From: Acrocarpospora phusangensis
GTDB lineage: Bacteria; Actinomycetota; Actinomycetes; Streptosporangiales; Streptosporangiaceae
Length of the DNA: 64,000 nt
NCBI RefSeq assembly: GCF_016862995.1
Contig: NZ_BOOA01000001.1
Location: 124,001 to 188,000, forward strand
Direction: 5' to 3'
Part shown: positions 1 to 64,000 of the stretch, in pieces
How positions within the stretch are numbered: position 1 is the stretch's first letter
Layout of the letters: every line of letters begins with the position of its first letter
The notes under the pieces: model-generated
The model's database searches: none
Seen by the model: only the letters and a program-made list of their open reading frames with translations
Told to the model about the DNA's origin: nothing
Position numbers and translations under genes: made by a program

Positions 1-748
1 GGCGGACCCGGCGCCAGCCGAGGCGGGCGAACAGCGACTCGTGCCTGGCCTGCACGTCGGCCTCGAAGCGCAGCACCCCGGCCTCCTCGGCGTACGCGCA
101 GGCGGCGCGGACCAGGGCCGGGCCGACGCCGGGCGCGCCCCGCTGCCCCGGCGCGACCACCAGCCGCCCGCCGCGCCACCACCCGATGTCGGGCCCGTCG
201 TCGGCGGGTCCCAGCCGGACCCCGCCGAGCACGGTCCCGGCGGGGTCGCGGGCGACCAGCACCACGGTCCGCGGATCGTCGTCGCGGAAGTCCAGGTCAC
301 TGTCGGCGAACAGCGCCTGGTCCTCCACGAACACCCGCCGCCGCAGCATGCGGTAGGCGAGCACGGCGCCCCGGTCGGCGGCGGGGCCGATGGTGAACGG
401 CCGCGGCGGCCGGGTGCCACCGCCGCCGAGGATGGCCGGCACGTCCAGCTCGGCCGGCCACGGCTCGGCCAGCCGGCCCTCGACTCCGAGCAGGGTGTCG
501 CAGACCGACCCGGCGAACCGGGTCTGCTTGGTGAGCCTGACGTGAACAGTCGGCCTGGCCGATCTGGACTGCGCGGAGTGCGCCGCATAGACGGAATGCC
601 TGAGCGACGCGGTCAACGCGGTCGGCCCGGTCAACGCGGTCGGCCCGGCTGGGGCGGCTGGGACGTTCAACGCCGTTGGCGCCGGTGGCGTGATTGGAAG
701 TTCCGGCTTTCGTGGGGTGTTGGGCGTGGGGTGCATGGTTTGTGTCAC
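1..748 (-). CDS. MSMEG_0567/Sll0786-type GNAT acyltransferase, C-terminus beyond window edge
   Basis: Partial gene running off the left edge; about 249 codons are visible. After a Pro/Ala-rich N-terminus with two GPTALT units comes a conserved block and a GNAT-like fold: RMLRRRVFVEDQALF, VVLVARDPAGTVLGGVRLG, and GRLVVAPGQRGAPGVGPALV as the acetyl-CoA loop, then CAYAEEAGVLRFEADVQ and ARHESLFARLGWRRV. This order fits the N-acyltransferase of the nitrogen-starvation (Nit1C) cluster, which in some actinobacteria is fused to an AIR-synthase-like domain; whether that is so here lies outside the window. The GTG start at 748 shares 4 bases (GTGA) with the stop of the radical SAM gene, so translation is probably coupled; an in-frame ATG at 736 is the alternative. 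The acyl acceptor is unknown. The assignment rests on family resemblance plus the neighbouring cluster. Confidence 0.8.
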   Translation of the reverse strand, partial: MTQTMHPTPNTPRKPELPITPPAPTALNVPAAPAGPTALTGPTALTASLRHSVYAAHSAQSRSARPTVHVRLTKQTRFAGSVCDTLLGVEGRLAEPWPAELDVPAILGGGGTRPPRPFTIGPAADRGAVLAYRMLRRRVFVEDQALFADSDLDFRDDDPRTVVLVARDPAGTVLGGVRLGPADDGPDIGWWRGGRLVVAPGQRGAPGVGPALVRAACAYAEEAGVLRFEADVQARHESLFARLGWRRVR

Positions 749-1800
749 CCGCCTGCCATGGCCAGCGCGCTGCACGCCCCGCAGGCCGCGCACCCCGCCC
801 GCTGCTCGGCCCCCGTCATCCCGGCGGCCTTGAGCAGCACCGCCACCCGCTCCGTGACATCCCTGACGAGCTCCTTGGCGGGGGCGGGAACGCCGTCGCG
901 CCGGGCCAGCGTGCCCGCCATCGGGCGCAGCGGGACCACGAAAGGGTAGACGCCCCGCTCGATCAGCCGGGCCGCGCCCGCGACCAGTTCGCCGGGGTCC
1001 TCCCCCAGGCCGACCAGCAGGTACGTGGAGACGCGGTTCCTGCCGAAGACCCGTACCGCCTCGTCCCACGCCGACTCGTACGCCGCCAGGGGCACGCTCG
1101 CCTTGCCCGGCATCCACCGCCGCCGGACCTCGTCGTCCAGCGACTCCACGTGGATGCCGATGGCCGCGGCTCCCGCGGCGCGCAGCCGGCCGATCCAGGC
1201 CAGGTCGCCGGGCGGCTCGCACTGCACCTGGATGGGCAGCCCGGGCACGGCCGCCAGCACCGCGCGCACGCTCCGCACGAGCACCCGGGCTCCCCGGTCG
1301 GGGCCGCTGGTGGTACCCGTGGTCATCACCATCTGGCGCACGCCGTCCAGGCGGACGGCCGCCTCGGCGACCTCGGCCAGCTGCGCCGGGGTCTTGGCGG
1401 CGACCGTCGCGCCGGAGCGGAGGGACTCCTCGATGGCGCAGAACCGGCAGCGGTCGGCTTCGCCGTACCGGACGCAGGTCTGGACGACGGTGGTGGCCAG
1501 CACGTCGGAGCCGTGCAGCTTGGCGATCTTCTCGTACGGCACGCCGTCGGCGGTGGCCAGGTCGTAGAAGCGCGGGCGCCGTACCGGGCGGATGGCCAGG
1601 CCGGTGTCCGTGCCGCCCAGGTAGAGACGCCCTTCGCGGACCACGTACGGACTGTCGGGGTTGAGGGGGATCGCGGCGTTCGCGCCGTCGACCACCAGGT
1701 GGCCGTCGTCGCTCGGCCCCGCTCCCCCGGCCCGCCGGACCGGCGCGTCGAGCCGTACGCCGCGGATGGCGACGTCGACCCGGGTTCCCATCCGGTCCAT
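745..1800 (-). CDS. MSMEG_0568-family radical SAM protein of the nitrogen-starvation cluster
   Basis: 351 residues. The cluster-binding cysteines are spaced C109-x8-C118-x2-C121 (TCVRYGEADRCRFC), not the usual C-x3-C-x2-C. A barrel-like region follows, with GVRQMVMTTGTTSGPDRG, PIQVQCEPPGDL and GIHVESLDDEVRRRW, which resembles biotin-synthase/lipoyl-synthase-type radical SAM enzymes. The C-terminus carries a second cluster, CAACGAC (Cys337, 340, 343), that could hold an auxiliary Fe-S centre. Its ATG overlaps the stop of the MSMEG_0572 gene by one base (TGATG). In the Nit1C cluster the radical SAM protein always sits beside the acyltransferase and flavin oxidoreductase; published work ties the cluster to growth on cyanide as a nitrogen source, but the substrate of this enzyme is not established. 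Family call is confident, reaction unknown. Confidence 0.88.
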   Translation of the reverse strand: MDRMGTRVDVAIRGVRLDAPVRRAGGAGPSDDGHLVVDGANAAIPLNPDSPYVVREGRLYLGGTDTGLAIRPVRRPRFYDLATADGVPYEKIAKLHGSDVLATTVVQTCVRYGEADRCRFCAIEESLRSGATVAAKTPAQLAEVAEAAVRLDGVRQMVMTTGTTSGPDRGARVLVRSVRAVLAAVPGLPIQVQCEPPGDLAWIGRLRAAGAAAIGIHVESLDDEVRRRWMPGKASVPLAAYESAWDEAVRVFGRNRVSTYLLVGLGEDPGELVAGAARLIERGVYPFVVPLRPMAGTLARRDGVPAPAKELVRDVTERVAVLLKAAGMTGAEQRAGCAACGACSALAMAGG

Positions 1801-2312
1801 CAGAACATGTACGTCGAGTTGATGATCGCGCCCTTGCGGGCGTAATGGATGAGCGCGTCCTGCACGTCCAGCGGATGCGTCGGGATCACGCCCTCCATCA
1901 GGTCCTCCTCGCGGGCGCCGTGCAGGGACAGGCCGAAGCGGCAGCAGAAGACCTTGCCGCCCTCGGCGATGAAGGTCTTGAGCGAGTTGTTGATGTTGTG
2001 CTCGCCGGGGAAGGCCGAGTTGCCGGTGGTGGGAAAGCCGCGGGTGGCCAGGCAGTTGAGTGAGCCGGGGCCGTAGAAGTAGATGGCCGACTCGAAGCCT
2101 TTGCGGAGCGCGCGGGTGGCCTGGAGGATCGCCACGAAGCTGACGGAGGACTCGTGGGCGATGCCGTGGACGAGGGTGAAGTAGGTCTCGCCGTCCTCGG
2201 CCTTGTAGTCGGGGAAGACCTTGGTGTCGCCGTACAGGCTGGAGCCCTCGGGGAGCGACGGGTGCGGGATCTCGGTGAGGCTAGCCTGCTCCAGTTCGGT
2301 GAGGTCGGCCAT
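1800..2312 (-). CDS. MSMEG_0572/Sll0783-family nitrogen starvation response protein
   Basis: 170 residues, a usual length for this family, whose members are named after Mycobacterium smegmatis MSMEG_0572 and Synechocystis Sll0783. Visible landmarks are HPSLPEGSSLYGDTKVFPDY, FTLVHGIAHESSVSFVAI, a YFYGPGSLNC segment, GNSAFPGEHNINNSL and the adjacent cysteines in KVFCCRFGLSLHG. The fold resembles DsrE-type proteins in having a short Rossmann-like layout with buried cysteines, but this is inference. The ATG at 2312 is preceded by a good ribosome site (AAGGAG, 8 bases upstream), which makes the start secure. It lies between the amidohydrolase and the radical SAM gene in one operon. Role: an undefined step of the Nit1C pathway. 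Confidence 0.85.
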   Translation of the reverse strand: MADLTELEQASLTEIPHPSLPEGSSLYGDTKVFPDYKAEDGETYFTLVHGIAHESSVSFVAILQATRALRKGFESAIYFYGPGSLNCLATRGFPTTGNSAFPGEHNINNSLKTFIAEGGKVFCCRFGLSLHGAREEDLMEGVIPTHPLDVQDALIHYARKGAIINSTYMF

Positions 2313-2323
2313 GGGGGTTCTCC

Positions 2324-3139
2324 TTATCGGTAGAGCTTGTCGAAGGTTTCGTGGAAGACCAGGCGGGACAGCTCGCCGTCGCCGACGGCGGCGCGGAGCC
2401 GGGCGTACTCCCCGGGGTGGTCGCCCCAGGGTTCGTCGCTGGCGAACAGCAGCCGGTCGTGGCCGACGCCACGGCGGTCGATCTCCCGGACCAGCCAGCG
2501 GGGGGTGAATCCGATGGCCCAGGAGAGGTCGGTGTAGACGCGTTTGCCGGCTTCGATCCAGTCGAAGAACCGGTGCCCGGCGAGTTTGATGTGGCCGCTC
2601 GCGCCGCCGCCGAAGTGCACGAGGTGGATGGCCACGCGGTCGCCGTACCAGTCGACGAGGCGGCCGATCTCGTCGATGTCGGAGGCGGCGCCGGGCGAGG
2701 TGTGCACGTGGACGACCAGGTCGTGGCGGAGGGCGGTGGCGAAGATCTGGTCCAGCAGGGGACGGCAGGCGGGGTCGCCGGGGTGGCCGCCGAGCAGGAA
2801 GCTGAGTTTGAGCGCGCGCACGCCCGGTTCCCCGGCCAGGGCGAGGGCCGCCTCCGTACGGGCCTGGTCGGCGGGCCGCGGCGAGACCCACAGGCCGCAC
2901 CGGACGCGATCGTCTCGATTGGCCGCCTCCAGGCAGAGCTCGTTGAAGGAGAAGGCGATCTCCGGGTCGGGCACCCCGTAGTTGGGGATGACCAGGGCGC
3001 GTTCGGTGCCTTCCGCGTCCATGTCGGCGAGGAGCGCGGCGACGGTGGCGCGGGCGCCGATGTCGGGGTTGACCGGCGGGCCGCCGTAGAAGTGGTGGCT
3101 GGGCAGCACGCCGAGGTGGCGGTGGGCGTCGGCGGTCAT
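2324..3139 (-). CDS. Amidohydrolase-2-type metal-dependent hydrolase in the nitrogen-starvation operon
   Basis: 271 residues, TIM-barrel amidohydrolase resembling the amidohydrolase 2 / ACMS-decarboxylase group. Candidate metal and catalytic residues are the N-terminal DAHRHLG (a variant of the DxHxH motif), HVHTSPG near residue 144, LVHFGGG near 173, and FASDEPWGDHPGEY near 232, where Asp235 would be the C-terminal metal ligand. No signal peptide, so cytoplasmic. The ATG at 3139 overlaps the stop of the flavin oxidoreductase (TGATG) and the gene ends 11 bp before the MSMEG_0572 start. It probably hydrolyses or decarboxylates an intermediate made by the radical SAM and flavin enzymes; the substrate cannot be read from the sequence. 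Confidence 0.8.
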   Translation of the reverse strand: MTADAHRHLGVLPSHHFYGGPPVNPDIGARATVAALLADMDAEGTERALVIPNYGVPDPEIAFSFNELCLEAANRDDRVRCGLWVSPRPADQARTEAALALAGEPGVRALKLSFLLGGHPGDPACRPLLDQIFATALRHDLVVHVHTSPGAASDIDEIGRLVDWYGDRVAIHLVHFGGGASGHIKLAGHRFFDWIEAGKRVYTDLSWAIGFTPRWLVREIDRRGVGHDRLLFASDEPWGDHPGEYARLRAAVGDGELSRLVFHETFDKLYR

Positions 3140-4410
3140 CACGTCCCCAGCAGTTCGGGGTGGACGAAGTAGGCGGGCTTGGGCTTGGCCGGGGCAGCGG
3201 CGGAGGCGATGTGCCTGGCCAGGTGCTCGGCGTCCCTGCCGACGCCGACGAACCGGCCGGAGCCCCAGGTGTGCTGCCAGGGCAGGCCCAGGAAGTAGAG
3301 GCCGGGGCAGCGGGTGACGCCGCGCTCGTGCGCCGGGTAGCCGGTGCCGTCGAAGACGGGGACGCGGATCCAGCTGTAGTCGCGCCGGAAGCCGGTGGCC
3401 CAGACGATCGCGGCCAGTCCGGCGGCGTCGAGTTCGCCGGGCCCTTCGGGCGGCTGCCAGACCGGGACGTAGCGGGCTTCGGCGGGGGCGTCGACGCCGT
3501 TGAGGTCGATGAAGGTGTCGATGGAGTCCTTGACGCTCTCGGAGACCGCGTCGGCGTGGTCCAGGTTGCGGCGCAGGTCGTCGGCGAAGCGCAGGACGCG
3601 GCCGGTGACGGAGGCCAGCCGGCCGTACAGGCGCATGCCGTCGCGGGCGAAGGCGCGCAGGTCGATGTCGCGTCCGCCGTCCCGGCCGGTCACGTAGTGG
3701 TTGGCGCGGGCCCTGACCGCGTCGGGGTCGTCGAACTCGCTGATCGGCCGGTCGTAGTGGCCCATCAGGTCCAGCCAGGCGACCACGTCCCTGCCACGGT
3801 AGCGCCGGGCCACCCGGGGCGCGCCGCCGACCGCCAGGTGCACCGTCCGGCCGGCCAGGTGCAGGTCCTCGGCGATCTGGCAGCCGGACTGGCCGCTGCC
3901 GACCACCAGCACCTCCCCGGGCGGCAGCGCCTCCGGACTGCGGTAGTCCGCCGAATGCAGCTGCGGCACCGCGACCCGCTCGCCGATCCGCGGCACGTAC
4001 GGCGTCTGGTACGGCCCGGTGGCGACCACCACCTGGTCGGCGGTGAGCGTGCCCTGGTCGGTGACGATCGAGAACCGCTCCCCCGCGGTGAGCCGCAGCG
4101 CGGTCACGCCCTCCCGCACGGGCGGGGCGAACGAGGCCGCGTACGCCTCCAGGTAGGCCACGATCTCGTCGCGGAGCATGAAGCCGTCCCGGTCCTCCCC
4201 CGGGTACGGGAAGCCCGGCAGGCGGCACTGCCAGTTGGGGGTCACCAGGCAGAAGGAGTCCCAGCGCCGGGAGCGCCACTCCTCGCCCAGGCGGCCGCGT
4301 TCCAGCACCACGTGGCCGACGCCGCGCCGGGTCAGGCAGTGGCTCATGGACAGTCCCGCCTGACCGGCTCCGATGATGGCCACCGGGTGGTGGGCGCCGT
4401 CCAGATTCAT
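3139..4410 (-). CDS. MSMEG_0569-family flavin-dependent oxidoreductase
   Basis: 423 residues, a class B flavin monooxygenase-like protein. The N-terminal FAD site is [16 protein letters not shown] (GxGxxG, residues 14-19), followed by [20 protein letters not shown] second dinucleotide site, [17 protein letters not shown], would bind NAD(P)[15 protein letters not shown] is the ATG-type motif near the C-terminus typical of FMO-like enzymes. This is the flavoprotein of the Nit1C cluster (NitH in the cyanide-assimilation literature as I recall it). It overlaps the MSMEG_0570 gene by 4 bases upstream and the amidohydrolase by 1 base downstream. It probably hydroxylates or oxidises a nitrogen-bearing carbon; the substrate is not known. 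Confidence 0.88.
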
Positions 4411-4682
4411 TTCTCGAATCCTTCGACGAGCACCTCGCCGGGCTGGCCGGCGGCTTTCTCGGTAATCTCGGTCAGTTGCTGGGCGGCAGCCGTACAGGCG
4501 AATCCGTATTTGGCCGCGACCCGTTCGCCCGCGATTCGCAGCGCGTTTTCGCAGCGGTCCACGAAATCGGGCACGGAGTAGGTCTGACCTGGGGTTAGAT
4601 AGTCTTCGACCACGAGGGAGGGCGAGTAGCAGCGCTGCGTGGAGCCATCCGGCCAGCGCACCCGGAAATACATTTCAGGCAC
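4407..4682 (-). CDS. MSMEG_0570-family nitrogen starvation response protein
   Basis: Small cytoplasmic protein of 91 residues with the family hallmark [19 protein letters not shown] at its start and [15 protein letters not shown] in the second half. The GTG at 4682 is chosen because translation then begins with the MPEM signature and a GGAGGAG site lies 3-9 bases upstream; a GTG at 4694 in the same frame would add four residues. It is the first gene of the operon, and its stop overlaps the start of the flavin oxidoreductase (ATGA). Molecular function is unknown: it has no catalytic motif and may act as a carrier, subunit or regulator. Confidence 0.85.
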
Positions 4683-4735
4683 TCGCTCCTCCACCGGAGA
4701 ATCGGTCCGTGTGCCTAAGATTCCAAATCCGCGCG

Positions 4736-4757
4736 ATTACCGGACGGTTTCATCCGG
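4736..4757 (-). promoter_or_regulatory. Possible GlnR-type half site and inverted repeat before the nitrogen operon
   Basis: On the minus strand 4751-4736 reads GAAAC-CGTCCG-GTAAT, close to one half of the actinobacterial GlnR pattern (GaAAC, 6 bases, gTnAC). The same stretch holds an inverted repeat, CCGGA / TCCGG, at 4740-4744 and 4753-4757. It lies 54-75 bp upstream of the first gene of a cluster known for induction by nitrogen starvation. Only one of the usual two half sites matches well, so this is a weak prediction. Confidence 0.3.
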
Positions 4758-4912
4758 AATAAAACGCAGTTACCGGGACCATGCCATGTTTCAATCCGCG
4801 CGGAAATCTAAACCTGCCCGCAAGCCAAGCATCCGTATAAAACGTGATATATGAGTCTAAATAGGGTGTGGGTGGGTGCAACCGGGCGGCGGGGGGATGC
4901 GAAGCTCTGGTT

Positions 4913-6424
4913 ATGGGACATGTGCTGGTGACGGGGGCGACCGGCTACGTGGGCGGGCGTCTGGTGCCCGAACTGATCGGCGCCGGGCATGAGGTGACCT
5001 GCGTCGTACGGCGGCCGGAACGGCTGCGGGACGTGCCGTGGGCCGGGCGGGTACGCGTGGCGGTGGGCGACGTGGCCGACGCGGAGGCGATGCGGGAGGC
5101 GATGCGCGGAGTCAAGATCGCGTACTACCTGGTGCACTCGATGGCCGCGGGGCCCGAGTTCGAGGAACGGGACCGGCGGGCGGCCACCGGCTTCGCCCAG
5201 GCGGCGCAGGACGCCGGAGTGCGGCGGATCGTCTACCTGGGCGGCCTCACCCACGAACGCGGGCGGCTCTCCCCGCACATGGGATCGCGGACCGAGGTCG
5301 GGGAGATCTTCCTGGACTCCCCCGTGCCCACCGTCGTCCTCCGCGCCGCGATGATCATCGGTTCCGGCTCCGCGTCCTTCGAGATGCTGCGCCACCTGAC
5401 CGAGCGGCTGCCGGTGATGACGACGCCGCGCTGGGTGCACACCCCCACCCAGCCGATCGCGATCCGCGACGTGCTGCGCTACCTGGTCGCCTGGGCCACC
5501 GTCCCGGAGGAGGTGAACCGCGCCTTCGACATCGGCGGCCCCGACGTGCTCACCTACGGCGACATGATGCGCGGGTACGCCGAGATCTCCGGCCTCCCCC
5601 GCCGGGTGATCATCCCGGTGCCGGTGCTCACCCCGGGGCTGTCCAGCCAGTGGGTCGGCCTCGTCACCCCGGTGCCCGCGAGCATCGCGCGGCCCCTGGT
5701 GGAGTCCCTCCGCCACGAGGCCGTCTGCGCGGAGCACGATATTTCCACATACGTTCCTGATCCGCCGTACGGGCTGATCGGGTTCGGCCAGTCGGTCCGG
5801 CTCGCCCTGCGCCGCATCAAGGAGGCCGACGTCGCCACCCGCTGGTCCTCCGCCTCCACGCCCGGCGCGCCCAGCGACCCGCTGCCCACCGACCCCGACT
5901 GGACGGGCGGCAGCCTCTACGTGGACGAGCGCACCCGCGAGGTGGCCGCGCCGCCGGCCGCCGTCTGGCGGGTGATCCAGGAGATCGGCGGCGCGAACGG
6001 CTGGTACTCGCTGCCGGTGGCCTGGCGGCTGCGGGGGCTGATCGACCGTTTGATGGGGGGTGTGGGGCTGCGCCGGGGCCGCCGGGATCCGTACCGGCTG
6101 CGGGTGGGGGACGTGGTCGACTTCTGGCGGGTGGAGGAGATCGAACCCGGCCGGCTGCTGCGGCTGCGCGCGGAGATGCGGCTGCCCGGCCTCGCCTGGC
6201 TCGAACTCTCCGCCGAGCCGGGCGCTTCGCCGGACCGCACGCACTACCGGCAGCGGGCGGTGTTCCACCCGCACGGCCTGCTCGGGCACCTGTACTGGCA
6301 GACGATCTCGCCCTTCCACCGCCTGATCTTCGGCCGGATGCCCCGCAACATCGCGCGGACGGCGGAACGGCGGCGGGCGGCCGGCCTGCGCCTCGTGCGA
6401 TCCAGGACCGGCGCTCCCCGCTGA
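4913..6424 (+). CDS. SDR-family NAD(P)-binding oxidoreductase with C-terminal DUF2867 domain
   Basis: 503 residues. The N-terminal half is an atypical short-chain dehydrogenase: MGHVLVTGATGYVGGRLVPE holds the GxxGxxG site, then VRVAVGDVAD, KIAYYLVHSM where the catalytic Tyr would be, and VYLGGLTHERGRLSPH. The C-terminal 180 residues (LYVDERTREVAAPPAAVWRV, then YRLRVGDVVDFWRVEEIEPG and YWQTISPFHRLIFGRM) match the DUF2867 SRPBCC-like domain found on proteins of this type. The ATG at 4913 is preferred over an upstream GTG at 4868 because it directly begins the Rossmann fold. Probably cytoplasmic, with an undefined hydrophobic ligand. It stands alone, divergent from the nitrogen operon and closed by a strong hairpin. 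Confidence 0.85.
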   Translation: MGHVLVTGATGYVGGRLVPELIGAGHEVTCVVRRPERLRDVPWAGRVRVAVGDVADAEAMREAMRGVKIAYYLVHSMAAGPEFEERDRRAATGFAQAAQDAGVRRIVYLGGLTHERGRLSPHMGSRTEVGEIFLDSPVPTVVLRAAMIIGSGSASFEMLRHLTERLPVMTTPRWVHTPTQPIAIRDVLRYLVAWATVPEEVNRAFDIGGPDVLTYGDMMRGYAEISGLPRRVIIPVPVLTPGLSSQWVGLVTPVPASIARPLVESLRHEAVCAEHDISTYVPDPPYGLIGFGQSVRLALRRIKEADVATRWSSASTPGAPSDPLPTDPDWTGGSLYVDERTREVAAPPAAVWRVIQEIGGANGWYSLPVAWRLRGLIDRLMGGVGLRRGRRDPYRLRVGDVVDFWRVEEIEPGRLLRLRAEMRLPGLAWLELSAEPGASPDRTHYRQRAVFHPHGLLGHLYWQTISPFHRLIFGRMPRNIARTAERRRAAGLRLVRSRTGAPR

Positions 6425-6425
6425 A

Positions 6426-6462
6426 GCCGCGCCCGCCAATTCGGGCCGGTGGCGGGCGCGGC
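6426..6462 (+). terminator. Hairpin terminator after the SDR-DUF2867 gene
   Basis: A perfect 13-bp stem, GCCGCGCCCGCCA at 6426-6438 and TGGCGGGCGCGGC at 6450-6462, with an 11-base loop, begins one base after the stop codon. It has no T tract, which is usual in high-GC actinobacteria. Confidence 0.8.
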
Positions 6463-6497
6463 GTGCGTCCAGTGTGCGGAGGCGGGCGTGTAACGCG

Positions 6498-6549
6498 CGT
6501 ATATGGGCCGTATATCGGCACTTGTCGTGCGTACATTCGAGTCGATAAC
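6498..6549 (+). promoter_or_regulatory. 11-bp direct repeats and likely promoter of the SARP-STAND gene
   Basis: Two abutting 11-bp units, CGTATATGGGC (6498-6508) and CGTATATCGGC (6509-6519), lie just before a plausible promoter: TTGTCG at 6522-6527, a 16-base spacer, and GATAAC at 6544-6549. A weaker copy, CGTACATTCG, starts at 6530. SARP-family winged-helix proteins are known to bind heptamer direct repeats at 11- or 22-bp spacing next to a promoter, and the gene downstream encodes such a domain, so autoregulation is inferred. Confidence 0.5.
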
Positions 6550-6592
6550 GTGCGGCGACGTCCCTCGACCCCCTCCTGACCTGGAGACGCCC

Positions 6593-9500
6593 GTGGAGTT
6601 CCGCGTGCTCGGCCCGCTCGCCGTGGAGATCGACGGTGCCGCGCTCCCGCTGCGATCGACCAAGCAGCGGATCCTGCTGGGGGTGCTGCTCAGCCAGGCC
6701 AACGTCCCGGTGCCGCCGGCCCAGCTGGCCGAGGCGCTCTGGGACCGCCCGCCCGCCTCCGCCTCCGAGAACCTCCGCCTGTACGTCTACCAGCTGCGCC
6801 GCGCCCTCAAGGACGGCGAGCGCATCATCCGCGACGCGTACGGCTACTCGATCCGAGTCGGGCCGGACGAACTGGACGCCCACCGGTTCGACCGGGACGT
6901 GACCGCCGCCGGCGCCCTGTCCGCCGACGACCCGGCCGCGGCCCGCGACCTGCTGGCCGGGGCGCTCACCCTCTGGCGCGGCCCCGCGTACGGCGACCTC
7001 GCCGAGACGCCCGTGATCAGGCAGGCGGCGCTCCAGCTGGAGGAGACGCGGCTGCGCGCCAACGAGGAGCGCGTGCTGGCCGACCTGAAGCTGGGCCGCC
7101 ACGCCGACGTCGTCGCCGAGCTGACCGCGCTGTCGGAGGCGCATCCCTACCGGGAGTCGGTGCGCGCGCATCTGATGGTCGCCCTCTACCGGTCCGGCAG
7201 GCAGGCGGAGGCACTGGAGGTCTTCCGCCGTACCCGGGCGCTGCTGGCCGAGCAGCTGGGCGTCGAGCCGGGGCCGGAGTTGCGGCGGCTGCACGAGGCG
7301 GTGCTGCGGGGGGACCGGCGCCTGGCCGTACCGGATCGGGCCAGGAGGGTCGTGCCGCGCGAGCCGGTGGACGCGGAGCCGCCGTTCCAGGGCATGCGGG
7401 CCTTCGAGCCGGAGCAGGAGGAGTGGTTCTTCGGCCGCGCCCACCTGGTCGAGCGGCTGCGCGGGAGGGTGGAGCGGCTGCCGCTGGTCAGCGTGCTGGG
7501 CGCGTCGGGCAGCGGCAAGTCGTCGCTGCTGCGGGCCGGGCTGCTCGGCCAGGCCGCCCGCGACCCGCGCTGGCAGGCCATGCTGATGACGCCCTCGGAC
7601 CGCCCGCTGGAGGCGCTGGCCGGGCAGGTCGCCAAGCTGGCCGGCCTGGACGCCGACCGGCTGCGCGAGGACCTGGCGCGCGACCACTCCCAGCTGGACG
7701 TGACCCTCCGCAACGCGCTCGCCGCGAGCCCGCCCGAGACCCGGGCGCTGCTCATCGTGGACCAGTTCGAGGAGGTCTTCACCCTCTGCGCCGACGCCGC
7801 GGAACGCGACCGGTTCATCGAGTGCCTGCTGGACGCCGCCCTGGGCGACGACCGGCGCACCACGGTCGTCCTCGGCGTGCGCGCCGACTTCCTGGCCCCC
7901 CTGTCCCAGTGCGTGGACCTGGTGGCGGCACTGGAGGACGAGGCCACGCTGCTCGTCGGCCCGCCCGCCCTCACCGACCTGCGGGAGATGATCGTACGGC
8001 CCGCCGAACGCGCCGGCCTCACCGTCGACGCCGACCTGCTGGCCACCGTCCTGGCCGACACCGGCAACGGCCCCGGCGCCCTGCCGCTGCTCTCCCACGC
8101 CCTCCTGGAAACCTGGCGCAACCGTACGGGCTCCGCCCTGAGCCTGGCCGCCTACCAGGCCGGCGGCGGGGTCCGCGGCGCCATCGCCCAGACCGCCGAA
8201 CGCGAGTACGGCACGCTCACCGAGCCCGAGCAGCGGGTGGCCCGCCGCGTCTTCGTCCGCCTCACCGCGCTCGGCGAGGGCACCGAGGACACCCGCCGCC
8301 CCATGGACCGGGCCGAACTCGACGGCCTCGCCGACCGGGAGCTCGTGGACGGCGTCCTGGACGGCCTGGCCGCCGCCCGCCTGATCGTCCTGGACGGGAA
8401 CCGGGTCGAGGTCGCCCACGAGGCGCTCATCCGGCACTGGCCCCGGCTGCACCGCTGGCTCACCGACGACCGGGCCGAACTCCTGGCGCACCGGCGGCTG
8501 ACCGAGGACGCCCGCACCTGGCAGGAGCTCGACCGCGACCCCGGCGTGCTCTACCGGGGGCTGCGGCTGCTCACCGCGAGCGGCTGGGCCGAGGAGAACC
8601 CGCAGGAGCTGAACCAGCTCGAAGCCGCGTTCCTGGCGGCCGGGCGGGAGGCCGCCGACGGGGAACGCCTGGCCGCGCAGCGCCGCGCCCGCCACCTCAA
8701 ACGGCTGGCCGCCGGGCTGGCCGCGATGCTGCTGCTCGCCGTCCTCGGCGGCGTCACCGCCGTACGGCAGGGCGCGGAGGCGCGGCGGCAGCAGCTCATC
8801 GAGACCTCCCACCAGCTCGCCCTGAGCTCCCGGCGGCTGCTGGCCACCGACCCCGACCGGGCCGGGCTGCTGGCGGCCGAGGCGTACCGCCTGCGCGCGG
8901 ACCCGGACACGCGGGGCGCGCTGCTGAGCGCCGCCGCCGCGGCCCGGCGGCGGATCGACCTCAACACCGGCGGCACCCCGATCTTCGGCATCGCGCTCAG
9001 CCCCGACGGCAAGCTGCTCGCCTCGGCCGGGCGGGACGGGGGCGTCGGGCTGTGGGACCCCGCGGGCCGTACCCGCCTGGGCACGCTGACCGGCCACGCC
9101 GACGGGGTGGACCACTACGTCAGGAGTGTCGCCTTCAGCGGCGACTCCACCCGGCTGGCCTCCGTCGCCAGCGCGGCCGGCATCACCGCCACCCCCGGAT
9201 CGTTGATCATCTGGGACGTGCCGGGCAAGCGGGCACTGGTCAAGCACGACTATCCGGCGCTGAGCGGCACCCTGGCCTTCAGCGCGGACGGCGCCACCGT
9301 GGTCGTCGGCACCGGCGACGGCTTCGAGATCCGCGACCTGCGCGCGGGGAACCGCCGGGAGGTGCGGACCGGCGGCGAGATCATCTCCCTGTCGCTCAGC
9401 CCCGACGGCAGGCTGCTGGCCTCCGCCGACGGCAAGGGCGGCCCGGTCCTGTGGGACCCGGCGACCGGCGAGCGCGTCGCCACCGTACCCGCCTCCGAAG

Positions 9501-10825
9501 CCCACGTGGTCGCCTTCGACGCGGGCACCGGACGGCTCGCGACCAGCACCAACTCCGGCGGCGTGGAGTTCTGGGACGTCGCCGGGGCCGGCGCCGGCGG
9601 CAAGCCGCGCCCGCTCGGCGGCATCCCGCCCCAGGAGGCCCTCGCCTGGGTGGTCTCCGAGCCCGTCAACGGCCGCATCGCCATCACCGACGAGTACGGC
9701 CGCGTCACCGTCTGGGACACCGCCCGCCACCAGCCGATCACGACCTACCCCGACCGGGGCCGCGCCGAGGCCAGAGCCGCGGCCCTCAGCCGGGACGGCC
9801 GGACCCTCGCCACCGCCGGCCTCGGCCGGACCATCGTCATCCGCGACCAGGCCGTGCCGCCCTTCATCGGGCACAGCGGAGCCGTCAACGACATCGAGAC
9901 AAGCCCCGACGGGCGGCTCGTCGCCACCGCAGGCTCCGACCGGACCGTCCGCCTCTGGGACCAGGACGGCAGGCAGCTGGACGTGCTCGGCGACCACTCC
10001 GACCACGTGCAGGCCATCACCTTCGACCCCGCCGGGGACCGGCTCCTCGCCCTCACCCGCGACCACACCATCGTCGTCTGGGACGTCGCCCTCGGGAAAC
10101 GCGTCACCACCGTCCCGTACGCGGGGCTGGCCTCCTCCACCGACATCACCCACCATCCCGGCGGCTCCGCCGTCGCCACGGCCTCCCAGGGGCGGTTCCG
10201 CTGGGACGCCCCCGCCATGACGGAACGGCCGATCCCCGGGGCGCCGTACATCGCCACCACCCTGGAGTACAGCCGCGACGGGAGCCTGCTCGTCTCCGGC
10301 AGCCCCGCGGGCAGCGTCCTGGTCTGGGACACCGCGACCGACCAGCGCCTCAAGGACTGGGCCACCGGCCAGGGCGAGGTCCGCGACATCGCCCTCGACC
10401 CCGCCGGCACGCTCGTCGCCACCGCCGGGGCCGACCGCACCGTCAAGGTCTGGAACGTCCGCACCGGCGCGGCCATGGCCACCCTGACCAGCCACACCGC
10501 CGCCGTCCAGGTCGTCGCCTTCAGCCGGGACGGCCGCACCCTCGCCGCCGCCGGCGAGGACCAGACCATCAGCGTCTGGGACACCGCCACCTGGACCCGC
10601 ACCGCCACCCTGACCGGCCACGACTCCCCCGTCCGCGCCCTCGCCTTCACCCCCGCCGGCACCCTGGTCTCCGGCGGCGGCGACGGCAAGGTCATCCACT
10701 GGTCCCTCTCCCCCGCCACCGCCACCTCCCGCCTCTGCCACGAGATCGGCCACGACCTCACCCCGGCCGACTGGACGCTGTACCTCCCGGCGGAGCCGTA
10801 CCACCACACCTGCGCCGGGACGTGA
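6593..10825 (+). CDS. SARP/BTAD - STAND NTPase - WD40 repeat regulator
   Basis: 1410 residues. Domains in order: winged-helix DNA-binding domain (1-90; FRVLGPLAVEIDGAALPL, STKQRILLGVLLSQANVPV), bacterial transcriptional activation domain (about 95-250; RANEERVLADLKLGRHADVV), STAND NTPase (about 260-690) with P-loop GASGSGKSS at 303-311 and Walker B ALLIVDQFEEVF, one predicted membrane segment (about 705-725; LAAGLAAMLLLAVLGGVTAV), then roughly 12 WD40 units (about 790-1390), many ending in LWD or VWD. The GTG at 6593 is chosen for its GGAG site 8 bases upstream and because it starts the winged helix exactly. Proteins of this design couple ligand sensing by the propeller to NTP-driven assembly and transcription. 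The membrane segment between sensor and NTPase would place the propeller outside the cell, which is unusual for a DNA-binding protein. No neighbour suggests a target. Confidence 0.9.
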   Translation: MEFRVLGPLAVEIDGAALPLRSTKQRILLGVLLSQANVPVPPAQLAEALWDRPPASASENLRLYVYQLRRALKDGERIIRDAYGYSIRVGPDELDAHRFDRDVTAAGALSADDPAAARDLLAGALTLWRGPAYGDLAETPVIRQAALQLEETRLRANEERVLADLKLGRHADVVAELTALSEAHPYRESVRAHLMVALYRSGRQAEALEVFRRTRALLAEQLGVEPGPELRRLHEAVLRGDRRLAVPDRARRVVPREPVDAEPPFQGMRAFEPEQEEWFFGRAHLVERLRGRVERLPLVSVLGASGSGKSSLLRAGLLGQAARDPRWQAMLMTPSDRPLEALAGQVAKLAGLDADRLREDLARDHSQLDVTLRNALAASPPETRALLIVDQFEEVFTLCADAAERDRFIECLLDAALGDDRRTTVVLGVRADFLAPLSQCVDLVAALEDEATLLVGPPALTDLREMIVRPAERAGLTVDADLLATVLADTGNGPGALPLLSHALLETWRNRTGSALSLAAYQAGGGVRGAIAQTAEREYGTLTEPEQRVARRVFVRLTALGEGTEDTRRPMDRAELDGLADRELVDGVLDGLAAARLIVLDGNRVEVAHEALIRHWPRLHRWLTDDRAELLAHRRLTEDARTWQELDRDPGVLYRGLRLLTASGWAEENPQELNQLEAAFLAAGREAADGERLAAQRRARHLKRLAAGLAAMLLLAVLGGVTAVRQGAEARRQQLIETSHQLALSSRRLLATDPDRAGLLAAEAYRLRADPDTRGALLSAAAAARRRIDLNTGGTPIFGIALSPDGKLLASAGRDGGVGLWDPAGRTRLGTLTGHADGVDHYVRSVAFSGDSTRLASVASAAGITATPGSLIIWDVPGKRALVKHDYPALSGTLAFSADGATVVVGTGDGFEIRDLRAGNRREVRTGGEIISLSLSPDGRLLASADGKGGPVLWDPATGERVATVPASEAHVVAFDAGTGRLATSTNSGGVEFWDVAGAGAGGKPRPLGGIPPQEALAWVVSEPVNGRIAITDEYGRVTVWDTARHQPITTYPDRGRAEARAAALSRDGRTLATAGLGRTIVIRDQAVPPFIGHSGAVNDIETSPDGRLVATAGSDRTVRLWDQDGRQLDVLGDHSDHVQAITFDPAGDRLLALTRDHTIVVWDVALGKRVTTVPYAGLASSTDITHHPGGSAVATASQGRFRWDAPAMTERPIPGAPYIATTLEYSRDGSLLVSGSPAGSVLVWDTATDQRLKDWATGQGEVRDIALDPAGTLVATAGADRTVKVWNVRTGAAMATLTSHTAAVQVVAFSRDGRTLAAAGEDQTISVWDTATWTRTATLTGHDSPVRALAFTPAGTLVSGGGDGKVIHWSLSPATATSRLCHEIGHDLTPADWTLYLPAEPYHHTCAGT

Positions 10826-10828
10826 GCC

Positions 10829-11557
10829 CTACCGGACCGACGCGGTCGGGTCCTTGAAGATGACGACTTCGGACTCGGCGAGCAGCGCCGCGTGCCTGCG
10901 CGCCGTGCGCTCGTTCATCGCGAGCACCAGGGACCAGTCCGCGCCGGCCCGCGCGGGCTCCGACGCCGACAGGACGACCGCGCGCACTTCGGTGGACGGG
11001 CGGCCTCGCTGGACGAGCAGGACCTGGATGAGGTCGCCGCTGCGCAGCGCGCCGCCGAGCACGTCGGCGCGGGAGACATCGAGGCCGACGACGGTGAGCG
11101 CGCCACTGATGAGCCGCCGCACGCTGGGCGACACATCGGAGGTGAGAAGCGGTTCGCCTTTCTTGATGGCCTTCAACGTGAGGCGGCCTTCGACGGGGAC
11201 CGTGGCATAACCCTCGCCGTCCAGGGCCGTGCGCACGTCGATGGTGAGATCGTTCATGTTCAGCTCGTGGTAGGCGGGCAGATCCGCGCCGGCGACGAGG
11301 ACGGGCACCTGGCGCTCGCTCATCAGCATCCAGACCAGCGCGACGACCACACCCGTGGCGACGAGGAGCAGGATCGCCCCGGAGAACGGTCCTCGGGTGA
11401 CCCGGGGACGCGGCGACACGGCAACCGACGGATCAGAAAGATCCGGCTCCTCGCCCACCTCATACACGGGTTCACCTACCGACGGCGGCTCGGCGTCTCC
11501 GGCCGGGGCACGAGCGGGTCGCCGGCTCGCGGCAGCCGCGTCGTCCGGTGATGACAT
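10829..11557 (-). CDS. Membrane-anchored SAF-domain (CpaB/RcpC-like) protein
   Basis: 242 residues: a charged cytoplasmic N-terminus of about 58 residues, one membrane segment (SGAILLLVATGVVVALVWML), then an extracytoplasmic SAF domain (VPVLVAGADLPAYHELNMND, VPVEGRLTLKAIKKGEPLL) and a second domain with LSGDLIQVLLVQRGRP-like spacing (ALRSGDLIQVLLVQRG). SAF domains of this kind occur in CpaB of Flp/Tad pili and in secreted-polysaccharide proteins, but no other tad gene is present. The ATG at 11557 overlaps the stop of the upstream membrane-protein gene by one base; a GTG at 11560 is an alternative. It is the last gene of a three-gene operon and ends 3 bp from the convergent STAND gene, with no terminator between. 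Confidence 0.75.
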   Translation of the reverse strand: MSSPDDAAAASRRPARAPAGDAEPPSVGEPVYEVGEEPDLSDPSVAVSPRPRVTRGPFSGAILLLVATGVVVALVWMLMSERQVPVLVAGADLPAYHELNMNDLTIDVRTALDGEGYATVPVEGRLTLKAIKKGEPLLTSDVSPSVRRLISGALTVVGLDVSRADVLGGALRSGDLIQVLLVQRGRPSTEVRAVVLSASEPARAGADWSLVLAMNERTARRHAALLAESEVVIFKDPTASVR

Positions 11558-12516
11558 CACGCGCCACCCGTCCCGGACCGCTCACCGTCGACGAGTCGCA
11601 CCCGCAGTTCCTCGGCGGCATCGGGTTCGTACCGCCAGTCGAATCTGGTCCCGGTCAGCACGAAATGATCGATCTCCCGCCATCGCGCCCGCTCCTCGGC
11701 CAACGTGCCCGGCTGCGGGAACCGGAGCCTTTTCAGGAGTTCGTGCCGATGCACTTCGAACGCGGCCCGGAGGTGGTCGCCGTACTCCGCCGCCGCCGGG
11801 ATGGCGGAAAGGTATGCCCAGTAGGCGAGGAGGAGACCGAGCGCGAAGCAGAGCAGGGAGATCGGCAGCGACGTCCCGAGGGCCATCGCGACCAAGGGGT
11901 TGAGCAGGGCGAACCCGACCAGCCACAGACAGAGCACCAGCAGGAACTCCATGGTGGCGCGGGCGTCTTCGACGTCCTCCGCCGTCTCCCGGGGCAGGAT
12001 CTTGTGCAGACGCGGCCAGATCATGATCAGGCTGATGCCGTACCGCCGGAGCGGGTAGAACTCGGCCGCGCGCAGCACGTTGCCGAGGCGGGTCGGCAAC
12101 ACGGCGGTGGACGGATAGGCCCAGTAGCGCAACTCGGTCGCGCTCACCGCATGGGATCCGTGCTCCTCGTGGGTGGTCAGCTCCGCCAGTCTGGCCCGGT
12201 GCCACCGGACTCCCACGCCTTCGAGCCAGGGCAGCCGCGCCAGCGGATATCCCTCGAAAAGCCTGATGATGCTCCTCCACTGACTGGCGATGATCGCCGC
12301 GCCGAACCAGCAGAAGGTGAAATACCCGACGACAGTCACGATCTTCAGCGTGAACGACCGGCCTTCCCAGCCGGTCAGCGCCGTTTCCAGCAAATCCCCC
12401 TGCAGTACGGAAGGAGTGACCGTCACCGGAAGGAAAAGCAACATGGGAAGAAACGCATTGCGCAGAAAGCGCCGCTCGAGGACCGATGTGGCCCGGTCGA
12501 GCAGACTGTCGATCAT
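11557..12516 (-). CDS. Multi-pass membrane protein of unknown function
   Basis: 319 residues, unrecognised. About four membrane segments are visible: near 13-35 (LRNAFLPMLLFLPVTVTPSV), 58-80 (IVTVVGYFTFCWFGAAIIAS), and a pair near 200-250 (FLLVLCLWLVGFALLNPLVA, LLCFALGLLLAYWAYLSAIP). Between them lies a large soluble loop containing YWAYPSTAVLPTRLGNVLRA and RRYGISLIMIWPRLHKILP, and the C-terminal 80 residues are soluble and charged. The ATG at 12516 is fixed by its 4-base overlap (ATGA) with the stop of the zinc-ribbon gene. The loop motif PTRLGNVLRAAE with a WPRL element recurs in uncharacterised actinobacterial membrane proteins. Possible role: scaffold or channel working with the SAF protein. 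Confidence 0.7.
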   Translation of the reverse strand: MIDSLLDRATSVLERRFLRNAFLPMLLFLPVTVTPSVLQGDLLETALTGWEGRSFTLKIVTVVGYFTFCWFGAAIIASQWRSIIRLFEGYPLARLPWLEGVGVRWHRARLAELTTHEEHGSHAVSATELRYWAYPSTAVLPTRLGNVLRAAEFYPLRRYGISLIMIWPRLHKILPRETAEDVEDARATMEFLLVLCLWLVGFALLNPLVAMALGTSLPISLLCFALGLLLAYWAYLSAIPAAAEYGDHLRAAFEVHRHELLKRLRFPQPGTLAEERARWREIDHFVLTGTRFDWRYEPDAAEELRVRLVDGERSGTGGA

Positions 12517-12785
12517 AGGTAGGAGTATCTCAGGACTTGTAGGCGATGGCCCCGATTCGGTGCGTCCGGGCAGCTGGGCTGGAACAGGTACCAGCCTGAC
12601 GACTCCCACGGGCACTCCGGACAGCTCAGCTGAACCCTCACCTGCACGCGCTGATGACCGCGGGGACACATCGTGCCAGGAACCCTGCGGGCGACGACCT
12701 TGCCGCACGGGCATGCCTCATAACAGCGGCGCCCGTCCCCATCAGGCGGAACATTCCCGGACAGTCGCGAACTACCAGGGCTCAT
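12513..12785 (-). CDS. Small zinc-ribbon-like protein
   Basis: 90 residues with four Cys/His pairs that could bind one or two zinc ions: YEACPCGK, TMCPRGHQ, LSCPECPW and QPSCPD. It begins at an ATG preceded by a purine-rich GAGGGGGAGG and ends in a 4-base overlap with the membrane-protein gene, so it heads the three-gene operon. Codon use is G/C-ending like the neighbours. Function unknown; the ribbon suggests nucleic-acid or protein binding. Confidence 0.6.
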   Translation of the reverse strand: MSPGSSRLSGNVPPDGDGRRCYEACPCGKVVARRVPGTMCPRGHQRVQVRVQLSCPECPWESSGWYLFQPSCPDAPNRGHRLQVLRYSYL

Positions 12786-12959
12786 CGCCTCCCCCTCTAA
12801 GGGCAGAGAACCCGGTCAGCGAAAACCACACTCGATGCGAACTTTGAGCGCCCGTCGCGCACCTGTCAACGACCGGCCGACAACACCGTTTTCGTCAATC
12901 GAATGATGCGGCAATAGTCGCCACTCATAATGCGGTCGTTTATGTGTTAAACGTGAAGC

Positions 12960-13139
12960 ATGCCAGGGGACGTCGACTACGCCGCACTGCTCCGAAGCCT
13001 CGGCTCGGCCAAACGGCACTTTCATGCCCCGGCCGCCGTCGCGCCGAGGCTGCCGCCCACCGGCTGGTTCGATCGGGCCCTCGTGGGCGAGGAACTCTTC
13101 GTCGACGCGGCGCTGATACTCGGCGAATGGCCCGCCTGA
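12960..13139 (+). CDS. Small hypothetical protein, 59 residues
   Basis: Reads MPGDVDYAALLRSLGSAKRH and ends DAALILGEWPA. It has actinobacterial codon use, a ribosome-site-like GTGAAG just upstream and a strong hairpin 6 bp after its TGA. It lies divergent from the zinc-ribbon operon. No family is recognised. The directly following terminator is the main reason to believe it is expressed. Confidence 0.45.
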   Translation: MPGDVDYAALLRSLGSAKRHFHAPAAVAPRLPPTGWFDRALVGEELFVDAALILGEWPA

Positions 13140-13145
13140 ACGGCG

Positions 13146-13178
13146 AGGACCCCGCACCGTGGGGCGGTGCGGGGTCCT
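13146..13178. terminator. Bidirectional hairpin terminator
   Basis: A perfect 13-bp stem, AGGACCCCGCACC (13146-13158) with GGTGCGGGGTCCT (13166-13178) around a 7-base loop. It sits between the small plus-strand gene and the end of the minus-strand UDP-glucose dehydrogenase operon and could serve both. Confidence 0.8.
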
Positions 13179-13197
13179 GGGTGTCAGGGCGGGGGCG

Positions 13198-14529
13198 TCA
13201 CGGGGAGCCGAGGGCGCGGTACTCCCAGCCGGCGGCGCGCCAGACTTCGGCGTCGAGGGCGTGGCGGCCGTCGACGATGCGGCGGTGTTTGACGACCGCG
13301 GCCAGGGCGGAGGGCTGGACCTCGCGGAACTCGGCCCACTCGGTGAGGAGGACGACCACGTCGGCGTCCTGGGCGACGTCCAGGGCGCTGGTGCCGTAGC
13401 GGAGCTCGGGGTAGGCGCGGCGGGCGTTGTCGAGGGCGGCCGGGTCGTACACGCGGACGTTGGCGCCGAGGCCGTGCATGGTACGGGCGACGTCCAGGGC
13501 GGGGGCGTCCCGGATGTCGTCGGAGTTGGGCTTGAAGGCGGCGCCCAGGCAGGCCACCCGCTTGCCGTCGAGCTGGCCGCCGAGCAGCTCCCTGACCAGG
13601 TCGATGGTGCGGGAGCGGCGGCGGCGGTTGATGGCGTCGACCTCGCGGAGGAAGGAGACGGCCTGGCCGACGCCGATCTCCTCGGCGCGGTGCGCGAAGG
13701 CGCGGATGTCCTTGGGCAGGCAGCCGCCGCCGAAGCCGAGGCCGGGCTGGAGGAACCGGCCGCCGATGCGGTCGTCGTAGGCGAGGGCCTTGGCCAGGTC
13801 GCGTACGTCGGCGCCGGTGGCCTCGCAGACCTCCGCCATCGCGTTGATGTAGGAGATCTTGGTGGCCAGGAACGAGTTGGCGGCCACCTTGACCAGCTCC
13901 GCGGTGGCCAGGTCGGTGACCACGATGGGCGTGCCCAGGTCCAGGATCGGCTGGAAGGAGGCGGTCAGCTGGTCGCGCGCCCAGTCGGAGGCCACGCCGA
14001 ACACGAGCCGGTCGGGGCGCAGCGTGTCGTCGACCGCGAAGCCTTCACGCAGGAACTCGGGGTTCCAGGCCAGCTCGACCTCGTCCCCGGCGGGGGCGAG
14101 TTCGCGCAGCATGCCGGTCAGCCGCTCGGCGGTGCCGACGGGGACGGTCGACTTGCCGACGACCAGGCTGCGCCGGGTCAGGTACGGGGCCAGGCCGCGG
14201 ATGGCGGCGTCCACGTAGCTCAGGTCGCAGGCGTCCGAACCGGGCTGCTGCGGCGTGCCCACGCAGACGAAGTGCACGTCGCCGTGGGCGGCGGCCTCCT
14301 CGAAGGAGGTGGTGAAGCGGAGCCGGCCCGACTCCATGGTCTTGGCCAGCAGTTCGGGCAGCCCTGGCTCGAAGAACGGCACCTCGCCGGACTGCAACTT
14401 CTTGATCTTGTTCGCGTCCACGTCGAGGCCGAGCACGTCGTATCCCAGCGAGGCCATGCATACCGCGTGCGTCGCCCCGAGGTAGCCGGTCCCGATGACT
14501 GTAAGCCGGGGGAGTACGGCTTCGCTCAT
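13198..14529 (-). CDS. ugd: UDP-glucose/GDP-mannose dehydrogenase family protein, probably UDP-glucose 6-dehydrogenase
   Basis: 443 residues, normal length. The NAD site is LTVIGTGYLGATHAVCMA (GxGxxG at 13-18). The catalytic cysteine is Cys270 in LGFGGGCLPKDI, and ELVKVAANSFLATKISYIN matches the central helix with the conserved Lys and Asn of this family. The reaction is the two-step NAD-dependent oxidation of UDP-glucose to UDP-glucuronate; GDP-mannose as substrate cannot be excluded from sequence. It is the last gene of the operon that begins with the glycosyltransferase at 21227, so it should supply that enzyme with its uronic-acid donor. The start has an AAAGGAAA ribosome site. A 38-bp gap separates it from the beta-helix gene upstream. 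Confidence 0.92.
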   Translation of the reverse strand: MSEAVLPRLTVIGTGYLGATHAVCMASLGYDVLGLDVDANKIKKLQSGEVPFFEPGLPELLAKTMESGRLRFTTSFEEAAAHGDVHFVCVGTPQQPGSDACDLSYVDAAIRGLAPYLTRRSLVVGKSTVPVGTAERLTGMLRELAPAGDEVELAWNPEFLREGFAVDDTLRPDRLVFGVASDWARDQLTASFQPILDLGTPIVVTDLATAELVKVAANSFLATKISYINAMAEVCEATGADVRDLAKALAYDDRIGGRFLQPGLGFGGGCLPKDIRAFAHRAEEIGVGQAVSFLREVDAINRRRRSRTIDLVRELLGGQLDGKRVACLGAAFKPNSDDIRDAPALDVARTMHGLGANVRVYDPAALDNARRAYPELRYGTSALDVAQDADVVVLLTEWAEFREVQPSALAAVVKHRRIVDGRHALDAEVWRAAGWEYRALGSP

Positions 14530-14567
14530 GTCAGTGATTTCCTTTCGAGTGTCGTCGAGCTCGGTGC

Positions 14568-15749
14568 TCAGGAACAGCTGCCCTTTTTGACCAGCGGGCC
14601 GCCGGTCACCTTGTTGTCGCAGGCGATCGTGTTGCCGCCCACGGTGTCGTTGATGCCGAATCCGCCGGAGTTGCCGAGGTCGATGATGTTGGCGCGGAAC
14701 ACGTTGCCGACGCCCCAGCCGTCCACGATCTTGTGGGTCTGGAAACCGTCCGCGTTGGTGTTGCTGCCGCTGTTGCGCTCGATCACGTAGTCGTTGCCCT
14801 TGACGTCCACCCAGGAGTCGTTGTGCTTGGAGCCGCCGAGGACGGAGCCGTCGAAGATGTTGCCGACGATCCGGCCGCCGGTGGTGCCCTCCTTGATGTC
14901 GATCGCCTCGGCGGTGGCCCTGATGACGTTGCCGCGTACGAGGTTGCGGTCGCTGCGGTCCATCTGCCCGCCGGAGAAGGTGGCCCAGTTGCTCTCCGCG
15001 GTGCCGAGGTAGACGCCTTCGCCGAACTTCTCCCTGCGCAGCCCGGTGGCGTACACCATGCAGTACTGCACGACGTTGTCGCTGCTGAAGTTGCGCAGGT
15101 GGATGGCCTCGTCGCCGATGTGGTGCACGGTGAGGCCCTGGATGATCGAGTGGTTGGTCTTGTCCGCCATCACGCCCTTCTGGCTGTTGCGGACGGAGAA
15201 GCCGATGAGCCGCCAGTGGTCGACTCCGTTGAGGTGGAAGGCGTAGCCCTTCTTGACGCCGCCGCCGTCGATGATCGCCTCGGCGGTGCCGCAGACGAAG
15301 ATCGGGTCATCCTTGGTGCCGGGGGTGGTGGCGACGAACTTGCCCAGGTAGACGCCGGGCTCCAGGTGGATGACCGTGCCGGGCTCGGCCGCCGCCAGCG
15401 CCTCGGTGAGGCCGGCGGAGTCGCTGACGGTGACCGTGGCGTCCGGGCACTCGATCATTCCGTCGCCGGTGGGGACGGCGATGGCGGGCGGCTCCTGCAG
15501 GGGGGTGAACTCGACCACGTCGTCGTCCTCCTTCTCATCCTCCACCTGCAAATCAGGCGTTTCCTGTTGTTCTTGGGACGTTTGGGAGGAGTCGCTCGTT
15601 CCATCATTTAGCGGACGAACATCCTCAACCCGCATGGTCGGGTCGCCGGATCCGCCGAAAAGCCCGCGGACGATGACCACGACGATCACCGTGATGATCG
15701 CCCCGGCCAGCATCCCGCTCAGCGTTTTGCGGTCGATGTCCAGGCGCAT
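14568..15749 (-). CDS. Membrane-anchored right-handed beta-helix protein
   Basis: 393 residues. An N-terminal anchor (SGMLAGAIITVIVVVIVRGL) is followed by an acidic, Ser/Gln-rich linker with EDEKEDDDVVEF, then a pectate-lyase-like right-handed beta-helix starting at DATVTVSDSAGLTEALAAAE, with coils such as VDHWRLIGFSVRNSQKGV, DEAIHLRNFSSDNVVQYCMV and AEAIDIKEGTTGGRIVGNIF. Such helices are polysaccharide lyases, epimerases or binding proteins; DGGG and DIKEG lie in positions used for metal or catalysis in lyases, but no activity can be assigned. A GGAGGAG ribosome site precedes the ATG, and the upstream beta-helix gene ends 3 bp before it. Confidence 0.85.
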   Translation of the reverse strand: MRLDIDRKTLSGMLAGAIITVIVVVIVRGLFGGSGDPTMRVEDVRPLNDGTSDSSQTSQEQQETPDLQVEDEKEDDDVVEFTPLQEPPAIAVPTGDGMIECPDATVTVSDSAGLTEALAAAEPGTVIHLEPGVYLGKFVATTPGTKDDPIFVCGTAEAIIDGGGVKKGYAFHLNGVDHWRLIGFSVRNSQKGVMADKTNHSIIQGLTVHHIGDEAIHLRNFSSDNVVQYCMVYATGLRREKFGEGVYLGTAESNWATFSGGQMDRSDRNLVRGNVIRATAEAIDIKEGTTGGRIVGNIFDGSVLGGSKHNDSWVDVKGNDYVIERNSGSNTNADGFQTHKIVDGWGVGNVFRANIIDLGNSGGFGINDTVGGNTIACDNKVTGGPLVKKGSCS

Positions 15750-15752
15750 GCC

Positions 15753-17687
15753 TTAGCTCCTCCCGGCCGGGGTCTTGCCGGCGACGGTCTCCAGGACCCG
15801 CGACGGCCGTTCCTCCAGCAGTGACTGCCTCTCATAGGGGTGGACGAACTGACGGCCGACCCGCGGTCCGTCGTTGCGCAGCGCCCGCAGTGCGGAGATC
15901 ACGATCAGGGCGATCACCCCGAACCAGATCAGGTTCATCGGCTTGGCGACGCGCCTGACCATGGTCCAGAACCCGGCCGTGTTCTGCCAGCCGTCCATGT
16001 TGTTGCCCGAGACGGCGCTGGCGCCGGTCGCGCGCACGGTGTCGATCGCGCTGCGGCCCGCCCCGCCCAGGGTGTTGCCTGTGATCTTGGTGCCGGTGGC
16101 GTCGCCGAGCAGCGAGATCGCGTGCAGCGAGGCCGACTGGACCGTGTTGCCGGAGATGGTCGCCTCGGCGTCCCTGAGGTAGATCGCGGTCTGCGTGCCT
16201 CGCACGATGTTCCCGCTGATCCGGGCCGCCCGGACGCCGTCCCGCAACGCGATCCCCTGGCTGCGCTGGTCGGTGAGCCGGTTTCCGGACACCTGTACCC
16301 CGGTGGCGTCCTCACTCACCACGATGCCCATCTCGCCGCCGATGACCTCGCTGGTCTGCACGGACAGCTTGAGACCGCCCTTGATCTCCACGCCGTAGCG
16401 GCCGTTGTCCCGCGCCGTGCTGCTGATCACCGAGCTGCCGCCGAAGCTGCGCAGCGACTCCCCCGACGCCGACGGGCCCCGGGCCAGCGGCAGGCCGCTG
16501 ATGGTGAAGCCGTTGCCGCCGTTGCGCTCGGCGAAGGAGCCGGTGATCGTGACGTTCTGGGTGCCGCGCGACAGGACGAACCCGTCGCCCCGGCTGTTGC
16601 GCACGGTGGTGTTCTCGATCGAGGCGTTGCGCGCGAACCGGTGCAGCAGCACGCCGTGCACCAGGCTGCCGGTGACGGTGACGTTGGTCAGCCGGGTCTC
16701 GTTGGAGGCCGTGATGAAGATGCCGTACGCGTTGCCGGTGATCGTGGTGTCGGTGATGTCGCCGGTCACCAGGTTGGCCTCCGGCAGCTGGTAGGCCACC
16801 TTCCGGCCGCCCGTGCCGTCGTTGATCTCGATCTCGTCGTCACCGCCGCCGCTCGGCGCGTACCTGCCGTTGGGCAGGAGCACCAGGCGCCGGCCGGTCT
16901 GATCGGGCGACGCGGTCGGGGTGGCGGACGGTGTCGCCCCGGGCGAGGCCTGCCCGACGGGCGCGATCACCCGCTCCGCGTTCCTGGTCGGCCGGTCGCT
17001 GCCGGTCAGCGCGACGCCGCCGGTGGGGCCGCTCCAGAAGCCGAGGTGCTCGACCACCGCGTAGCTCATCTTGAGCTCGCCGCCGACCGCCCGCAGGTAG
17101 GCCCGGCCGTCGGCCACCTTGGTGTCCGCCGTCCTGGTGTGGGAGTCCCAGCTGGTCAGCCGTACGGGGTTCTGCGCGGAGCCGTTGATCCGGATGCTCG
17201 CGCCGAAGCCCACGATGGAGACGAAGGAGCCCGGCTCGCTGCGCATGCGGATCACCAGCGGGCCCGTCGCGTTCTGGAGCACCAGCTTGGCGCCCGGACC
17301 GGCGAACACGTTGATGCTGAGCACGTACGAGCCGTCCTCCTGCTTCTGGAACTGCTCCAGCCCCAGCTTCTCCAGATCCGCCACCCGGTACGGCTCCCGC
17401 CGCTGCGGCAGCACCAGCGTCTGCCCGTTGGCCGAACTGGAGATGTGCGGCACCCGCACCCGCGCGGCGGCGGGCCCGCCCCGGGCCAGCGCCGAGGTGA
17501 GCGTGGCCCGGGTCTCCATGATCCGCAGGTCCTCCTGGTCGACCAGGGTGGACTGCTGCTGCGCCTCCGCCGCCGGCACCTCGTTGACGCCCGGCGTGGG
17601 CGGCGGGCGCTCGATCCAGGAGAGGTAGGCCCAGGTGCCGGCCGCCGTCAGCGCCATCACCAGGATGGTCAGGAGTTTGCGGCTCAT
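15753..17687 (-). CDS. Beta-helix protein with N- and C-terminal membrane segments
   Basis: 644 residues. MSRKLLTILVMALTAAGTWAY is a signal anchor. The body has many right-handed beta-helix coils rich in Asn (ISGNIVRGTQTAIYLRDAEA, ISGNTVQSASLHAISLLGDA, ITGSFAERNGGNGFTISG), matching NosD/CASH and AlgG-like repeats. A C-terminal segment (MNLIWFGVIALIVISALRAL) is followed by a cytoplasmic tail with HPYERQSLLEERP. It is a paralogue of the next protein: both share KPMN-IW before the membrane segment and a PYE-Q--LEE-P tail motif. The ATG overlaps the stop of that gene by one base. Likely tethered outside the membrane to act on or bind the nascent polysaccharide. Confidence 0.85.
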   Translation of the reverse strand: MSRKLLTILVMALTAAGTWAYLSWIERPPPTPGVNEVPAAEAQQQSTLVDQEDLRIMETRATLTSALARGGPAAARVRVPHISSSANGQTLVLPQRREPYRVADLEKLGLEQFQKQEDGSYVLSINVFAGPGAKLVLQNATGPLVIRMRSEPGSFVSIVGFGASIRINGSAQNPVRLTSWDSHTRTADTKVADGRAYLRAVGGELKMSYAVVEHLGFWSGPTGGVALTGSDRPTRNAERVIAPVGQASPGATPSATPTASPDQTGRRLVLLPNGRYAPSGGGDDEIEINDGTGGRKVAYQLPEANLVTGDITDTTITGNAYGIFITASNETRLTNVTVTGSLVHGVLLHRFARNASIENTTVRNSRGDGFVLSRGTQNVTITGSFAERNGGNGFTISGLPLARGPSASGESLRSFGGSSVISSTARDNGRYGVEIKGGLKLSVQTSEVIGGEMGIVVSEDATGVQVSGNRLTDQRSQGIALRDGVRAARISGNIVRGTQTAIYLRDAEATISGNTVQSASLHAISLLGDATGTKITGNTLGGAGRSAIDTVRATGASAVSGNNMDGWQNTAGFWTMVRRVAKPMNLIWFGVIALIVISALRALRNDGPRVGRQFVHPYERQSLLEERPSRVLETVAGKTPAGRS

Positions 17688-19963
17688 CAGCTGCCCCCTG
17701 CCGTGGGAGTGGATCCGGCGTGCATCGGCACCGACGGGTGCAGGTGCCGGTTGGCGTGCCCGTTGGTGACGTGCCGCTCCATCGGAGAGGGCGTCGCGTG
17801 GCGGAGCAGCATGATCGGCTTCTCCTCCAGCCACTTCTGGTGCTCGTACGGATCGCGGATCCCGGCCCGGCGGCGCTGCCGCTCCATGATCCCGCGCGAC
17901 CGGATGGCCGAGACGACCACCAGCAGGAAGACGCCGGCCCAGATCACGTTCATCGGCTTCACGTACCGCTTGGCCTGCACCCAGAACGTCGAGGTGTCAA
18001 CCCACTTGTCCTCGTCGTTGTTGTGCTTGTTCACCCGGTCCGCGGCCCGGGAGACGCTGACCGCGCTGGTGCCCGAGCCGATCAGGGTGTTGCGGGTGAT
18101 CTCGGAGTCGCCGGCGTCGCCGACCACGGTGATGCCGTGGGACTTCGGCGTGCGCAGCGTCGTGATCTTGTTTCCGACCACCATGCCGTCGGCGTCGCGC
18201 AGGTAGATGCCGGTGGGGGCGCCCCTGATGGTGTTGCCGGCCACGTGCGCGTCGGTCGTGCCGTCGCGGAGCGCGATCGCCTGGCGGCGCTGGTTGGTGA
18301 GCTTGTTGCCGGAGATCTGCACCCCGCTGGCGCCCTCCCGGACCACGATGCCCATGTCGCCGCCGATGACCTCGCTGGTCTGCACGGCCAGGCGGCTGCC
18401 GCCGAGCACCTCGATGCCGTACCGGCCGTTGTCGCGGGCGACGCTGTTGTTGACGGAGCTGTCGCCGTACACGGCCAGGGACTCGCCGCTCGCGGACGGG
18501 CCGATGGCGAGGGCGCGGCCGTTCAGGGTGAAGCCGTTGCGGCCGTTCCGCTCGGCCACGCAGTCGGTGACCCGGACCTTCTCGGTGGCCCGGGACAGCA
18601 CGAAGCCGTCACCGCCGCTGTTGATCACCTTGGTCGACTCGATCGTGGCGTTCTTGGCGAACCGGTGCATGAAGACGCCGTGCACCACGCTGTCCACGAT
18701 CATGTTGTCGACGATCTTCGTCTGGTTGGAGCCGGAGACGAACAGCCCGTACGCGTCGCCGGTGATGCGGCTGTTGGTGATCGACCCGGACACGAGCTCG
18801 TCGCCGAGCAGGTGGGAGGCGGTGCCGGGGCCGATCGGGATGGTCTCCACGTCGCCGTAGCTGCCGCTGCCCCGCGAGGGGGTCCGGGAGAGCCGGTCCG
18901 CCTTGTCCTGGTGGCGCTGCGACTTGGTCCTGTGCCGGTACGCGCTGGCCGGCCGCTCGGTGCCGGTGAGCGCGATCCCGCCGGTACGGCCGCTCCAGAA
19001 GCCCAGGTGGGAGACGTTGGCGTACTCCATCTTGAACTCGCCGCCGACCGCGCGGATGTAGGCGCGGCCGTCGGCCGTGGAACGGTCCGGCTGGTTCGTC
19101 GTCACGTCCCAGCTGGTGATCTGTACGAGCTTGCCCGGGGCGCCCTTGATCTCGATGCCGCCGCCGAACGCGATGATGGAGCTGAACGAGCCGGGCAGGC
19201 TGCCCATGCGCAGCGTCAGGGGTCCGCGCAGCTGGAGCTTGGCGCCGTCGGCGACGAAGACGTGCACGCCGAGCAGGTAGGAGCCGTCCTTCATCCGGCG
19301 GACGTAGCGGCCCTTCTCGACGGCCATCAGGTCGCGCAGCGTGTACGGGGCCGTGGTGTTGCGCGCGGGCAGCACCAGCGTGCGGCCGTGCGAGGAGACG
19401 AAGACCTGGGGCTGCTTGCGCGTGGCGGCCTCGATGCCGCCGGTCTGGAGCAGGGCGGTGAGGGCCGCCCTGGTCTGCACGAGCCGCTGGTCCTCCATGT
19501 CCACCAGCGCGGCCTGCGTCTCGGCGTCCTCCGCGGAGACCGTGAAGCTCGGGTCGAAGGGGTCCGCGGACCCGCCGGACTCAGCGGCCAAGGTCGGCTC
19601 GGCGGACAGGGTCGGCTCGGGGGACAGGACGGGCACTGGGGGCGAGATGGACTTGGCCGACGGGGTGGACTTGGCCGTCGGGCTCGGCTTGACCAACGGA
19701 GTGGACCTGGCCGACGGGGTGGACTTGGGCGACGGGCTCGGCTTGGCCGACGGGGTGGACTTGGGCGACGGGCTCGGTTCGGCCGACGGGCTCGGCTCGG
19801 GCGACGGGGTGGGTTCGGGGAACGCGGTGGGTCCGGCGGGCTCGACAGGGCTGCCGGCGTTCTCGGCCAGTAAGGCGGGCGAGGCCGCGGCGGGAGCCGC
19901 GCTCAGGCACAACACCAGTCCCGCGACCGAGATCGCGGCGTGCCATGTGGCGGTACGCGCCAT
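17687..19963 (-). CDS. Secreted/membrane beta-helix protein with Pro-Ser repeat stalk
   Basis: 758 residues. Signal peptide (HAAISVAGLVLCLSAAPAAA), then a stalk of about 100 residues built from PSPKSTPSAKPS-type repeats (roughly residues 45-125), a domain shared with the 644-residue paralogue (VDMEDQRLVQTRAALTALLQ), right-handed beta-helix coils (ISGNKLTNQRRQAIALRDGT, VAGNTIRGAPTGIYLRDADG) and a C-terminal membrane segment (MNVIWAGVFLLVVVSAI) with a cytoplasmic tail containing DPYEHQKWLEEKP. The stalk repeats are visible in DNA between about 19640 and 19830 and would be prone to length change. It begins one base after the glycosyltransferase stop, in the same operon. Probable role: polysaccharide modification or guidance. 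Confidence 0.85.
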   Translation of the reverse strand: MARTATWHAAISVAGLVLCLSAAPAAASPALLAENAGSPVEPAGPTAFPEPTPSPEPSPSAEPSPSPKSTPSAKPSPSPKSTPSARSTPLVKPSPTAKSTPSAKSISPPVPVLSPEPTLSAEPTLAAESGGSADPFDPSFTVSAEDAETQAALVDMEDQRLVQTRAALTALLQTGGIEAATRKQPQVFVSSHGRTLVLPARNTTAPYTLRDLMAVEKGRYVRRMKDGSYLLGVHVFVADGAKLQLRGPLTLRMGSLPGSFSSIIAFGGGIEIKGAPGKLVQITSWDVTTNQPDRSTADGRAYIRAVGGEFKMEYANVSHLGFWSGRTGGIALTGTERPASAYRHRTKSQRHQDKADRLSRTPSRGSGSYGDVETIPIGPGTASHLLGDELVSGSITNSRITGDAYGLFVSGSNQTKIVDNMIVDSVVHGVFMHRFAKNATIESTKVINSGGDGFVLSRATEKVRVTDCVAERNGRNGFTLNGRALAIGPSASGESLAVYGDSSVNNSVARDNGRYGIEVLGGSRLAVQTSEVIGGDMGIVVREGASGVQISGNKLTNQRRQAIALRDGTTDAHVAGNTIRGAPTGIYLRDADGMVVGNKITTLRTPKSHGITVVGDAGDSEITRNTLIGSGTSAVSVSRAADRVNKHNNDEDKWVDTSTFWVQAKRYVKPMNVIWAGVFLLVVVSAIRSRGIMERQRRRAGIRDPYEHQKWLEEKPIMLLRHATPSPMERHVTNGHANRHLHPSVPMHAGSTPTAGGS

Positions 19964-19964
19964 C

Positions 19965-21227
19965 TCAGACCATTCCCTTGAGCGTGGCCGCGCTCTGGCC
20001 CGCTCCGCCCACCTGGTCGGACGTACGGGTCAGCCAGCCCTGCTTGTTCATCGACAGGAACGCGTACAGCTTGATCGGCAGGGCGATCATGATGACCACC
20101 AGGCAGAGCAGCGGCAGCAGCAGGATCTCTCCCGGGTGGCGGCGCAGGTGCGACCAGCCGCGGATGCCCCGGCCCAGCAGCAGCCACCCGACGGCCAGCG
20201 AGATGCCCAGCGCCGTCAGCTCCAGCCGGCTGAAGAACAGGTACGCCAGCGTGACGCCCATGGTCACCGGGGTGAGCAGGATCTGCAGCACGGTCACCTT
20301 GGTGACCAGCGGCGTCTTCCAGAGCCACCCCTTCCACAGCGCGGTCAGGTAGCAGCGGTAGGAGTTGCGGCTCCACCGGACCCGCTGCTTGACGAAGGCG
20401 CGGAAGGAGTCGGGGAACATCGAGATGGCGCGGGCCGAGGACTGGTGCACCGTCTTGTACCCGGAGGCCAGCACCAGCCAGGTGAGCCGGCCGTCGTCGC
20501 CGGCGATGCACCGCCGGCCGAGGAAGAACTCGTTCTCCAGGTTGTGCACGACCGGGAGGATGGCCGAGCGCCGGTAGGCGGCGGTCCGGCCGGACAGGCA
20601 GGCCACGCCGCCGCGGCTGCCCATGGCCGGCACGTAGTCGTAGTAGCGGAGGTTGACCAGCCAGTCGGCGATGCGCCGCCAGACGCTGCTGGTGCGCTGG
20701 TAGACGTTCTGCTGGGTGCCGACGCCACCGACCGCCGGGTCCTCGAACGGCATCTGCACCGCGTCCAGCAGGCCGGGCTGCCACCAGGTGTCGGAGTCGG
20801 CGAAGACCACGAGCTCGCCCCGGGCGGCCCTGATGCCCACCCCCAGCGCGGAGCGCTTGCCGGAGTGCTCGTAGACCAGGACCTTCAGCCGGGGGTCGGT
20901 CACCTCGTGCAGCTTGGCGTGACACTCGGTGTCGGCCACGTCCACCACGATGATCACTTCGTACGGGTCCTGCTCCAGCCAGCTGGCGAGGCAGCGGACC
21001 AGGATCTCGGCGTCCTCACGGTAGGACGGGACGACGACGGAGACGGTCGTGCGATAACTGTTCACGACCGGTTTCGCGAGCCGGGACAGCACCACCCGAT
21101 AGAGCCAGAGACCCCAGACGAGCAGGCCGGCCAGACCCAGCGGGATCAGGTCTCGCCAGGTCCCGTTGGCACTGGACCGGACGACCCATTCATAGGCAGC
21201 ATCAAGCCAGTTCGAATCTGACGCCAC
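19965..21227 (-). CDS. Processive family 2 glycosyltransferase resembling hyaluronan/cellulose synthases
   Basis: 420 residues. One membrane segment near 30-50 precedes the GT-A domain: TVSVVVPSYRED, VVFADSDTW (DxD at 144-146), IAGDDGRLTW (acceptor-site D,D at 244-245) and KQRVRWSRN (QxxRW at 281-285), then three or four C-terminal membrane segments. These are the signatures of processive beta-glycosyltransferases such as hyaluronan synthase. With UDP-glucose dehydrogenase in the same operon, a uronic-acid polymer is the likely product; the second sugar is unknown. The GTG at 21227 is chosen over an ATG at 21257 because a perfect AGGAGG lies at 21235-21240, 7 bases upstream. Confidence 0.88.
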   Translation of the reverse strand: MASDSNWLDAAYEWVVRSSANGTWRDLIPLGLAGLLVWGLWLYRVVLSRLAKPVVNSYRTTVSVVVPSYREDAEILVRCLASWLEQDPYEVIIVVDVADTECHAKLHEVTDPRLKVLVYEHSGKRSALGVGIRAARGELVVFADSDTWWQPGLLDAVQMPFEDPAVGGVGTQQNVYQRTSSVWRRIADWLVNLRYYDYVPAMGSRGGVACLSGRTAAYRRSAILPVVHNLENEFFLGRRCIAGDDGRLTWLVLASGYKTVHQSSARAISMFPDSFRAFVKQRVRWSRNSYRCYLTALWKGWLWKTPLVTKVTVLQILLTPVTMGVTLAYLFFSRLELTALGISLAVGWLLLGRGIRGWSHLRRHPGEILLLPLLCLVVIMIALPIKLYAFLSMNKQGWLTRTSDQVGGAGQSAATLKGMV

Positions 21228-21234
21228 GTTTGAT

Positions 21235-21278
21235 CCTCCTGGGCGATTCGCCCCCATATGCCCAAATCATCCTGGGCA
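21235..21278 (-). promoter_or_regulatory. Ribosome site and two hairpins in the leader of the glycosyltransferase operon
   Basis: AGGAGG (21240-21235) fixes the GTG start. Directly upstream lie two inverted repeats: GGGCGA-T-TCGCCC (21241-21253) and TGCCCA / TGGGCA (21259-21264 and 21273-21278, 8-base loop). The first abuts the ribosome site, so folding could affect initiation. No known riboswitch was recognised. Confidence 0.4.
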
Positions 21279-21641
21279 AACTAGCCCTTCACAGACGTGG
21301 AGAACCTATGGGTCAAGGTGCTGTACATCGGCGGGAACGTTGCAATTGTTATAAGCCTGACGAACTTTGCACATGGGGTATATGGGGCTAATGAGACAGG
21401 GGCTAAGATCATCCCATATCGGACGGGCTTCGTTACATGATCCAAATGTGATTTAGATCACATTTTATGGGAAGCCACCTTAACTATGACCAGGGCAAAC
21501 GCTACTCGGTCATGATCCGCCGAGGATGTTATCCATAACTTCGGTATGACTTCACCGAAATTTCCCCGCACGCTGTATCAACGCGGCGGGACCGCACTCC
21601 TAGAGGTGACGACGAGCGGCAATCTCATCACGTGGAGTGCC
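21279..21641. other. AT-rich divergent promoter region
   Basis: The gap between the glycosyltransferase operon and the NTPase operon is clearly richer in A and T than the window average. It holds the CRP-type palindrome listed separately and TTATAAC near 21350 on the minus strand as a possible -10. An open frame continues from an ATG at 21546 into the NTPase gene but with poorer G/C bias at third positions. No other gene was seen. Confidence 0.5.
21444..21465. promoter_or_regulatory. Near-perfect CRP/FNR-type operator
   Basis: The core is TGTGATTTAGATCACA at 21447-21462, i.e. TGTGA-N6-TCACA, flanked by AAA and TTT. It differs at one base from the 22-bp E. coli CRP consensus, and the actinobacterial CRP (Rv3676 type) has a similar recognition pattern. 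It lies about 220 bp from the GTG of the polysaccharide operon and 82-180 bp from the possible starts of the NTPase operon, so it could control either or both. Confidence 0.7.
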
Positions 21642-23213
21642 ATGTCCGCCAATGGCCTTGACGCCCTGTTCACCATGAAGAACCCGCTGGGCCCCATCGC
21701 GATCTCCGACCGCGAGAGCCTGCCGGTCCTGCGGGCCCTCTACGACACCCGCGTCAACCTGCACCTCCAGTCGGAGACCAGCCCGCCCACCTTCATCGTG
21801 GGCCGCCGCGGCTCCGGCAAGACGTCGTTGCTGCTCTCCCGCGAGTTCGACGCCCAGACCCTGTCCGTACGGCTGAGCGCCGCCGGCGTCTTCTCCCGGA
21901 TCCAGGCCGCCGTGCGGCTCATCGGCGACTCGATGATGCTCACGGTCGAGGGGGTGGCCCAGATCTGGGAGATGCTCCTGTGGGCGCCCGTCATCACCCG
22001 GCTCGTCGTCTCGCAGCCGCCGTCCCCGGCCGACCCGCCGCGGGCCAGGCAGCTGCTCTGGGACGAGACGGCGGCCATCCGCCACCACCTCGGCGACCCG
22101 GCCACCCAGGACGACGACGCCCTCGACTTCGCCACCCTCCGGCTCATCGACCACGTCAAGAACGGCGGGACCTCGATCAGCCTGGAGAACCTCAGGCGCG
22201 GCTTCCGGCTCGGCCGCCGCCCCTGGAGCGAGGCGGTCGACGTGGCGGGCGAGCTCATCCGCGCGCGCCGTACGCCCGTCTTCGTGCTGATCGACTCGCT
22301 GGAGGACATCGGCGGCCACATCGAGCCCATCCAGAGCTGCCTGCAGGGGCTGTTCCACCTGGTCGGCGGCATCGGGCTGCGGACCGGCCGGACCGGTTTC
22401 CGGGTGCAGTGCTGCTTCCCCAGCGAGCTGTGGCCGGCGCTGGTCCACGTGGCGGCGAACCCGGTCAAGGACTTCAGCGGGCGCATGGTGCTGCGCTGGC
22501 ACTGGAAGGATCTCGTGAAGGCCGTCGGCGGGCGGCTGCACACCTTCCTGCGGCTGCACTTCCCGGGAGAGCTCAAGGGGCTGCCGGCAGCCGACCCCGA
22601 GGAGCTGGTGTACCGGCTGCTGCCGCCGAGCCTGACCTCTCCCACCGGGAGGGCGGAACCCACCATCGCGTACCTGCTGCGCCACACCCAGCTGCTGCCC
22701 CGCCAGGTCCTGTACGTCTTCAACGAGGCCCTGCACCGGTCGATCGCGAGCACCGGCAGGCCGTACCTGCGGGCGGAGCACCTGCTGGCGACCATCGCGG
22801 AGACCGAGGTCACGCTGTGCGCCGAGGTGTTCTCCGCGCACCGGTTCCGGTACCCGCAGGCGCACGCGGTGGCGCGGCGGCTCATCCCGTACCTGCCGTT
22901 CCGGTTCGACGATCCGTACCTGCACCGGATGTGCAACCGGGCCGGGATCAGGGCGGAGTTCGGGCTCGGTTACCTGGAGGTCCGCGAGATGTTCACTGAC
23001 GTGGGCGTCATCGGGCGCTTCCAGGACGAGACGGAGCGTTATCTGCGGGCCGAGTTCGCGTACGCGGCGGAGGGCCAGATGGTGCTGTCCCCGGACGAGG
23101 AGTACTGCCTGCATCCGCTGTTCGTGCGCCGGTACAACGCCAAGGACGTGCGGTCGCCGCAGAAGGGCGGCAAACCGGTCTATCCGTCGGGGACCCCGGA
23201 GGGAGCACCATGA
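21642..23213 (+). CDS. P-loop NTPase (AAA/STAND-like), first gene of the NTPase-patatin-ARH operon
   Basis: 523 residues from the ATG at 21642. Walker A is FIVGRRGSGKTSLL (P-loop about 54-62) and Walker B is VFVLIDSLEDIGG (about 213-222); CFPSELWPALVHVAAN may hold the sensor strand. The rest is mainly helical with a winged-helix-like C-terminal third (YLRAEFAYAAEGQMVLSPDE). It does not match a named family I can state with confidence; it resembles orphan P-loop ATPases found with effector genes. Start choice: a GGAG lies 5 bases before 21642 and coding bias rises there; an ATG at 21546 in frame would add 32 residues. Its stop overlaps the patatin ATG by 4 bases (ATGA), so the two proteins are probably made together and may act as sensor and effector. 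Confidence 0.75.
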   Translation: MSANGLDALFTMKNPLGPIAISDRESLPVLRALYDTRVNLHLQSETSPPTFIVGRRGSGKTSLLLSREFDAQTLSVRLSAAGVFSRIQAAVRLIGDSMMLTVEGVAQIWEMLLWAPVITRLVVSQPPSPADPPRARQLLWDETAAIRHHLGDPATQDDDALDFATLRLIDHVKNGGTSISLENLRRGFRLGRRPWSEAVDVAGELIRARRTPVFVLIDSLEDIGGHIEPIQSCLQGLFHLVGGIGLRTGRTGFRVQCCFPSELWPALVHVAANPVKDFSGRMVLRWHWKDLVKAVGGRLHTFLRLHFPGELKGLPAADPEELVYRLLPPSLTSPTGRAEPTIAYLLRHTQLLPRQVLYVFNEALHRSIASTGRPYLRAEHLLATIAETEVTLCAEVFSAHRFRYPQAHAVARRLIPYLPFRFDDPYLHRMCNRAGIRAEFGLGYLEVREMFTDVGVIGRFQDETERYLRAEFAYAAEGQMVLSPDEEYCLHPLFVRRYNAKDVRSPQKGGKPVYPSGTPEGAP

Positions 23214-25156
23214 GCACGCGGTACCACTACGTCGGCACCCAGGCGGACGGGATCGGCATCGCCCTGGCGGGTGGCGGCGTCCGGGCCGCCTGCCTGGGCT
23301 TGGGCGCCCTGCAGGTGGCGGAGGAGTCGGGCCTGCTGGGCAGGACCGCGTACGTGTCGGCGGTCTCCGGCGGGAGTTACACCGCCACGGCCTTCATCTC
23401 CGCCCGGGCGGCGTCCCGGCCCGAGGGTGGAGCGGCCCCGTGGAGCCACGGTTCGCCGGAGGAGGCCCATCTTCGCAGGAACCTGCGCTACCTGGGCGAG
23501 GACTTCCCCGACCTCTTCCTCAGCATGGTCCGCTACCTGGTCAGCGCGGTGCTCAACCTGGTGCCCTTCGCCGCCGCCGTCGCGCTGGCCGCCTGCGTCC
23601 TCGGCGGCGTCTACAAGGCCGGCGCGCTGCTCGGCGGGGAGGACGCCCTGTACGCGCGGTTCCCCGAAGCCCGCTGGACGGTGGCCGCCGTGATCGCCGC
23701 CGTCGCGGTGCTGGCGGAGTTCAAGCTCGGCCGGGCCGAGAGGGTGGTCCGCCGGGTGGTGCTCGGCGTCGTCCTCGTCCTGCTGCTGCCCGACGTGGTC
23801 GCCGCCGGCACCCACGTCCTGCGGGCGAGCATGTTCGACGGCTCGTCCATCCCCCGGCTGCTCGGGCTCGGCGCGCTCATGGCCGCCGTGGCGTTCGCGG
23901 TGTTCCGCTCGCAGTGGGGGTTCTCCGCCAGCCGGGTCCGGCAGACGCTGCGGCAGCTCGTGCGGATCCTGTTCGACACGATCATGGGCGCGGTGCTGGT
24001 GCTGCCGCTGCTGCTGTCGATCGGGCATGTCAGCCAGTTGCCGTACCGGACGATCGGGGTGGTCGCGGCGGTGGCGGTGCTCCTGCTGCTGGTCTTCGGG
24101 CTGCTGGTGCCGGCCAACAGGACCTCCCTGCACCGGGCGTACTCGCGGCGGCTCGACCGCGCCTACGTGGTGCGTGCCGGGGAGCGTCCGGTGCGCCTGT
24201 CCGAGGTGCTGCTCACGGACACCCACACGGACGGCCTGCCGCGGCTGCTGGTGTGCACCTCGGTCAACCTGCGCGCCGAGGAGTCCGCGCAGGGCGAGGG
24301 CTGCGCGTCGTTCGTGTTCTCCGCCGACTACGTGGGCAGCGCCGCCATCGGGACGGGTGATCTGCCCGCGTTCGCGTGCCGGCTCGACGCCGCCAGCCTG
24401 GTCGCCGCCTCCGGCGCCGCCGTCGCGCCCAACATGGGCCGCTACACCGGCAGGGCGAGCCGGATCGCGCTCGCCCTGATGAACCTCCGGCTCGGCCTCT
24501 GGCTGGAGAACCCCCTGGTCGGCCGGCCCGGGAACCGGATCAGGGACTTACTCCCCGCCGGCCTCGCCGACACCTGGTACGCCCCTGGCCCGCTGTCCAC
24601 GTGGCGCGAGGCCCTGGGCGACCTCTCGGTCACGCACGGCCACATCTTCATCTCCGACGGCGGGCACTGGGACAACTCCGGCGTCGTGGAGCTGCTGCGC
24701 AGGCGCTGCCGGACGGTGTTCGCCGTGGACGCCTCCGTCGACGAGTTCCGCCTGGGGAACGCGCTGCGGATGATCTCGCTGGCCCGCGCCGAGCTGGGCG
24801 TCGAGTTCGACGCGGACGGGCTGCTGCTGGAATCCCGCGCGCCCGTCCTGAAGATCCCGTTCCGGTATCCGGACGACACGGAGGACGACCCCGAGGCGTA
24901 CCTGATCCTGATGCGTTCGCACATCAGCAAGGACATGCCCAGCGATCTCGTCGCCCTGGCGGCCGACCGTACGGCCTTCCCGCGTCATTCGACCCTGAAC
25001 CAGTTCCTGGCCGCGCGGGACGTGGACGCGTACATCGCGCTCGGCCGGTGGCTCTTCCAGCGCGGCCTGGTCGCCGCCGACCTGATCCCGGTGTTCGCCG
25101 CCACGCCCGGCCCGGCGAACGTGATCGATGACACAATCGTCGGTGATGCCGCCTGA
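23210..25156 (+). CDS. Membrane-spanning patatin-like phospholipase
   Basis: 648 residues. The oxyanion loop is ALAGGGVRAACLG (GGGVR at 21-25), the nucleophile elbow is SAVSGGSY with Ser53, and the dyad aspartate is Asp483 in FISDGGHWDNSGVVELL. Between these, residues about 105-300 contain five or six hydrophobic segments (FAAAVALAACVLGGVYKAGA, VVLGVVLVLLLPDVVAAGT, VVAAVAVLLLLVFGLLV), so the enzyme is membrane-embedded with both halves of its catalytic site on the same side. Patatins hydrolyse acyl esters of phospholipids. An insert of membrane helices inside the hydrolase domain is uncommon. GGAGGGAG precedes the ATG. It is coupled to the NTPase upstream and overlaps the ADP-ribosylglycohydrolase by 29 bases. 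Confidence 0.85.
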   Translation: MSTRYHYVGTQADGIGIALAGGGVRAACLGLGALQVAEESGLLGRTAYVSAVSGGSYTATAFISARAASRPEGGAAPWSHGSPEEAHLRRNLRYLGEDFPDLFLSMVRYLVSAVLNLVPFAAAVALAACVLGGVYKAGALLGGEDALYARFPEARWTVAAVIAAVAVLAEFKLGRAERVVRRVVLGVVLVLLLPDVVAAGTHVLRASMFDGSSIPRLLGLGALMAAVAFAVFRSQWGFSASRVRQTLRQLVRILFDTIMGAVLVLPLLLSIGHVSQLPYRTIGVVAAVAVLLLLVFGLLVPANRTSLHRAYSRRLDRAYVVRAGERPVRLSEVLLTDTHTDGLPRLLVCTSVNLRAEESAQGEGCASFVFSADYVGSAAIGTGDLPAFACRLDAASLVAASGAAVAPNMGRYTGRASRIALALMNLRLGLWLENPLVGRPGNRIRDLLPAGLADTWYAPGPLSTWREALGDLSVTHGHIFISDGGHWDNSGVVELLRRRCRTVFAVDASVDEFRLGNALRMISLARAELGVEFDADGLLLESRAPVLKIPFRYPDDTEDDPEAYLILMRSHISKDMPSDLVALAADRTAFPRHSTLNQFLAARDVDAYIALGRWLFQRGLVAADLIPVFAATPGPANVIDDTIVGDAA

Positions 25157-26033
25157 ATCCCGATCCCGCGCGAGCGACTCCCTCTACGGCCTGGCCCTGG
25201 GCGACGCGCTCGGTTCCCAGTTCTACGTCCCCGCCAACCGCCAGGCCCGCGACGACCGGCTGCTGCCGCCAGGCCCCTGGCAGTGGACCGACGACACCGA
25301 GATGGCCTGCTCCGTCCACCGCGTCCTCACCCGCCGCGGCACCATCGACCAGGACGAACTCGCCGCCAGCTTCGCTGCCCGCCACGACTTCGACCGCGGG
25401 TACGGCCCCGCCACCAACCGCATGCTGCGCCTGGTCCGCGAGGGCGGCGACTGGCGCGCCCTGGCCTCCGGGCTCTTCGACGGCAGTGGCTCGTGGGGCA
25501 ACGGAGCCGCCATGCGGGTGGCACCGCTCGGCGCGTGGTTCGCCGGCGATCCCGCGCGGGCCGTACGGGAGGCGAGAGCGTCGGCCGAGGTCACCCACAC
25601 GCATCCGGAGGCCGTCGCGGGCGCCGTCGCCGTGGCGGTGGCCGCTTCCGTCGCCGCCGGATCGGCCGACCTGACCCCGGGAAGCTTCCTCGACCAGGTC
25701 CTCTCGCACACCCCGCCGAGCCTGGTCCGTGAGGGCATCGCCGAAGCCCGGCGACTGCTCCCCCTCGCCGACCCCGTCCTCGCCGCGCGCGCCCTCGGCA
25801 ACGGCCGCGAGGTCTCCGCCCAGGACACGGTGCCCTTCACCCTGTGGGCCGCCGCCCGCCACCTCGGGGACTACGAGCAGGCCTTCTGGACCACCGCCGC
25901 CGCGGGCGGCGACATCGACACCACGTGCGCGATCGTCGGCGGCATCATCGGCACCCGTGCCCCGCTACCCCCTGGCTGGCTGAACTCCTGCGAACCCCTG
26001 CCCGCCTGGGCCTACGAGACCTCTCCCCGCTGA
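25128..26033 (+). CDS. ADP-ribosylglycohydrolase family protein
   Basis: 301 residues with the full set of family motifs: SLYGLALGDALGSQFY, WTDDTEM (metal-binding T-D-D), GSGSWGNGAAMRVAPLG, and GGDIDTTCAIVGGIIG, where D-x-D-T supplies the second metal site. Such enzymes remove ADP-ribose from proteins or small molecules using Mg2+; examples are DraG and ARH3. The ATG at 25128 lies inside the patatin gene; a later ATG at 25146 is possible. Being co-translated with an NTPase and a phospholipase suggests ADP-ribosylation as a switch for that pair, or removal of an ADP-ribosyl mark made elsewhere. No ADP-ribosyltransferase gene is visible in the window. Confidence 0.85.
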   Translation: MTQSSVMPPESRSRASDSLYGLALGDALGSQFYVPANRQARDDRLLPPGPWQWTDDTEMACSVHRVLTRRGTIDQDELAASFAARHDFDRGYGPATNRMLRLVREGGDWRALASGLFDGSGSWGNGAAMRVAPLGAWFAGDPARAVREARASAEVTHTHPEAVAGAVAVAVAASVAAGSADLTPGSFLDQVLSHTPPSLVREGIAEARRLLPLADPVLAARALGNGREVSAQDTVPFTLWAAARHLGDYEQAFWTTAAAGGDIDTTCAIVGGIIGTRAPLPPGWLNSCEPLPAWAYETSPR

Positions 26034-26129
26034 CACCCGTCTGCCGAACCGGCCGTGCCCTGCCTCTGTCATTTCTCCTGACAGTGTGTCAATTGATCTC
26101 CAATTTGCCCCTATATAACGTGACATAGT

Positions 26130-28226
26130 ATGAGACGCCCCCTCAGGTTGCTCCTGGCGACCGTGGCAATCCTGCCCCTTTCATTACTCCCCGTTACCTC
26201 GGCCACCGCGGAACCGGCCCCCGATCCGGAACTCCCCTGGCGCTACGACCACTGGCCGCAGACCCAGCCGTGGCAGCAGGACGAACCCAGCTCGGCGCAG
26301 CAGCTGCGCACCCAGGGCGGTCAAGCGGGTCACCCCGCCCCGATCGACCCGCAGAAGTGGAAGAACCCGGACCACATGACGTGGGCCGACTACAAGAAGG
26401 TGCCGGGCACCAACTGGGCCGATCCCTCCGTGCCCGGCTCGGTGCGTACCTTCAAGGGCGCGCTGGTCCTGCTGGACTACCCGAACCAGCCGTTCGTGGT
26501 GACCCAGCCCAAGGGTTCGACCGTCTTCAAGAACCCCACCGCGGAGGCCCACGACATCCCCCGCGACCAGGTCGCCAAGTTCTACCAGGACTTCCTCAAC
26601 ACCCCGAACGACCTCAACCGCGGGCACACCATCCACGAGTACTGGATGGAGGACTCCGGCGGGCGTTACGGCGTGGACCTCACCGGCTTCGGGCCTTACA
26701 CAATGCCGGGCAAGGACCACGAGTACGCGCTTGAGTACCAGCGCAACTCCTGCCCGGCCGGGGACTCCTGCAACAAGGACCTGCGCCGCGACGGCAACGC
26801 GGCCTGGCTGGCGGCGGTCGGCCCGGAGACGGCGGCCCAGTTCGACTTCATCTTCTACGTCAGCGCCGGCCAGGACGAGTCGTCCACCTGGCAGGAGTTC
26901 GGCATGATGAAGTTCCCGACCCAGAACGACGTCACCGACGAGTGGGGCCCCGACGACCCGGCGTTGCCGAACTGGTCGCCCACCCGCTACGTCTCGTGGA
27001 CCTCGTGGCAGGCCGGCTCCACCTTCTGGCCCAACGCCCGCTTCGGCGTCGACTCGGTCCAGGCCGAGAGCTCCGGCATGGGCGTGTACGCCCACGAGCT
27101 GAGCCACATCATGGGCATCGCCGACAACTACAACAACCCGTACGCGATTCCGGTGCGCCGCGCGTACACCGGCATCTGGGAGATGCTCAGCCGGGGCAGC
27201 TTCAACGGGCCCGGCGGCCCGCACAGCCGCTGGCTGATCCCGCCCACCTCGGGCGGCTCCATGGGCGCCCAGCACATGCTGCGTAACAAGATCAAGCTGA
27301 ACATGGTCGACGAGGCCAACGTGCTGCGCCTGGACCGGGACGCGCTGGACGAGTCCGGCCTGGTGGTGGCGGAGGTCACCGCCCGCGCCGTACAGCCGGG
27401 GGCGAACGGCCTGATGGGCGTCAACATCGCGATGGGCGCCGACCTGAGCCCCACCTGCTCCGCCACCACCGACCCGCTCTGCGACGGCGGCCGCTACAAC
27501 AACTACACGGTCGAGGTCGTGGACCGGATGGGCGCGGACTCGTTCACGCCCGACTCCGGCGTCCTGCTGGCCAAGACCAAGAACGCCGACCAGGCGCCCT
27601 TCGAGTGGGTCATCGACGCCAACCCGCAAGACATCGGCATGACCGACTACGTCCTGCCGGACGGCACCGCGGTCCCGATCACCATCGGCGACTACCGGCA
27701 GCTCTCCGACGCCCTGTTCCACGCGGGCGCCGACTCGGGCAGCGAGTACGAGTACGTGGACGAGGCCAATCGCCTGCACTTCTACGTGCTCGACCTCAAG
27801 CGCAGCAAGGGCGTGCTGACCTACAAGGTGGCCGTCCGCTCGCTGGACGGCTCCGGCCCGCAGAAGCGCGGCGTCAAGCTGCTCCCCAGCATCGACATCA
27901 CCGCCGGCGACTCCGTCGCCACCTGCAAGTTCCCGCTGTTCAACACCGGCAAGAAGGCGGCTGTCACGGCGGCGCACCCCGAGGACGTGTCCGCGTACCT
28001 CAACGGCGACGTCTACCGGCTGACCGCCGAGGCGGAGGGTCGCGGCTGGACGGTCTCGCTGCCCAACCACCTGGCCACCGCCGAGTTCGGCAAGCAGGTC
28101 ACCGTCCCGGTGAACGCGCTCCGCGCCAAGGGCGGCAGCCTGATCGCGAAGATCAAGCTGACGGCCATCTCGGAGAGCGACCCCACCAAGACGGCGAAGG
28201 CGACCTGTCTCGCCATCGGCCGCTGA
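26130..28226 (+). CDS. Secreted M6-type zinc metalloprotease-like protein
   Basis: 698 residues. Signal peptide LRLLLATVAILPLSLLPVTS with a cleavage site near ATAEP. The zinc site is AHELSHIMGIADNYNNPY (HELSH, residues 322-326), in the HExxH pattern with a downstream Asp/Asn region typical of immune-inhibitor-A-like M6 peptidases. LVLLDYPNQPFVVTQP and YWMEDSGGRYGVDLTGFGPY are also typical. The C-terminal 130 residues look like a beta-sandwich. TATAAC about 18 bp before the ATG may be a -10 box or part of a short leader; the ribosome site is weak. It is monocistronic and closed by a strong hairpin. It would degrade extracellular protein. Confidence 0.85.
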   Translation: MRRPLRLLLATVAILPLSLLPVTSATAEPAPDPELPWRYDHWPQTQPWQQDEPSSAQQLRTQGGQAGHPAPIDPQKWKNPDHMTWADYKKVPGTNWADPSVPGSVRTFKGALVLLDYPNQPFVVTQPKGSTVFKNPTAEAHDIPRDQVAKFYQDFLNTPNDLNRGHTIHEYWMEDSGGRYGVDLTGFGPYTMPGKDHEYALEYQRNSCPAGDSCNKDLRRDGNAAWLAAVGPETAAQFDFIFYVSAGQDESSTWQEFGMMKFPTQNDVTDEWGPDDPALPNWSPTRYVSWTSWQAGSTFWPNARFGVDSVQAESSGMGVYAHELSHIMGIADNYNNPYAIPVRRAYTGIWEMLSRGSFNGPGGPHSRWLIPPTSGGSMGAQHMLRNKIKLNMVDEANVLRLDRDALDESGLVVAEVTARAVQPGANGLMGVNIAMGADLSPTCSATTDPLCDGGRYNNYTVEVVDRMGADSFTPDSGVLLAKTKNADQAPFEWVIDANPQDIGMTDYVLPDGTAVPITIGDYRQLSDALFHAGADSGSEYEYVDEANRLHFYVLDLKRSKGVLTYKVAVRSLDGSGPQKRGVKLLPSIDITAGDSVATCKFPLFNTGKKAAVTAAHPEDVSAYLNGDVYRLTAEAEGRGWTVSLPNHLATAEFGKQVTVPVNALRAKGGSLIAKIKLTAISESDPTKTAKATCLAIGR

Positions 28227-28232
28227 TCTGAA

Positions 28233-28273
28233 CTGAGCCGAGGGGCACGGCGTGGGCCGTACCCTCGGCTCAG
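28233..28273 (+). terminator. Hairpin terminator after the protease gene
   Basis: CTGAGCCGAGGG (28233-28244) pairs perfectly with CCCTCGGCTCAG (28262-28273), with further pairing of CGGC and GCCG inside the loop. Confidence 0.8.
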
Positions 28274-28359
28274 CCGTTCTCGGGCACCATTTTGACGCGG
28301 CTTGTGAAATTTCTTAAATGCGCTGATTCGGTGGCTTCGCGAGTCATGCGGATGTTCCC

Positions 28360-28785
28360 GTGATGCAGAATGTCACTGTGAGGCGATCCCCCTTAGCCAT
28401 ACTCGCTGACATAGCCGCAGTCTTAGGACTTTTTGTGGCCATAATCGCCCTGATGGTCGATATTAGAAATTCTCCGAACAATCCCGGCACGTCACCACCA
28501 GGGGCTCCGGGGGCCGGCCAGGTTCCCAGCAACGTGAGCATCGTGCTGTGGGCGATCGCCCTGATGGCGGGAATCCTGGTGGTGAGCTCGATCCTCGCCA
28601 TCGTCACCCGATACGGCAGGGAAGGCGGAATCGCGTCCATCGCCGTGGCCGCCACCGGCTACGGGGTCTGGGCTGCGATCTTCTGGGAATGGCTGGCCTG
28701 GTGGGCGCTTCTCGCCGCTCTCGCCGGATGCGCGCTGGCCTGGATGTCGGTGGACAAACTGACCGAACGCGTGCTGGGAAAATGA
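28360..28785 (+). CDS. Small four-helix membrane protein, function unknown
   Basis: 141 residues with about four membrane segments: ILADIAAVLGLFVAIIALMV, SIVLWAIALMAGILVVSSI, IASIAVAATGYGVWAAIFW and LAWWALLAALAGCALAWM. A Pro/Gly-rich loop (NNPGTSPPGAPGAGQ) lies after the first. The start could be GTG 28360 or ATG 28363; neither has a clear ribosome site. Not recognised as a family. Confidence 0.6.
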   Translation: MMQNVTVRRSPLAILADIAAVLGLFVAIIALMVDIRNSPNNPGTSPPGAPGAGQVPSNVSIVLWAIALMAGILVVSSILAIVTRYGREGGIASIAVAATGYGVWAAIFWEWLAWWALLAALAGCALAWMSVDKLTERVLGK

Positions 28786-28967
28786 CGCCGAAACCCAAAG
28801 TTCCCGCGCGGGTGACCCTGCCCTAGGAAAGACCCTTGGGACGCCGTGCTCCCCGAACCCCGGGAGACTCGCGCCCGCGGCACCAGGGAACTCCCCGGCA
28901 CAACCCCCGAAGCCCTCGAATACCCCTTCTTCCTATTGTTCAACCATCAGAACAATCGGGAGGAAGC

Positions 28968-29411
28968 ATGGCATTCAAATCCGGCAGTTTCCAGATTCCG
29001 TTCGGCCTGGCCCCGGCCCTGCTCAGCGGAAACATCCAGGCGGAATTCGTGGATGTGGGCGGCGGCCCACCGGCCGACGTCCTCAAGGCCGGAGACGCCT
29101 TCCAGGTCAACTTCAGCTGGGAGATCACCGGCTCACTCGCCCCGATGATCGGCGGCACCTGGCAACTCCGCCTCCTCATCGACGAGATCGGCGGCCCCCA
29201 CGACGCCCCCTTCCCCGCCACCCCCCAGCTCAAGCCCCTCACCGGCGTCAACGCGTACACCGACAACATCATCGTCACCAACGGCCTCCCCGCCGGCCCC
29301 GGCGGCAGCAGCTACGCCCTCGTCGCCTCCCTCAGCTACCTCAACGTCGCCGGCACCCCCGGCGCCATGGGCGGCTTCGTCGACCTCGGCCTCATCAGCG
29401 TCGTGGCGTGA
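28968..29411 (+). CDS. Hypothetical beta-rich protein
   Basis: 147 residues starting MAFKSGSFQIPFGLAPALL, with a clear AGGAAG-type ribosome site (GGGAGGAAGC) just before the ATG. The sequence alternates hydrophobic and polar residues (FQVNFSWEITGSLAPMIGGT, ALVASLSYLNVAGTPGAMGG), which suggests a single beta-sandwich. No signal peptide or cysteine is present. It resembles small secreted-looking or self-assembling actinobacterial proteins of unknown role. The 180 bp upstream hold no other gene. It is followed by a bidirectional terminator. Confidence 0.7.
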   Translation: MAFKSGSFQIPFGLAPALLSGNIQAEFVDVGGGPPADVLKAGDAFQVNFSWEITGSLAPMIGGTWQLRLLIDEIGGPHDAPFPATPQLKPLTGVNAYTDNIIVTNGLPAGPGGSSYALVASLSYLNVAGTPGAMGGFVDLGLISVVA

Positions 29412-29420
29412 CACCCACAC

Positions 29421-29454
29421 GGGAGGCGGCGGGCGAGAGATGCCGCCGCCTCCC
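29421..29454. terminator. Bidirectional hairpin terminator
   Basis: GGGAGGCGGCGG (29421-29432) pairs perfectly with CCGCCGCCTCCC (29443-29454) around a 10-base loop, between two converging genes. Confidence 0.8.
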
Positions 29455-29459
29455 GGCGA

Positions 29460-30656
29460 TCAGTCGATCCGGGACAGGTCGATGACCACGTTGTGGTCGC
29501 CGAGGGGGTAGGTGAGCAGGCGGCCGTCGCCGAGGGCGGGTTCCACGCCGATGGATTTGCCGGAGTCGTCGTCGCGGTAGCCGTAGTCGCCGGATTTGCC
29601 GGTGCGCAGGTCGTGGAGGACGTCGATGCCGAGGTCGCCTCTGTACAGGGTCATGAAGCGGTCGGCGGCCAGGCCGAAGAGGCTCCAGCTGGGGAGGTCG
29701 CGTTCCTGGGAGCCGTCGCGGGGGCGGTAGAACGGGGTGCCGTCCGGGCGGCCGCCGCTGCACATCCACACGCCGCAGACGACGTTCTTCTCGCCGGGGC
29801 GCACCACGGCCCTGCTGGTGGCGCCGGTGTCGACGTTGAGGAGTTCCTGGAAGGCGGTCTCCCCGTTCGGGGTGTACCTGCCCACGCTGCCGACGAAGGG
29901 CCAGCGCAGGATGTGGTACCGGTCGGCGCCGGGGACGGGCGTCACGGTGCCGCCCCCGAGGGGAACCGTGAACACGCCGCCCTCCATGACGGAGAAGGCC
30001 AGCCGGTCGCCGGCCACGGCCAGCGTGTCGGCCCGGCCGGGCACCGAGTCGGTACGGATCTCGGCCGGTTCGCCCCCGGAGATCGGTACCGACCAGAACC
30101 TGCTGGACATCCTGCCCTCGACCTTCTCGATGGTCTGCCAGACGACCAGGCCCGCCCCCGCGGCGTAGCCGGACGCGTAGACCCCCTTCTTCGTACGGAT
30201 ATCCGCGATCTTGCGGATCTCCTGGGTGGCCAGGTCGTACGTGTAGAGGGCGTTGGCCTTCTCGAAGCTCGCCCACGTCTCCAGCAGCAGCGTGCGGCCG
30301 TAGATGAACACCCGCGGGCGCAGGGCAGGCCCGTCCGGGAGCTTGGCGGGGATCTTCCAGACGGCTTCCGGCCACACCTTCTCCACCGGTTCCGGGGCGG
30401 GGGGCGGCGCGGTCGCCGTCGGGCTCGGCGTCGGGGTCACGGCGGTCTGGTCGAGCGTGTCCCCGCCGCGTACGGCCACGCCGACCCCGGCCGCCACCGC
30501 CGCGACCGTGAGCGCGGCCACCAGCGCCTGGGCGCGCGTCCGGCGGCGGCGTGAGCGTGCGACGATGCGGTCCGCCAGGCCGGTCGGCGCGTGCGGCGCG
30601 CGGGCGGAGGCGTGGTCGAGGGCCCTGCGGATGTCGGCTTCCAGCTCCTGGTTCAT
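29460..30656 (-). CDS. Membrane protein with extracytoplasmic propeller-like domain, partner of the SigE-type factor
   Basis: 398 residues. A cytoplasmic N-terminus (NQELEADIRRALDHASARAP) resembles the short anti-sigma-like region of such partners. One membrane segment (ALVAALTVAAVAAGVGVAV) follows, then a Thr/Pro stalk and a C-terminal domain with repeating strands (TLLLETWASFEKANALYTYD, GLVVWQTIEKVEGRMSSRFW) that suggests a TolB-like propeller. The ATG overlaps the stop of the sigma gene by 4 bases (ATGA). This tight pairing suggests that it senses an outside condition and controls the sigma factor, but no ZAS-type zinc motif is present. Confidence 0.75.
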   Translation of the reverse strand: MNQELEADIRRALDHASARAPHAPTGLADRIVARSRRRRTRAQALVAALTVAAVAAGVGVAVRGGDTLDQTAVTPTPSPTATAPPPAPEPVEKVWPEAVWKIPAKLPDGPALRPRVFIYGRTLLLETWASFEKANALYTYDLATQEIRKIADIRTKKGVYASGYAAGAGLVVWQTIEKVEGRMSSRFWSVPISGGEPAEIRTDSVPGRADTLAVAGDRLAFSVMEGGVFTVPLGGGTVTPVPGADRYHILRWPFVGSVGRYTPNGETAFQELLNVDTGATSRAVVRPGEKNVVCGVWMCSGGRPDGTPFYRPRDGSQERDLPSWSLFGLAADRFMTLYRGDLGIDVLHDLRTGKSGDYGYRDDDSGKSIGVEPALGDGRLLTYPLGDHNVVIDLSRID

Positions 30657-31153
30657 CGGGTGCTCCCGTTCGCGGCGGCATGGCCGGCGATGGTCGTACG
30701 GAGTCTGCTCAGGCCGAGTGACGCGTGGCTGCGGACGGTCCCCCGGGAGATCCCGAGCACGCGGGCGATCTCCTCGTCGGTCAGCTGCTCGTAGTAGCGC
30801 AGCACGAGCACGGCCCGCTGTTTGCGCGGCAGGCCGTCCATGGCCTGCCACAGCCCTTCCTCCAGGTCGGAGGGGAGCGCGTCCAGGTGCGTCTCCTCGG
30901 GCGGATCCCAGGCCAGCTGCTCCCGCCGCCGCGACCGCCACACGCTGATGTGCAGCCGTGCCATGATCACCCGGGTGTAGCGCTCGGGGTCCTGTTTGCG
31001 GCGTACCCGGGACCACGCCCGGTGCAGCCGGATCAGCGCTTCCTGGGTCAGGTCGGCCGCGTCGTGCGGGTTGCCGCTGAGCACGTAGCCGTATCGCAGC
31101 AGGGCGTCGGCACGCTCGGCGACGAAGTCCTCGAAGCGCGAGTCGTTCTCCAA
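30653..31153 (-). CDS. SigE-family ECF RNA polymerase sigma factor
   Basis: 166 residues with sigma region 2 (FEDFVAERADALLRYGYVLS, DLTQEALIRLHRAW) and region 4 (LPRKQRAVLVLRYYEQLTDE, LGISRGTVRSHASLGLSRLR). Length and order match SigE-family ECF factors of actinobacteria. The TTG at 31153 is chosen because it starts right at the conserved ENDSRFEDF block and follows AAGGTGGAGG; no ATG or GTG gives a better start. It is co-translated with the membrane partner downstream and divergent from a second sigma gene across a 151-bp gap. Confidence 0.85.
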   Translation of the reverse strand: MENDSRFEDFVAERADALLRYGYVLSGNPHDAADLTQEALIRLHRAWSRVRRKQDPERYTRVIMARLHISVWRSRRREQLAWDPPEETHLDALPSDLEEGLWQAMDGLPRKQRAVLVLRYYEQLTDEEIARVLGISRGTVRSHASLGLSRLRTTIAGHAAANGSTR

Positions 31154-31304
31154 ATGCCTCCACCTTTCACAGTCCGACGTACCTCTGACGGCGGCGGGTG
31201 CGAAAGTGTTGAATCCCGGCGGCGTGAAAGTGGATCGGCGGATCGGGAGATACAGGATGTCCGCTGATCGCAGCCGAAGGAACGCAGATGACGGGGAGAG
31301 CGTC

Positions 31305-31907
31305 GTGACCACGGTGTCCTGGGCCGGGCCCCTGGCCGGGGACGCCGAGGTGGTGCGGGGGTCGCTGGTGGAGTCCGAGCGCTTCAGCGTGATCTTCGAC
31401 GCGTACTTCGGGGAGATCCACCGGTACGTGGCCCAGCGGCTGGGGGCCGACAGCGCGGAGGACGTGGTCGCGGAGACGTTCCTGACCGCGTTCCGCAAAC
31501 GCACCCGGTACGACCCGTCGCGCGCGAGCGTCCGCGTCTGGCTGTACGGCATCGCGACCAACCTCATCCGCCGCCATCATCGCACCGAGCTGCGCACCCT
31601 GCGGGCCCTCGGACGGCACGGTCCCGATCCGGATGTTCCCGGACATGAGGATGAGGTCAGCGCGCAGGTGAGCGCCCAGAGCCTGCGGCCGAGCATCGCG
31701 GCGGCGCTGGCCGGGCTGCACCAGCGGGATCGGGACGTGCTGCTGCTGGTCGCGCTGGCGGATCTCAGTCATGAGGAGATCGCGAGCGCGCTGGGCATTC
31801 CGTACGGGACGGTGGGGTCGCGGTTGAGCAGGGCCCGGCGGAAGTTGCGGGCGGTGCTGGGAGAGAGCAATCCGATGCTCGATCCGGAGGAGGCCGGCCG
31901 TGGATGA
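31305..31907 (+). CDS. ECF RNA polymerase sigma factor
   Basis: 200 residues. Region 2: FSVIFDAYFGEIHRYVAQRL and VVAETFLTAFRKRTRYD. Region 4: LHQRDRDVLLLVALADLSHE and ALGIPYGTVGSRLSRARRKL. The GTG at 31305 has GGGGAGAG 4 bases upstream and begins just before region 2; in-frame starts further up (31206, 31257) are less likely. It overlaps the CU044_5270-type gene by 8 bases, the usual arrangement for a sigma factor and its membrane partner. Confidence 0.85.
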   Translation: MTTVSWAGPLAGDAEVVRGSLVESERFSVIFDAYFGEIHRYVAQRLGADSAEDVVAETFLTAFRKRTRYDPSRASVRVWLYGIATNLIRRHHRTELRTLRALGRHGPDPDVPGHEDEVSAQVSAQSLRPSIAAALAGLHQRDRDVLLLVALADLSHEEIASALGIPYGTVGSRLSRARRKLRAVLGESNPMLDPEEAGRG

Positions 31908-32910
31908 GCTGGTGCGGGAGCTTTACGGGGAGCCGGCGCCCGATCCGGCGCTGAAGACCCGGGTGGGCGCGCTGCTGGAGGCCGAGGCCCGGCGGCGGCT
32001 GCGCAGGCCGTGGTCCATGGCCGTGGCCGGTCTCGCGGCGGCGGCGGTCGTGGCGGGAGTGGTGCTCGCGGGGGTGGCCGCCGAGTCGCCCGACGAGGCT
32101 CCCGGGGTGGAGTCGGGGCGGTCGATTCTGCTGGCGGCCGCGATCACTGCCGAGTCGGGTACGGCTGACGCCGGGGCGTACTGGCGGGTCAGGAAGCTGG
32201 TGCGGGAGCGGTACCCGGAGATGCTGGGGAGCGGCCAGAACCGGTACTGGATGGCCGAGTCGCGGGTGGCCGAGCAGTGGATGTCCAGGAGTGGGAAGGT
32301 CTGGGCGGGTTCTGCGGAGTTGGGGGCGACGCCTGCCGGCCGGGCCGACGAGGAGGCGTGGCGGCGGGACGGGTCGCCGGTGCGGTGGCCTGGGCATCGG
32401 CTGTCCACGTCTGCCGGGAAGGGCACGCTGGAGGCCGTTCCGGGTGGGGTGGCGTTCAGCATGGCCGGGAAATCGATGACGTTCGCGCGGATTCGGGCGC
32501 TGGCGACTGATCCTGTGGGGCTGCGGGCTGAGGTTGAGGAGATCGTGTCCTCCACGGGGGCGGACGACGGTCTCGTGGCGGATGCGCTGAGTGGTCTCCT
32601 GTGGAGCAAACCCTCTCCGCCGGACGTGCGGGCGGCCGCCTATCGGGCGCTCGCGGAGCTGCCCGAGGTCAGGTATCTCGGTCAGCGCGCTGATGAGTCC
32701 GGTCGTGTCGGGGCGGCATTCACATTCACCTTGCGGGAGCCCATCGGCCTGGTGCGACGGACTCTGATCATCGACACCGGGAGTTCGCAGGTCCTCTCCT
32801 CGGTCACCGACGCGGCCGGCGTCAGGGACGACCAGGTCGAACTGGTCCTGGAAGCCGGTTGGACAAACGAGAAGCCGACCGCTCCGGACCTGCCACCCGG
32901 GACCCCATAA
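31900..32910 (+). CDS. CU044_5270-family membrane protein, partner of the ECF sigma factor
   Basis: 336 residues. The cytoplasmic N-terminus (MDELVRELYGEPAPDPALKT) is followed by one membrane segment (SMAVAGLAAAAVVAGVVLAG) and a 270-residue outer domain containing YWRVRKLVRERY, YWMAESRVAEQWMSRSG and a C-terminal block LREPIGLVRRTLIIDTGSSQ. This is the standard layout of CU044_5270 proteins, which lie next to ECF sigma genes and are thought to modulate them. The GTG start lies 8 bases inside the sigma gene. A short hairpin with a T-rich tail follows. Confidence 0.85.
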   Translation: MDELVRELYGEPAPDPALKTRVGALLEAEARRRLRRPWSMAVAGLAAAAVVAGVVLAGVAAESPDEAPGVESGRSILLAAAITAESGTADAGAYWRVRKLVRERYPEMLGSGQNRYWMAESRVAEQWMSRSGKVWAGSAELGATPAGRADEEAWRRDGSPVRWPGHRLSTSAGKGTLEAVPGGVAFSMAGKSMTFARIRALATDPVGLRAEVEEIVSSTGADDGLVADALSGLLWSKPSPPDVRAAAYRALAELPEVRYLGQRADESGRVGAAFTFTLREPIGLVRRTLIIDTGSSQVLSSVTDAAGVRDDQVELVLEAGWTNEKPTAPDLPPGTP

Positions 32911-32936
32911 ACCGGTAGCCGAGGGCCTCTTTCGTT

Positions 32937-32955
32937 AGCGACGGCCCTGGTCGCT
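32937..32955 (+). terminator. Short hairpin with pyrimidine-rich tail
   Basis: AGCGAC (32937-32942) pairs with GTCGCT (32950-32955), 7-base loop, followed by CTTCTCTCTCTTC. It lies 27 bp after the CU044_5270-type gene. A moderate terminator candidate. Confidence 0.5.
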
Positions 32956-32988
32956 GGCGTACTTCTCTCTCTTCATTGGAGCAATCGC

Positions 32989-34554
32989 TTGTTTCGTCAT
33001 GCCTTCCACAAGGTGGTGGATTCGCGGCTTTCACTGGCCGTTGACGGGCCGGTCGTCGCCGGGAGCGGTGGGCTGCCGAGCATCGACGTGGACGAGGTGA
33101 TGCGAGGGCGGGTCGGGTTCGTCGGGTTGCCCGCTGTGGAGTTGGGGCGGGAGGTCGATTGGCGGGCGGATCCGCATCGGAATCGGTCGTGGATGTTGAA
33201 CCTGCATGCGTTGCGGTGGATGGGGGCGCTGGTCGTCGCGTACGAGAAGTCGGGGGATCGGGGGGTTCTGGAGCGGGCGGCGGGGATCGCGGAGCAGTGG
33301 GTGCGGGGGAATCCGGCGGGGAGGGCGGGGGTCAGTCCGTGGGCCTGGGCCGAGCACGCGGTGGCGTTGCGGGCTCCCGCGCTGGTACGGCTGAGCGCGC
33401 ATGTCCGCGCCGACTGGCTGGCGAGGAGTTTGGCGGAGCATGCGCGGGTGCTGTGTGATCGTTCGCTCTATCGGCATGGGCACAACCACGGGCTGGATCA
33501 GGACATCGCGCTGCTGATGATCGGCTGCCGGTTCCGGCGGCGGCGTTGGACGGAACTGGCGATCAGGAGGATGACCGCGTCGGCGGCGTACGCCATCGAC
33601 GACCAGGGAGCACTCCACGAGCAGGCACCCCGATACGGCATCTACGTGCACAAACGGCTCGGAGTCGCACTGGAGGCGATCAAGGGTTGCGGGGTCGGGA
33701 TACCCGCGGATCTCGTACGGCGGCGGCGGTCCCTGGAGGCGTACGTCAGCCATGCCACGCAGCCGGATGGGCGACTCGCGCCGATCGGCGACAGCCCCGC
33801 CGACACGCGTCCGGCCGGTTTCCGGGCCGACGAGGCGAACGTCAAGGTGTTCGACGCTGGTTACGTCTTCGGGCGTACGCGATGGAACGACCGGAAATCC
33901 GCGTATTACTCCATCAGGTTCGGACCGGGACGGAAGCTGCACGGACACGAGGATCACCTGGGCGTGACGTATCACGCGCACGGCCGGGACATCCTGGTCG
34001 AGGCGGGTTTCCACTCGTACGAGAAGACTGCGTATCGGGAGTGGACGGCGTCGCCGGAGGCGCACAATGTGCCGATCGTGGTGGGCGGGGTGTTCCGGCC
34101 GGGTGTGGCGACACGGCTTGAGCACGCGGACGCCGATCGGCAGACGTTCCAGCTGGCCGACGACGCGTACGGGGTGGTGCGGACGCGGTCGGTGCGGGTC
34201 AGCCATGGCCCCGACGTGATGGCGGTGCTGGACGAGGTTCCCGGGCGGGCGAGGGTCCGGAGTCTGTGGCATCTCGCGCCGTCGCTCCGGGTGGTCTCGA
34301 ACCGCGACGGCAGGGTGGTGCTCGCGGACGGAGACTGGCGGGCGACCATGATCATGCTTCCGGCGGGCGGGGCGGAGGTGCGCCCGGGGATCGTCTCCCC
34401 CGGCTACCTGCGCAAGGCGGAGACGACGACGGTGCTCTCCGCCCCGGCGAGGTCGGTGCTGACCCTGATCGTGCCAGGGACGGACAATCCCGAAATATCA
34501 GTATCCGACAGCGTCGTCACGATCAGCGGCGTCTCGTTCCCGCGTGGCCTTTGA
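32989..34554 (+). CDS. Heparinase II/III family polysaccharide lyase-like protein
   Basis: 521 residues in two parts: an alpha-barrel (about 60-270; WMLNLHALRWMGALVVAYEK, RHGHNHGLDQDIALLMIGCR, HEQAPRYGIYVHKR) and a beta-sandwich (about 290-510; YYSIRFGPGRKLHGHEDHLG, GRDILVEAGFHSYEKTAYRE, SPEAHNVPIVVGG). The NHGLDQ, QAPRYGIY and HGHEDHLG elements match the catalytic Asn/His/Tyr and zinc-site regions of heparinase II/III enzymes, which cleave uronic-acid polymers by beta-elimination. No signal peptide is seen, so it may work on imported or cell-bound material. The TTG at 32989 has a GGAG 7 bases before it; codon bias is somewhat relaxed at the start. It could turn over the polymer made by the glycosyltransferase operon at 21 kb. 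Confidence 0.82.
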   Translation: MFRHAFHKVVDSRLSLAVDGPVVAGSGGLPSIDVDEVMRGRVGFVGLPAVELGREVDWRADPHRNRSWMLNLHALRWMGALVVAYEKSGDRGVLERAAGIAEQWVRGNPAGRAGVSPWAWAEHAVALRAPALVRLSAHVRADWLARSLAEHARVLCDRSLYRHGHNHGLDQDIALLMIGCRFRRRRWTELAIRRMTASAAYAIDDQGALHEQAPRYGIYVHKRLGVALEAIKGCGVGIPADLVRRRRSLEAYVSHATQPDGRLAPIGDSPADTRPAGFRADEANVKVFDAGYVFGRTRWNDRKSAYYSIRFGPGRKLHGHEDHLGVTYHAHGRDILVEAGFHSYEKTAYREWTASPEAHNVPIVVGGVFRPGVATRLEHADADRQTFQLADDAYGVVRTRSVRVSHGPDVMAVLDEVPGRARVRSLWHLAPSLRVVSNRDGRVVLADGDWRATMIMLPAGGAEVRPGIVSPGYLRKAETTTVLSAPARSVLTLIVPGTDNPEISVSDSVVTISGVSFPRGL

Positions 34555-34586
34555 CGCCGCCATCGCCCACATGCCCTTATATCGGT

Positions 34587-34886
34587 ATGAGCGATCAATG
34601 CCCGTGCGGCCACGATTTGTACTTCGAGCCGGTGACGTGGGAGGACGGATACGCCCTCTCCCTGCACTACGACAAGATCCGGCAACTTCTGGACATCGTG
34701 GTCCGGGACAACTCGCGATGGCTCGGAGTCGCCCGCTGTACGCGATGCGGACGCCTGTGGGGCGAGGACAGCATCACCTCCGGCCACGCCGACTTCCACT
34801 ACGTCTACCCGATCACCGCCACCGACGCCGAAGCCTGGCTCGCCGCCGCGGAACCGCTCTCCCTGCCGCATCGGCGCCACCTCTGA
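34587..34886 (+). CDS. Small zinc-ribbon protein
   Basis: 99 residues. CPCGHDLYFEPVTW at the N-terminus and ARCTRCGRLWGED near residue 53 give two Cys pairs for one zinc. DNSRWLGVARC and SGHADFHYVYPI are also conserved-looking. It begins 32 bp after the lyase gene and could be co-transcribed. The function is unknown; similar short CPCG/CTRCG proteins occur singly in Streptomyces and relatives. Confidence 0.65.
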   Translation: MSDQCPCGHDLYFEPVTWEDGYALSLHYDKIRQLLDIVVRDNSRWLGVARCTRCGRLWGEDSITSGHADFHYVYPITATDAEAWLAAAEPLSLPHRRHL

Positions 34887-35059
34887 AACCGCTTCTCACC
34901 GTTATCCGGCGCCGTTGACGCAGGTGACACTACTCGCCGTACCGGCGCCAAATGCCGCCGGCCGCATCCGTCAGAGACTCGGAACCGCTTTCGTTCGAGG
35001 CTTCAGAACCGCTCGGTCGAGCCCGGCGGCGTACTCTGACAGGACCAGGAGGTGCCGAG

Positions 35060-35581
35060 ATGGTTCACGTTCATGATGCGTCTTGCGCGGTTGCCCATGG
35101 GGATGCTCCTCCCCGTGTGGAGACGAGGACGCTGGTGGCGGTCTTCGCCTCTCCGATGGCCGGATTTCTGCTGAAATACGCCGCCGATCTGGGATATCGG
35201 CCGCTGCTGTTCGAACCGGACCCGGAACATCAGATCGACCTCGCCGGAGTCAAGCGCGTCACCGAGCCCACCGCCGAGTTCGACGAGACGGCCGACGTCG
35301 TCGTCACCGACCATCACCGGGACGGGATCGGCCCCGTGCTCCGGGACGTGCTGGCCTGCCCGGTCCGCTGGGTCGGGATCATCGGCAGCCCCCGCCACCG
35401 GGGACCGCACATCCAGGCCCTCACCGACCTGGGCGTACCGGCGGAGGAGATCGCCCGGGTGCATCGCCCGATCGGGCTCGACATCGGATCCCGTACCCCT
35501 CCGGAGATCGCCATCGCCACGCTCGCCGGGCTGATCGCCGACCGGAACCACCGCCCGGGCGGCTTCGAGTTCGGCGGATGA
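35060..35581 (+). CDS. XdhC C-terminal (Rossmann) domain protein
   Basis: 173 residues consisting only of the XdhC Rossmann domain: LVAVFASPMAGFLLKYAADL, ADVVVTDHHRDGIGPVL, WVGIIGSPRHRGPHIQAL and GLDIGSRTPPEIAIATLAGL. Full XdhC proteins insert sulfurated molybdenum cofactor into xanthine dehydrogenase and carry an N-terminal XdhC/CoxI domain, which is missing here. AGGAGG at 35047-35052, 7 bases before the ATG, makes the start firm, so the short form is not a wrong start. No molybdenum hydroxylase gene lies nearby. Confidence 0.82.
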   Translation: MVHVHDASCAVAHGDAPPRVETRTLVAVFASPMAGFLLKYAADLGYRPLLFEPDPEHQIDLAGVKRVTEPTAEFDETADVVVTDHHRDGIGPVLRDVLACPVRWVGIIGSPRHRGPHIQALTDLGVPAEEIARVHRPIGLDIGSRTPPEIAIATLAGLIADRNHRPGGFEFGG

Positions 35582-35596
35582 GCCGGCCGGGGTGAA

Positions 35597-36877
35597 TCAG
35601 CTCCGGGTGTCCACGATCAGACCCATCCCCCGGGCCAGCTCGTCCCATCGCACCAGTGCGAACCCGTTCCCCCCGGTACGCGCGGCCAGCATGCCCTTTC
35701 CGTACGGAGCGCCGAGGGCCAGATTGCTGACGGCGAGGCTGCCGTTCGCCGGGACGGAGCCGACGCGGAACTTCCCGAGGTAACGGACGGGCCGGCGGCC
35801 GTACACGGCGAAGCGGCCGTTTCCGGGTGTGGCGGCGATCAGGTAGCCGGTGTCGCCGGGGGCGCGGTAGAGGGCCAGCGCGCCGACGTCGTCCAGCCTG
35901 TCGCTGCCTTCGCCCACGCCGCAGGTGCCGTCGGCGGCCTGCGGGGCGCCGAACCGGGAGACCACGTCGACGAGTTCGGGTTCACCGGCGAGGTCCGGCG
36001 CGAGCTGCCAGATGCCGACGCCGCGCTGCGCGACGTAGAGGGCGGACGCGTCGGCCGCCAGGCCCACGACGGGGGCGGGACCGCACGGCGTCCACGGGTT
36101 CATGTCGTGGGTGACGAAGGCCGTCGGCAGGTCGATGGTCCGGACGACCTCGTAGACGACCTTGCGACCGGTGGCGGGCACGAGCCGCACCAGGGCGAGC
36201 CGGGCGGCGCCGTCCTGGGCCACGACCGCGTACACCCCGCTGCCGTCCTGCCAGACGGCGACGTCGCGCGGAGACCCGTCGGGGAAGACCACCGGCGCCT
36301 CGGGCGCGGTGACCTCCTCGACGAGCGGGTTCCCGAATCTCGCGGCCACCGGGCGGAACGCCAGCGCGTGCAGCCTGCCGGTCCCGCCGTCGGCGACCAC
36401 CGCGAGGTCGTTGGTCCACCCGGGGTCGAACCGGAACCGGTACAGCACGTCCACCCCGGTCAGCCGGACCCCCGGGCCGTGCAGGCGGAGCAGGCGGCGG
36501 CCGGCCAGGTCGTACGCGGCGATGCCGCCGTCCTCGGCCGCGCCCACGACCACGCTCTTGCGCCGGTCGGTCGGGTGCCGCCAGATGCCCACCCCGGCGG
36601 CCACCCCGCCGGAGACCTGGGCCACGCCACGCGGGCGCACATAGACCTGCCCCTGCGCCTGGTTCCGGGGTTGGTTCCGGGGTTCCGCCTCGGTCCGCGG
36701 CTTCGGCTGCGCGGTGGCGGCCGGCGTGGGAGCCGGCTGCTCGGGCGTGGGGGCCACCACGATGTCGACCTCCGGGTCCGCCAGCAGGGCGGTGCCGGTC
36801 AGGTCCACGCCGGCGGAGACCGCCGTCACCAGCGCGACGGCGGCCACCACGGCCCCGGCGATCGGCAGCCTTCGCAC
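35597..36877 (-). CDS. Secreted beta-propeller phytase
   Basis: 426 residues. Signal peptide MRRLPIAGAVVAAVALVTAV, a Pro/Thr/Gln linker (PTPEQPAPTPAATAQPKPRT), then a six-bladed propeller. GVGIWRHPTDRRKSVVVGAA followed by GGIAAYDLAGRRL is the classic first-blade signature of beta-propeller phytases (Asp-x-x-Ile-Trp-x-His-Pro type); later blades show FRFDPGWTNDLAVVADGGTG and YLIAATPGNGRFAVYGRRP. These enzymes release phosphate from calcium-phytate. The GTG at 36877 is taken because GGAG lies 8 bases upstream and it gives a compact signal peptide; GTG 36886 is possible. PHO-box-like repeats upstream and the nearby pst operon fit a phosphate-starvation role. Confidence 0.82.
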   Translation of the reverse strand: MRRLPIAGAVVAAVALVTAVSAGVDLTGTALLADPEVDIVVAPTPEQPAPTPAATAQPKPRTEAEPRNQPRNQAQGQVYVRPRGVAQVSGGVAAGVGIWRHPTDRRKSVVVGAAEDGGIAAYDLAGRRLLRLHGPGVRLTGVDVLYRFRFDPGWTNDLAVVADGGTGRLHALAFRPVAARFGNPLVEEVTAPEAPVVFPDGSPRDVAVWQDGSGVYAVVAQDGAARLALVRLVPATGRKVVYEVVRTIDLPTAFVTHDMNPWTPCGPAPVVGLAADASALYVAQRGVGIWQLAPDLAGEPELVDVVSRFGAPQAADGTCGVGEGSDRLDDVGALALYRAPGDTGYLIAATPGNGRFAVYGRRPVRYLGKFRVGSVPANGSLAVSNLALGAPYGKGMLAARTGGNGFALVRWDELARGMGLIVDTRS

Positions 36878-36902
36878 AGGAGTCACTCCACCTTGTCGGA
36901 AA

Positions 36903-36954
36903 CGCAGTCGGAAAACGCAGTCGGGATTCGCAGTCGGGATTCGCAGTCGGGAAC
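36903..36954. repeat. Four tandem 13-bp repeats in the phytase promoter region
   Basis: Copies start at 36903, 36916, 36929 and 36942: CGCAGTCGGAAAA, CGCAGTCGGGATT twice, and CGCAGTCGGGAAC. They lie 26-77 bp upstream of the phytase start. They may be a replication-slippage array or protein-binding units; the 13-bp spacing does not match the 11-bp phase of PHO boxes. Confidence 0.85.
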
Positions 36955-37003
36955 TTACGGCGAGCCACGCCGAACAACAGCGAGGGCGGCCGATCATGGC
37001 GAA

Positions 37004-37025
37004 GTGGGACGAACCCCGGGCGAAC
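37004..37025 (-). promoter_or_regulatory. PHO-box-like 11-bp direct repeats before the phytase gene
   Basis: On the minus strand two abutting 11-mers read GTTCGCCCGGG (37025-37015) and GTTCGTCCCAC (37014-37004). The Streptomyces PhoP unit is about G(G/T)TCAYYYR(G/C) repeated every 11 bp; the first unit misses one base and the second two. They lie about 130 bp upstream of the phytase start, between it and a divergent methyltransferase. Confidence 0.45.
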
Positions 37026-37146
37026 GCCGTGACAACACCCACGCATGGACCGGTGAAGAACTCCACGCCGCGCCCGCGGGCCGGTGTTCCCCGGCTGTTC
37101 CCCGGCTGGATCGCCCCCGTTGGCGGGGTCTCGCTAGGAATCCCCC

Positions 37147-38010
37147 ATGACGAACGCCGACACGCCGATCATCGGCCCGGGACGGCTGAGCCTGTCCGCC
37201 GCCCGCCATCCCAACCCCCTCTGGTGGACCCTCGGCCTCGGCCTGGGCCTGGCCAACGCGTTACGCCACCGCGGGAGGGGATACCGGCGGCCGAGGCCGT
37301 ACTCGACCGAGGAGGTCGGGCGGAGCGTGGACTACGTGGTCGCCGTCGTCGACCGGTGGGAGGCGGACGGCGTCCGGAGCTGGCAGGGCCTGCGCGTGCT
37401 CGAGCTGGGGCCCGGCCCCGACCTCGGGACCGGCGCGGTGATCCTGTCCCGGGGCGCGGTCTCCTACACGGCGGCGGACCTGTTCCCGCTGGCCGGGGAG
37501 GCGGGCGCGCCCTACTACGCCGCGCTCGGGGAACGCCTGGGCGTGCCCGTGGACCTGGACCGGCTCGGCTACCACGTGACCGCGTTCCCCGGGCTGCCGG
37601 GGCTGGCCGGGCCCTACGACGTGGTGGTGAGCAGCGCCGCGCTGGAGCACTTCGACGACGTGCCCGCCACGTTCGCCCGGCTGGCCGAACTGGCCGCGCC
37701 GGGGGCGACCATGACCCACCACGTGGACGGCATGGTGCACATGCGCGGCATCCGCCCCCGCGACCCGCTCAACCTGCTCCGCTACTCCGACTGGACCTAC
37801 CGGCGGATGAGCTTCCCCGGCGTGCCCAACCGGCTGCGGGCGAGCGACTACCTGGCGGCGGCCGAGGCGTCGGGCTGGCGGGCGCGCATCGTGCCCGGCC
37901 GCGTCGCCACGGACGCCTACGTCGAGCGGGTACGGCCCGGCCTGGCCAGGCCGTACCGGCATCGCACGGATCTGGGCACGCTGACCTTCAGCGTGGTCTG
38001 CGCGCGTTAG
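37147..38010 (+). CDS. Class I SAM-dependent methyltransferase
   Basis: 287 residues. The SAM-binding motif I is RVLELGPGPDLGTGAVIL, followed by YTAADLFPL (motif II acidic residue) and YDVVVSSAALEHFDDVPATF, which is the UbiE/Methyltransf_11 motif near the active site. RRMSFPGVPNRLRASDYLAA lies in the substrate lid. No signal peptide. Proteins of this type in polysaccharide regions methylate sugars; the substrate here is unknown. It is divergent from the phytase gene and ends 4 bp inside the end of the Ig-repeat gene. Confidence 0.82.
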   Translation: MTNADTPIIGPGRLSLSAARHPNPLWWTLGLGLGLANALRHRGRGYRRPRPYSTEEVGRSVDYVVAVVDRWEADGVRSWQGLRVLELGPGPDLGTGAVILSRGAVSYTAADLFPLAGEAGAPYYAALGERLGVPVDLDRLGYHVTAFPGLPGLAGPYDVVVSSAALEHFDDVPATFARLAELAAPGATMTHHVDGMVHMRGIRPRDPLNLLRYSDWTYRRMSFPGVPNRLRASDYLAAAEASGWRARIVPGRVATDAYVERVRPGLARPYRHRTDLGTLTFSVVCAR

Positions 38011-40364
38011 GGGCCGCCCCGGCCCCACGCGGTCGCGACGGTCGCCGGATCCGCGTACGTCGCGCCGCGCGCCTGGTTGAGCGCGGCGGCGAAGTCGTTC
38101 GCGCAGTACGACTCCCCGTCGCTGGTCCAGTGCGTCCGCCAGTCGCCGGTGCAGTCCCACTGGGTGCCGGTGCCGCCCAGGCGTTTGCCGCGCAGGAGCT
38201 TGTAGATCTGGAGGATGCGCCACTGCCCCGGCACGCCCGACAGCATCGCGGCCACCTGCTCCGGCGGGGTGTAGCGGGTCCCGTCCGTACGCGTCCCGAG
38301 CGCCGGCACCCAGTGGTAGCAGGTGAGGGCGGGGTCGTTGCACCAGTTGCCGGCCAGTCCCTGCACGCTCACGAAGTACGGCGAGACGGCCTGCTCCCGC
38401 AGATTCACGCCGTAGCCGTACTGGCGGGCGTAGGCGAAGCAGGTGGCCACCGGGTCGAGCTGGACCGCCGGGGTGGGCGGGCTGCCCGCGTACCCGGGGT
38501 AGAGGAACAGGCCCCAGGCCCGGTGGTGGCCGTGCGCGGCGAAGGCGTCGAGCGACCCGCAGGTCTCCGCGCGCAGGGTCTGCGGGGACGGCTGGGGCTG
38601 CCCGGCGGGCGGGGTCAGGTTGAGGTAGTTCGCGCTGTGGCTGACGAAGCTCCAGCCGTACTCGTCGCGGAGCCGCTCGGTCTCCGGCCAGGTGGCGTAG
38701 TCGGCGAGGGTGGCGTCGCAGACGTTCTCGCCGGCGTAGCGGACCACGACCGAGCCGGTCACCGGGATGCCCCGGCCGCGCAGATCGTCGGCGAGATCCC
38801 CGAAGAGCGGCACGGAGCCGCGCCTGGGCAGGCAGTTCTGGTCGACCGCGCCGAGCTGCGTACGGCTCGCGAGCAGCGTGACGTACCCGGGCCCGGCGCC
38901 GCTGCCCCGGCTGAACGGCGTGGCTGCCGTGGCCGTGAGGCCCCGGTCGTCCACCGCTTCCACGCGCAGGGTGAAGTTGCCGTACGAGGGCGGGGTCCAG
39001 GTGGCCGACCAGGCCGCGCCCTGCCGTACGGGCCGGAAGAAGGCGAAGGCCGCGCCCCAGCCTCCGGTGGCGGGCTGCCAGTACTGGCCGGTGTCCCGGT
39101 TGACGACGTGGAGGCGTACGTCGCTCACTGCGGTGTCGTCGGTGGCGGTGCCGGACAGGGCGATCGGGCCCGTGCCGTACCCCTTGCCGGGAACCGGCGC
39201 GGTGATCGCCACCTCGGGGGCGAACGCGGCCGAGTCCGGCCCGCCGACCGTGAAGGGCACGCGCGGATAGGCCGGGTCCTCCTGGCCGGCCGCGTCGACG
39301 GCGATGAACTCGGCCTGGTAGGCGCCGGGGCCGGGTGGCGTCCACGTGAAGGACCAGCCGGTCCGGGTGAAGATCTGCTGCCCGTTGGCCACGGAGGCCC
39401 GGCCGCCGTCGCGCGGCCCGGTCAGCGTGACCGCGCGCCGCTGGTAGGCGCCCCAGGTCCCGTCGGAGCGCAGCCACTTGCCGGTGCCCCGGTCGAGCAG
39501 GGCCACGGCGACGGAGGCGACGCCGCGCGCGTCGTCCGCGACGCCCTCCCATTTCACCGGCCCGCCGCCGGGGAAGGCCCGCCGGGTGGTCGTGACGCCG
39601 GCCGTGGGGGCGCCGGCGTCGGCGAAGAAGCTCCGGCTGACGTCGCGGGTGGCGCCGGACCCGTCCCGCACCTTGACGGCGAAGGTGTACTGGCCGTCCT
39701 CCGGCGGCGTCCACCGGAACGTCCACGCGAACGTCCCCGTGCCGGTGGCGGGCGCGGCCTGGAGGGCCTCGTACGTGGTGTCCCAGGTCCCGTCCGGATG
39801 CCACCACTGCTGGGTGCCCACGTTGCGTACGGCCACCCGGATGTCGGTGACCGCCACGTCGTCGGTGGCCAGGCCGCGCAGCACCAGCTCCCGGCCCCGG
39901 GGGACGATGGCGTCCTTGGCGGGCTCGGCGATCGCGGCGTCCGGCTGGGCCCCGGTGGCGGCGGGCAGTTCGGTGACGGTGAACCGGCGGAACGGCAGGG
40001 CCGGGTCGGTGGAGCCGTCGGCGGCGGTCGCCACGGCCTGAACCAGGTAGTCACCCGGCTCCCCGCCCGGCCAGGTGTAGCTCCACGCGCCGTCCGGGCC
40101 GACGGCCACGCTCTGCGCCTGGTAGTCGCCCCAGGCGCCCGGCCGCCACCAGAGCTTGCCGGCGCGGTCCTGGACGGCGACCCGGACGGAGACCGCCCCG
40201 GTCGCGGTGCCGCGGACGGTGACGGGGGCGCGGGAGTGCGGCGTGCCCTCCCCGGGCGTGATGATCTGCGCCGTGGGCGCGGCGACCGCGCTCCCGGCGA
40301 ACGGCGGGACCACGATGACCGCCGCGCCCAGCAGGGCCGCGACGACGAGCCGTCGGATTCTCAC
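38007..40364 (-). CDS. Secreted Ig-like repeat protein with polysaccharide-deacetylase-like C-terminal domain
   Basis: 785 residues. Signal peptide (VVAALLGAAVIVVPPFAGSA), then four Ig-like repeats of about 110 residues. Each holds a short Trp-rich motif: LWWRPGAWGDYQ, QWWHPDGTWDTTY, KWLRSDGTWGAYQ, QYWQPATGGWGAAF. The last 260 residues look like a divergent NodB fold: PLFGDLADDLRGRGIPVTGS, WSFVSHSANYLNLTPP where SHS replaces the usual metal-binding H-x3-H, and LFLYPGYAGS like the FRPPYG motif. Loss of clear metal ligands means that activity is uncertain. It follows pstS by 17 bp, so is probably in the pst transcript. The same Ig repeats occur in the 425-residue protein at 60.7-61.9 kb. Confidence 0.72.
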   Translation of the reverse strand: MRIRRLVVAALLGAAVIVVPPFAGSAVAAPTAQIITPGEGTPHSRAPVTVRGTATGAVSVRVAVQDRAGKLWWRPGAWGDYQAQSVAVGPDGAWSYTWPGGEPGDYLVQAVATAADGSTDPALPFRRFTVTELPAATGAQPDAAIAEPAKDAIVPRGRELVLRGLATDDVAVTDIRVAVRNVGTQQWWHPDGTWDTTYEALQAAPATGTGTFAWTFRWTPPEDGQYTFAVKVRDGSGATRDVSRSFFADAGAPTAGVTTTRRAFPGGGPVKWEGVADDARGVASVAVALLDRGTGKWLRSDGTWGAYQRRAVTLTGPRDGGRASVANGQQIFTRTGWSFTWTPPGPGAYQAEFIAVDAAGQEDPAYPRVPFTVGGPDSAAFAPEVAITAPVPGKGYGTGPIALSGTATDDTAVSDVRLHVVNRDTGQYWQPATGGWGAAFAFFRPVRQGAAWSATWTPPSYGNFTLRVEAVDDRGLTATAATPFSRGSGAGPGYVTLLASRTQLGAVDQNCLPRRGSVPLFGDLADDLRGRGIPVTGSVVVRYAGENVCDATLADYATWPETERLRDEYGWSFVSHSANYLNLTPPAGQPQPSPQTLRAETCGSLDAFAAHGHHRAWGLFLYPGYAGSPPTPAVQLDPVATCFAYARQYGYGVNLREQAVSPYFVSVQGLAGNWCNDPALTCYHWVPALGTRTDGTRYTPPEQVAAMLSGVPGQWRILQIYKLLRGKRLGGTGTQWDCTGDWRTHWTSDGESYCANDFAAALNQARGATYADPATVATAWGRGGP

Positions 40365-40381
40365 GTTCGATGGCCTGTCTC

Positions 40382-42304
40382 TCAGTGCCGGCGGGCGCGG
40401 CGCAGCCGGGCCACCGTCCCGGCCAGGGCGGGACCGAAGACGACCGCGACCAGCGCGAGGACCATCGTGAGCAGCGTCCAGGGCGTGCCGGCGGCCTCCG
40501 CCACCTTCTTGACCTCGACCGCGGCGCCGCCGGCCAGTTGCGGATTGATGCTGCTGTTGCCGCCGCCGGTGCCCGAGCCGGCCAGCGGGAGGACCTGCCC
40601 GTCGGTGGCGACGCCGGGCGTGGTCCCCTCGCCGGTCACCGCCGGCGTCTCCTGGCCGGTCGGCGTGCCGGTGCCCGGGGCGTCGCCCCCGCCGCCGTCC
40701 TCGGAGTCCGGCGTGAGGCCGCCCGTCCCGCCCGTGTCCCCCGTGCCGCCGGTGCCCGGCTTGCCGGAGCCGCCGGTCGGGCTGGAGCCGCCGGGCTTGG
40801 CGGATTCGCTGGGATTTCCGCCTGACCCGCCGCCCCCGGAACCACTTGCTCCCGGGGAAGGACTCGCACTGGGACTGGCCGAATTGTTCTGCGCATTGTT
40901 GTTGTTATTGTTATTGCTGTTGTTGTTGCTGTTGTTCTCGTTGTTCTGGTCGTTGTTATTGTTGTTCTGCTCGTTGTTCTGATTCTGGTTGTTGTTTCCG
41001 GGCGGATTCTCCTCGACCGCCTCCTCGCCCTCCTCGCCGCATTTCTGCCCGTTCGGCAGGGCGAGGCTCTTGTAGTACTGGCCCCACTGGTCACCGGCGG
41101 TGGGCAGCGCCGGATGGCCGGGCACCGACGCGAGCGCGCTCAGGCCCTGGTTGATGAGCTCGGTCGGGAGCTGCGAGTAGCCGATCTGGTCGACGTTCTT
41201 CTGCCCGTCGGTGATCGCGTGCAGGGTGAACTTGCTGATCACCTCGCCCTTGGCGGCGTCGTACCCGTCGGTCGGCACGATGATGTAGTTGTAGCTGGAG
41301 ATGGGGTACGCGTTGGCGTGCGGATGCGCGTACACGTCGGTCAGGTCGTAGGTGCCGTCGCTCTTGCGGCGGGCGGCGGTCAGGGCGATGGCCTGGCTGC
41401 AGGCGGTCGGCTCGGCGTAGTTGCCGGAGGCGTTCTTCAGCTTGACCACCGGCAGGCCGACCTGGATCGCGTAGGCGTACTCGGCGTACCCGATGGCGCC
41501 CTTGCCCGCCTGCCCCTGCTGCACGGTGATGGCGACCGTGTCGGAGCCGTTCTTGTACTCGACGCCCGAGCCGCGGTTCTCCGGCCACTCGTCGGTCGCG
41601 CCGCAGGTGTTGTTCTTGCAGTCCTCGGACGGGGAGGCGGGCGGCAGGCCGGGACAGCCCTCGCTCCGGGCGCAGCCGCCCTCCATGTACCCGCGCCACC
41701 GGTCCCCCGCCTGCTTGCTGAGGTACTCGGTGAACACCGAGGTCGTCCCGGAGCCGCCCTTGCGCACCACTGGGTAGATCGGGTGGTGGGGCAGCCGGGC
41801 GGCGATCTCCGGGTTCTCGGCCTTGATGTCGGCGTCGTCCCAGAACATCTCCGGCTCGCCGCGGTACTGGGTGTAGTACGCGCTGGTGAAGATCTTGACC
41901 AGCAGCGGCCCGGACAGCTTCAGCCCGGTGATGGCCTGCCCGGCGTTGTCCTTGATGCTGTACATGACGGCCGTGCCCCCGCCCACCAGCGGCATGTACG
42001 TGTACGGGAACTCCGGCACCGCCTCGGTCCCGAGCCCCTCCGGGAACCGGTACGACACGTCGCTGGACGCGAAGTCGGCGTTCTCCCGCTTCGCGAACCG
42101 GTCCCGCCCGGCGGTGGACCCCACCTGCTGGTAGTTGATCGACAGCCCCTGCCGCCGTACGTCCACGATCCACTGCTGGATCGCCAGGTAGGCGAAGGTG
42201 GACCCGGCCCCGTTCACGGTCGGCAGGTCCGCGCCGCTCGCGGGCGCGGGCCCGGCCCCCAGGAAGAGCGCGACCATCAGCAGCGACACCACGACGCGGC
42301 TCAT
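40382..42304 (-). CDS. pstS: PstS-type phosphate-binding protein with Asn-rich stalk and C-terminal membrane anchor
   Basis: 640 residues, nearly twice the usual PstS length. Signal peptide [20 protein letters not shown], then the binding domain: [52 protein letters not shown] and [20 protein letters not shown]. From about residue 437 comes a stalk of almost pure Asn/Gln, then Gly/Ser/Thr-rich sequence, then a membrane segment ([19 protein letters not shown]) with a basic tail. The protein is thus tethered by a long flexible arm instead of by a lipobox, and no LPxTG-type sorting signal is visible. The ATG overlaps the pstB stop by 4 bases. The operon context supports phosphate uptake. Confidence 0.85.
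40883..40997 (-). repeat. Trinucleotide-rich tract encoding the Asn-rich stalk
   Basis: The plus strand is dominated by TTG/TTC/TTA triplets in frame with AAC/AAT codons on the minus strand. It is much lower in GC than its surroundings and uses AAT freely, unlike the neighbouring genes. Such tracts change length by slippage. Confidence 0.75.
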
Positions 42305-43125
42305 CCGAACCTCCCGTTCACGTAGTCGGCGGTGCGCGGGTCCTCGGGCGAGCCGAAGATGTGCTCGGTGGCGCCCTGCTCGACGACCCGGCCCGGCTCG
42401 TCCTCGGCCGCCAGGAAGAAGGCGCAGTGCTGGGAGACCCGCTGGGCCTGCTGCATGTTGTGGGTGACGATCACGATCGTCACCTGGTCCTTGAGTTCAT
42501 GGATGGTCTCCTCGATCCGGCGGGTGGAGGTCGGGTCGAGCGCCGAACAGGGCTCGTCCATGAGCAGCACGTCCGGCCGGACCGCCAGCGACCTGGCGAT
42601 GCAGAGCCGCTGCTGCTGGCCGCCGGAGAGCCCGCCCGCCGGGGCGTTCAGGCGGTTGCGCACCTCGTTCCAGAGGCCGGCGCGGCGCAGGCTCTCCTCG
42701 ATGAGCTGCTCCCGGTTGGGGGCCTTGCGGCCGGTCAGCTTGAGCCCGGCCATGACGTTGTCGCCGATCGTCATGGCGGGGAACGGGTTGGGCTTCTGGA
42801 AGACCATGCCGATCCGCCGCCGCACCTCGGTGATGGGCAGCGCGGTGCCGTAGATGTCGTCGCCGTCCAGCAGCACGCTCCCGGCCAGCGTGGCGATCGG
42901 GACGAGCTCGTGCATGCGGTTGAGGATCCGCAGGAAGGTGGACTTGCCGCAGCCGGACGGGCCGATCAGCGCCGTCACGACCCCGGCGCGCATGTCGATG
43001 TCGACGCCTTCCAGCACCCGGCGGGAGCCGAACCAGGCCGACACCCCGACCCCGCGCAGCGTCCCCCCGGCCGGCTGGACGACAGCTGTGGCTTCCTGGC
43101 GGGCCTCGGTCTCCTGGGTGCTCAT
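42301..43125 (-). CDS. pstB: Phosphate ABC transporter ATP-binding protein
   Basis: 274 residues. Walker A is [20 protein letters not shown], the Q-loop region is [15 protein letters not shown] (a PstB hallmark), the signature is [18 protein letters not shown], and Walker B with the D-loop is [20 protein letters not shown], followed by the switch [12 protein letters not shown]. It energises import of phosphate through PstC and PstA. The ATG overlaps the pstA stop by 4 bases and its own stop overlaps pstS by 4 bases. A 20-residue N-terminal extension is short and unstructured. Confidence 0.95.
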
Positions 43126-44270
43126 TTCGCCGCCCCTCTCCGGCGGCGGCTCTTCCCGCCGGGGCCGGCGCCGCCCGCCAGCCGGGCCAGCACGAACAGC
43201 ACCAGCACGAGGATGAGCAGCAGCAGCGCGCCGCCCCAGGCACGTTCCACGAAGGTCTCCTTGGAGCTTCTGATCTGGTTGAACACGAAGAGCGGGATGT
43301 TGTCCTGGTAGTCGGAGAAGGGGTTGACGTTGAGGATGTTGGTCCCGCCCACCGTGAGCAGCACCGGCGCGGTCTCCCCGACCACCCGGGCCATGCCGAG
43401 GATCACCGCGGTCGCCAGCCCCGCCCGCGCGGTCGGCAGCACCACCAGCAGCACACTCCGCCAGTACGGCGAGCCGAGCGCCAGCGCCGCCTCGCGCAGG
43501 CTGCCGGGCACCACGCGGAGCACCTGCTCGGCCGCGATGGTCACCGTGGGCAGCATCAGGATGGTCAGGGCCAGGCTGCCCGCGAACCCGGAGAACCCCC
43601 ACCCCGTCCGGATGACCACGATCGAGTACACGAACAGCCCGGCCACGATGGAGGGCAGCGCGGTCATCGCGTCGGCCACCAGCCGGGTGGGGCGGGCCAG
43701 CGGGCCGGTGATCTCGCTCAGGTAGACGGCGGTCAGCACGCCGAGCGGCACCGCGATGAGGGTGGCGATGCCGAGTTGCTGCAGGGTTCCGACGAGCGAG
43801 TGGAGCAGCCCGCCGTCGCCGGCCTCGGAGAGCGGCCCGGTCAGCTCCATGGTCTCGGTCAGGAAGCCGAAGTCGATCACGCCCAGGCCGCGGATGGTGA
43901 CGTACCCGACCACCAGGAAGATCGGGGAGAGGGCCAGGGCCGCGCCGGTGGTGATCAGGATGGAGGCCAGCCGGTCCCGGGCGGCGACCGGGCCGTGGCC
44001 GTCCCGGACGACCAGCCAGTAGATGGGGAGCGTGAGCGCGTACCAGGCGACGGCGAACGCCACGCCCTGGATGCGGAACGGGAGGAACCTGTCGAAGATC
44101 AGCCAGGTCAGCAGCAGCGCGGAGGCGGCGGATCCGGCGAACTCGCCGACATCGGCCCAGCGCCAGGCCCGCGGCCTCCGCCGGGGCGCCCGCATCGCCA
44201 CTTCTGCCGATTTATCCGAAATATCAGGCTTTTCGTCGGGCTTGGGGGCGATCGCGCGGGTCGCGGCCAT
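43122..44270 (-). CDS. pstA: Phosphate ABC transporter permease PstA
   Basis: 382 residues with about eight membrane segments. Two extra N-terminal helices ([33 protein letters not shown]) precede the six-helix permease core, giving a longer form than the E. coli protein. Core features are [40 protein letters not shown] and the EAA loop [20 protein letters not shown]. The first 35 residues are cytoplasmic and charged. It begins 1 bp after the pstC stop. Confidence 0.93.
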
Positions 44271-44271
44271 G

Positions 44272-45276
44272 TCAGGCCGCCGACTTCGCGCGCTCGACCA
44301 CGGTCGCGGCCAGCAGGTTGATCACGATGGTCACCAGGAAGAGCGAGAGACCCGCCGCCATGAGCGCGCTCAGGCCCAGCTCCTGGGCGTCGAAGAACTC
44401 GACGGCGATACCGCTGGCCACGGTGATGCCCCCGGTCTCCAGGATCTGCGGCTTGATCTCGAAGCGGATGTTGAGGATCAGCGTGGCCGCGATGGTCTCG
44501 CCGAGCGCCCGGCCGAGCCCGAGCATCGAGCCGCCGACGATGCCGGTGCGCCCGAACGGCAGGATGACCGTGGTGATCATGCCCCATCGGGTGCCGCCGA
44601 GCGCCAGCGCGCCCTCGCACTCGTGCCGGGGAGCCTGCGAGAGCACCTCGCGAATGATCGAGGTGGTGATCGGGATGGCCATCAGCGCGATCACCAGGCC
44701 GGCGTTGAAGAGCGAGGAGCCGGTCGCGATGGCCCGCATGAAGGGGAGCGTGCCGCCCAGCTGGGCGACCAGCCAGCCCTCGATCGGCTGCAGCCACGGG
44801 ACCAGGAAGAACAGCCCCCAGAGCGCGAAGATCAGGCTGGGGATGGCCGCCATCAGGTCGACCAGCGAGGTGAGCGCGGCGCGCAGCGCCCTGGGGGCGT
44901 ACTCGTTGATGAAGACGGCCGTGGCGAGGGCCAGCGGCACGGTCGCCAGCATGGCCACGATCGCGGTCACGGCGGTGCCGTACATCATGGCGGCCACCCC
45001 GAACTCGGGCGGCACGGAGTCGGGGTCCCAGCGCTGGGTGGTCAGGAAGCCGAACCCGGCGGCCCGGAACGCGGGCAGCGCCTCCAGCAGCAGGAAGACG
45101 CCGATCAGCACGATGATCAGCAGGGTGATCCCGGCCCCGGTCGTCGCCAGCGCCCGGTAGAAGCGGTCGCTCCGGCTCATCCTGGCCTCGATCCGGCGCG
45201 GGCCGTCCGCTTCCGGGGGCTCCCCCAGCCCGAGGGCCGCGAGGCCGGTGGGTCCCTCGGAGTCGTTCGCTTCCAC
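44272..45276 (-). CDS. pstC: Phosphate ABC transporter permease PstC
   Basis: 334 residues, six membrane segments after a 40-residue cytoplasmic N-terminus. Features are TLLIIVLIGVFLLLEALPAF, LVDLMAAIPSLIFALWGLFF, the EAA loop ECEGALALGGTRWGMITTVI and LGLGRALGETIAATLIL, all typical of PstC. It is the first gene of the pstC-pstA-pstB-pstS operon. The 274 bp upstream are shared with the divergent PstS-like/sortase operon; only one fair PHO-like unit was found there. Confidence 0.93.
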   Translation of the reverse strand: MEANDSEGPTGLAALGLGEPPEADGPRRIEARMSRSDRFYRALATTGAGITLLIIVLIGVFLLLEALPAFRAAGFGFLTTQRWDPDSVPPEFGVAAMMYGTAVTAIVAMLATVPLALATAVFINEYAPRALRAALTSLVDLMAAIPSLIFALWGLFFLVPWLQPIEGWLVAQLGGTLPFMRAIATGSSLFNAGLVIALMAIPITTSIIREVLSQAPRHECEGALALGGTRWGMITTVILPFGRTGIVGGSMLGLGRALGETIAATLILNIRFEIKPQILETGGITVASGIAVEFFDAQELGLSALMAAGLSLFLVTIVINLLAATVVERAKSAA

Positions 45277-45550
45277 CGTCTTCCTTTCACTAAGCCTCTC
45301 GAAGGCATATGACAGTCCGAAGTGTCGCCATGGTGAGCTGTCCGCATCACCAATCCCGGGTTAACGAGAACGGGCGCGACAATTGCCAGTCGCGGCGAAT
45401 GACGAGGTCAGGTGAATTCCGCCGCGATTCCCGTGTCCGCGGCGCGACGCGCCAGTGAACACTCATCTGCGGGCGTCGATGCCATTGCCGGGGGCCTACC
45501 CGAACGCTTTTCTTTTGGGGGATTACTGCCATTCGCCAGTGGAGAGCACC

Positions 45551-48118
45551 GTGTTGCGAGCGTCACGCAGGACTATCGCCGTCGTGGGGGCGATCGCGAT
45601 CGCCGCGGCCGTCCTGACGCTTCCCCCCCGGGAACCGACCAGCGCCATGGCCGCCGCCGCGGCCGAACTGCCCACCGTGGAGGTCTGGACCGAGCCGGCC
45701 GGGGGCACCCGGGCCGACGGTCCCGGCGTCGTGGACCTCGACCCCGGCCAGACGGTGACGGTCCGGTGGCGCAACTTCGCCCCGAACACCGCGGTCTCCC
45801 TCACCCAGTGCGTCAACCCGTCCCGGATGTACTTCAGCATCACCGGCCAGCTCCCGGTCTGGGACGACCGCAAGGGGTGCGCCCACCAGACCCGCGTCCG
45901 CGGCATGACCGGGCCCGACGGCACCGGCTCGGCGGCCTTCCCGGTCCGGGTCGGCATCATCGACCCCAGCGTGGTCTCCGAGTGGGAGAACGGCGGCCGG
46001 GCCGCGAACCTCCCGTTCCCGTGCAACGGCCAGAACAAGACCAGGCCGCAGGAGCTGACCTGCACCATCGTGGTCAGCGAGTGCGAGTGGAGCCAGCCGC
46101 TCGACCTGGACCCCGCCACCGCCCCGCCGACCGCGCGCACCCGCGCCACCGCGCCCGGCGACCCGGCCGGGGTGGCGGTCGCCGCGATCAGCGGCCTGCT
46201 CCGCTTCAAGAACGACGCCGCCGGAGCGCCGATCACCACGCACATCCCGCCGCTGGAGCCACCGCCGGTGCCGGAACCGAACATCCCGCCCCTCCCCGAC
46301 CCGCCCACCACCCCCCGCCTCGGCGACCAGGTGAGTCTCTCCGGGAGCAGCAACATCGCGGCGGTCATGGAGGCGTGGACCGAGGGCGCGCTCCAACTCC
46401 CCCGGCACGTCGACGTCTCGGTCACCCGTTCCACGTCCGAACTGGGCGCGACCAGCCTCAAGGCCGGCTTCGACAGCGCGTTCGCGCGCGGCGCCGACTT
46501 CACCGTCACCAGCGTGCCGTTCGACCTGCTCGACACCCCGGACAGCGGCGCGCTGACCGGCAAGGTGGTGTACGCGCCGATCTCCCTCACCGCGCTCGCC
46601 ATCGCCAACAGCGCCGAGTACGCCGGGGCGATCGTGCGGGACGCCCGCCTGGACGCCGACACGGTGGCCCGCATGCTCAACGGCGACTCGGGCGAGTCCG
46701 CCACCCACGTGCCCGGGTGGGGATCCCTCGGCGGGTCCACCCGTCCGACCCTGCTCGCCGCCCAGAACCGCGGCTGCGAGCTCCCGCCCAAGAAGACCGT
46801 CAACCGGGGCGTACGGCTCGGCGCGTCGGGCCAGAGCCGGCTGCTCTCCCAGTGGATGGCCGCCAACCTCACCCCCGACCAGTACGGCAAGCTCTTCGAG
46901 ACCCCGCCCGGCAGCACCCGCCTGGTGCCGCTCTACCCGGGCTACAGCGGCTACATCTTCGGCTGGGAGGCCAGCGAGCGCATCGCCAGCCGGTACGGCA
47001 CGGTCAAGGACGACGACCCCAACGCGGCCCGGGTCCGCGGCGAGACCGGCGGGCTCGGCTACGTGGACGTCACCGAAGTGGGCGCGCTGGCCGAGCGGGG
47101 CTTCCCGCTGGGCGTGTCGCCGCTGCGCAACGCGGCCGGAAAGTACGTGCCGCCGGACGCGGCCTCGATCCTGGCCGGGTTCGGCCTGATGACGGAGAAC
47201 GCGGACGGCACGCGGACCCCGGCGTTCGGCGCCACCGGGGCCGCCGGCGCGTACCCGATGCCGATGATCCACTACCTGGCGGTCCCGGCGAACGGGAGCG
47301 ACGGCGCCAACCCGTTGCCCGAGGGCAAACGCCTGGCCGTCGCCGGGTTCCTCCGGTACGTCGTCGGCGACGCGGCCCAGGCGAAGGTGGCCGAACTGGG
47401 CGGGGCCGAACTGCCGGACGCCCTCCGGGAGCAGTCCCTGGCCATCGCCGAGGACCTCGAGTCGGCCACCGGCGTGAGCCCCTCTCCGTCGCCCACGCCG
47501 ACCTCCTCCAGCACGCCGACGCCGCCGGCCGACGACGATGACGACGACGACGGGGCCGATGGCGGCTCCCAGGTCGACGGCGGCGACAACGACGGCCGGA
47601 CCTTCACCGAGACCGGCGAGCGGCAGGCTCCCGTCGACGACGCCGACATCCGTGACGGCGAGCGGGTCACCGTGCGCGTCACCGTGACGCCGAGCCCGCC
47701 CGCGCGCCCTTCCTCCACGCCCAGCGAGCGGAACGACTCCCCCAGATCCGGTGGGGACAGATCTGGTGGCGGCGGAAGTGACGACAGTGGAGCGGACGAC
47801 GATCCGGTCGTGGAAACGCCCGGCGACGTCCCCGTCGACCCGTCTCCCACCGATCCCGGTACGGGCGGCGCCCTGCCCTCGGAGACCCCTTCCGACGCAC
47901 CCGTCAACCTCGTGCAGGACGAAGGCTCCGTACGCGCCGGGAAGATCCCGGAGGGTGCGGCCGTGGTGCCGTTGAGCGTGCTCCTGGTGCTGGGACTGCT
48001 CGGGGTCATGGTCGGCGGATCGTGGCGCGGCTACCAGTACTGGCAGGTGCTCCAGGCCCGCCGCCGGCCGGAACCGGCCCCGCAGCAGAATCCGGGCGGG
48101 ACAGGCACTCCGGCATGA
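45551..48118 (+). CDS. Large membrane-anchored protein with Ig-like and PstS-like binding domains
   Basis: 855 residues. Signal segment (TIAVVGAIAIAAAVLTLPP), an N-terminal Ig-like domain (DLDPGQTVTVRWRNFAPNTA, LPFPCNGQNKTRPQELTCTI) with cysteines placed for disulfides, a PstS/DING-like domain (VSLSGSSNIAAVMEAWTEGA, FTVTSVPFDLLDTPDSGALT, LVPLYPGYSGYIFGWEASER, PMIHYLAVPANGSDGANPLP), a 190-residue Pro/Ser/Asp-rich stalk including seven Asp in a row, and a C-terminal membrane helix (PLSVLLVLGLLGVMVGGSWR). The GTG at 45551 follows GGAGAG by 5 bases and starts a normal signal peptide. It is divergent from pstC and overlaps the sortase-fold gene by 4 bases (ATGA). The ligand is unknown; phosphate or a phosphorylated glycan are options. 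Confidence 0.75.
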   Translation: MLRASRRTIAVVGAIAIAAAVLTLPPREPTSAMAAAAAELPTVEVWTEPAGGTRADGPGVVDLDPGQTVTVRWRNFAPNTAVSLTQCVNPSRMYFSITGQLPVWDDRKGCAHQTRVRGMTGPDGTGSAAFPVRVGIIDPSVVSEWENGGRAANLPFPCNGQNKTRPQELTCTIVVSECEWSQPLDLDPATAPPTARTRATAPGDPAGVAVAAISGLLRFKNDAAGAPITTHIPPLEPPPVPEPNIPPLPDPPTTPRLGDQVSLSGSSNIAAVMEAWTEGALQLPRHVDVSVTRSTSELGATSLKAGFDSAFARGADFTVTSVPFDLLDTPDSGALTGKVVYAPISLTALAIANSAEYAGAIVRDARLDADTVARMLNGDSGESATHVPGWGSLGGSTRPTLLAAQNRGCELPPKKTVNRGVRLGASGQSRLLSQWMAANLTPDQYGKLFETPPGSTRLVPLYPGYSGYIFGWEASERIASRYGTVKDDDPNAARVRGETGGLGYVDVTEVGALAERGFPLGVSPLRNAAGKYVPPDAASILAGFGLMTENADGTRTPAFGATGAAGAYPMPMIHYLAVPANGSDGANPLPEGKRLAVAGFLRYVVGDAAQAKVAELGGAELPDALREQSLAIAEDLESATGVSPSPSPTPTSSSTPTPPADDDDDDDGADGGSQVDGGDNDGRTFTETGERQAPVDDADIRDGERVTVRVTVTPSPPARPSSTPSERNDSPRSGGDRSGGGGSDDSGADDDPVVETPGDVPVDPSPTDPGTGGALPSETPSDAPVNLVQDEGSVRAGKIPEGAAVVPLSVLLVLGLLGVMVGGSWRGYQYWQVLQARRRPEPAPQQNPGGTGTPA

Positions 48119-49500
48119 CCGCGAACGACCCTGCGCTGTCGGTCGCCGTCGAGACGGCGGCCCGCACGATCGAACGCCTGGAGGCCAGTGTCGCGCGCGC
48201 GGCGAGCGGCATGGCCCCGCACGAGCACGCCAACGCGCTGGTGATCGCCGGTTCGGCCTCGGTCCTGCTGGGCCAGCTGGAACTCGCCGCCCCCCGGGAC
48301 GACGAGTCGCTGCGCGAGCACACCACCGGCCTGCGCATCCGCTACGACAGCGCCCTGCTCCGCCTCGGCGGAACCCCGGCCACCGCGCCCTACCCGTATC
48401 CACAGCCATATCCGCAGCCGTATCCGCCGATGGGCGCGGCGTCCTGGATCCAGGTCGCGCCCGGCCAGTTCGTGATGGCGCCCGCGCAACCGGTCATACC
48501 GATACCGCAACCGACACCGCAGCCCGCGGGCCGGCCGGTGGGGACGCCGGTGATGCCCGCGGCGTGGCCGCCGCCGATGACGGCCCCGCCCGTCCGGAAG
48601 CGGCGAAGCGTCGCGGAAACCCTCGGCGGCCTCCCCGACGAGATCAAGCGCATGGGCCGGGCCGCGATCAGCGCGATCACCATCATGGGCGTCCTGCTGC
48701 TCGCCTTCTCCTGGTACGCGTCCTGGTTCGGCCACCTGATGTACGAACGCAACCAGCGCATCATGCTGGACGAACTCAACGAGGACTTCACCGCCGCCGC
48801 CACGATCGCCGCCGCCCCCCAGGCCACGGACAAGGACCTCACGGCGATCCCGCCCCGCGGGAAACCGATCGCCCTCCTGGAGATCCCGAAGCTGGGCCTG
48901 CGCGAAGTCGTCGTCCAGGGCACCGGCACCGCCGAGTTGCGGGCTGCCGTCGGCCACTACCGCCCGGCCCCGATGCCGGGGCAGTCGGGCAACGCCGTCC
49001 TGGCCGGGCACCGCGCCCTCTACGGCAGCCCGTTCGACCGGCTGGCCGAGATGGTCCCGGGGGACAAGGTCATCGCGACGACCCAGGAGGGCCGGTTCAC
49101 CTTCACCGTCGAACTGGTGGAGGAGGCCGGCACCGGCCACGACGACTTCCTCGGCCAGGAGACCTTCGTCAACCGGCTGACGCTGCTCACCACCGCGGAG
49201 AACGGCGGGCAGGGCGGCCGGCTGGCCGTGGTGTCCCGGCTGGACGGCCTGCCGGCCTCGCTCAAGACCGTGGATCCGTCGCAGCCCAAGGCGGACGAGC
49301 TCGGGCTGGGGCGGGACACCACCGCCTGGTGGCCCGCGCTCGGCTGGGGCGCCGCCCTGTTCGCGCTGCTGGCGGGAACGATCCAGCTCTACCGCCGGTG
49401 GCGGCGCACCTCCGCGTATCTGATCACCACGCCGCCGCTGCTGGCCGCCGGACTGCTCTGGTTCGAGGCGCTGGCCCGGCTGATCCCCTCGACGTACTGA
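48115..49500 (+). CDS. Sortase-fold membrane protein lacking the catalytic cysteine
   Basis: 461 residues. The N-terminal half is cytoplasmic (helical segment to residue 85, then PYPYPQPYPQPYPP and Pro-rich sequence), followed by a membrane segment near 195-215 (ISAITIMGVLLLAFSWYAS) and an outer sortase domain: IALLEIPKLGLREVVVQGT, GQSGNAVLAGHRALYGSPFD with His299, and GGRLAVVSRL with Arg369. The TLxTC motif reads TLLTT, so Thr360 replaces the catalytic Cys while His and Arg are kept at normal spacing. Two more membrane segments follow. Transpeptidation by the known mechanism is therefore not expected; it may bind sorting signals or glycans. It is co-translated with the PstS-like protein upstream. 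Confidence 0.82.
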   Translation: MTANDPALSVAVETAARTIERLEASVARAASGMAPHEHANALVIAGSASVLLGQLELAAPRDDESLREHTTGLRIRYDSALLRLGGTPATAPYPYPQPYPQPYPPMGAASWIQVAPGQFVMAPAQPVIPIPQPTPQPAGRPVGTPVMPAAWPPPMTAPPVRKRRSVAETLGGLPDEIKRMGRAAISAITIMGVLLLAFSWYASWFGHLMYERNQRIMLDELNEDFTAAATIAAAPQATDKDLTAIPPRGKPIALLEIPKLGLREVVVQGTGTAELRAAVGHYRPAPMPGQSGNAVLAGHRALYGSPFDRLAEMVPGDKVIATTQEGRFTFTVELVEEAGTGHDDFLGQETFVNRLTLLTTAENGGQGGRLAVVSRLDGLPASLKTVDPSQPKADELGLGRDTTAWWPALGWGAALFALLAGTIQLYRRWRRTSAYLITTPPLLAAGLLWFEALARLIPSTY

Positions 49501-49511
49501 GACGCCCTGAC

Positions 49512-51719
49512 ATGGCGAGGAACGGGCTGAAGTCGCTGGCGGGGTTCGCCGACCAGGCCGTGGCGAGCGCCACCAACGTCGCGCTGACCGTCGTGGTGGC
49601 CCGCGAGGTGGATCCGTGGACGCTGGGGGCGTTCGCGGTGGCGTACACGCTCTATCTGGTCGCGGTGGGGCTGTCCCGGGCGGTGGCCAGCGAGCCGCTG
49701 CTGGTCAGGTACAGCCACGTGCCGGGGGACGCGCACCGGGAGGGCGCGCGGCGGTCCACCGGGGTGGCGATCGTCATCGGCGTGGCGGGCGGCCTGGGCA
49801 TGGTGGCGGTGGCGCTGCCCGCCGGCGGCGCGATCGCGGACGCGGTGGTGCCGCTCGGGCTCTTCCTGCCCGCGCTGCTGCTGAAGGACGCCTGGCGGTT
49901 CGTCTTCCTGGCGGCGGGACGGCCGGGCCAGGCGATCGTCAACGACCTGGTGTGGGCGCTCGCGCAGGTGGCCTGCGTGGGCGGGGTGATGGCGGCGGAC
50001 CGGCCGCAGGTCGGGTGGTTCGTGGCCGCGTGGGGGGCGGCGGCGCTGGTGGCGTGCGTGGCGGGGGCCGTACAGGCCGGGCTGGCGCCGTCGCCGTGGC
50101 GGGCGGGCCGGTGGCTGCGGGAGCACCGGGACCTGTTGCCGAGTTACACGGTCGACTTCGCGGCGCGGGCGGGCGGGCGCAATCTGACCCTGCTGGCGGT
50201 CGGCTGGGTGGGCGGGCTGCCCGCGCTGGCCGCGATCCGGGCGGCCGAGGTGCTCTTCGGCGGGCTGAACGTGGTGCTCCAGGCCGGATACCTGGTCGCG
50301 ATCCCGCAGGCGGTCGGCGCGTTCCGGAGGTCGGCGGCGGCGCTGCGGGCGGCGGTGTTCGCCCAGTCGGGGCTGCTGGTCCTGCTCTCCCTCGGCTACT
50401 CGGCGGTGGTCCTGCTGATCCCGGACGCGTGGGGCCGGGCGCTGGTCGGGCAGACCTGGTCGATCGCCGAGGACGTGCTGCTCGCGCAGGCGCTGCTCTA
50501 CACCGGCATCGCCGCGATCACCGGCCCGGTGGTCGGCCTGCGGGCGCTCGGCGACGCCCGGCGCAGCGCCGTGGTGCGCCTGCTGCTGGTTCCGCTCTAC
50601 ATCGCTTCGAGCGTGGCGGGGGCCTCCCTGGCGGGGGCGGCGGGCGCCGTCCTGGGCCTGGGGCTCGCCCACCTCGCCGGGCTGATCCTGTGGATCGCCC
50701 AGTTCCGGACCCTGCTTCACATCCCACCCTCTCCTCAAGGAACCTCCATGGAACTCAACGCGTACGGCCGGCGGCACCGCGGGATCCTCGTGCCGCTCCT
50801 CCTGGTGCCGCTGGTCGCGGCGGGCGGCGGCCTGGGCTGGGCGGCGATCCAGCCGGCCACCTACCGGCACGTCACCGAACTGCAGATCCCGGCGCCCTCC
50901 GACACCGCCAGCGCGGCCACCGCCGAGCAGAGCGTGGCCACCTTCCGCAGCCTGATCAACTCGCCCTCGGTCGTGAACGCGGTGGCCCGCGACACCGGCG
51001 TGGACGTGGCCGTCATCCGGGCCGGTCTCACCACGGAACGGCCGTCGCAGGACAAGGAGCGCGGCAACGTGGTCCAGGTCGTGTTCACCGGCGACGACCG
51101 GGCCACCGCCCCCAAGGTGACCAGCGCGGCGGCCGTCACCGCGGCCAACGAGCTGCTCGGCCCCAACATCGAGCGCGCCCGCGGCAACGTGGACGGCGCC
51201 CAGGCCGCCGCCGACGAGCGGGCCGAGGCGGTCTCCGACGCGATGGCCACCGGCGGTCTGGTGCCCGACCGCTACCGGGTGCTGCTCGGCGAGATCACCC
51301 GTCTGAAGACCGAGCTGATCGCCCCGTCCGGCAACCGCAGGCGCGGCGTGATCGCCCGCGCGCTGCGCGAGCGGGAGGCCGAGCAGAAGGCGATCGCCAC
51401 GCAGGTGGTGCCGTTCATGATGTTGCAGAACCGGGCCGACCAGGCCAACCGCTCCCTCATCGACGCCTACGCCAAACTCCGCGAGGTGGAGGGCCGGCTG
51501 TCCCAGGCGCGCGCCTCGATCGTGCCGCTGACCACCGAGGCCGAGGCGATCCCGAAGGCCCCCGTCATGATCCGCGCCGGCGCGATGGGCGCGGGCGTCG
51601 GGGTGCTGCTGGCCATCGTCGCCCTCGGCCTGCGCGAGCTGCTGCGGACGGGCCGCCGGGACCGGGACGAGGAGGAGCTGCTCCCTCCGGCCCCCCAGCA
51701 GCTGCCCGAGCGGGTCTGA
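49512..51719 (+). CDS. Flippase fused in frame to a Wzz-like chain-length/copolymerase protein
   Basis: 735 residues in one uninterrupted frame. Residues 1-410 form a 12-helix MOP/Wzx-type polysaccharide flippase ([80 protein letters not shown]). Residues 413-735 are a Wzz-like protein with two membrane segments flanking a periplasmic-type helical domain ([60 protein letters not shown]) and no tyrosine-kinase domain. At the junction an AAGGA lies 6 bases before an internal ATG at 50749, so the Wzz part may also be made alone. Separate genes are the norm; this could be a natural fusion or a lost stop codon. Confidence 0.8.
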
Positions 51720-51721
51720 GC

Positions 51722-52369
51722 ATGTATCCGGCCTATCTGGCCATGGTGCGGGGCTGGTACCGGGCCTGGCGGCTGGCCGGAATCGGCTGCTGGACGCTGC
51801 TGTTCCGGGTGCGGTACGCGCCGTTCGTGCGCATGCACCCGACCAGCAGCGTCTGGGGGCCGGTCAAGCTGCGGCCGTTCTGGTTCAGGGACGGCCGCGC
51901 CCGCGCCGACATGCTCAGGATCGAGCTCGGCCCCCGGGCCCACCTGGAGGGGTCGGTGATCATCCAGGGCGGCGGGCGGTTCGTCCTGGGAGCGAACTCC
52001 TTCGTCGGGAGCCTTTCGGTGATCGGCGTCAACGACTCCGTGGTGGTGGGCGCGAACGTGATGATCGCGCAGGCGGTGTCCATCCGGGACACCGACCATC
52101 GGGCCGGCGACGCGGCGGCGCTAATGATCGGGCAGGGCATCGAGACGGCCGGCGTCGTCATCGAGGACGACGTGTGGATCGGGCACGGGGTGACCGTGCT
52201 GCGCGGGGTGACCGTCGGACGCGGGGCGATCGTGGCGGCCGGGGCGGTGGTGACCCGCGACGTGCCGCCGGGCACGGTGGCGGGCGGGGTCCCGGCGCGG
52301 ACGCTGCGGGTCAGACCGGGTAACCCCACGCTTCCAGATGCGTCCGGAGCGCACCGGTCAGCAGGGTGA
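51722..52369 (+). CDS. Left-handed beta-helix (hexapeptide) acyltransferase
   Basis: 215 residues. The C-terminal two thirds show hexapeptide repeats ([LIV]-G-x4 type): [40 protein letters not shown] with the catalytic His, [20 protein letters not shown] and [20 protein letters not shown]. This is the WcaF/maltose-O-acetyltransferase layout; such enzymes O-acetylate sugars with acetyl-CoA. The N-terminal 70 residues form an amphipathic lead-in also seen in colanic-acid-type enzymes. It starts 2 bp after the flippase-Wzz stop and overlaps the convergent sulfotransferase gene by 59 bp at its 3' end. Confidence 0.85.
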
Positions 52370-53177
52370 GCTGCGCGGCGGTGAGGTCACGCCGGTAGGC
52401 CTCCGCGCGGGAGCCGGTGAAAGTGTGGCGGCGGAAGCCCCGTTCGAAGGCCGGCGTCCAGGGCAGGCCGAGGAAGTCGAGCATGATCCCGAAGTGCTTC
52501 CGCGGGTCGTCGAGCACGTCCTCGTAGCGGATCTCCAGCCAGTCGTCCGTCCTGGCCCGCTCGTACGCGTCCAGCAGGAGCTTCCAGGCCAGCCCGGCCA
52601 GCAGCACCTGCGAGCGTCCCGAGTCCTCCCAGTCCCTGGCGTACTCGGCGGGCAGCGGACCGAAATGCCAGCCGGACGGGCCGAGATGGCCGCGCCACCA
52701 GGGCATCTGGAGGAACGAGTTGGCCACGGCCCGGCCGTCCCTGACGATGTGCACGACCTTCGCGGCCGGGAAGACCTCCCGCAGCAGGCCGGTACGGGGC
52801 CAGCCGGTGAACTTGTGCAGATAGTGCGGGCTGCCCTCGGCGGCGGCGCGGTCGTCGAAGAACGCGCGGAGCCGCCCGGCCAGCCACGGGGTGACGTCCT
52901 CGCCACGCGGGTCGCGCTCGGGGTCCACGAGCGCGGGACCGACCTCCCTGGCCAGCGCGCGGTAGCCCTCGGAGGGGGCGAACCGGGGCCGGCCCTTGGC
53001 GTTGAGCCAGGGCGGCGTCCTGCGGTAGATCACGCCGCTGCGCCGCCGGATCGAGGCGGGGAGGCGGGCGTACCTGTCGTCCAGGTTCGAGACGAAGCCG
53101 ACGTCGGGGTGCCTGGCCAGCACCTCGTGCACCAGCGTGGACCCGCACCGGCCGGTTCCGACCACGAAGCTGAGCAC
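52311..53177 (-). CDS. Sulfotransferase family protein
   Basis: 288 residues. The 5'-phosphosulfate loop is [20 protein letters not shown], the 3'-phosphate site is [20 protein letters not shown], and [20 protein letters not shown] and [10 protein letters not shown]-like sequence near the C-terminus ([20 protein letters not shown]) complete the PAPS-binding set. It should transfer sulfate from PAPS to a hydroxyl or amino group of a glycan or other small molecule. No signal peptide. It ends inside the convergent acyltransferase gene. A second, different sulfotransferase lies at 60 kb. Confidence 0.85.
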
Positions 53178-53203
53178 CGAAGACCCTCCGGAGGGAACGG
53201 GGC

Positions 53204-53235
53204 AGCCGGACCCGGCGAGCCCACCGGGTCCGGCT
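53204..53235 (-). terminator. Hairpin terminator after the third PstS-like gene
   Basis: AGCCGGACCCGG and CCGGGTCCGGCT form a perfect 12-bp stem with an 8-base loop, 13 bp after the PstS-like stop and 26 bp before the sulfotransferase start. It should separate the two minus-strand genes or attenuate readthrough. Confidence 0.75.
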
Positions 53236-53247
53236 TGGGGGAATGGC

Positions 53248-54435
53248 TTAGTTGAAGTTCACGAAGTTGCACTTGTTGCCGGTCGGGTTGACCTTGACGA
53301 AGCCCGCGTCCGTGATGACCTTGTCGACCGCGAGACCCCAGTTGCGGTCGACGTTGGGGTTGGCGATGCCGGGGTTGGTGTCGCCGGGCTTCTTGCTGTG
53401 CACGGCGTTCGGCTTGCAGATCCAGCCGTTCTCGCCGATGTAGCCCTCGATCCAGCCCGGGCCGCCGCGGCGGTACACGTTGTACAGCGTCCGGTTGTAC
53501 TGGTAGGTGCCGTTCTGAATGGTGGTCGGCGTGGCGGTGATGCCGCCGACGCTGATCAGGTCGGTGGCGGCGTCGGTGCAGTTGGCGGCGCCGGTGGTGT
53601 ACTTGCCGAACGAGAGCGGCCAGAGCGAGGCGCCCTTGTCGGCGGCGGGCAGGTTGTTGATCTCGGTGCAGTCGTTCTCGAACAGGACCAGGCCGCCGGT
53701 GGCCGCGACGCAGGCGTTCGCGTCGCCGCCGAGGAAGGAGGTGATGGTGGCGTAGGTGCCGGAGCTGGTCTGGATCCCGTGGACCTTGATCGGGGTGCCG
53801 GGGGTGCCGCCGAAGTCGCCCCAGTCCTCGGCGCAGCCGTCACCCGAGACGTCCCGGAAGATCTCCTGGAGCTGCGCGTGGGTCAGGTTGGTGACCGGGC
53901 CGGAGGCGCCGCCGAGCCACTTGGCGATGCCGATGGCGTCCTTGGCCCAGCCGACGTAGCGGAGCTGGTCGCCGGCGTTGCACTGGGACGGGATGCTGCT
54001 GACCGAGGACGAGGAACGCGCGTAGCTCACCGGGGAGACGCCGGCCAGGCTGTCGTTCTGCTGGCAGAGCTGGCGCAACCCGGCCGAGGACCCCTGCGGG
54101 AACTGGCTCACGGCCACCTCGTGGTCGTAGTTCTCGGTCTGCACGGTGGTGGGCAGGTCGGCCAGGCAGGTGTACTGCGGCACCGCCGGAGGCACCACCA
54201 GCTCACAACCGGGCGAGCCGTTGAACGCGGCGTCCATGGCCTGCATGGCGAAGAAGGTGGTGTCGGAACCCGAGCCCCGGATGATGCTGTTCATCTTGCC
54301 GTCGGCGAAGTCGGGAAGCGCCCAGGCGGGGGTGGCGAGCGCCGTCACGGTGACCGCGGCCACGGCCACGGCGCCCATGCGCCGGACCAGGCGGCGCAGC
54401 CGCCCCCGGGTGACTGACTGGATTTCGGTGGACAT
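53248..54435 (-). CDS. Secreted PstS-like substrate-binding protein
   Basis: 395 residues. Signal peptide RMGAVAVAAVTVTALATPAWA. The binding domain shows IIRGSGSDTTFFAMQAMDAA, where the PstS GSGSxx phosphate loop would be, then ISVARSSSS-type sequence (SYARSSSSVSS), YVGWAKDAIGIAKWLG, HGIQTSSGTYATITSFLGGD, a second T-S-S-G-T loop typical of phosphate-binding proteins, and several cysteines placed for disulfides. It lacks a lipobox and a C-terminal anchor, so it is probably released or wall-associated. It is monocistronic. It differs from the two other PstS-like proteins of the window and is not next to a permease. Confidence 0.8.
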   Translation of the reverse strand: MSTEIQSVTRGRLRRLVRRMGAVAVAAVTVTALATPAWALPDFADGKMNSIIRGSGSDTTFFAMQAMDAAFNGSPGCELVVPPAVPQYTCLADLPTTVQTENYDHEVAVSQFPQGSSAGLRQLCQQNDSLAGVSPVSYARSSSSVSSIPSQCNAGDQLRYVGWAKDAIGIAKWLGGASGPVTNLTHAQLQEIFRDVSGDGCAEDWGDFGGTPGTPIKVHGIQTSSGTYATITSFLGGDANACVAATGGLVLFENDCTEINNLPAADKGASLWPLSFGKYTTGAANCTDAATDLISVGGITATPTTIQNGTYQYNRTLYNVYRRGGPGWIEGYIGENGWICKPNAVHSKKPGDTNPGIANPNVDRNWGLAVDKVITDAGFVKVNPTGNKCNFVNFN

Positions 54436-54651
54436 GGAACCCTCTATCCTCTCGGCCTTACTGACACGGGCGATATTGCCAAAGATCCACCCGCCGCCAA
54501 CAAACCCGGAACGACGGAAAGGGAAACGAATACCCTGCTTTCAGGCGACATTTCAGGACTATCGATCGGGTGTTTATCTTCCCCTGCCGTTTACCGCCCT
54601 GGCATTTCACGTCGGCCCCGCATGCATCTGCGGTGCGGACACTGCCATCCC

Positions 54652-55041
54652 ATGAGAAAGCTCTTGGTCATCGGTACGGCTCTCGCCGTCGCGACCGCCT
54701 GCTCCCCCGCGCCCGCCGCGCCCGCCGCCACGACCCCCGCCCCCGTGAACACCGCCGCCGCCTTCGGCCACGAGGTACGGATAACCAGCACCGGAGCGGT
54801 GCCGAAGCTGCTCGTCTCCGGTGTCGGGGAGGCGGTCGCCTGGCGGAACGACTCGGGCGGCGAGGTGACCGTACGGCTGATCGACGGCACGCCGCCGTCG
54901 GGCGCGCTGAAACCCGGAGACGTATTCAGCCACACTTTCACGACGGCCGGGACTTTCGCCTACACCCTGGACCGGGAGTCGAAATCGGCAAAGGACCCCG
55001 CGGGTGTCGTCGAGGTCCTTCCGCACGAGCCGGCGGGCTAA
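54652..55041 (+). CDS. Small cupredoxin-like lipoprotein
   Basis: 129 residues. Type II signal peptide with lipobox AVATAC (MRKLLVIGTALAVATACSP), an Ala/Pro/Thr linker, then a small beta-barrel: VRITSTGAVPKLLVSGVGEA, VAWRNDSGGEVTVRLIDGTP and FSHTFTTAGTFAYTLDRESK. The strand order resembles plastocyanin-like proteins, but the Cys-x-His-x-Met copper ligands are not all present, so copper binding is doubtful. It is anchored on the outer face of the membrane. It ends 4 bp inside the end of the convergent methyltransferase gene. Confidence 0.7.
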   Translation: MRKLLVIGTALAVATACSPAPAAPAATTPAPVNTAAAFGHEVRITSTGAVPKLLVSGVGEAVAWRNDSGGEVTVRLIDGTPPSGALKPGDVFSHTFTTAGTFAYTLDRESKSAKDPAGVVEVLPHEPAG

Positions 55042-55715
55042 TCGCGTACGGCGATGAGTGATTTCCGCAGCCCGAAGAGGCGTTCGGAGAGATGGTCGGA
55101 GTCGGGAAAGTAATAACGCATCAGGGTGCGGGTCATCAGCTCGATTTCCAGCACTTTCGGCAGCGCCTCCGCCCGGGTCCTCGGCCGCGTCCCCCAGGAC
55201 AGCGGCCACCGGGCGGCGACCGCCGTCCGCAGCGGCAGCGGCAGGAACTGGAACAGCGGGAACAGCCAGTGCGGCTCCAGCGGGAAGTACTGGTACGGCG
55301 CCTGCACCCAGTGCCGCTCCGACAGCTGGTGCACGCTGGCGGCGAACCGGCGGCGCATCTCGTGGCCGCCCACGTGCTCGATCACCGAGTTGGAGAAGGC
55401 CAGGTCGAACCTGCGGTGGGCCAGGTTGCGCGGCAGGTCGCAGGCGTCGCCGAGCTGGACGGTGATCCAGTCGGGCGCGTCGTCCACCGGCGGTTCGAGG
55501 TTGAGCAGGTGCACGTGGGCCGGTCGGGCGGGGGCACGGGTCCAGGTGCGTACCGAACCGCCGAGGTCGATCACCTCCATGTCGGCCAGGCCGGGGAAAC
55601 GTTCGAGCAGCAGGTGGAAGCGGCGGGTCCGCAGCTTCGTGTTGACCGAGTCCGGGCGGCCGATGAACCGCTGCCTGATCCGGCGTCCCAGGTCCTGGTC
55701 CTGGCCGGCGGTCAT
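55038..55715 (-). CDS. SAM-dependent methyltransferase of the polysaccharide operon
   Basis: 225 residues. Motif I is MEVIDLGGSVRTWTRAPARP, a shortened glycine loop; LNLEPPVDDAPDWITVQLGD carries the acidic SAM contact; FDLAFSNSVIEHVGGHEMRR is the Methyltransf_11 active-site region; and WVQAPYQYFPLEPHWLFPLF is typical of lipid- or sugar-linked substrates. The ATG overlaps the stop of the GT4 gene by 4 bases. Last gene of the minus-strand operon that begins at 61947. It probably methylates a sugar of the surface glycan. Confidence 0.8.
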   Translation of the reverse strand: MTAGQDQDLGRRIRQRFIGRPDSVNTKLRTRRFHLLLERFPGLADMEVIDLGGSVRTWTRAPARPAHVHLLNLEPPVDDAPDWITVQLGDACDLPRNLAHRRFDLAFSNSVIEHVGGHEMRRRFAASVHQLSERHWVQAPYQYFPLEPHWLFPLFQFLPLPLRTAVAARWPLSWGTRPRTRAEALPKVLEIELMTRTLMRYYFPDSDHLSERLFGLRKSLIAVRD

Positions 55716-56953
55716 GACGCCTTCCTGGTCAGCCGGGCCGCCTCGGCGTAGAACTCGCGCAGCCGGTTGGTGTGGCCCTCCGGCACGAACCTGCGGATGG
55801 CCAGGGAGCGCGCGGACTGGCCCATCGCCAGCGCGCCCACCGGGTCGCGGAGCAGGGCCAGCGCGGCGGAGGCCAGCTCCATCGGCGCGTCGGCGGCGAT
55901 CAGGCGGCCGGTGGCGCCGTCGGTGACCAGTTCGGGGATGCCGCCCATGGCGGTGCCGATCACCGGGACCCCGCACGAGAACGCCTCCAGGATCGTCATG
56001 GGCTGGTTCTCGTACCAGCGCGACGGCAGCACCAGCGCGGTCGCCGAGCGCATCAGGTCCAGCACCTCCTCGCGCGGCAGCCGCCCGAGGAAGGTGACCC
56101 GGTCGGGCGCGACCTGCCTGGCCAGGGCTTCCAGGGACTCCCGTTCCGGTCCGTCGCCGGCGACGACCAGGCGGCCCTGCGCGCCGAGCAGGCCGACCGC
56201 GCGGATGGCGGTGTCCACGCCCTTGCCCTGGTGCAGGCGCCCGGCGTACACGAGCGGGCCGCCCGGCACCGTCTTGGCCGCGGTGGAGGCCGGGTCGCCG
56301 AAGTTGTCCAGCACCTGGAGCCGGTCGGCGTAGATCCCGGCCCTGGTCAGCTGCCCGGCCAGGAACTTGCTGGGGCTGATGAAGACGCCGACCGAGTCGT
56401 ACGCGCCGAAGCGGCGGTGCAGCCAGGTCTCGGTGGCGACGGCGATGCTGGCGGCCAGCGAGTTGTCCTTGCACCGCCGGCGGATGGGCTCGCCCATGCC
56501 GCCGTCCACGCAGGCGGTGCAGATCTGGCCGTGGTCGAGGAAGGAGTAGGACGGGCAGGCCAGCTTGTAGTCGTGCAGAGTCATCACCATCGGCACCCCC
56601 GCGTCGCGCAGCGCGGCCACCACCGAGGGGCTGAGCTGGTGGTAGATGTTGTGCAGGTGGGCGACGTCCGGCCGGAACTCCTGGATCAGCCGCGCGATGC
56701 CCCGCCGCGCGCTGGTCGACCACATCATGCGCCCGACCCCGCGCACCTTGGAGATCGGCCCCCGCGGCATCGGATTCATGTCGATGAATTTCGGGAAATG
56801 CTGGTCGTAGCCGGTCGGCAGGTTCTCGGGATGGGCCATGCCGAAGAACGCGACCTCGTCCCCCCGCCTGGCCTGCAGCCCGGCCAGATCCAGCATGTAC
56901 GACTCCGCCCCGCCACGGCGGTAGACGAATTTGTTGACGTGCAGGATCCTCAT
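55712..56953 (-). CDS. GT4-family glycosyltransferase
   Basis: 413 residues, GT-B fold. MRILHVNKFVYRRGGAESYM is the N-terminal nucleotide-fold loop, FRPDVAHLHNIYHQLSPSVV follows, GGPLVYAGRLHQGKGVDTAI is the conserved start of the second domain, and SRWYENQPMTILEAFSCGVP holds the E-x7-E catalytic motif. TACVDGGMGEPIRRRC has cysteines that may bind zinc in this subfamily. Retaining enzyme using an NDP-sugar; sugar unknown. Overlaps by 4 bases with both neighbours, in an operon with O-antigen-ligase-like and methyltransferase genes. Confidence 0.87.
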   Translation of the reverse strand: MRILHVNKFVYRRGGAESYMLDLAGLQARRGDEVAFFGMAHPENLPTGYDQHFPKFIDMNPMPRGPISKVRGVGRMMWSTSARRGIARLIQEFRPDVAHLHNIYHQLSPSVVAALRDAGVPMVMTLHDYKLACPSYSFLDHGQICTACVDGGMGEPIRRRCKDNSLAASIAVATETWLHRRFGAYDSVGVFISPSKFLAGQLTRAGIYADRLQVLDNFGDPASTAAKTVPGGPLVYAGRLHQGKGVDTAIRAVGLLGAQGRLVVAGDGPERESLEALARQVAPDRVTFLGRLPREEVLDLMRSATALVLPSRWYENQPMTILEAFSCGVPVIGTAMGGIPELVTDGATGRLIAADAPMELASAALALLRDPVGALAMGQSARSLAIRRFVPEGHTNRLREFYAEAARLTRKAS

Positions 56954-58332
56954 CGGGCCGCCCTCACTCCGAGTCGAGCCGCGATGCCGGCGAACACCGC
57001 GAAGTACCACATGACCACGACCGACGTCATCGCGTTGTCCGAGATCGCGGAGACCAGCAGCGCCATCACGCACCCGGCGAAGGCCACCGCGCACCCGCGT
57101 TCCAGCCCGCCGGCCGGCCCGGTGGCCCGCAGCGCGCGAACCGCGGTGATCACCAGCGCGGCCAGCAGCCCCAGATAGGTCACCAGGCCGAGCAGTCCGC
57201 TCTCCACCAGGGCCCGCAGGTAGTCGTTGTGGACCTCCTTGTAGATGAGCAGCCGCGTCGTGCCCAGCCCGGTGCCGGTGACCGGATTGAGCCCGAGCAG
57301 ATCCAGCGCCTGACTCCAGTGATCGAATCGCCAGACCAGGGAGTTGGCCTCCAGTCCGCCCTCGGTCCGCGTCTCCGCGAGATCGGCGAACCGGTCCGCC
57401 ACGGCGGGCACCGCGACCACGATCGCCACCACCAGCGCGCCGAGCCCGACGAGCAGCCGCCGGTTCTGCAGCAGCCCGACCACCACCAGGCCGGCCAGCG
57501 CGGCGATCATCGCTCCGCGCGCGCCGCTGCCCAGCAGGGCGACCCCGGCCAGCGCGAGCACCGAACCGATCGCGATCTTCGCGTTCCGCCCCGCATGCGG
57601 GAAGATCGCCACACCCGCGATGATCAGTACGTGGCAGAACATGCCGAGCGCGTTCGGATGCCAGAAGGTGCCGTGCGGCCGGAGCGAGCCGTTCAGCTCG
57701 ACCAGCCCGTCACCGGTGAGCAGCTGCTGGACGGTGACCAGCGACGGCAGCACGGCGGCGGCGAAGACCGCGATCAGCAGCTGCGGGATCCGGGCGGGGT
57801 CCTGGTCGGCCAGCCGCTCCACCACGAAGATCATGACGAGCACGGCGCCGATCCGGACCACCTCCCCGGCGCTCGTGCCGAGGGAGAGCGACCCCAGCGC
57901 GCTCAGCACGCAGGCCACCAGGAACAGGCCGGCCGCGACCGGCAGGAGCCGGGGCGCCGGTTCGGCCCGGCGGCCCTGCGCGACCAGCCAGGCCAGCCCG
58001 GCGACGATGAAGAGCGCGCCGAGCATGGACGAGGGATCGAGCCAGCTGGCCGCCGTCTCGCCGCCACCCGACGGGCTGATGGACCCGGCCAGCTTGGTGG
58101 CGTCCAGGCTGGCCCGCACCCCGAGCACGATCAGGACGAAGACGAAGAACCGGGTCAGCGCGATGAGGCCGAGCGCCAGGCTGAGCGCGACGGCCACCGG
58201 GATGACCACCGTCCCCCTCGGCTCCCCCACGGCGAACGCGATCCCGCTGTAGGCGGCCAGCGCCGCCGCCGCGGCGAAGGCGGCGATCCAGCCGGCGGCC
58301 GCGCGCGCGGACCCGGCCCGGACGAGACTCAT
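56950..58332 (-). CDS. O-antigen ligase/polymerase-like membrane protein
   Basis: 460 residues with about 12 membrane segments. The large outer loop lies between FADLAETRTEGGLEANSLVW and the conserved NPVTGTGLGTTRLLIYKEVH followed by NDYLRALVESGLLGLVTYLG, which are the Wzy_C (O-antigen ligase) signature with the key Arg and His. GVALLGSGARGAMIAALAGL is also typical. It joins lipid-linked oligosaccharides to each other or to an acceptor on the outer face of the membrane. The ATG overlaps the stop of the glycosidase-like lipoprotein gene by 4 bases. Confidence 0.85.
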   Translation of the reverse strand: MSLVRAGSARAAAGWIAAFAAAAALAAYSGIAFAVGEPRGTVVIPVAVALSLALGLIALTRFFVFVLIVLGVRASLDATKLAGSISPSGGGETAASWLDPSSMLGALFIVAGLAWLVAQGRRAEPAPRLLPVAAGLFLVACVLSALGSLSLGTSAGEVVRIGAVLVMIFVVERLADQDPARIPQLLIAVFAAAVLPSLVTVQQLLTGDGLVELNGSLRPHGTFWHPNALGMFCHVLIIAGVAIFPHAGRNAKIAIGSVLALAGVALLGSGARGAMIAALAGLVVVGLLQNRRLLVGLGALVVAIVVAVPAVADRFADLAETRTEGGLEANSLVWRFDHWSQALDLLGLNPVTGTGLGTTRLLIYKEVHNDYLRALVESGLLGLVTYLGLLAALVITAVRALRATGPAGGLERGCAVAFAGCVMALLVSAISDNAMTSVVVMWYFAVFAGIAARLGVRAAR

Positions 58333-59750
58333 GGGGACTCCAGCCACCGCTTGGCGCGGTCGAACGGGGTGGGCAGGGTGACGAGCAACGGGTCGGAACC
58401 GACGTGGAGCGGTCCCGGACCCCAGGTTCTGGGCTTTCCCGACGGCAGCGCGACGACCTCGGCCGCGCCCACCGGTTCGCCGAACGCGAGCGGCACCACC
58501 GAGCCGTCCGCGCTCCACACGACGAAGGCGGTGCGGTCCCCCAGATCGACGACGCCCCCGGCCACCCCCCGCAGGTCCAGCGGACCCCACCTGCCCGTCG
58601 CGGTGCGCAGCCTGAGCTGGTCGAACACCGTCTTGGCCGGGCGGGGTCTGTCGTCGGCGCCGTACAGGCCGCGCCAGGTCTCGCGCGGGGCGATCGTGCC
58701 GGGACGGTAGTACAGCGGCAGGTACACGACTCGGCGCACACCGGCCGCGAGCAGGGTGACGACCAGTTTGGCGGTCTCCGTGCCGTGCGTGTCCTCGTCG
58801 TAGTCCGGGCCGGGCCAGAACGTGCCGACCTCCCACGCCTCCACCCGGGTGGCGGCGGGCAGGTCGCGCCTGATGTAGTCGAGGATCTCCGGCAGCAGCG
58901 CCCACGGGTCGTAGTAGTGCAGCTGGTAGACGTCGAAGACGCCGTCCGTGCCCAACTCGCGCACGGTCTGGTGGGCGGCGATGGCCCGCCGGCCCGCCGG
59001 GGTGCCGAAGGCGGCCCGCAGGCCGTCCAGGTCGGCGGCCGGGGGGAACCGCCCGGTGCCCCGCCGGGCGTAGTAGGCGGCGTAGACGCGCAGGGCCTCG
59101 GCCGGGCGCGCGCCGACATCGTCGGCCCGCGCCACCGCGATGCCGTAGCTGGAGCTGGACAGCCCGGGGTCGGTGACGATCGCGGTGAGGTCCCCGCGCC
59201 GGACGGCCGCCGCGCCCGCGCGGCCGACCTCGCCGTAGGCGGCCGGGTCGGCCGCCCAGAAGTTCTCCGCGTCGATCTCGTTCTCGATCGCGTACTGGTG
59301 TACGCCCTTGGCGGCGTACCGGCGGACGAGATCCTCGACGAACGCCTCGTAGCGGGAGAGGTCGGCGGGCGGGCGGGAGGCGGCGGCGCGGGGGGCGGGA
59401 TCGGCGGGGTCGCCGGTGGCCCAGCACGTGCCGATCCTGATCCTGATCATCACGTGGTAGCGGACCGCGAGCAGGTCGCTGACCACACGGTCGTCCAGCG
59501 CCCAGTTCCTGGTGCCCCGGTCCGGTTCGACCGCGCACCAGACGATGTCGTGGAAGGTGGCGCCGCCCGCGTACGCGCCGATGTCGGCGTCGTACCTGGG
59601 CGGATGCTGGTAGCCGTCCCACTTGAGGCCGAACGGACTGCCGACCTTGGCGGTGGCGGGAACCGGGCCGGGTGGTGCCGCGGAGGTCGAGCATCCGGTG
59701 ACCGCGCTCAACAGCAGCACGAGCGCGGCGGCGCGCCGCCCGCGGATCAC
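58329..59750 (-). CDS. Glycoside-hydrolase-like lipoprotein (TIM barrel)
   Basis: 473 residues. Lipobox LLLSAVTGCSTS at the N-terminus places it on the outer face of the membrane. The body looks like a clan-A TIM barrel: FHDIVWCAVEPDRGTRNWAL, HQYAIENEIDAENFWAADPA with the Asn-Glu acid/base pair, VFDVYQLHYYDPWALLPEIL, and RVEAWEVGTFWPGPDYDEDT with a second Glu as possible nucleophile. The C-terminal 90 residues form a small beta domain. Resembles GH39/GH5-like proteins, but no exact family is assigned. The GTG at 59750 shares GTGA with the sulfotransferase stop. It may trim or remodel the surface glycan. Confidence 0.7.
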   Translation of the reverse strand: MIRGRRAAALVLLLSAVTGCSTSAAPPGPVPATAKVGSPFGLKWDGYQHPPRYDADIGAYAGGATFHDIVWCAVEPDRGTRNWALDDRVVSDLLAVRYHVMIRIRIGTCWATGDPADPAPRAAASRPPADLSRYEAFVEDLVRRYAAKGVHQYAIENEIDAENFWAADPAAYGEVGRAGAAAVRRGDLTAIVTDPGLSSSSYGIAVARADDVGARPAEALRVYAAYYARRGTGRFPPAADLDGLRAAFGTPAGRRAIAAHQTVRELGTDGVFDVYQLHYYDPWALLPEILDYIRRDLPAATRVEAWEVGTFWPGPDYDEDTHGTETAKLVVTLLAAGVRRVVYLPLYYRPGTIAPRETWRGLYGADDRPRPAKTVFDQLRLRTATGRWGPLDLRGVAGGVVDLGDRTAFVVWSADGSVVPLAFGEPVGAAEVVALPSGKPRTWGPGPLHVGSDPLLVTLPTPFDRAKRWLESP

Positions 59751-60673
59751 CGGGCGCTCCGGTAGCCGTAGCGGTTCCGGAGGGGGTAGGTGGCGCATTC
59801 GACCAGCAGGCGTTTGGCCGGCGGCAGCGCGCGGGACCATTCGGCGTCCAGGCGCAGCTCGATCTCGCCGGAGTCGTGGCGGCCGACGTTGCCGGCGACG
59901 GTGTGCGTGGGGCTCATCCGGACCGTCGAGCCGGCGATCGGCGGGAGCTCGGCGTCGGTGATCCCGGCCAGCCCGGCGGCGGCGCGCAGCCACCTGACCG
60001 GCTCCCGGATGAGGTCCTCGTACCGGATCAGCAGGTAGCGGCCGGGGTCGGCCGCCCAGCTGCCGGCGGCCGCGAGGTTGCCCAGGTTCCACATGGCCGC
60101 CGTGGTCAGGACCGGGCGGGTGCGCATGGTGTCGGCGCCGGTGCCCTTCTTGCGGCGGAGCCAGGACCACGCCACGGCTCTCGGGTCGCGGACCAGGTGG
60201 ATCACGCGGAGCTCGACGCCCGGGAGATCGTCCAGGAGCCGCCCGTACGCCACGGGCTTGGTGGAGTCGACCACGACGCGGCGGCCGGAGACGGACGCGG
60301 CGGCACGGATCAGCCGGGCGAGGATCTCCCGGTATTCGGGTGATTCCTCCCGGAGGCGGCCGCGTAACCAGAGCGAGGCCACGTCCCGGCCCCGGGAGGT
60401 GGCGCGATGGAAGCGCGCCAGGCGTTCCACCTCCGCCTCCCCGGGGCCGTCCGGGCCGAAGGTCTCCTGGAGCACGGTCCGCCAGACCGGGCAGGCGCGG
60501 ACCCGGCTGCCGCAGCCGCACCTGCCGTCCTGGCGCAGTCCGCGGTCCCACAGATAGCCGAGTTCGCCGACGTCGAAGCAGTCGCCGAGCTGGCCGAGCA
60601 GGCTCCCGAACAGGGTGCTGCCGCTGCGGCCGGCCCCGGCGATGTGCAGGACGACGACCGGCTCGGAGGTCAC
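59747..60673 (-). CDS. Sulfotransferase family protein
   Basis: 308 residues. PAPS loop VVLHIAGAGRSGSTLFGSLL, 3'-phosphate site RVIHLVRDPRAVAWSWLRRK, and LIRYEDLIREPVRWLRAAAG. A Cys-rich insert (GRCGCGSRVRACPVW) near residue 50 may bind a metal. C-terminal HTVAGNVGRHDSGEIELRLD is typical of glycan sulfotransferases. The GTG at 60673 is chosen because it gives the 4-base GTGA overlap used throughout this operon; an ATG at 60691 is possible. Lies between an Ig-repeat protein and a glycosidase-like lipoprotein, which suggests a sulfated extracellular polymer. Confidence 0.82.
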   Translation of the reverse strand: MTSEPVVVLHIAGAGRSGSTLFGSLLGQLGDCFDVGELGYLWDRGLRQDGRCGCGSRVRACPVWRTVLQETFGPDGPGEAEVERLARFHRATSRGRDVASLWLRGRLREESPEYREILARLIRAAASVSGRRVVVDSTKPVAYGRLLDDLPGVELRVIHLVRDPRAVAWSWLRRKKGTGADTMRTRPVLTTAAMWNLGNLAAAGSWAADPGRYLLIRYEDLIREPVRWLRAAAGLAGITDAELPPIAGSTVRMSPTHTVAGNVGRHDSGEIELRLDAEWSRALPPAKRLLVECATYPLRNRYGYRSAR

Positions 60674-61947
60674 TCGCACGCCCACTGCCATCTCGATCGG
60701 TGGAAGACCCACCCGCACTGCGGCTTGTGGATCACGGTCGCCGTGGGCTTCGGGGTGGGCTTGGGCGTGGGTTTCGGCGTGGGCTTCGGGCTCGGCCTGG
60801 GACTCGGCGTCGGCGAAGGTGTCGGTGAGGGGCTCGGTGAGGGGCTCGGCGGCGCCACGGCGGTGACCACCCGGTACGGCTTGTCCTGGTCGACCAGACC
60901 GACCCTGTCGATCGCGGCCACCTGGACCACGAAGGCCCCCAGGGCGGGCGGGCGGAAGGCGTACGACCAGGACGTGGTGGGGGAACCGGAGCGGTCCACC
61001 GGGATCCGCACCCGGGCGAACGCGCCCCACGATCCGTCCGGCCGCAGCCACGAGCGGGTGGCCTGGTCCTGGACGGCCAGCCAGAGGCCGGTCACCCCGT
61101 AGTCGTCGGTGGCGCTGCCGCTGAGGGTGACCGGGGTGCCGAGCGGCGTGCTCGCGTCGATCGAGGCGGGGGCGGCGATCACGGTGTCCGGCGCGACGTT
61201 GTCGACGTTGATCCGCCGGAACGGCAGGGACGCGTCGGGGTTGCCCGCCTTGTCCAGTACCACGGCCTGGAGGGAGAACTGCCCGGCGCGGGGCGGCGTC
61301 CAGGTGAACTGCCAGGTGGCGGTCTTGTCCCCCGTGGAGGTGAGCGAGGTCGGGTAGCGGTGGTAGTCGCCGAAGGTGCCGTCCGGCCGGTACCACTGGC
61401 CGGTGGTGCGGTCGCTCACCGCGAAACCGACGTCGCCGATCTTGCGATCGTCCGAGGCCCAGCCGGTGAAGGTGAGCGGGCGGACGCCGAAGACCTCGTC
61501 GTTGATGGACGGCTGGGTGAAGTCGGCGTCGGGGGCGACGTTGTCGACGGTGAACGCGCGCCAGGTGGAGGTGACCGCGCCGTCCGCGTCCTTGGCGAAG
61601 ACGGTCACCCCGTAGTCGCCCGGAACCGCCGCGGTCCAGTCGTACGCCCAGGTGGCGGAGGCGCCCGGCACGATCGTCACCGGGACCCGGGCGAACGCGC
61701 CCCAGGTGCCGTCCGGGTGCCACCAGAGCAGCGTGACCCGGTCCTGGATGCCGAGCCAGAGTTCGGTGACGCCGGCGTCGTCCGTCGCCGTGCCCCGCAG
61801 CGCGATCGGGCCGGGTTTGACGGAGGCTCCCGTGACCGGCTCGCTCATCACCACGGCCGGGGCCGCCGCGACGGCGGGCAGCGGCGTGATCACCGACGCC
61901 AGCAGGAGACCGGTGGCGACGAGAGGGGTTGTCGTGGACGGTTTCAT
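60670..61947 (-). CDS. Secreted Ig-like repeat protein with Pro-Lys/Thr tail
   Basis: 425 residues. Signal peptide PLVATGLLLASVITPLPAVA, three Ig-like repeats of about 105 residues each with TWGAF/TFGDY-type motifs (LWWHPDGTWGAFARV, QWYRPDGTFGDYHRY, SWLRPDGSWGAFARV), then a PSPSPTPSPTPSPRPSPKPT stretch and a short Cys-bearing end (CGWVFHRSRWQWACE). The repeats are homologous to those of the 785-residue protein at 38-40.4 kb. The basic Pro/Lys tail may contact acidic wall polymers. First gene of the minus-strand operon to 55038. Confidence 0.82.
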   Translation of the reverse strand: MKPSTTTPLVATGLLLASVITPLPAVAAAPAVVMSEPVTGASVKPGPIALRGTATDDAGVTELWLGIQDRVTLLWWHPDGTWGAFARVPVTIVPGASATWAYDWTAAVPGDYGVTVFAKDADGAVTSTWRAFTVDNVAPDADFTQPSINDEVFGVRPLTFTGWASDDRKIGDVGFAVSDRTTGQWYRPDGTFGDYHRYPTSLTSTGDKTATWQFTWTPPRAGQFSLQAVVLDKAGNPDASLPFRRINVDNVAPDTVIAAPASIDASTPLGTPVTLSGSATDDYGVTGLWLAVQDQATRSWLRPDGSWGAFARVRIPVDRSGSPTTSWSYAFRPPALGAFVVQVAAIDRVGLVDQDKPYRVVTAVAPPSPSPSPSPTPSPTPSPRPSPKPTPKPTPKPTPKPTATVIHKPQCGWVFHRSRWQWACE

Positions 61948-62223
61948 CAGACCCCCGCCAGGTCATGAGATATGGCTATATCCGATTGGCTGGATATTTA
62001 TACCTGTTTATTGGCTTACGAATCAGTGCGCTTAGCACCAACGCGAGTGCTCCTGATAATGAATTCCAGGTAAACGAACGGGTTGCCCTCCGGCGAGCGG
62101 GACGAAGAGGCCAACCGGACGTTAAGAGTGCGGGAATACCACCGCCACCCCTTTTCGCCCAGACGGCGATTCCTTAGCGTCCAGCCCGGAAGCGCGTTAT
62201 TTGCGTTGTTATAGGGGCCGTCC

Positions 62224-63381
62224 ATGCGTGCCGTAAAGATTTCTACTTCAACGACCACCGCCGGGCGCCCGGGACGTGCGCTCCGCATCGCCATGATCGG
62301 CCAGCGTGGCCTGCCCGCCACGTACGGCGGGATCGAGCACCACGTCGCCCAGCTCGGCCGGCGGCTCGCGGCCCGCGGCCACGACGTCACCGTGTACTGC
62401 CGCGGCAACTACTCCGGCGAGCGCCGTGACCGCCTCGACGGCATCCGCCTGCGCCACCTGCCCACGATCGGCACCAAGCACATGGAGGCCCTGACCCACA
62501 GCCTCACGTCCACCCTGGCCGCCGCCGGACGCCACGACATCGTGCACTACCACGCCCTCGGACCCGGCCTGTTCGCGCCGGTTCCGCGCTACCTGACCGG
62601 CTCCAGGGTGGTGCAGACGATCCACGGCTGGGACGACCTGCGGGCCAAATGGGGCGGTCTCGCGCAGCGCGTCCTGCGCGCCGGGCGGTGGATGAGCCGG
62701 CGGGTCCCGAACGCCGTGATCGGCGTGTCCCGGGAGATCACCGACGAGTACGGCGAAGCGGCCACCTACATCTCCAACGGTGTCGAACGCCCGCCCGACG
62801 ACATCAGCCCGGAACCCGTGCTGGCCCGCGGCCTGCGGCCCGGTGGCTACATCCTGTTCGTCGGCCGGCTGGTCCCGGAGAAGGCCGTCGACCTGCTGCT
62901 CCGGACGTTCAGCCGGCTGCCGGGCGATGTTCGGCTCGCCGTCGCCGGCGGCTCCGCCTACACCGACGCGTACGTCGCCGGCCTGCGCGAGCTGGCCGCC
63001 CGGGACCCGCGCATCCACCTGCTCGGCTACGTGTACGGCGACGACCTGGCCGCGCTGTACCACCACGCCGCCGTGTACGTGCAACCCTCACACCTGGAGG
63101 GTCTGCCGCTGGCCCTGCTGGAGGCCGCCTCGCACGGCCTCCCCCTGGTCGCCAGCGGCCTCGGCTGCCACCGCGAGATCATCGCCGCGGAGGGGCCCGG
63201 CGGCCGGATCTTCCGCCCCGGCGACCCGGCCGGGCTGCGGGAAGCCCTCGCGCACGTGCTCGCCGACCGGGAACGGGAGCGCGCGGGAGCGCTGACCCGC
63301 CGCGACGACGTCCTGCGGCGTTACTCCTGGGACCGCGCCACCGACCTGACCGAGGAGCTCTACCTACGGCTGGCCCGCTGA
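62224..63381 (+). CDS. GT4-family glycosyltransferase (rhamnosyltransferase-like)
   Basis: 385 residues. RIAMIGQRGLPATYGGIEHH is the exact N-terminal signature of the DUF1972/rhamnosyltransferase-like GT4 group, YILFVGRLVPEKAVDLLLRT starts the second Rossmann domain, and HLEGLPLALLEAASHGLPLV carries the E-x7-E motif. Cytoplasmic. The 276 bp upstream are AT-rich and hold the divergent promoters of this gene and the Ig-repeat operon. Its last 18 bp overlap the end of the small convergent membrane protein gene. It likely adds an early sugar to the repeat unit. Confidence 0.87.
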   Translation: MRAVKISTSTTTAGRPGRALRIAMIGQRGLPATYGGIEHHVAQLGRRLAARGHDVTVYCRGNYSGERRDRLDGIRLRHLPTIGTKHMEALTHSLTSTLAAAGRHDIVHYHALGPGLFAPVPRYLTGSRVVQTIHGWDDLRAKWGGLAQRVLRAGRWMSRRVPNAVIGVSREITDEYGEAATYISNGVERPPDDISPEPVLARGLRPGGYILFVGRLVPEKAVDLLLRTFSRLPGDVRLAVAGGSAYTDAYVAGLRELAARDPRIHLLGYVYGDDLAALYHHAAVYVQPSHLEGLPLALLEAASHGLPLVASGLGCHREIIAAEGPGGRIFRPGDPAGLREALAHVLADRERERAGALTRRDDVLRRYSWDRATDLTEELYLRLAR

Positions 63382-63540
63382 CGGTTCCACGGTCACCTCG
63401 TCGAGGCCGAAGAGCGAGTCGGCCAGCGGGAAGAGCACGTACCAGAGGAAGCCTCCGGCGGCCGCGAGCAGCAGGATCGCGCACACGGTCCTGGTGAGCC
63501 GGCCGCCGGGCAGCTTGTCCCAGATCCAGGGATAGATCAT
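63364..63540 (-). CDS. Small membrane protein coupled to the class E sortase
   Basis: 58 residues: [20 protein letters not shown], one membrane segment ([20 protein letters not shown]) and a short acidic outer tail. Its ATG overlaps the sortase stop by 4 bases. Small single-pass proteins in this position accompany class E sortases in other actinobacteria; a helper or accessory role is inferred. Confidence 0.65.
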
Positions 63541-64000
63541 TTCTTCAGCTCCAGCTCGGGGGGCCGTCCGTCCGTCTTCGCCTGGGAGCGGGCGAGTTCC
63601 GCGAAGACCGCCAGGCGCTGCCAGTTCTGGAGCTTCGGGTTGCACGTGGTCAGGGTGAGCATCGCCCGTTCCGGGGGCACTCCCGGGCGGTTGGGCGTGG
63701 GGGCGACGACCTCGACCGAACTCGGCAGCACCTCCCGGTGCCCGGTGACGCGGTACACGAACCAGGCGTTCCGGGTCTCCGCGACGATCGTGTCCCCGGT
63801 GCGGAGCCGGTCGAGGTCCCAGAAGACCGAGGGAATGCGGTGCCCGGCCACGGCCATGTTGCCGATCTCCCCCGGGCGGGCCGTCTTCGGATAGTGGCCG
63901 GGGCCCTTGCGCAGGTCGGCCTGGGTCACGCCTTCGACGACGGCCCATCTCCTGTCCAGTTTCGGGATGTGCAGGCGGGCGAGCGGCAGGCCGGGCGCCG
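63537..64000 (-). CDS. Class E sortase, N-terminus beyond window edge
   Basis: Partial gene; about 154 codons are visible and the start lies off the right edge. [20 protein letters not shown] is the entry to the sortase barrel, [20 protein letters not shown] has the catalytic His, and [12 protein letters not shown] holds the TLxTC cysteine, with Arg in [11 protein letters not shown] nine residues after it. This is a complete catalytic triad, unlike the sortase-fold protein at 48-49.5 kb. Class E enzymes attach LAxTG-type proteins to the wall; no clear LAxTG protein is in this window. Confidence 0.87.

Follow-up and report, generated by a model that had tools for sequence, protein, structure and literature searches.

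Why would an actinobacterium maintain a sortase that lacks the residue required by the known sortase mechanism? The question is raised by a gene in the window, as the whole 64,000-nucleotide stretch of Acrocarpospora phusangensis DNA analysed here is called, whose 461-residue product has a class E-like sortase fold without the catalytic Cys. The original prediction had described this protein as a sortase fold with Thr in place of the Cys, and the description holds, since the Pfam Sortase family (PF04203) matches residues 255–372 with an E-value of 7e-22, far above the cut-off, and the Cys position is occupied by Thr360. His299 and Arg369 are in place, as had also been claimed. A further residue, Tyr282, aligns with the class E recognition Tyr, which corresponds to Tyr229 of Streptomyces coelicolor SrtE1 (PMC5148588). 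The gene and its diagnostic codons are as follows.

48115..49500, + strand: gene for the Cys-less class E-like sortase (translation, Pfam, family profile and hydropathy)
48958..48960, + strand: codon of Tyr282 (GHY context aligned with the class E recognition Tyr)
49009..49011, + strand: CAC codon of His299, the catalytic His position (alignment, translation)
49192..49194, + strand: ACC codon of Thr360, the catalytic Cys position (alignment, translation)
49219..49221, + strand: CGG codon of Arg369, the catalytic Arg position (alignment, translation)

From its N-terminus the protein consists of a proline-rich stretch (residues 86–165), a transmembrane segment at about 180–205, the sortase domain and two hydrophobic segments at about 400–461, which we read as a probable membrane hairpin. 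The long proline-rich N-terminus that had been remarked upon is real, with 25 Pro among these 80 residues, and its cytoplasmic side follows from its position before the first transmembrane segment. Mean hydropathy reaches 1.0 or more for both C-terminal segments in all 57 Cys-less rows and 1.6 or more in 36 of them, the values for the window protein being 1.46 and 1.47. Class E is the best NCBIfam match, although the score of 103.7 bits against NF033747 falls under the 160-bit cut-off; seven further Cys-less members score 60–121 bits and three live relatives 159, 177 and 189 bits, the first just short of the threshold. Two AlphaFold runs on five-row alignments returned mean pLDDT values of 37.0 and 36.8, and the models were not used.

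The window's own branch, termed group A, comprises ten members found in five genera, the window protein included. The Cys position is Thr in all ten, encoded by ACC in eight and by ACG in two, which suggests that it is the amino acid itself that has been retained. The catalytic His, the catalytic Arg and the recognition Tyr are each invariant (10/10), the reading frame is open in every member and dN/dS within the group lies between 0.12 and 0.45. Thr fixed by way of two codons, together with these dN/dS values, speaks against both sequencing error and decay. A sequencing error at 49192–49194, raised at the outset as a possible objection, is excluded by the occurrence of Thr in 5/5 Acrocarpospora genomes searched and in five species of four other genera. 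Likewise, near relatives with Cys and a single recent substitution in the window are excluded by the nine relatives, with Cys in 0/10 members of the branch. The alignment of close homologues that had been proposed as a check returned a clade without Cys that keeps His and Arg in 10/10 members, and the view that the gene is maintained and not decayed is borne out.

Group A is one part of a Cys-less sortase family present in 16 actinobacterial families; because the rows come from related species, counts across the family are not independent. PF04203 matches 18/18 members of the set designated A1, and the alignment of the family profile with structures of class E sortases runs through the strand that carries the Cys (E 2e-28). 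In the 47 Cys-less rows outside group A (group B), the Cys position holds Ala (33), Ser (10), Val (2) or Thr (2), the His position is Arg (42) or Lys (5) and never His (0/47), and the catalytic Arg is kept in only one. The equivalent of Tyr282 is Tyr in 0/47 of these rows, live class E sortases having Tyr in eight and Phe in six (n = 14). The Arg or Lys found for His in 47/47 group B members may mean that the former active site accommodates an anionic ligand. In the tree a branch with support of 100/99 sets the live class E sortases to one side; an AU test does not reject a single clade of all 57 Cys-less rows (p 0.49), and the root falls inside the Cys-less rows, placed there by a long outgroup branch. 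L242 and L243 were called Cys-less by motif only and are unaligned. With the L068 protein as query no relative was found in viral contigs, and plasmid records gave two matches to the L109 protein, both weak and partial.

The main point, which was absent from the original prediction, is that the gene lies beside a complete pst-type ABC transporter, encoded divergently next door at 40382–45276. Between this cluster and the Cys-less sortase gene lies the gene for a large PstS-like protein, whose end overlaps the sortase start by four bases (ATGA at 48115–48118), making the predicted co-translation of the two plausible.

40382..42304, − strand: PstS with a C-terminal transmembrane anchor behind an Asn/Gly/Pro-rich linker (alignment with solved phosphate-binding proteins)
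42301..43125, − strand: PstB homologue, 274 aa (named from sequence by us)
43122..44270, − strand: PstA homologue (named from sequence by us; TIGR02138 116 bits, below the cut-off)
44272..45276, − strand: PstC homologue (TIGR02138, 261 bits)
45455..48118, + strand: large PstS-like protein with a C-terminal transmembrane segment (weak similarity to phosphate-binding proteins; ATGA overlap with the sortase gene)
47930..47953, + strand: VRAGKIPE, the juxtamembrane motif in the large PstS-like protein, at the place expected for a sorting signal

The PstC, PstA and PstB genes are thus found together at 42301–45276, and the PstS of the cluster aligns with solved PstS proteins across GAGSTF, GS, SD and GGSGT, stretches that hold the phosphate-ligand residues. 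Pho-box-like repeats in the window are not beyond chance (24 matches against 18.9 expected) and none lies between the divergent genes.

This association is a general one. Homologues of pstA, pstB or pstC adjoin 54 of the 59 Cys-less members examined, the remaining five being cut by contig ends; in three loci without any of these genes (L160, L162 and L175) no pstB occurs within about 15–18 kb downstream, only the upstream side being cut. Pst neighbours were seen in 0/13 Cys-bearing relatives, a figure to be read with the search profile, which was made from Cys-less sequences and favours Cys-less matches, and with the reading of context in 17 of 161 matching genomes, so that a Cys-bearing, pst-linked sortase in the other 144 would escape notice. 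From the search that matched 161 genomes, 20 places in 16 genomes were retrieved, and from two further searches all 29 listed places and all 17 places were examined. The order seen most often is pstC-pstA-pstS-(large PstS-like)-Cys-less sortase-pstB. Counted by eye in 57 loci, pstC-pstA-pstS-sortase-pstB is complete in 19, pstB-pstC-pstA-pstS-sortase occurs in seven and a divergent arrangement in 11, the window among them, the other loci being partial or cut. At least two pstC genes above the cut-off are present in 24/24 genomes with the Cys-less sortase, and a single pstC in 22/24 genomes of the same families without it, with two exceptions.

In 33 chosen linked loci a C-terminal transmembrane segment is found in 31/33 of the phosphate-type PstS proteins and in 29/33 of the large PstS-like ORFs, whereas canonical PstS proteins (12, obtained from 15 canonical loci) have such a segment in 0/12 and a lipobox-like string in 11/12. 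The C-terminal segment is missing from two other kinds of linked PstS-like protein, represented by 24 ORFs. An LPxTG/LAxTG-like string ahead of the transmembrane segment occurs in only 3/60 tail-anchored binding proteins, at a distance of 32–47 residues. The motif [VI]R[AG]G[KTR]IP is present in 9/9 group A relatives readable at that site, and no similar juxtamembrane motif is seen in the tails of the other branch; one binding mode may therefore not cover the whole family.

The best explanation, to which we give a probability of roughly 0.6, is that the Cys-less sortase has become a pseudoenzyme which, embedded in the membrane, belongs to a second, specialised ABC transporter of the Pst type as one of its subunits and docks tail-anchored binding proteins there. 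The main substrate-binding proteins would be held in the membrane through their C-terminal tails and not by lipid, and the extracytoplasmic sortase domain, sitting between the N-terminal transmembrane segment and the putative C-terminal hairpin, would dock or order them close to PstC and PstA. The group A groove, with the sorting-signal contacts Tyr, His and Arg kept and the nucleophile gone, may bind a tail and leave it uncut, the best candidate ligand being the conserved [VI]R[AG]G[KTR]IP of the PstS-like protein encoded by the overlapping gene. Whilst the Cys loss, its conservation in the branch, the pst linkage, the co-occurrence, the tail anchors and the motif are results at the level of sequence, the physical complex, the tail binding and phosphate as cargo are what we infer from them. 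Given that the large PstS-like protein shows only weak similarity to proteins that bind phosphate, the cargo may be other than phosphate. A wider proposal, which we put forward tentatively and with the odds somewhat against it, is that a sortase and its substrate were jointly turned into a non-covalent module, becoming subunit and partner of a new Pst-type importer across actinobacteria; the binding proteins would then have kept a sorting-signal-like tail (transmembrane segment and basic end, with the fixed motif in group A) without a cleavage site, and the sortase its fold without the nucleophile.

The original prediction had offered a binding scaffold or a Thr nucleophile as alternatives, an interpretation that is partly supported overall. 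The scaffold appears the best fit to the family picture. A group A threonine transpeptidase, in which Thr360 would join or cut tails through an ester intermediate while His299 and Arg369 kept their normal functions, could draw on the joint invariance of Thr, the class E Tyr, His and Arg in 10/10 members, on the retention of the amino acid in spite of two codons and on the conserved motif in the partner's tail. However, the wider family has Ala, Ser, Thr or Val at the Cys position and also loses the His and nearly always the Arg, so that the role common to these pst-linked sister lineages needs no chemistry. The hydroxyl of Thr is also a far weaker nucleophile than the Cys thiolate at a sortase active site, and no Thr sortase was met in the literature searched, though none was sought by name; this proposal is very improbable. 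Decay after a recent loss of function has next to no probability, for although the nucleophile is lost, the open frames and dN/dS values of group A and the single conserved gene setting across 16 actinobacterial families all oppose it.

Two other readings start from the neighbouring genes. The protein might be an adaptor or decoy, holding substrate for a live class E sortase or competing with it, and in 5/5 Acrocarpospora genomes the same locus does contain a TLTTC class E sortase, some 14 kb further downstream (window ORF 63537–63998), with a homologue about 3.6 kb away at locus L062 of genome G071. Such a role is unlikely, as L062 is the exception, with no second sortase in the stretch read at the other pst-linked loci, and the constant feature is linkage to pst. 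Alternatively, the protein could serve surface-glycan genes (a Wzz-like protein, a sulfotransferase and glycosyltransferases), the pst neighbours being incidental. The gene immediately downstream had been called a flippase-Wzz fusion:

49512..51719, + strand: membrane protein of 735 aa, starting 11 bases past the stop of the Cys-less sortase

The ORF is present and its second half has a weak Wzz match below the cut-off (E 0.0056), but the supposed flippase half gave no Pfam match, and in L059, L061 and L063 the protein is represented by two separate matches. This membrane/Wzz gene and the sulfotransferase adjoin the Cys-less sortase in 9/10 group A loci. Both are missing at L062, where the sequence does extend downstream but carries other genes, so this type of neighbour is not universal, and neither gives a match at the 47 other Cys-less loci, where pst genes are present. 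A glycan role is accordingly quite improbable.

Compared with known systems, the Cys-less sortase of the window resembles the class E sortases (Streptomyces SrtE1, PDB 5CUW; 5GO5/5GO6) in its sortase domain, as judged by profile, and in the Tyr, His and Arg of group A; it differs from SrtE1 in lacking Cys, in scoring under the NF033747 cut-off and in being encoded with a Pst-type transporter. The linked system resembles PstSCAB in its PstC, PstA and PstB homologues and in a PstS that aligns through the ligand stretches. Unlike PstSCAB, it has main binding proteins anchored by a C-terminal transmembrane segment and adds a sortase-fold protein as well as a large PstS-like one, and it exists alongside another, canonical-looking Pst. 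No sortase pseudoenzyme family, sortase-Pst link or system of this kind was found in the open-licence literature searched, which makes the present family a concrete candidate for a role of the sortase fold beyond cell-wall anchoring; the term 'degenerate sortase' in PMC8615915 refers to a degenerate cleavage motif, not to a degenerate sortase. The findings point to a second actinobacterial Pst-type importer, one that uses tail-anchored binding proteins and lends itself to tests of cargo and assembly, and they carry a warning for annotation, as a Sortase Pfam domain may be present without the residue on which the known mechanism relies. The nearest live relatives in the tree are class E-like sortases (L115, L118–L128 and L177; L122, split by an in-frame stop, was excluded from the tree yet counted as Cys-bearing). 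Unlike the Cys-less protein they keep HR...C...R, and they have its C-terminal part in common in 11/13 cases (L122 in two pieces), L121 and L177 matching without it. One live relative that was checked adjoins cytochrome c maturation genes.

A class E-like sortase-fold protein that lacks the catalytic cysteine, referred to here as the dead sortase, is encoded in the window and carries Thr360 at the Cys site.

48115-49500, forward strand: dead sortase gene, 461 amino acids on translation, with a PF04203 match at residues 255-372 (E 7e-22)

The best explanation, with a probability of about 0.6, is that the protein acts as a subunit to which tail-anchored binding proteins dock, a reading based on the residue pattern of its close relatives together with a link to a transporter, from which we infer the complex, its ligand and its cargo.

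The original prediction had placed the relevant residues at His299, Thr360 and Arg369, which is borne out on the translated sequence. It had also held that absence of Cys throughout the clade, with His and Arg shared, would mark the loss as functional, and amongst the close homologues Thr is indeed conserved, Cys absent and His and Arg kept in 10/10 members of the window's branch (group A, five genera). Thr occupies the Cys position in all five Acrocarpospora genomes, and 200 searched genomes of its family, the Streptosporangiaceae, yielded five more close relatives from four other genera, each likewise carrying Thr, His and Arg. In the alignment of the ten proteins Tyr, His, Thr and Arg are each invariant; as 66 of the 122 core columns are invariant in this group, the invariance of any single residue is unremarkable on its own. 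The informative point is that the three partner residues have been retained whilst the nucleophile is uniformly Thr, encoded by ACC in eight members and ACG in two. A purpose-written Nei-Gojobori script, with the window as reference, gave dN/dS values of 0.12-0.45 for the relatives (216-217 codons).

According to an extract of its description, the class E sortase SrtE1 uses Cys320, His251 and Arg329, and its Tyr229 and Arg329 may form hydrogen bonds with the peptide in the groove (PMC5148588). Group A shares the Tyr, His and Arg with SrtE1 but is without the Cys, and its groove could grip a tail without cutting it by known chemistry. No paper on a pseudosortase or sortase pseudoenzyme was found in the open-licence literature, a collection that may lack relevant subscription articles, nor did titles and the beginnings of abstracts there mention a link between sortases and pstB or pstC.

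The same search of the family also returned weaker matches that extend to the extreme C-terminus and have no Cys, His or Arg. Profile A1, built from 18 Cys-less sequences, matched 15 of 90 family genomes, all Cys-less, and 24 of 118 class genomes, one of which (G521) is Cys-bearing; against 296 phylum genomes, Cys-less members were found in eight genomes besides the window's own, among those examined. By group codes the Cys-less family spans 16 families. Across the 47 other aligned Cys-less sequences (group B) the Cys site holds Ala (33), Ser (10), Val (2) or Thr (2) and the His site Arg (42) or Lys (5), a uniformly basic position (47/47) that may point to an anionic partner. The catalytic Arg is present in one of the 47, L111, where His is replaced by Arg and Cys by Ser. 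Thirteen relatives retain Cys, His and Arg, with the C-terminal part matched in 11 of them. Group A, with its recognition residues retained, looks like the form that has changed less.

A tree of 77 rows, calculated with the catalytic columns removed and a class F outgroup, places 14 live (Cys-bearing) class E sortases on one side of a branch (support 100/99) and groups 46 group B rows (97/94). The grouping of group A is weakly supported (79/48), as is the placement of L111 with the live sortases (82/24). A single clade of all 57 Cys-less rows is not rejected (p 0.49), and the branch to the outgroup is long, so the tree does not decide between one and several losses of Cys. The window's genome (9.1 Mb) contains nine sortase-domain genes, the dead one and eight others (L001-L005, L007-L009), of which two are class E-like and six belong to another class with Asn in the aligned Arg column.

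At least one of PstA, PstB and PstC has a homologue (38% identity or more in the main locus survey) near 52 of the 57 Cys-less members, or 54/59 with two members fetched later that adjoin PstB, whereas no pst genes were seen beside the Cys-bearing relatives (0/13). Fisher's test gives 1.2e-10 for this difference, a figure that is too optimistic given the relatedness of the members. At the five Cys-less loci where pstA, pstB or pstC were not seen (L062, L160, L162, L164 and L175) the upstream side ends at a contig end; a PstS-like gene is present at four of them and nothing of the kind at L160, and the 15-18 kb read on the downstream side of L160, L162 and L175 contains no pstB. Counted by eye, 19 of 57 loci have the complete order pstC-pstA-pstS-dead sortase-pstB, seven have pstB-pstC-pstA-pstS-dead sortase, and in 11 the adjoining pst genes run in the opposite direction (nine group A loci, L076 and L116). 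Eight of the first 12 Cys-bearing sortases (L115, L118-L123, L125) adjoin another ABC ATPase with 26-33% identity to PstB, that of L119 lying among cytochrome c maturation genes, CcmB included.

The dead sortase accompanies an additional Pst-type transporter. At least two PstC above the TIGR02138 cut-off occur in 24/24 tested genomes that carry it, with one at the dead sortase locus in 23 (in G071 the contig ends first), whereas a single PstC is found in 22 of the 24 family genomes that A1 does not match. Of the two exceptions, G005 has a second pstC-pstA of the linked type (54-55% identity) that runs into a contig end, and the second Pst of G013 is remote (29% to the linked PstC) and followed by an apparent response regulator, judged by eye. 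One genome, G026, holds a group A (L061) and a group B (L077) dead sortase, each with its own adjoining pst genes, and encodes a third PstC at another site.

A sorting signal takes the form of a transmembrane (TM) segment with a basic tail. In 33 chosen dead sortase loci a TM-like C-terminal segment is found in 31/33 phosphate-type PstS ORFs, one of the two exceptions being truncated where the stretch ends, and in 29/33 large PstS-like ORFs, the four exceptions falling just below threshold; such an end is missing from the 24 ORFs that make up two other PstS-like kinds. For canonical comparison 15 loci were fetched, and the 12 that yielded a PstS gave 0/12 with a C-terminal TM and 11/12 with a lipobox-like string. 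The tail-anchored binding proteins thus end in the form of a sorting signal, but only 3/60 carry an LPxTG or LAxTG-like string ahead of the TM, 32-47 residues away. Among group A loci, [VI]R[AG]G[KTR]IP stands immediately before the TM of the large PstS-like protein in 9/9 (L062 is unreadable), within an otherwise poorly conserved linker. No comparable fixed motif is present in group B tails, which counts against a single binding mode for the whole family.

Phosphate-binding proteins of solved structure align across their ligand stretches with the PstS at 40382 in the window, and the large PstS-like protein matches such proteins weakly at most. The dead sortase gene start overlaps the stop of the upstream large PstS-like gene by four bases, co-translation of the two being plausible from the sequence, and the next ORF follows the dead sortase gene after a gap of 11 bases. 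This ORF (49512-51719) combines membrane and Wzz-like parts in Acrocarpospora and L060; in L059, L061 and L063 the parts match separately, with overlapping called ORFs in L061. A third PstS-like protein (53248-54435 in the window) lies near the dead sortase in 10/10 group A loci and lacks a C-terminal TM in the 6/6 read, and in group B loci L209-L211 the gene immediately preceding the dead sortase encodes a further PstS-like protein without a C-terminal TM. A live class E sortase (AGHR, TLTTC) at 63537-63998 runs off the window some 14 kb from the dead one, and a match occurs at equal spacing in all five Acrocarpospora genomes.
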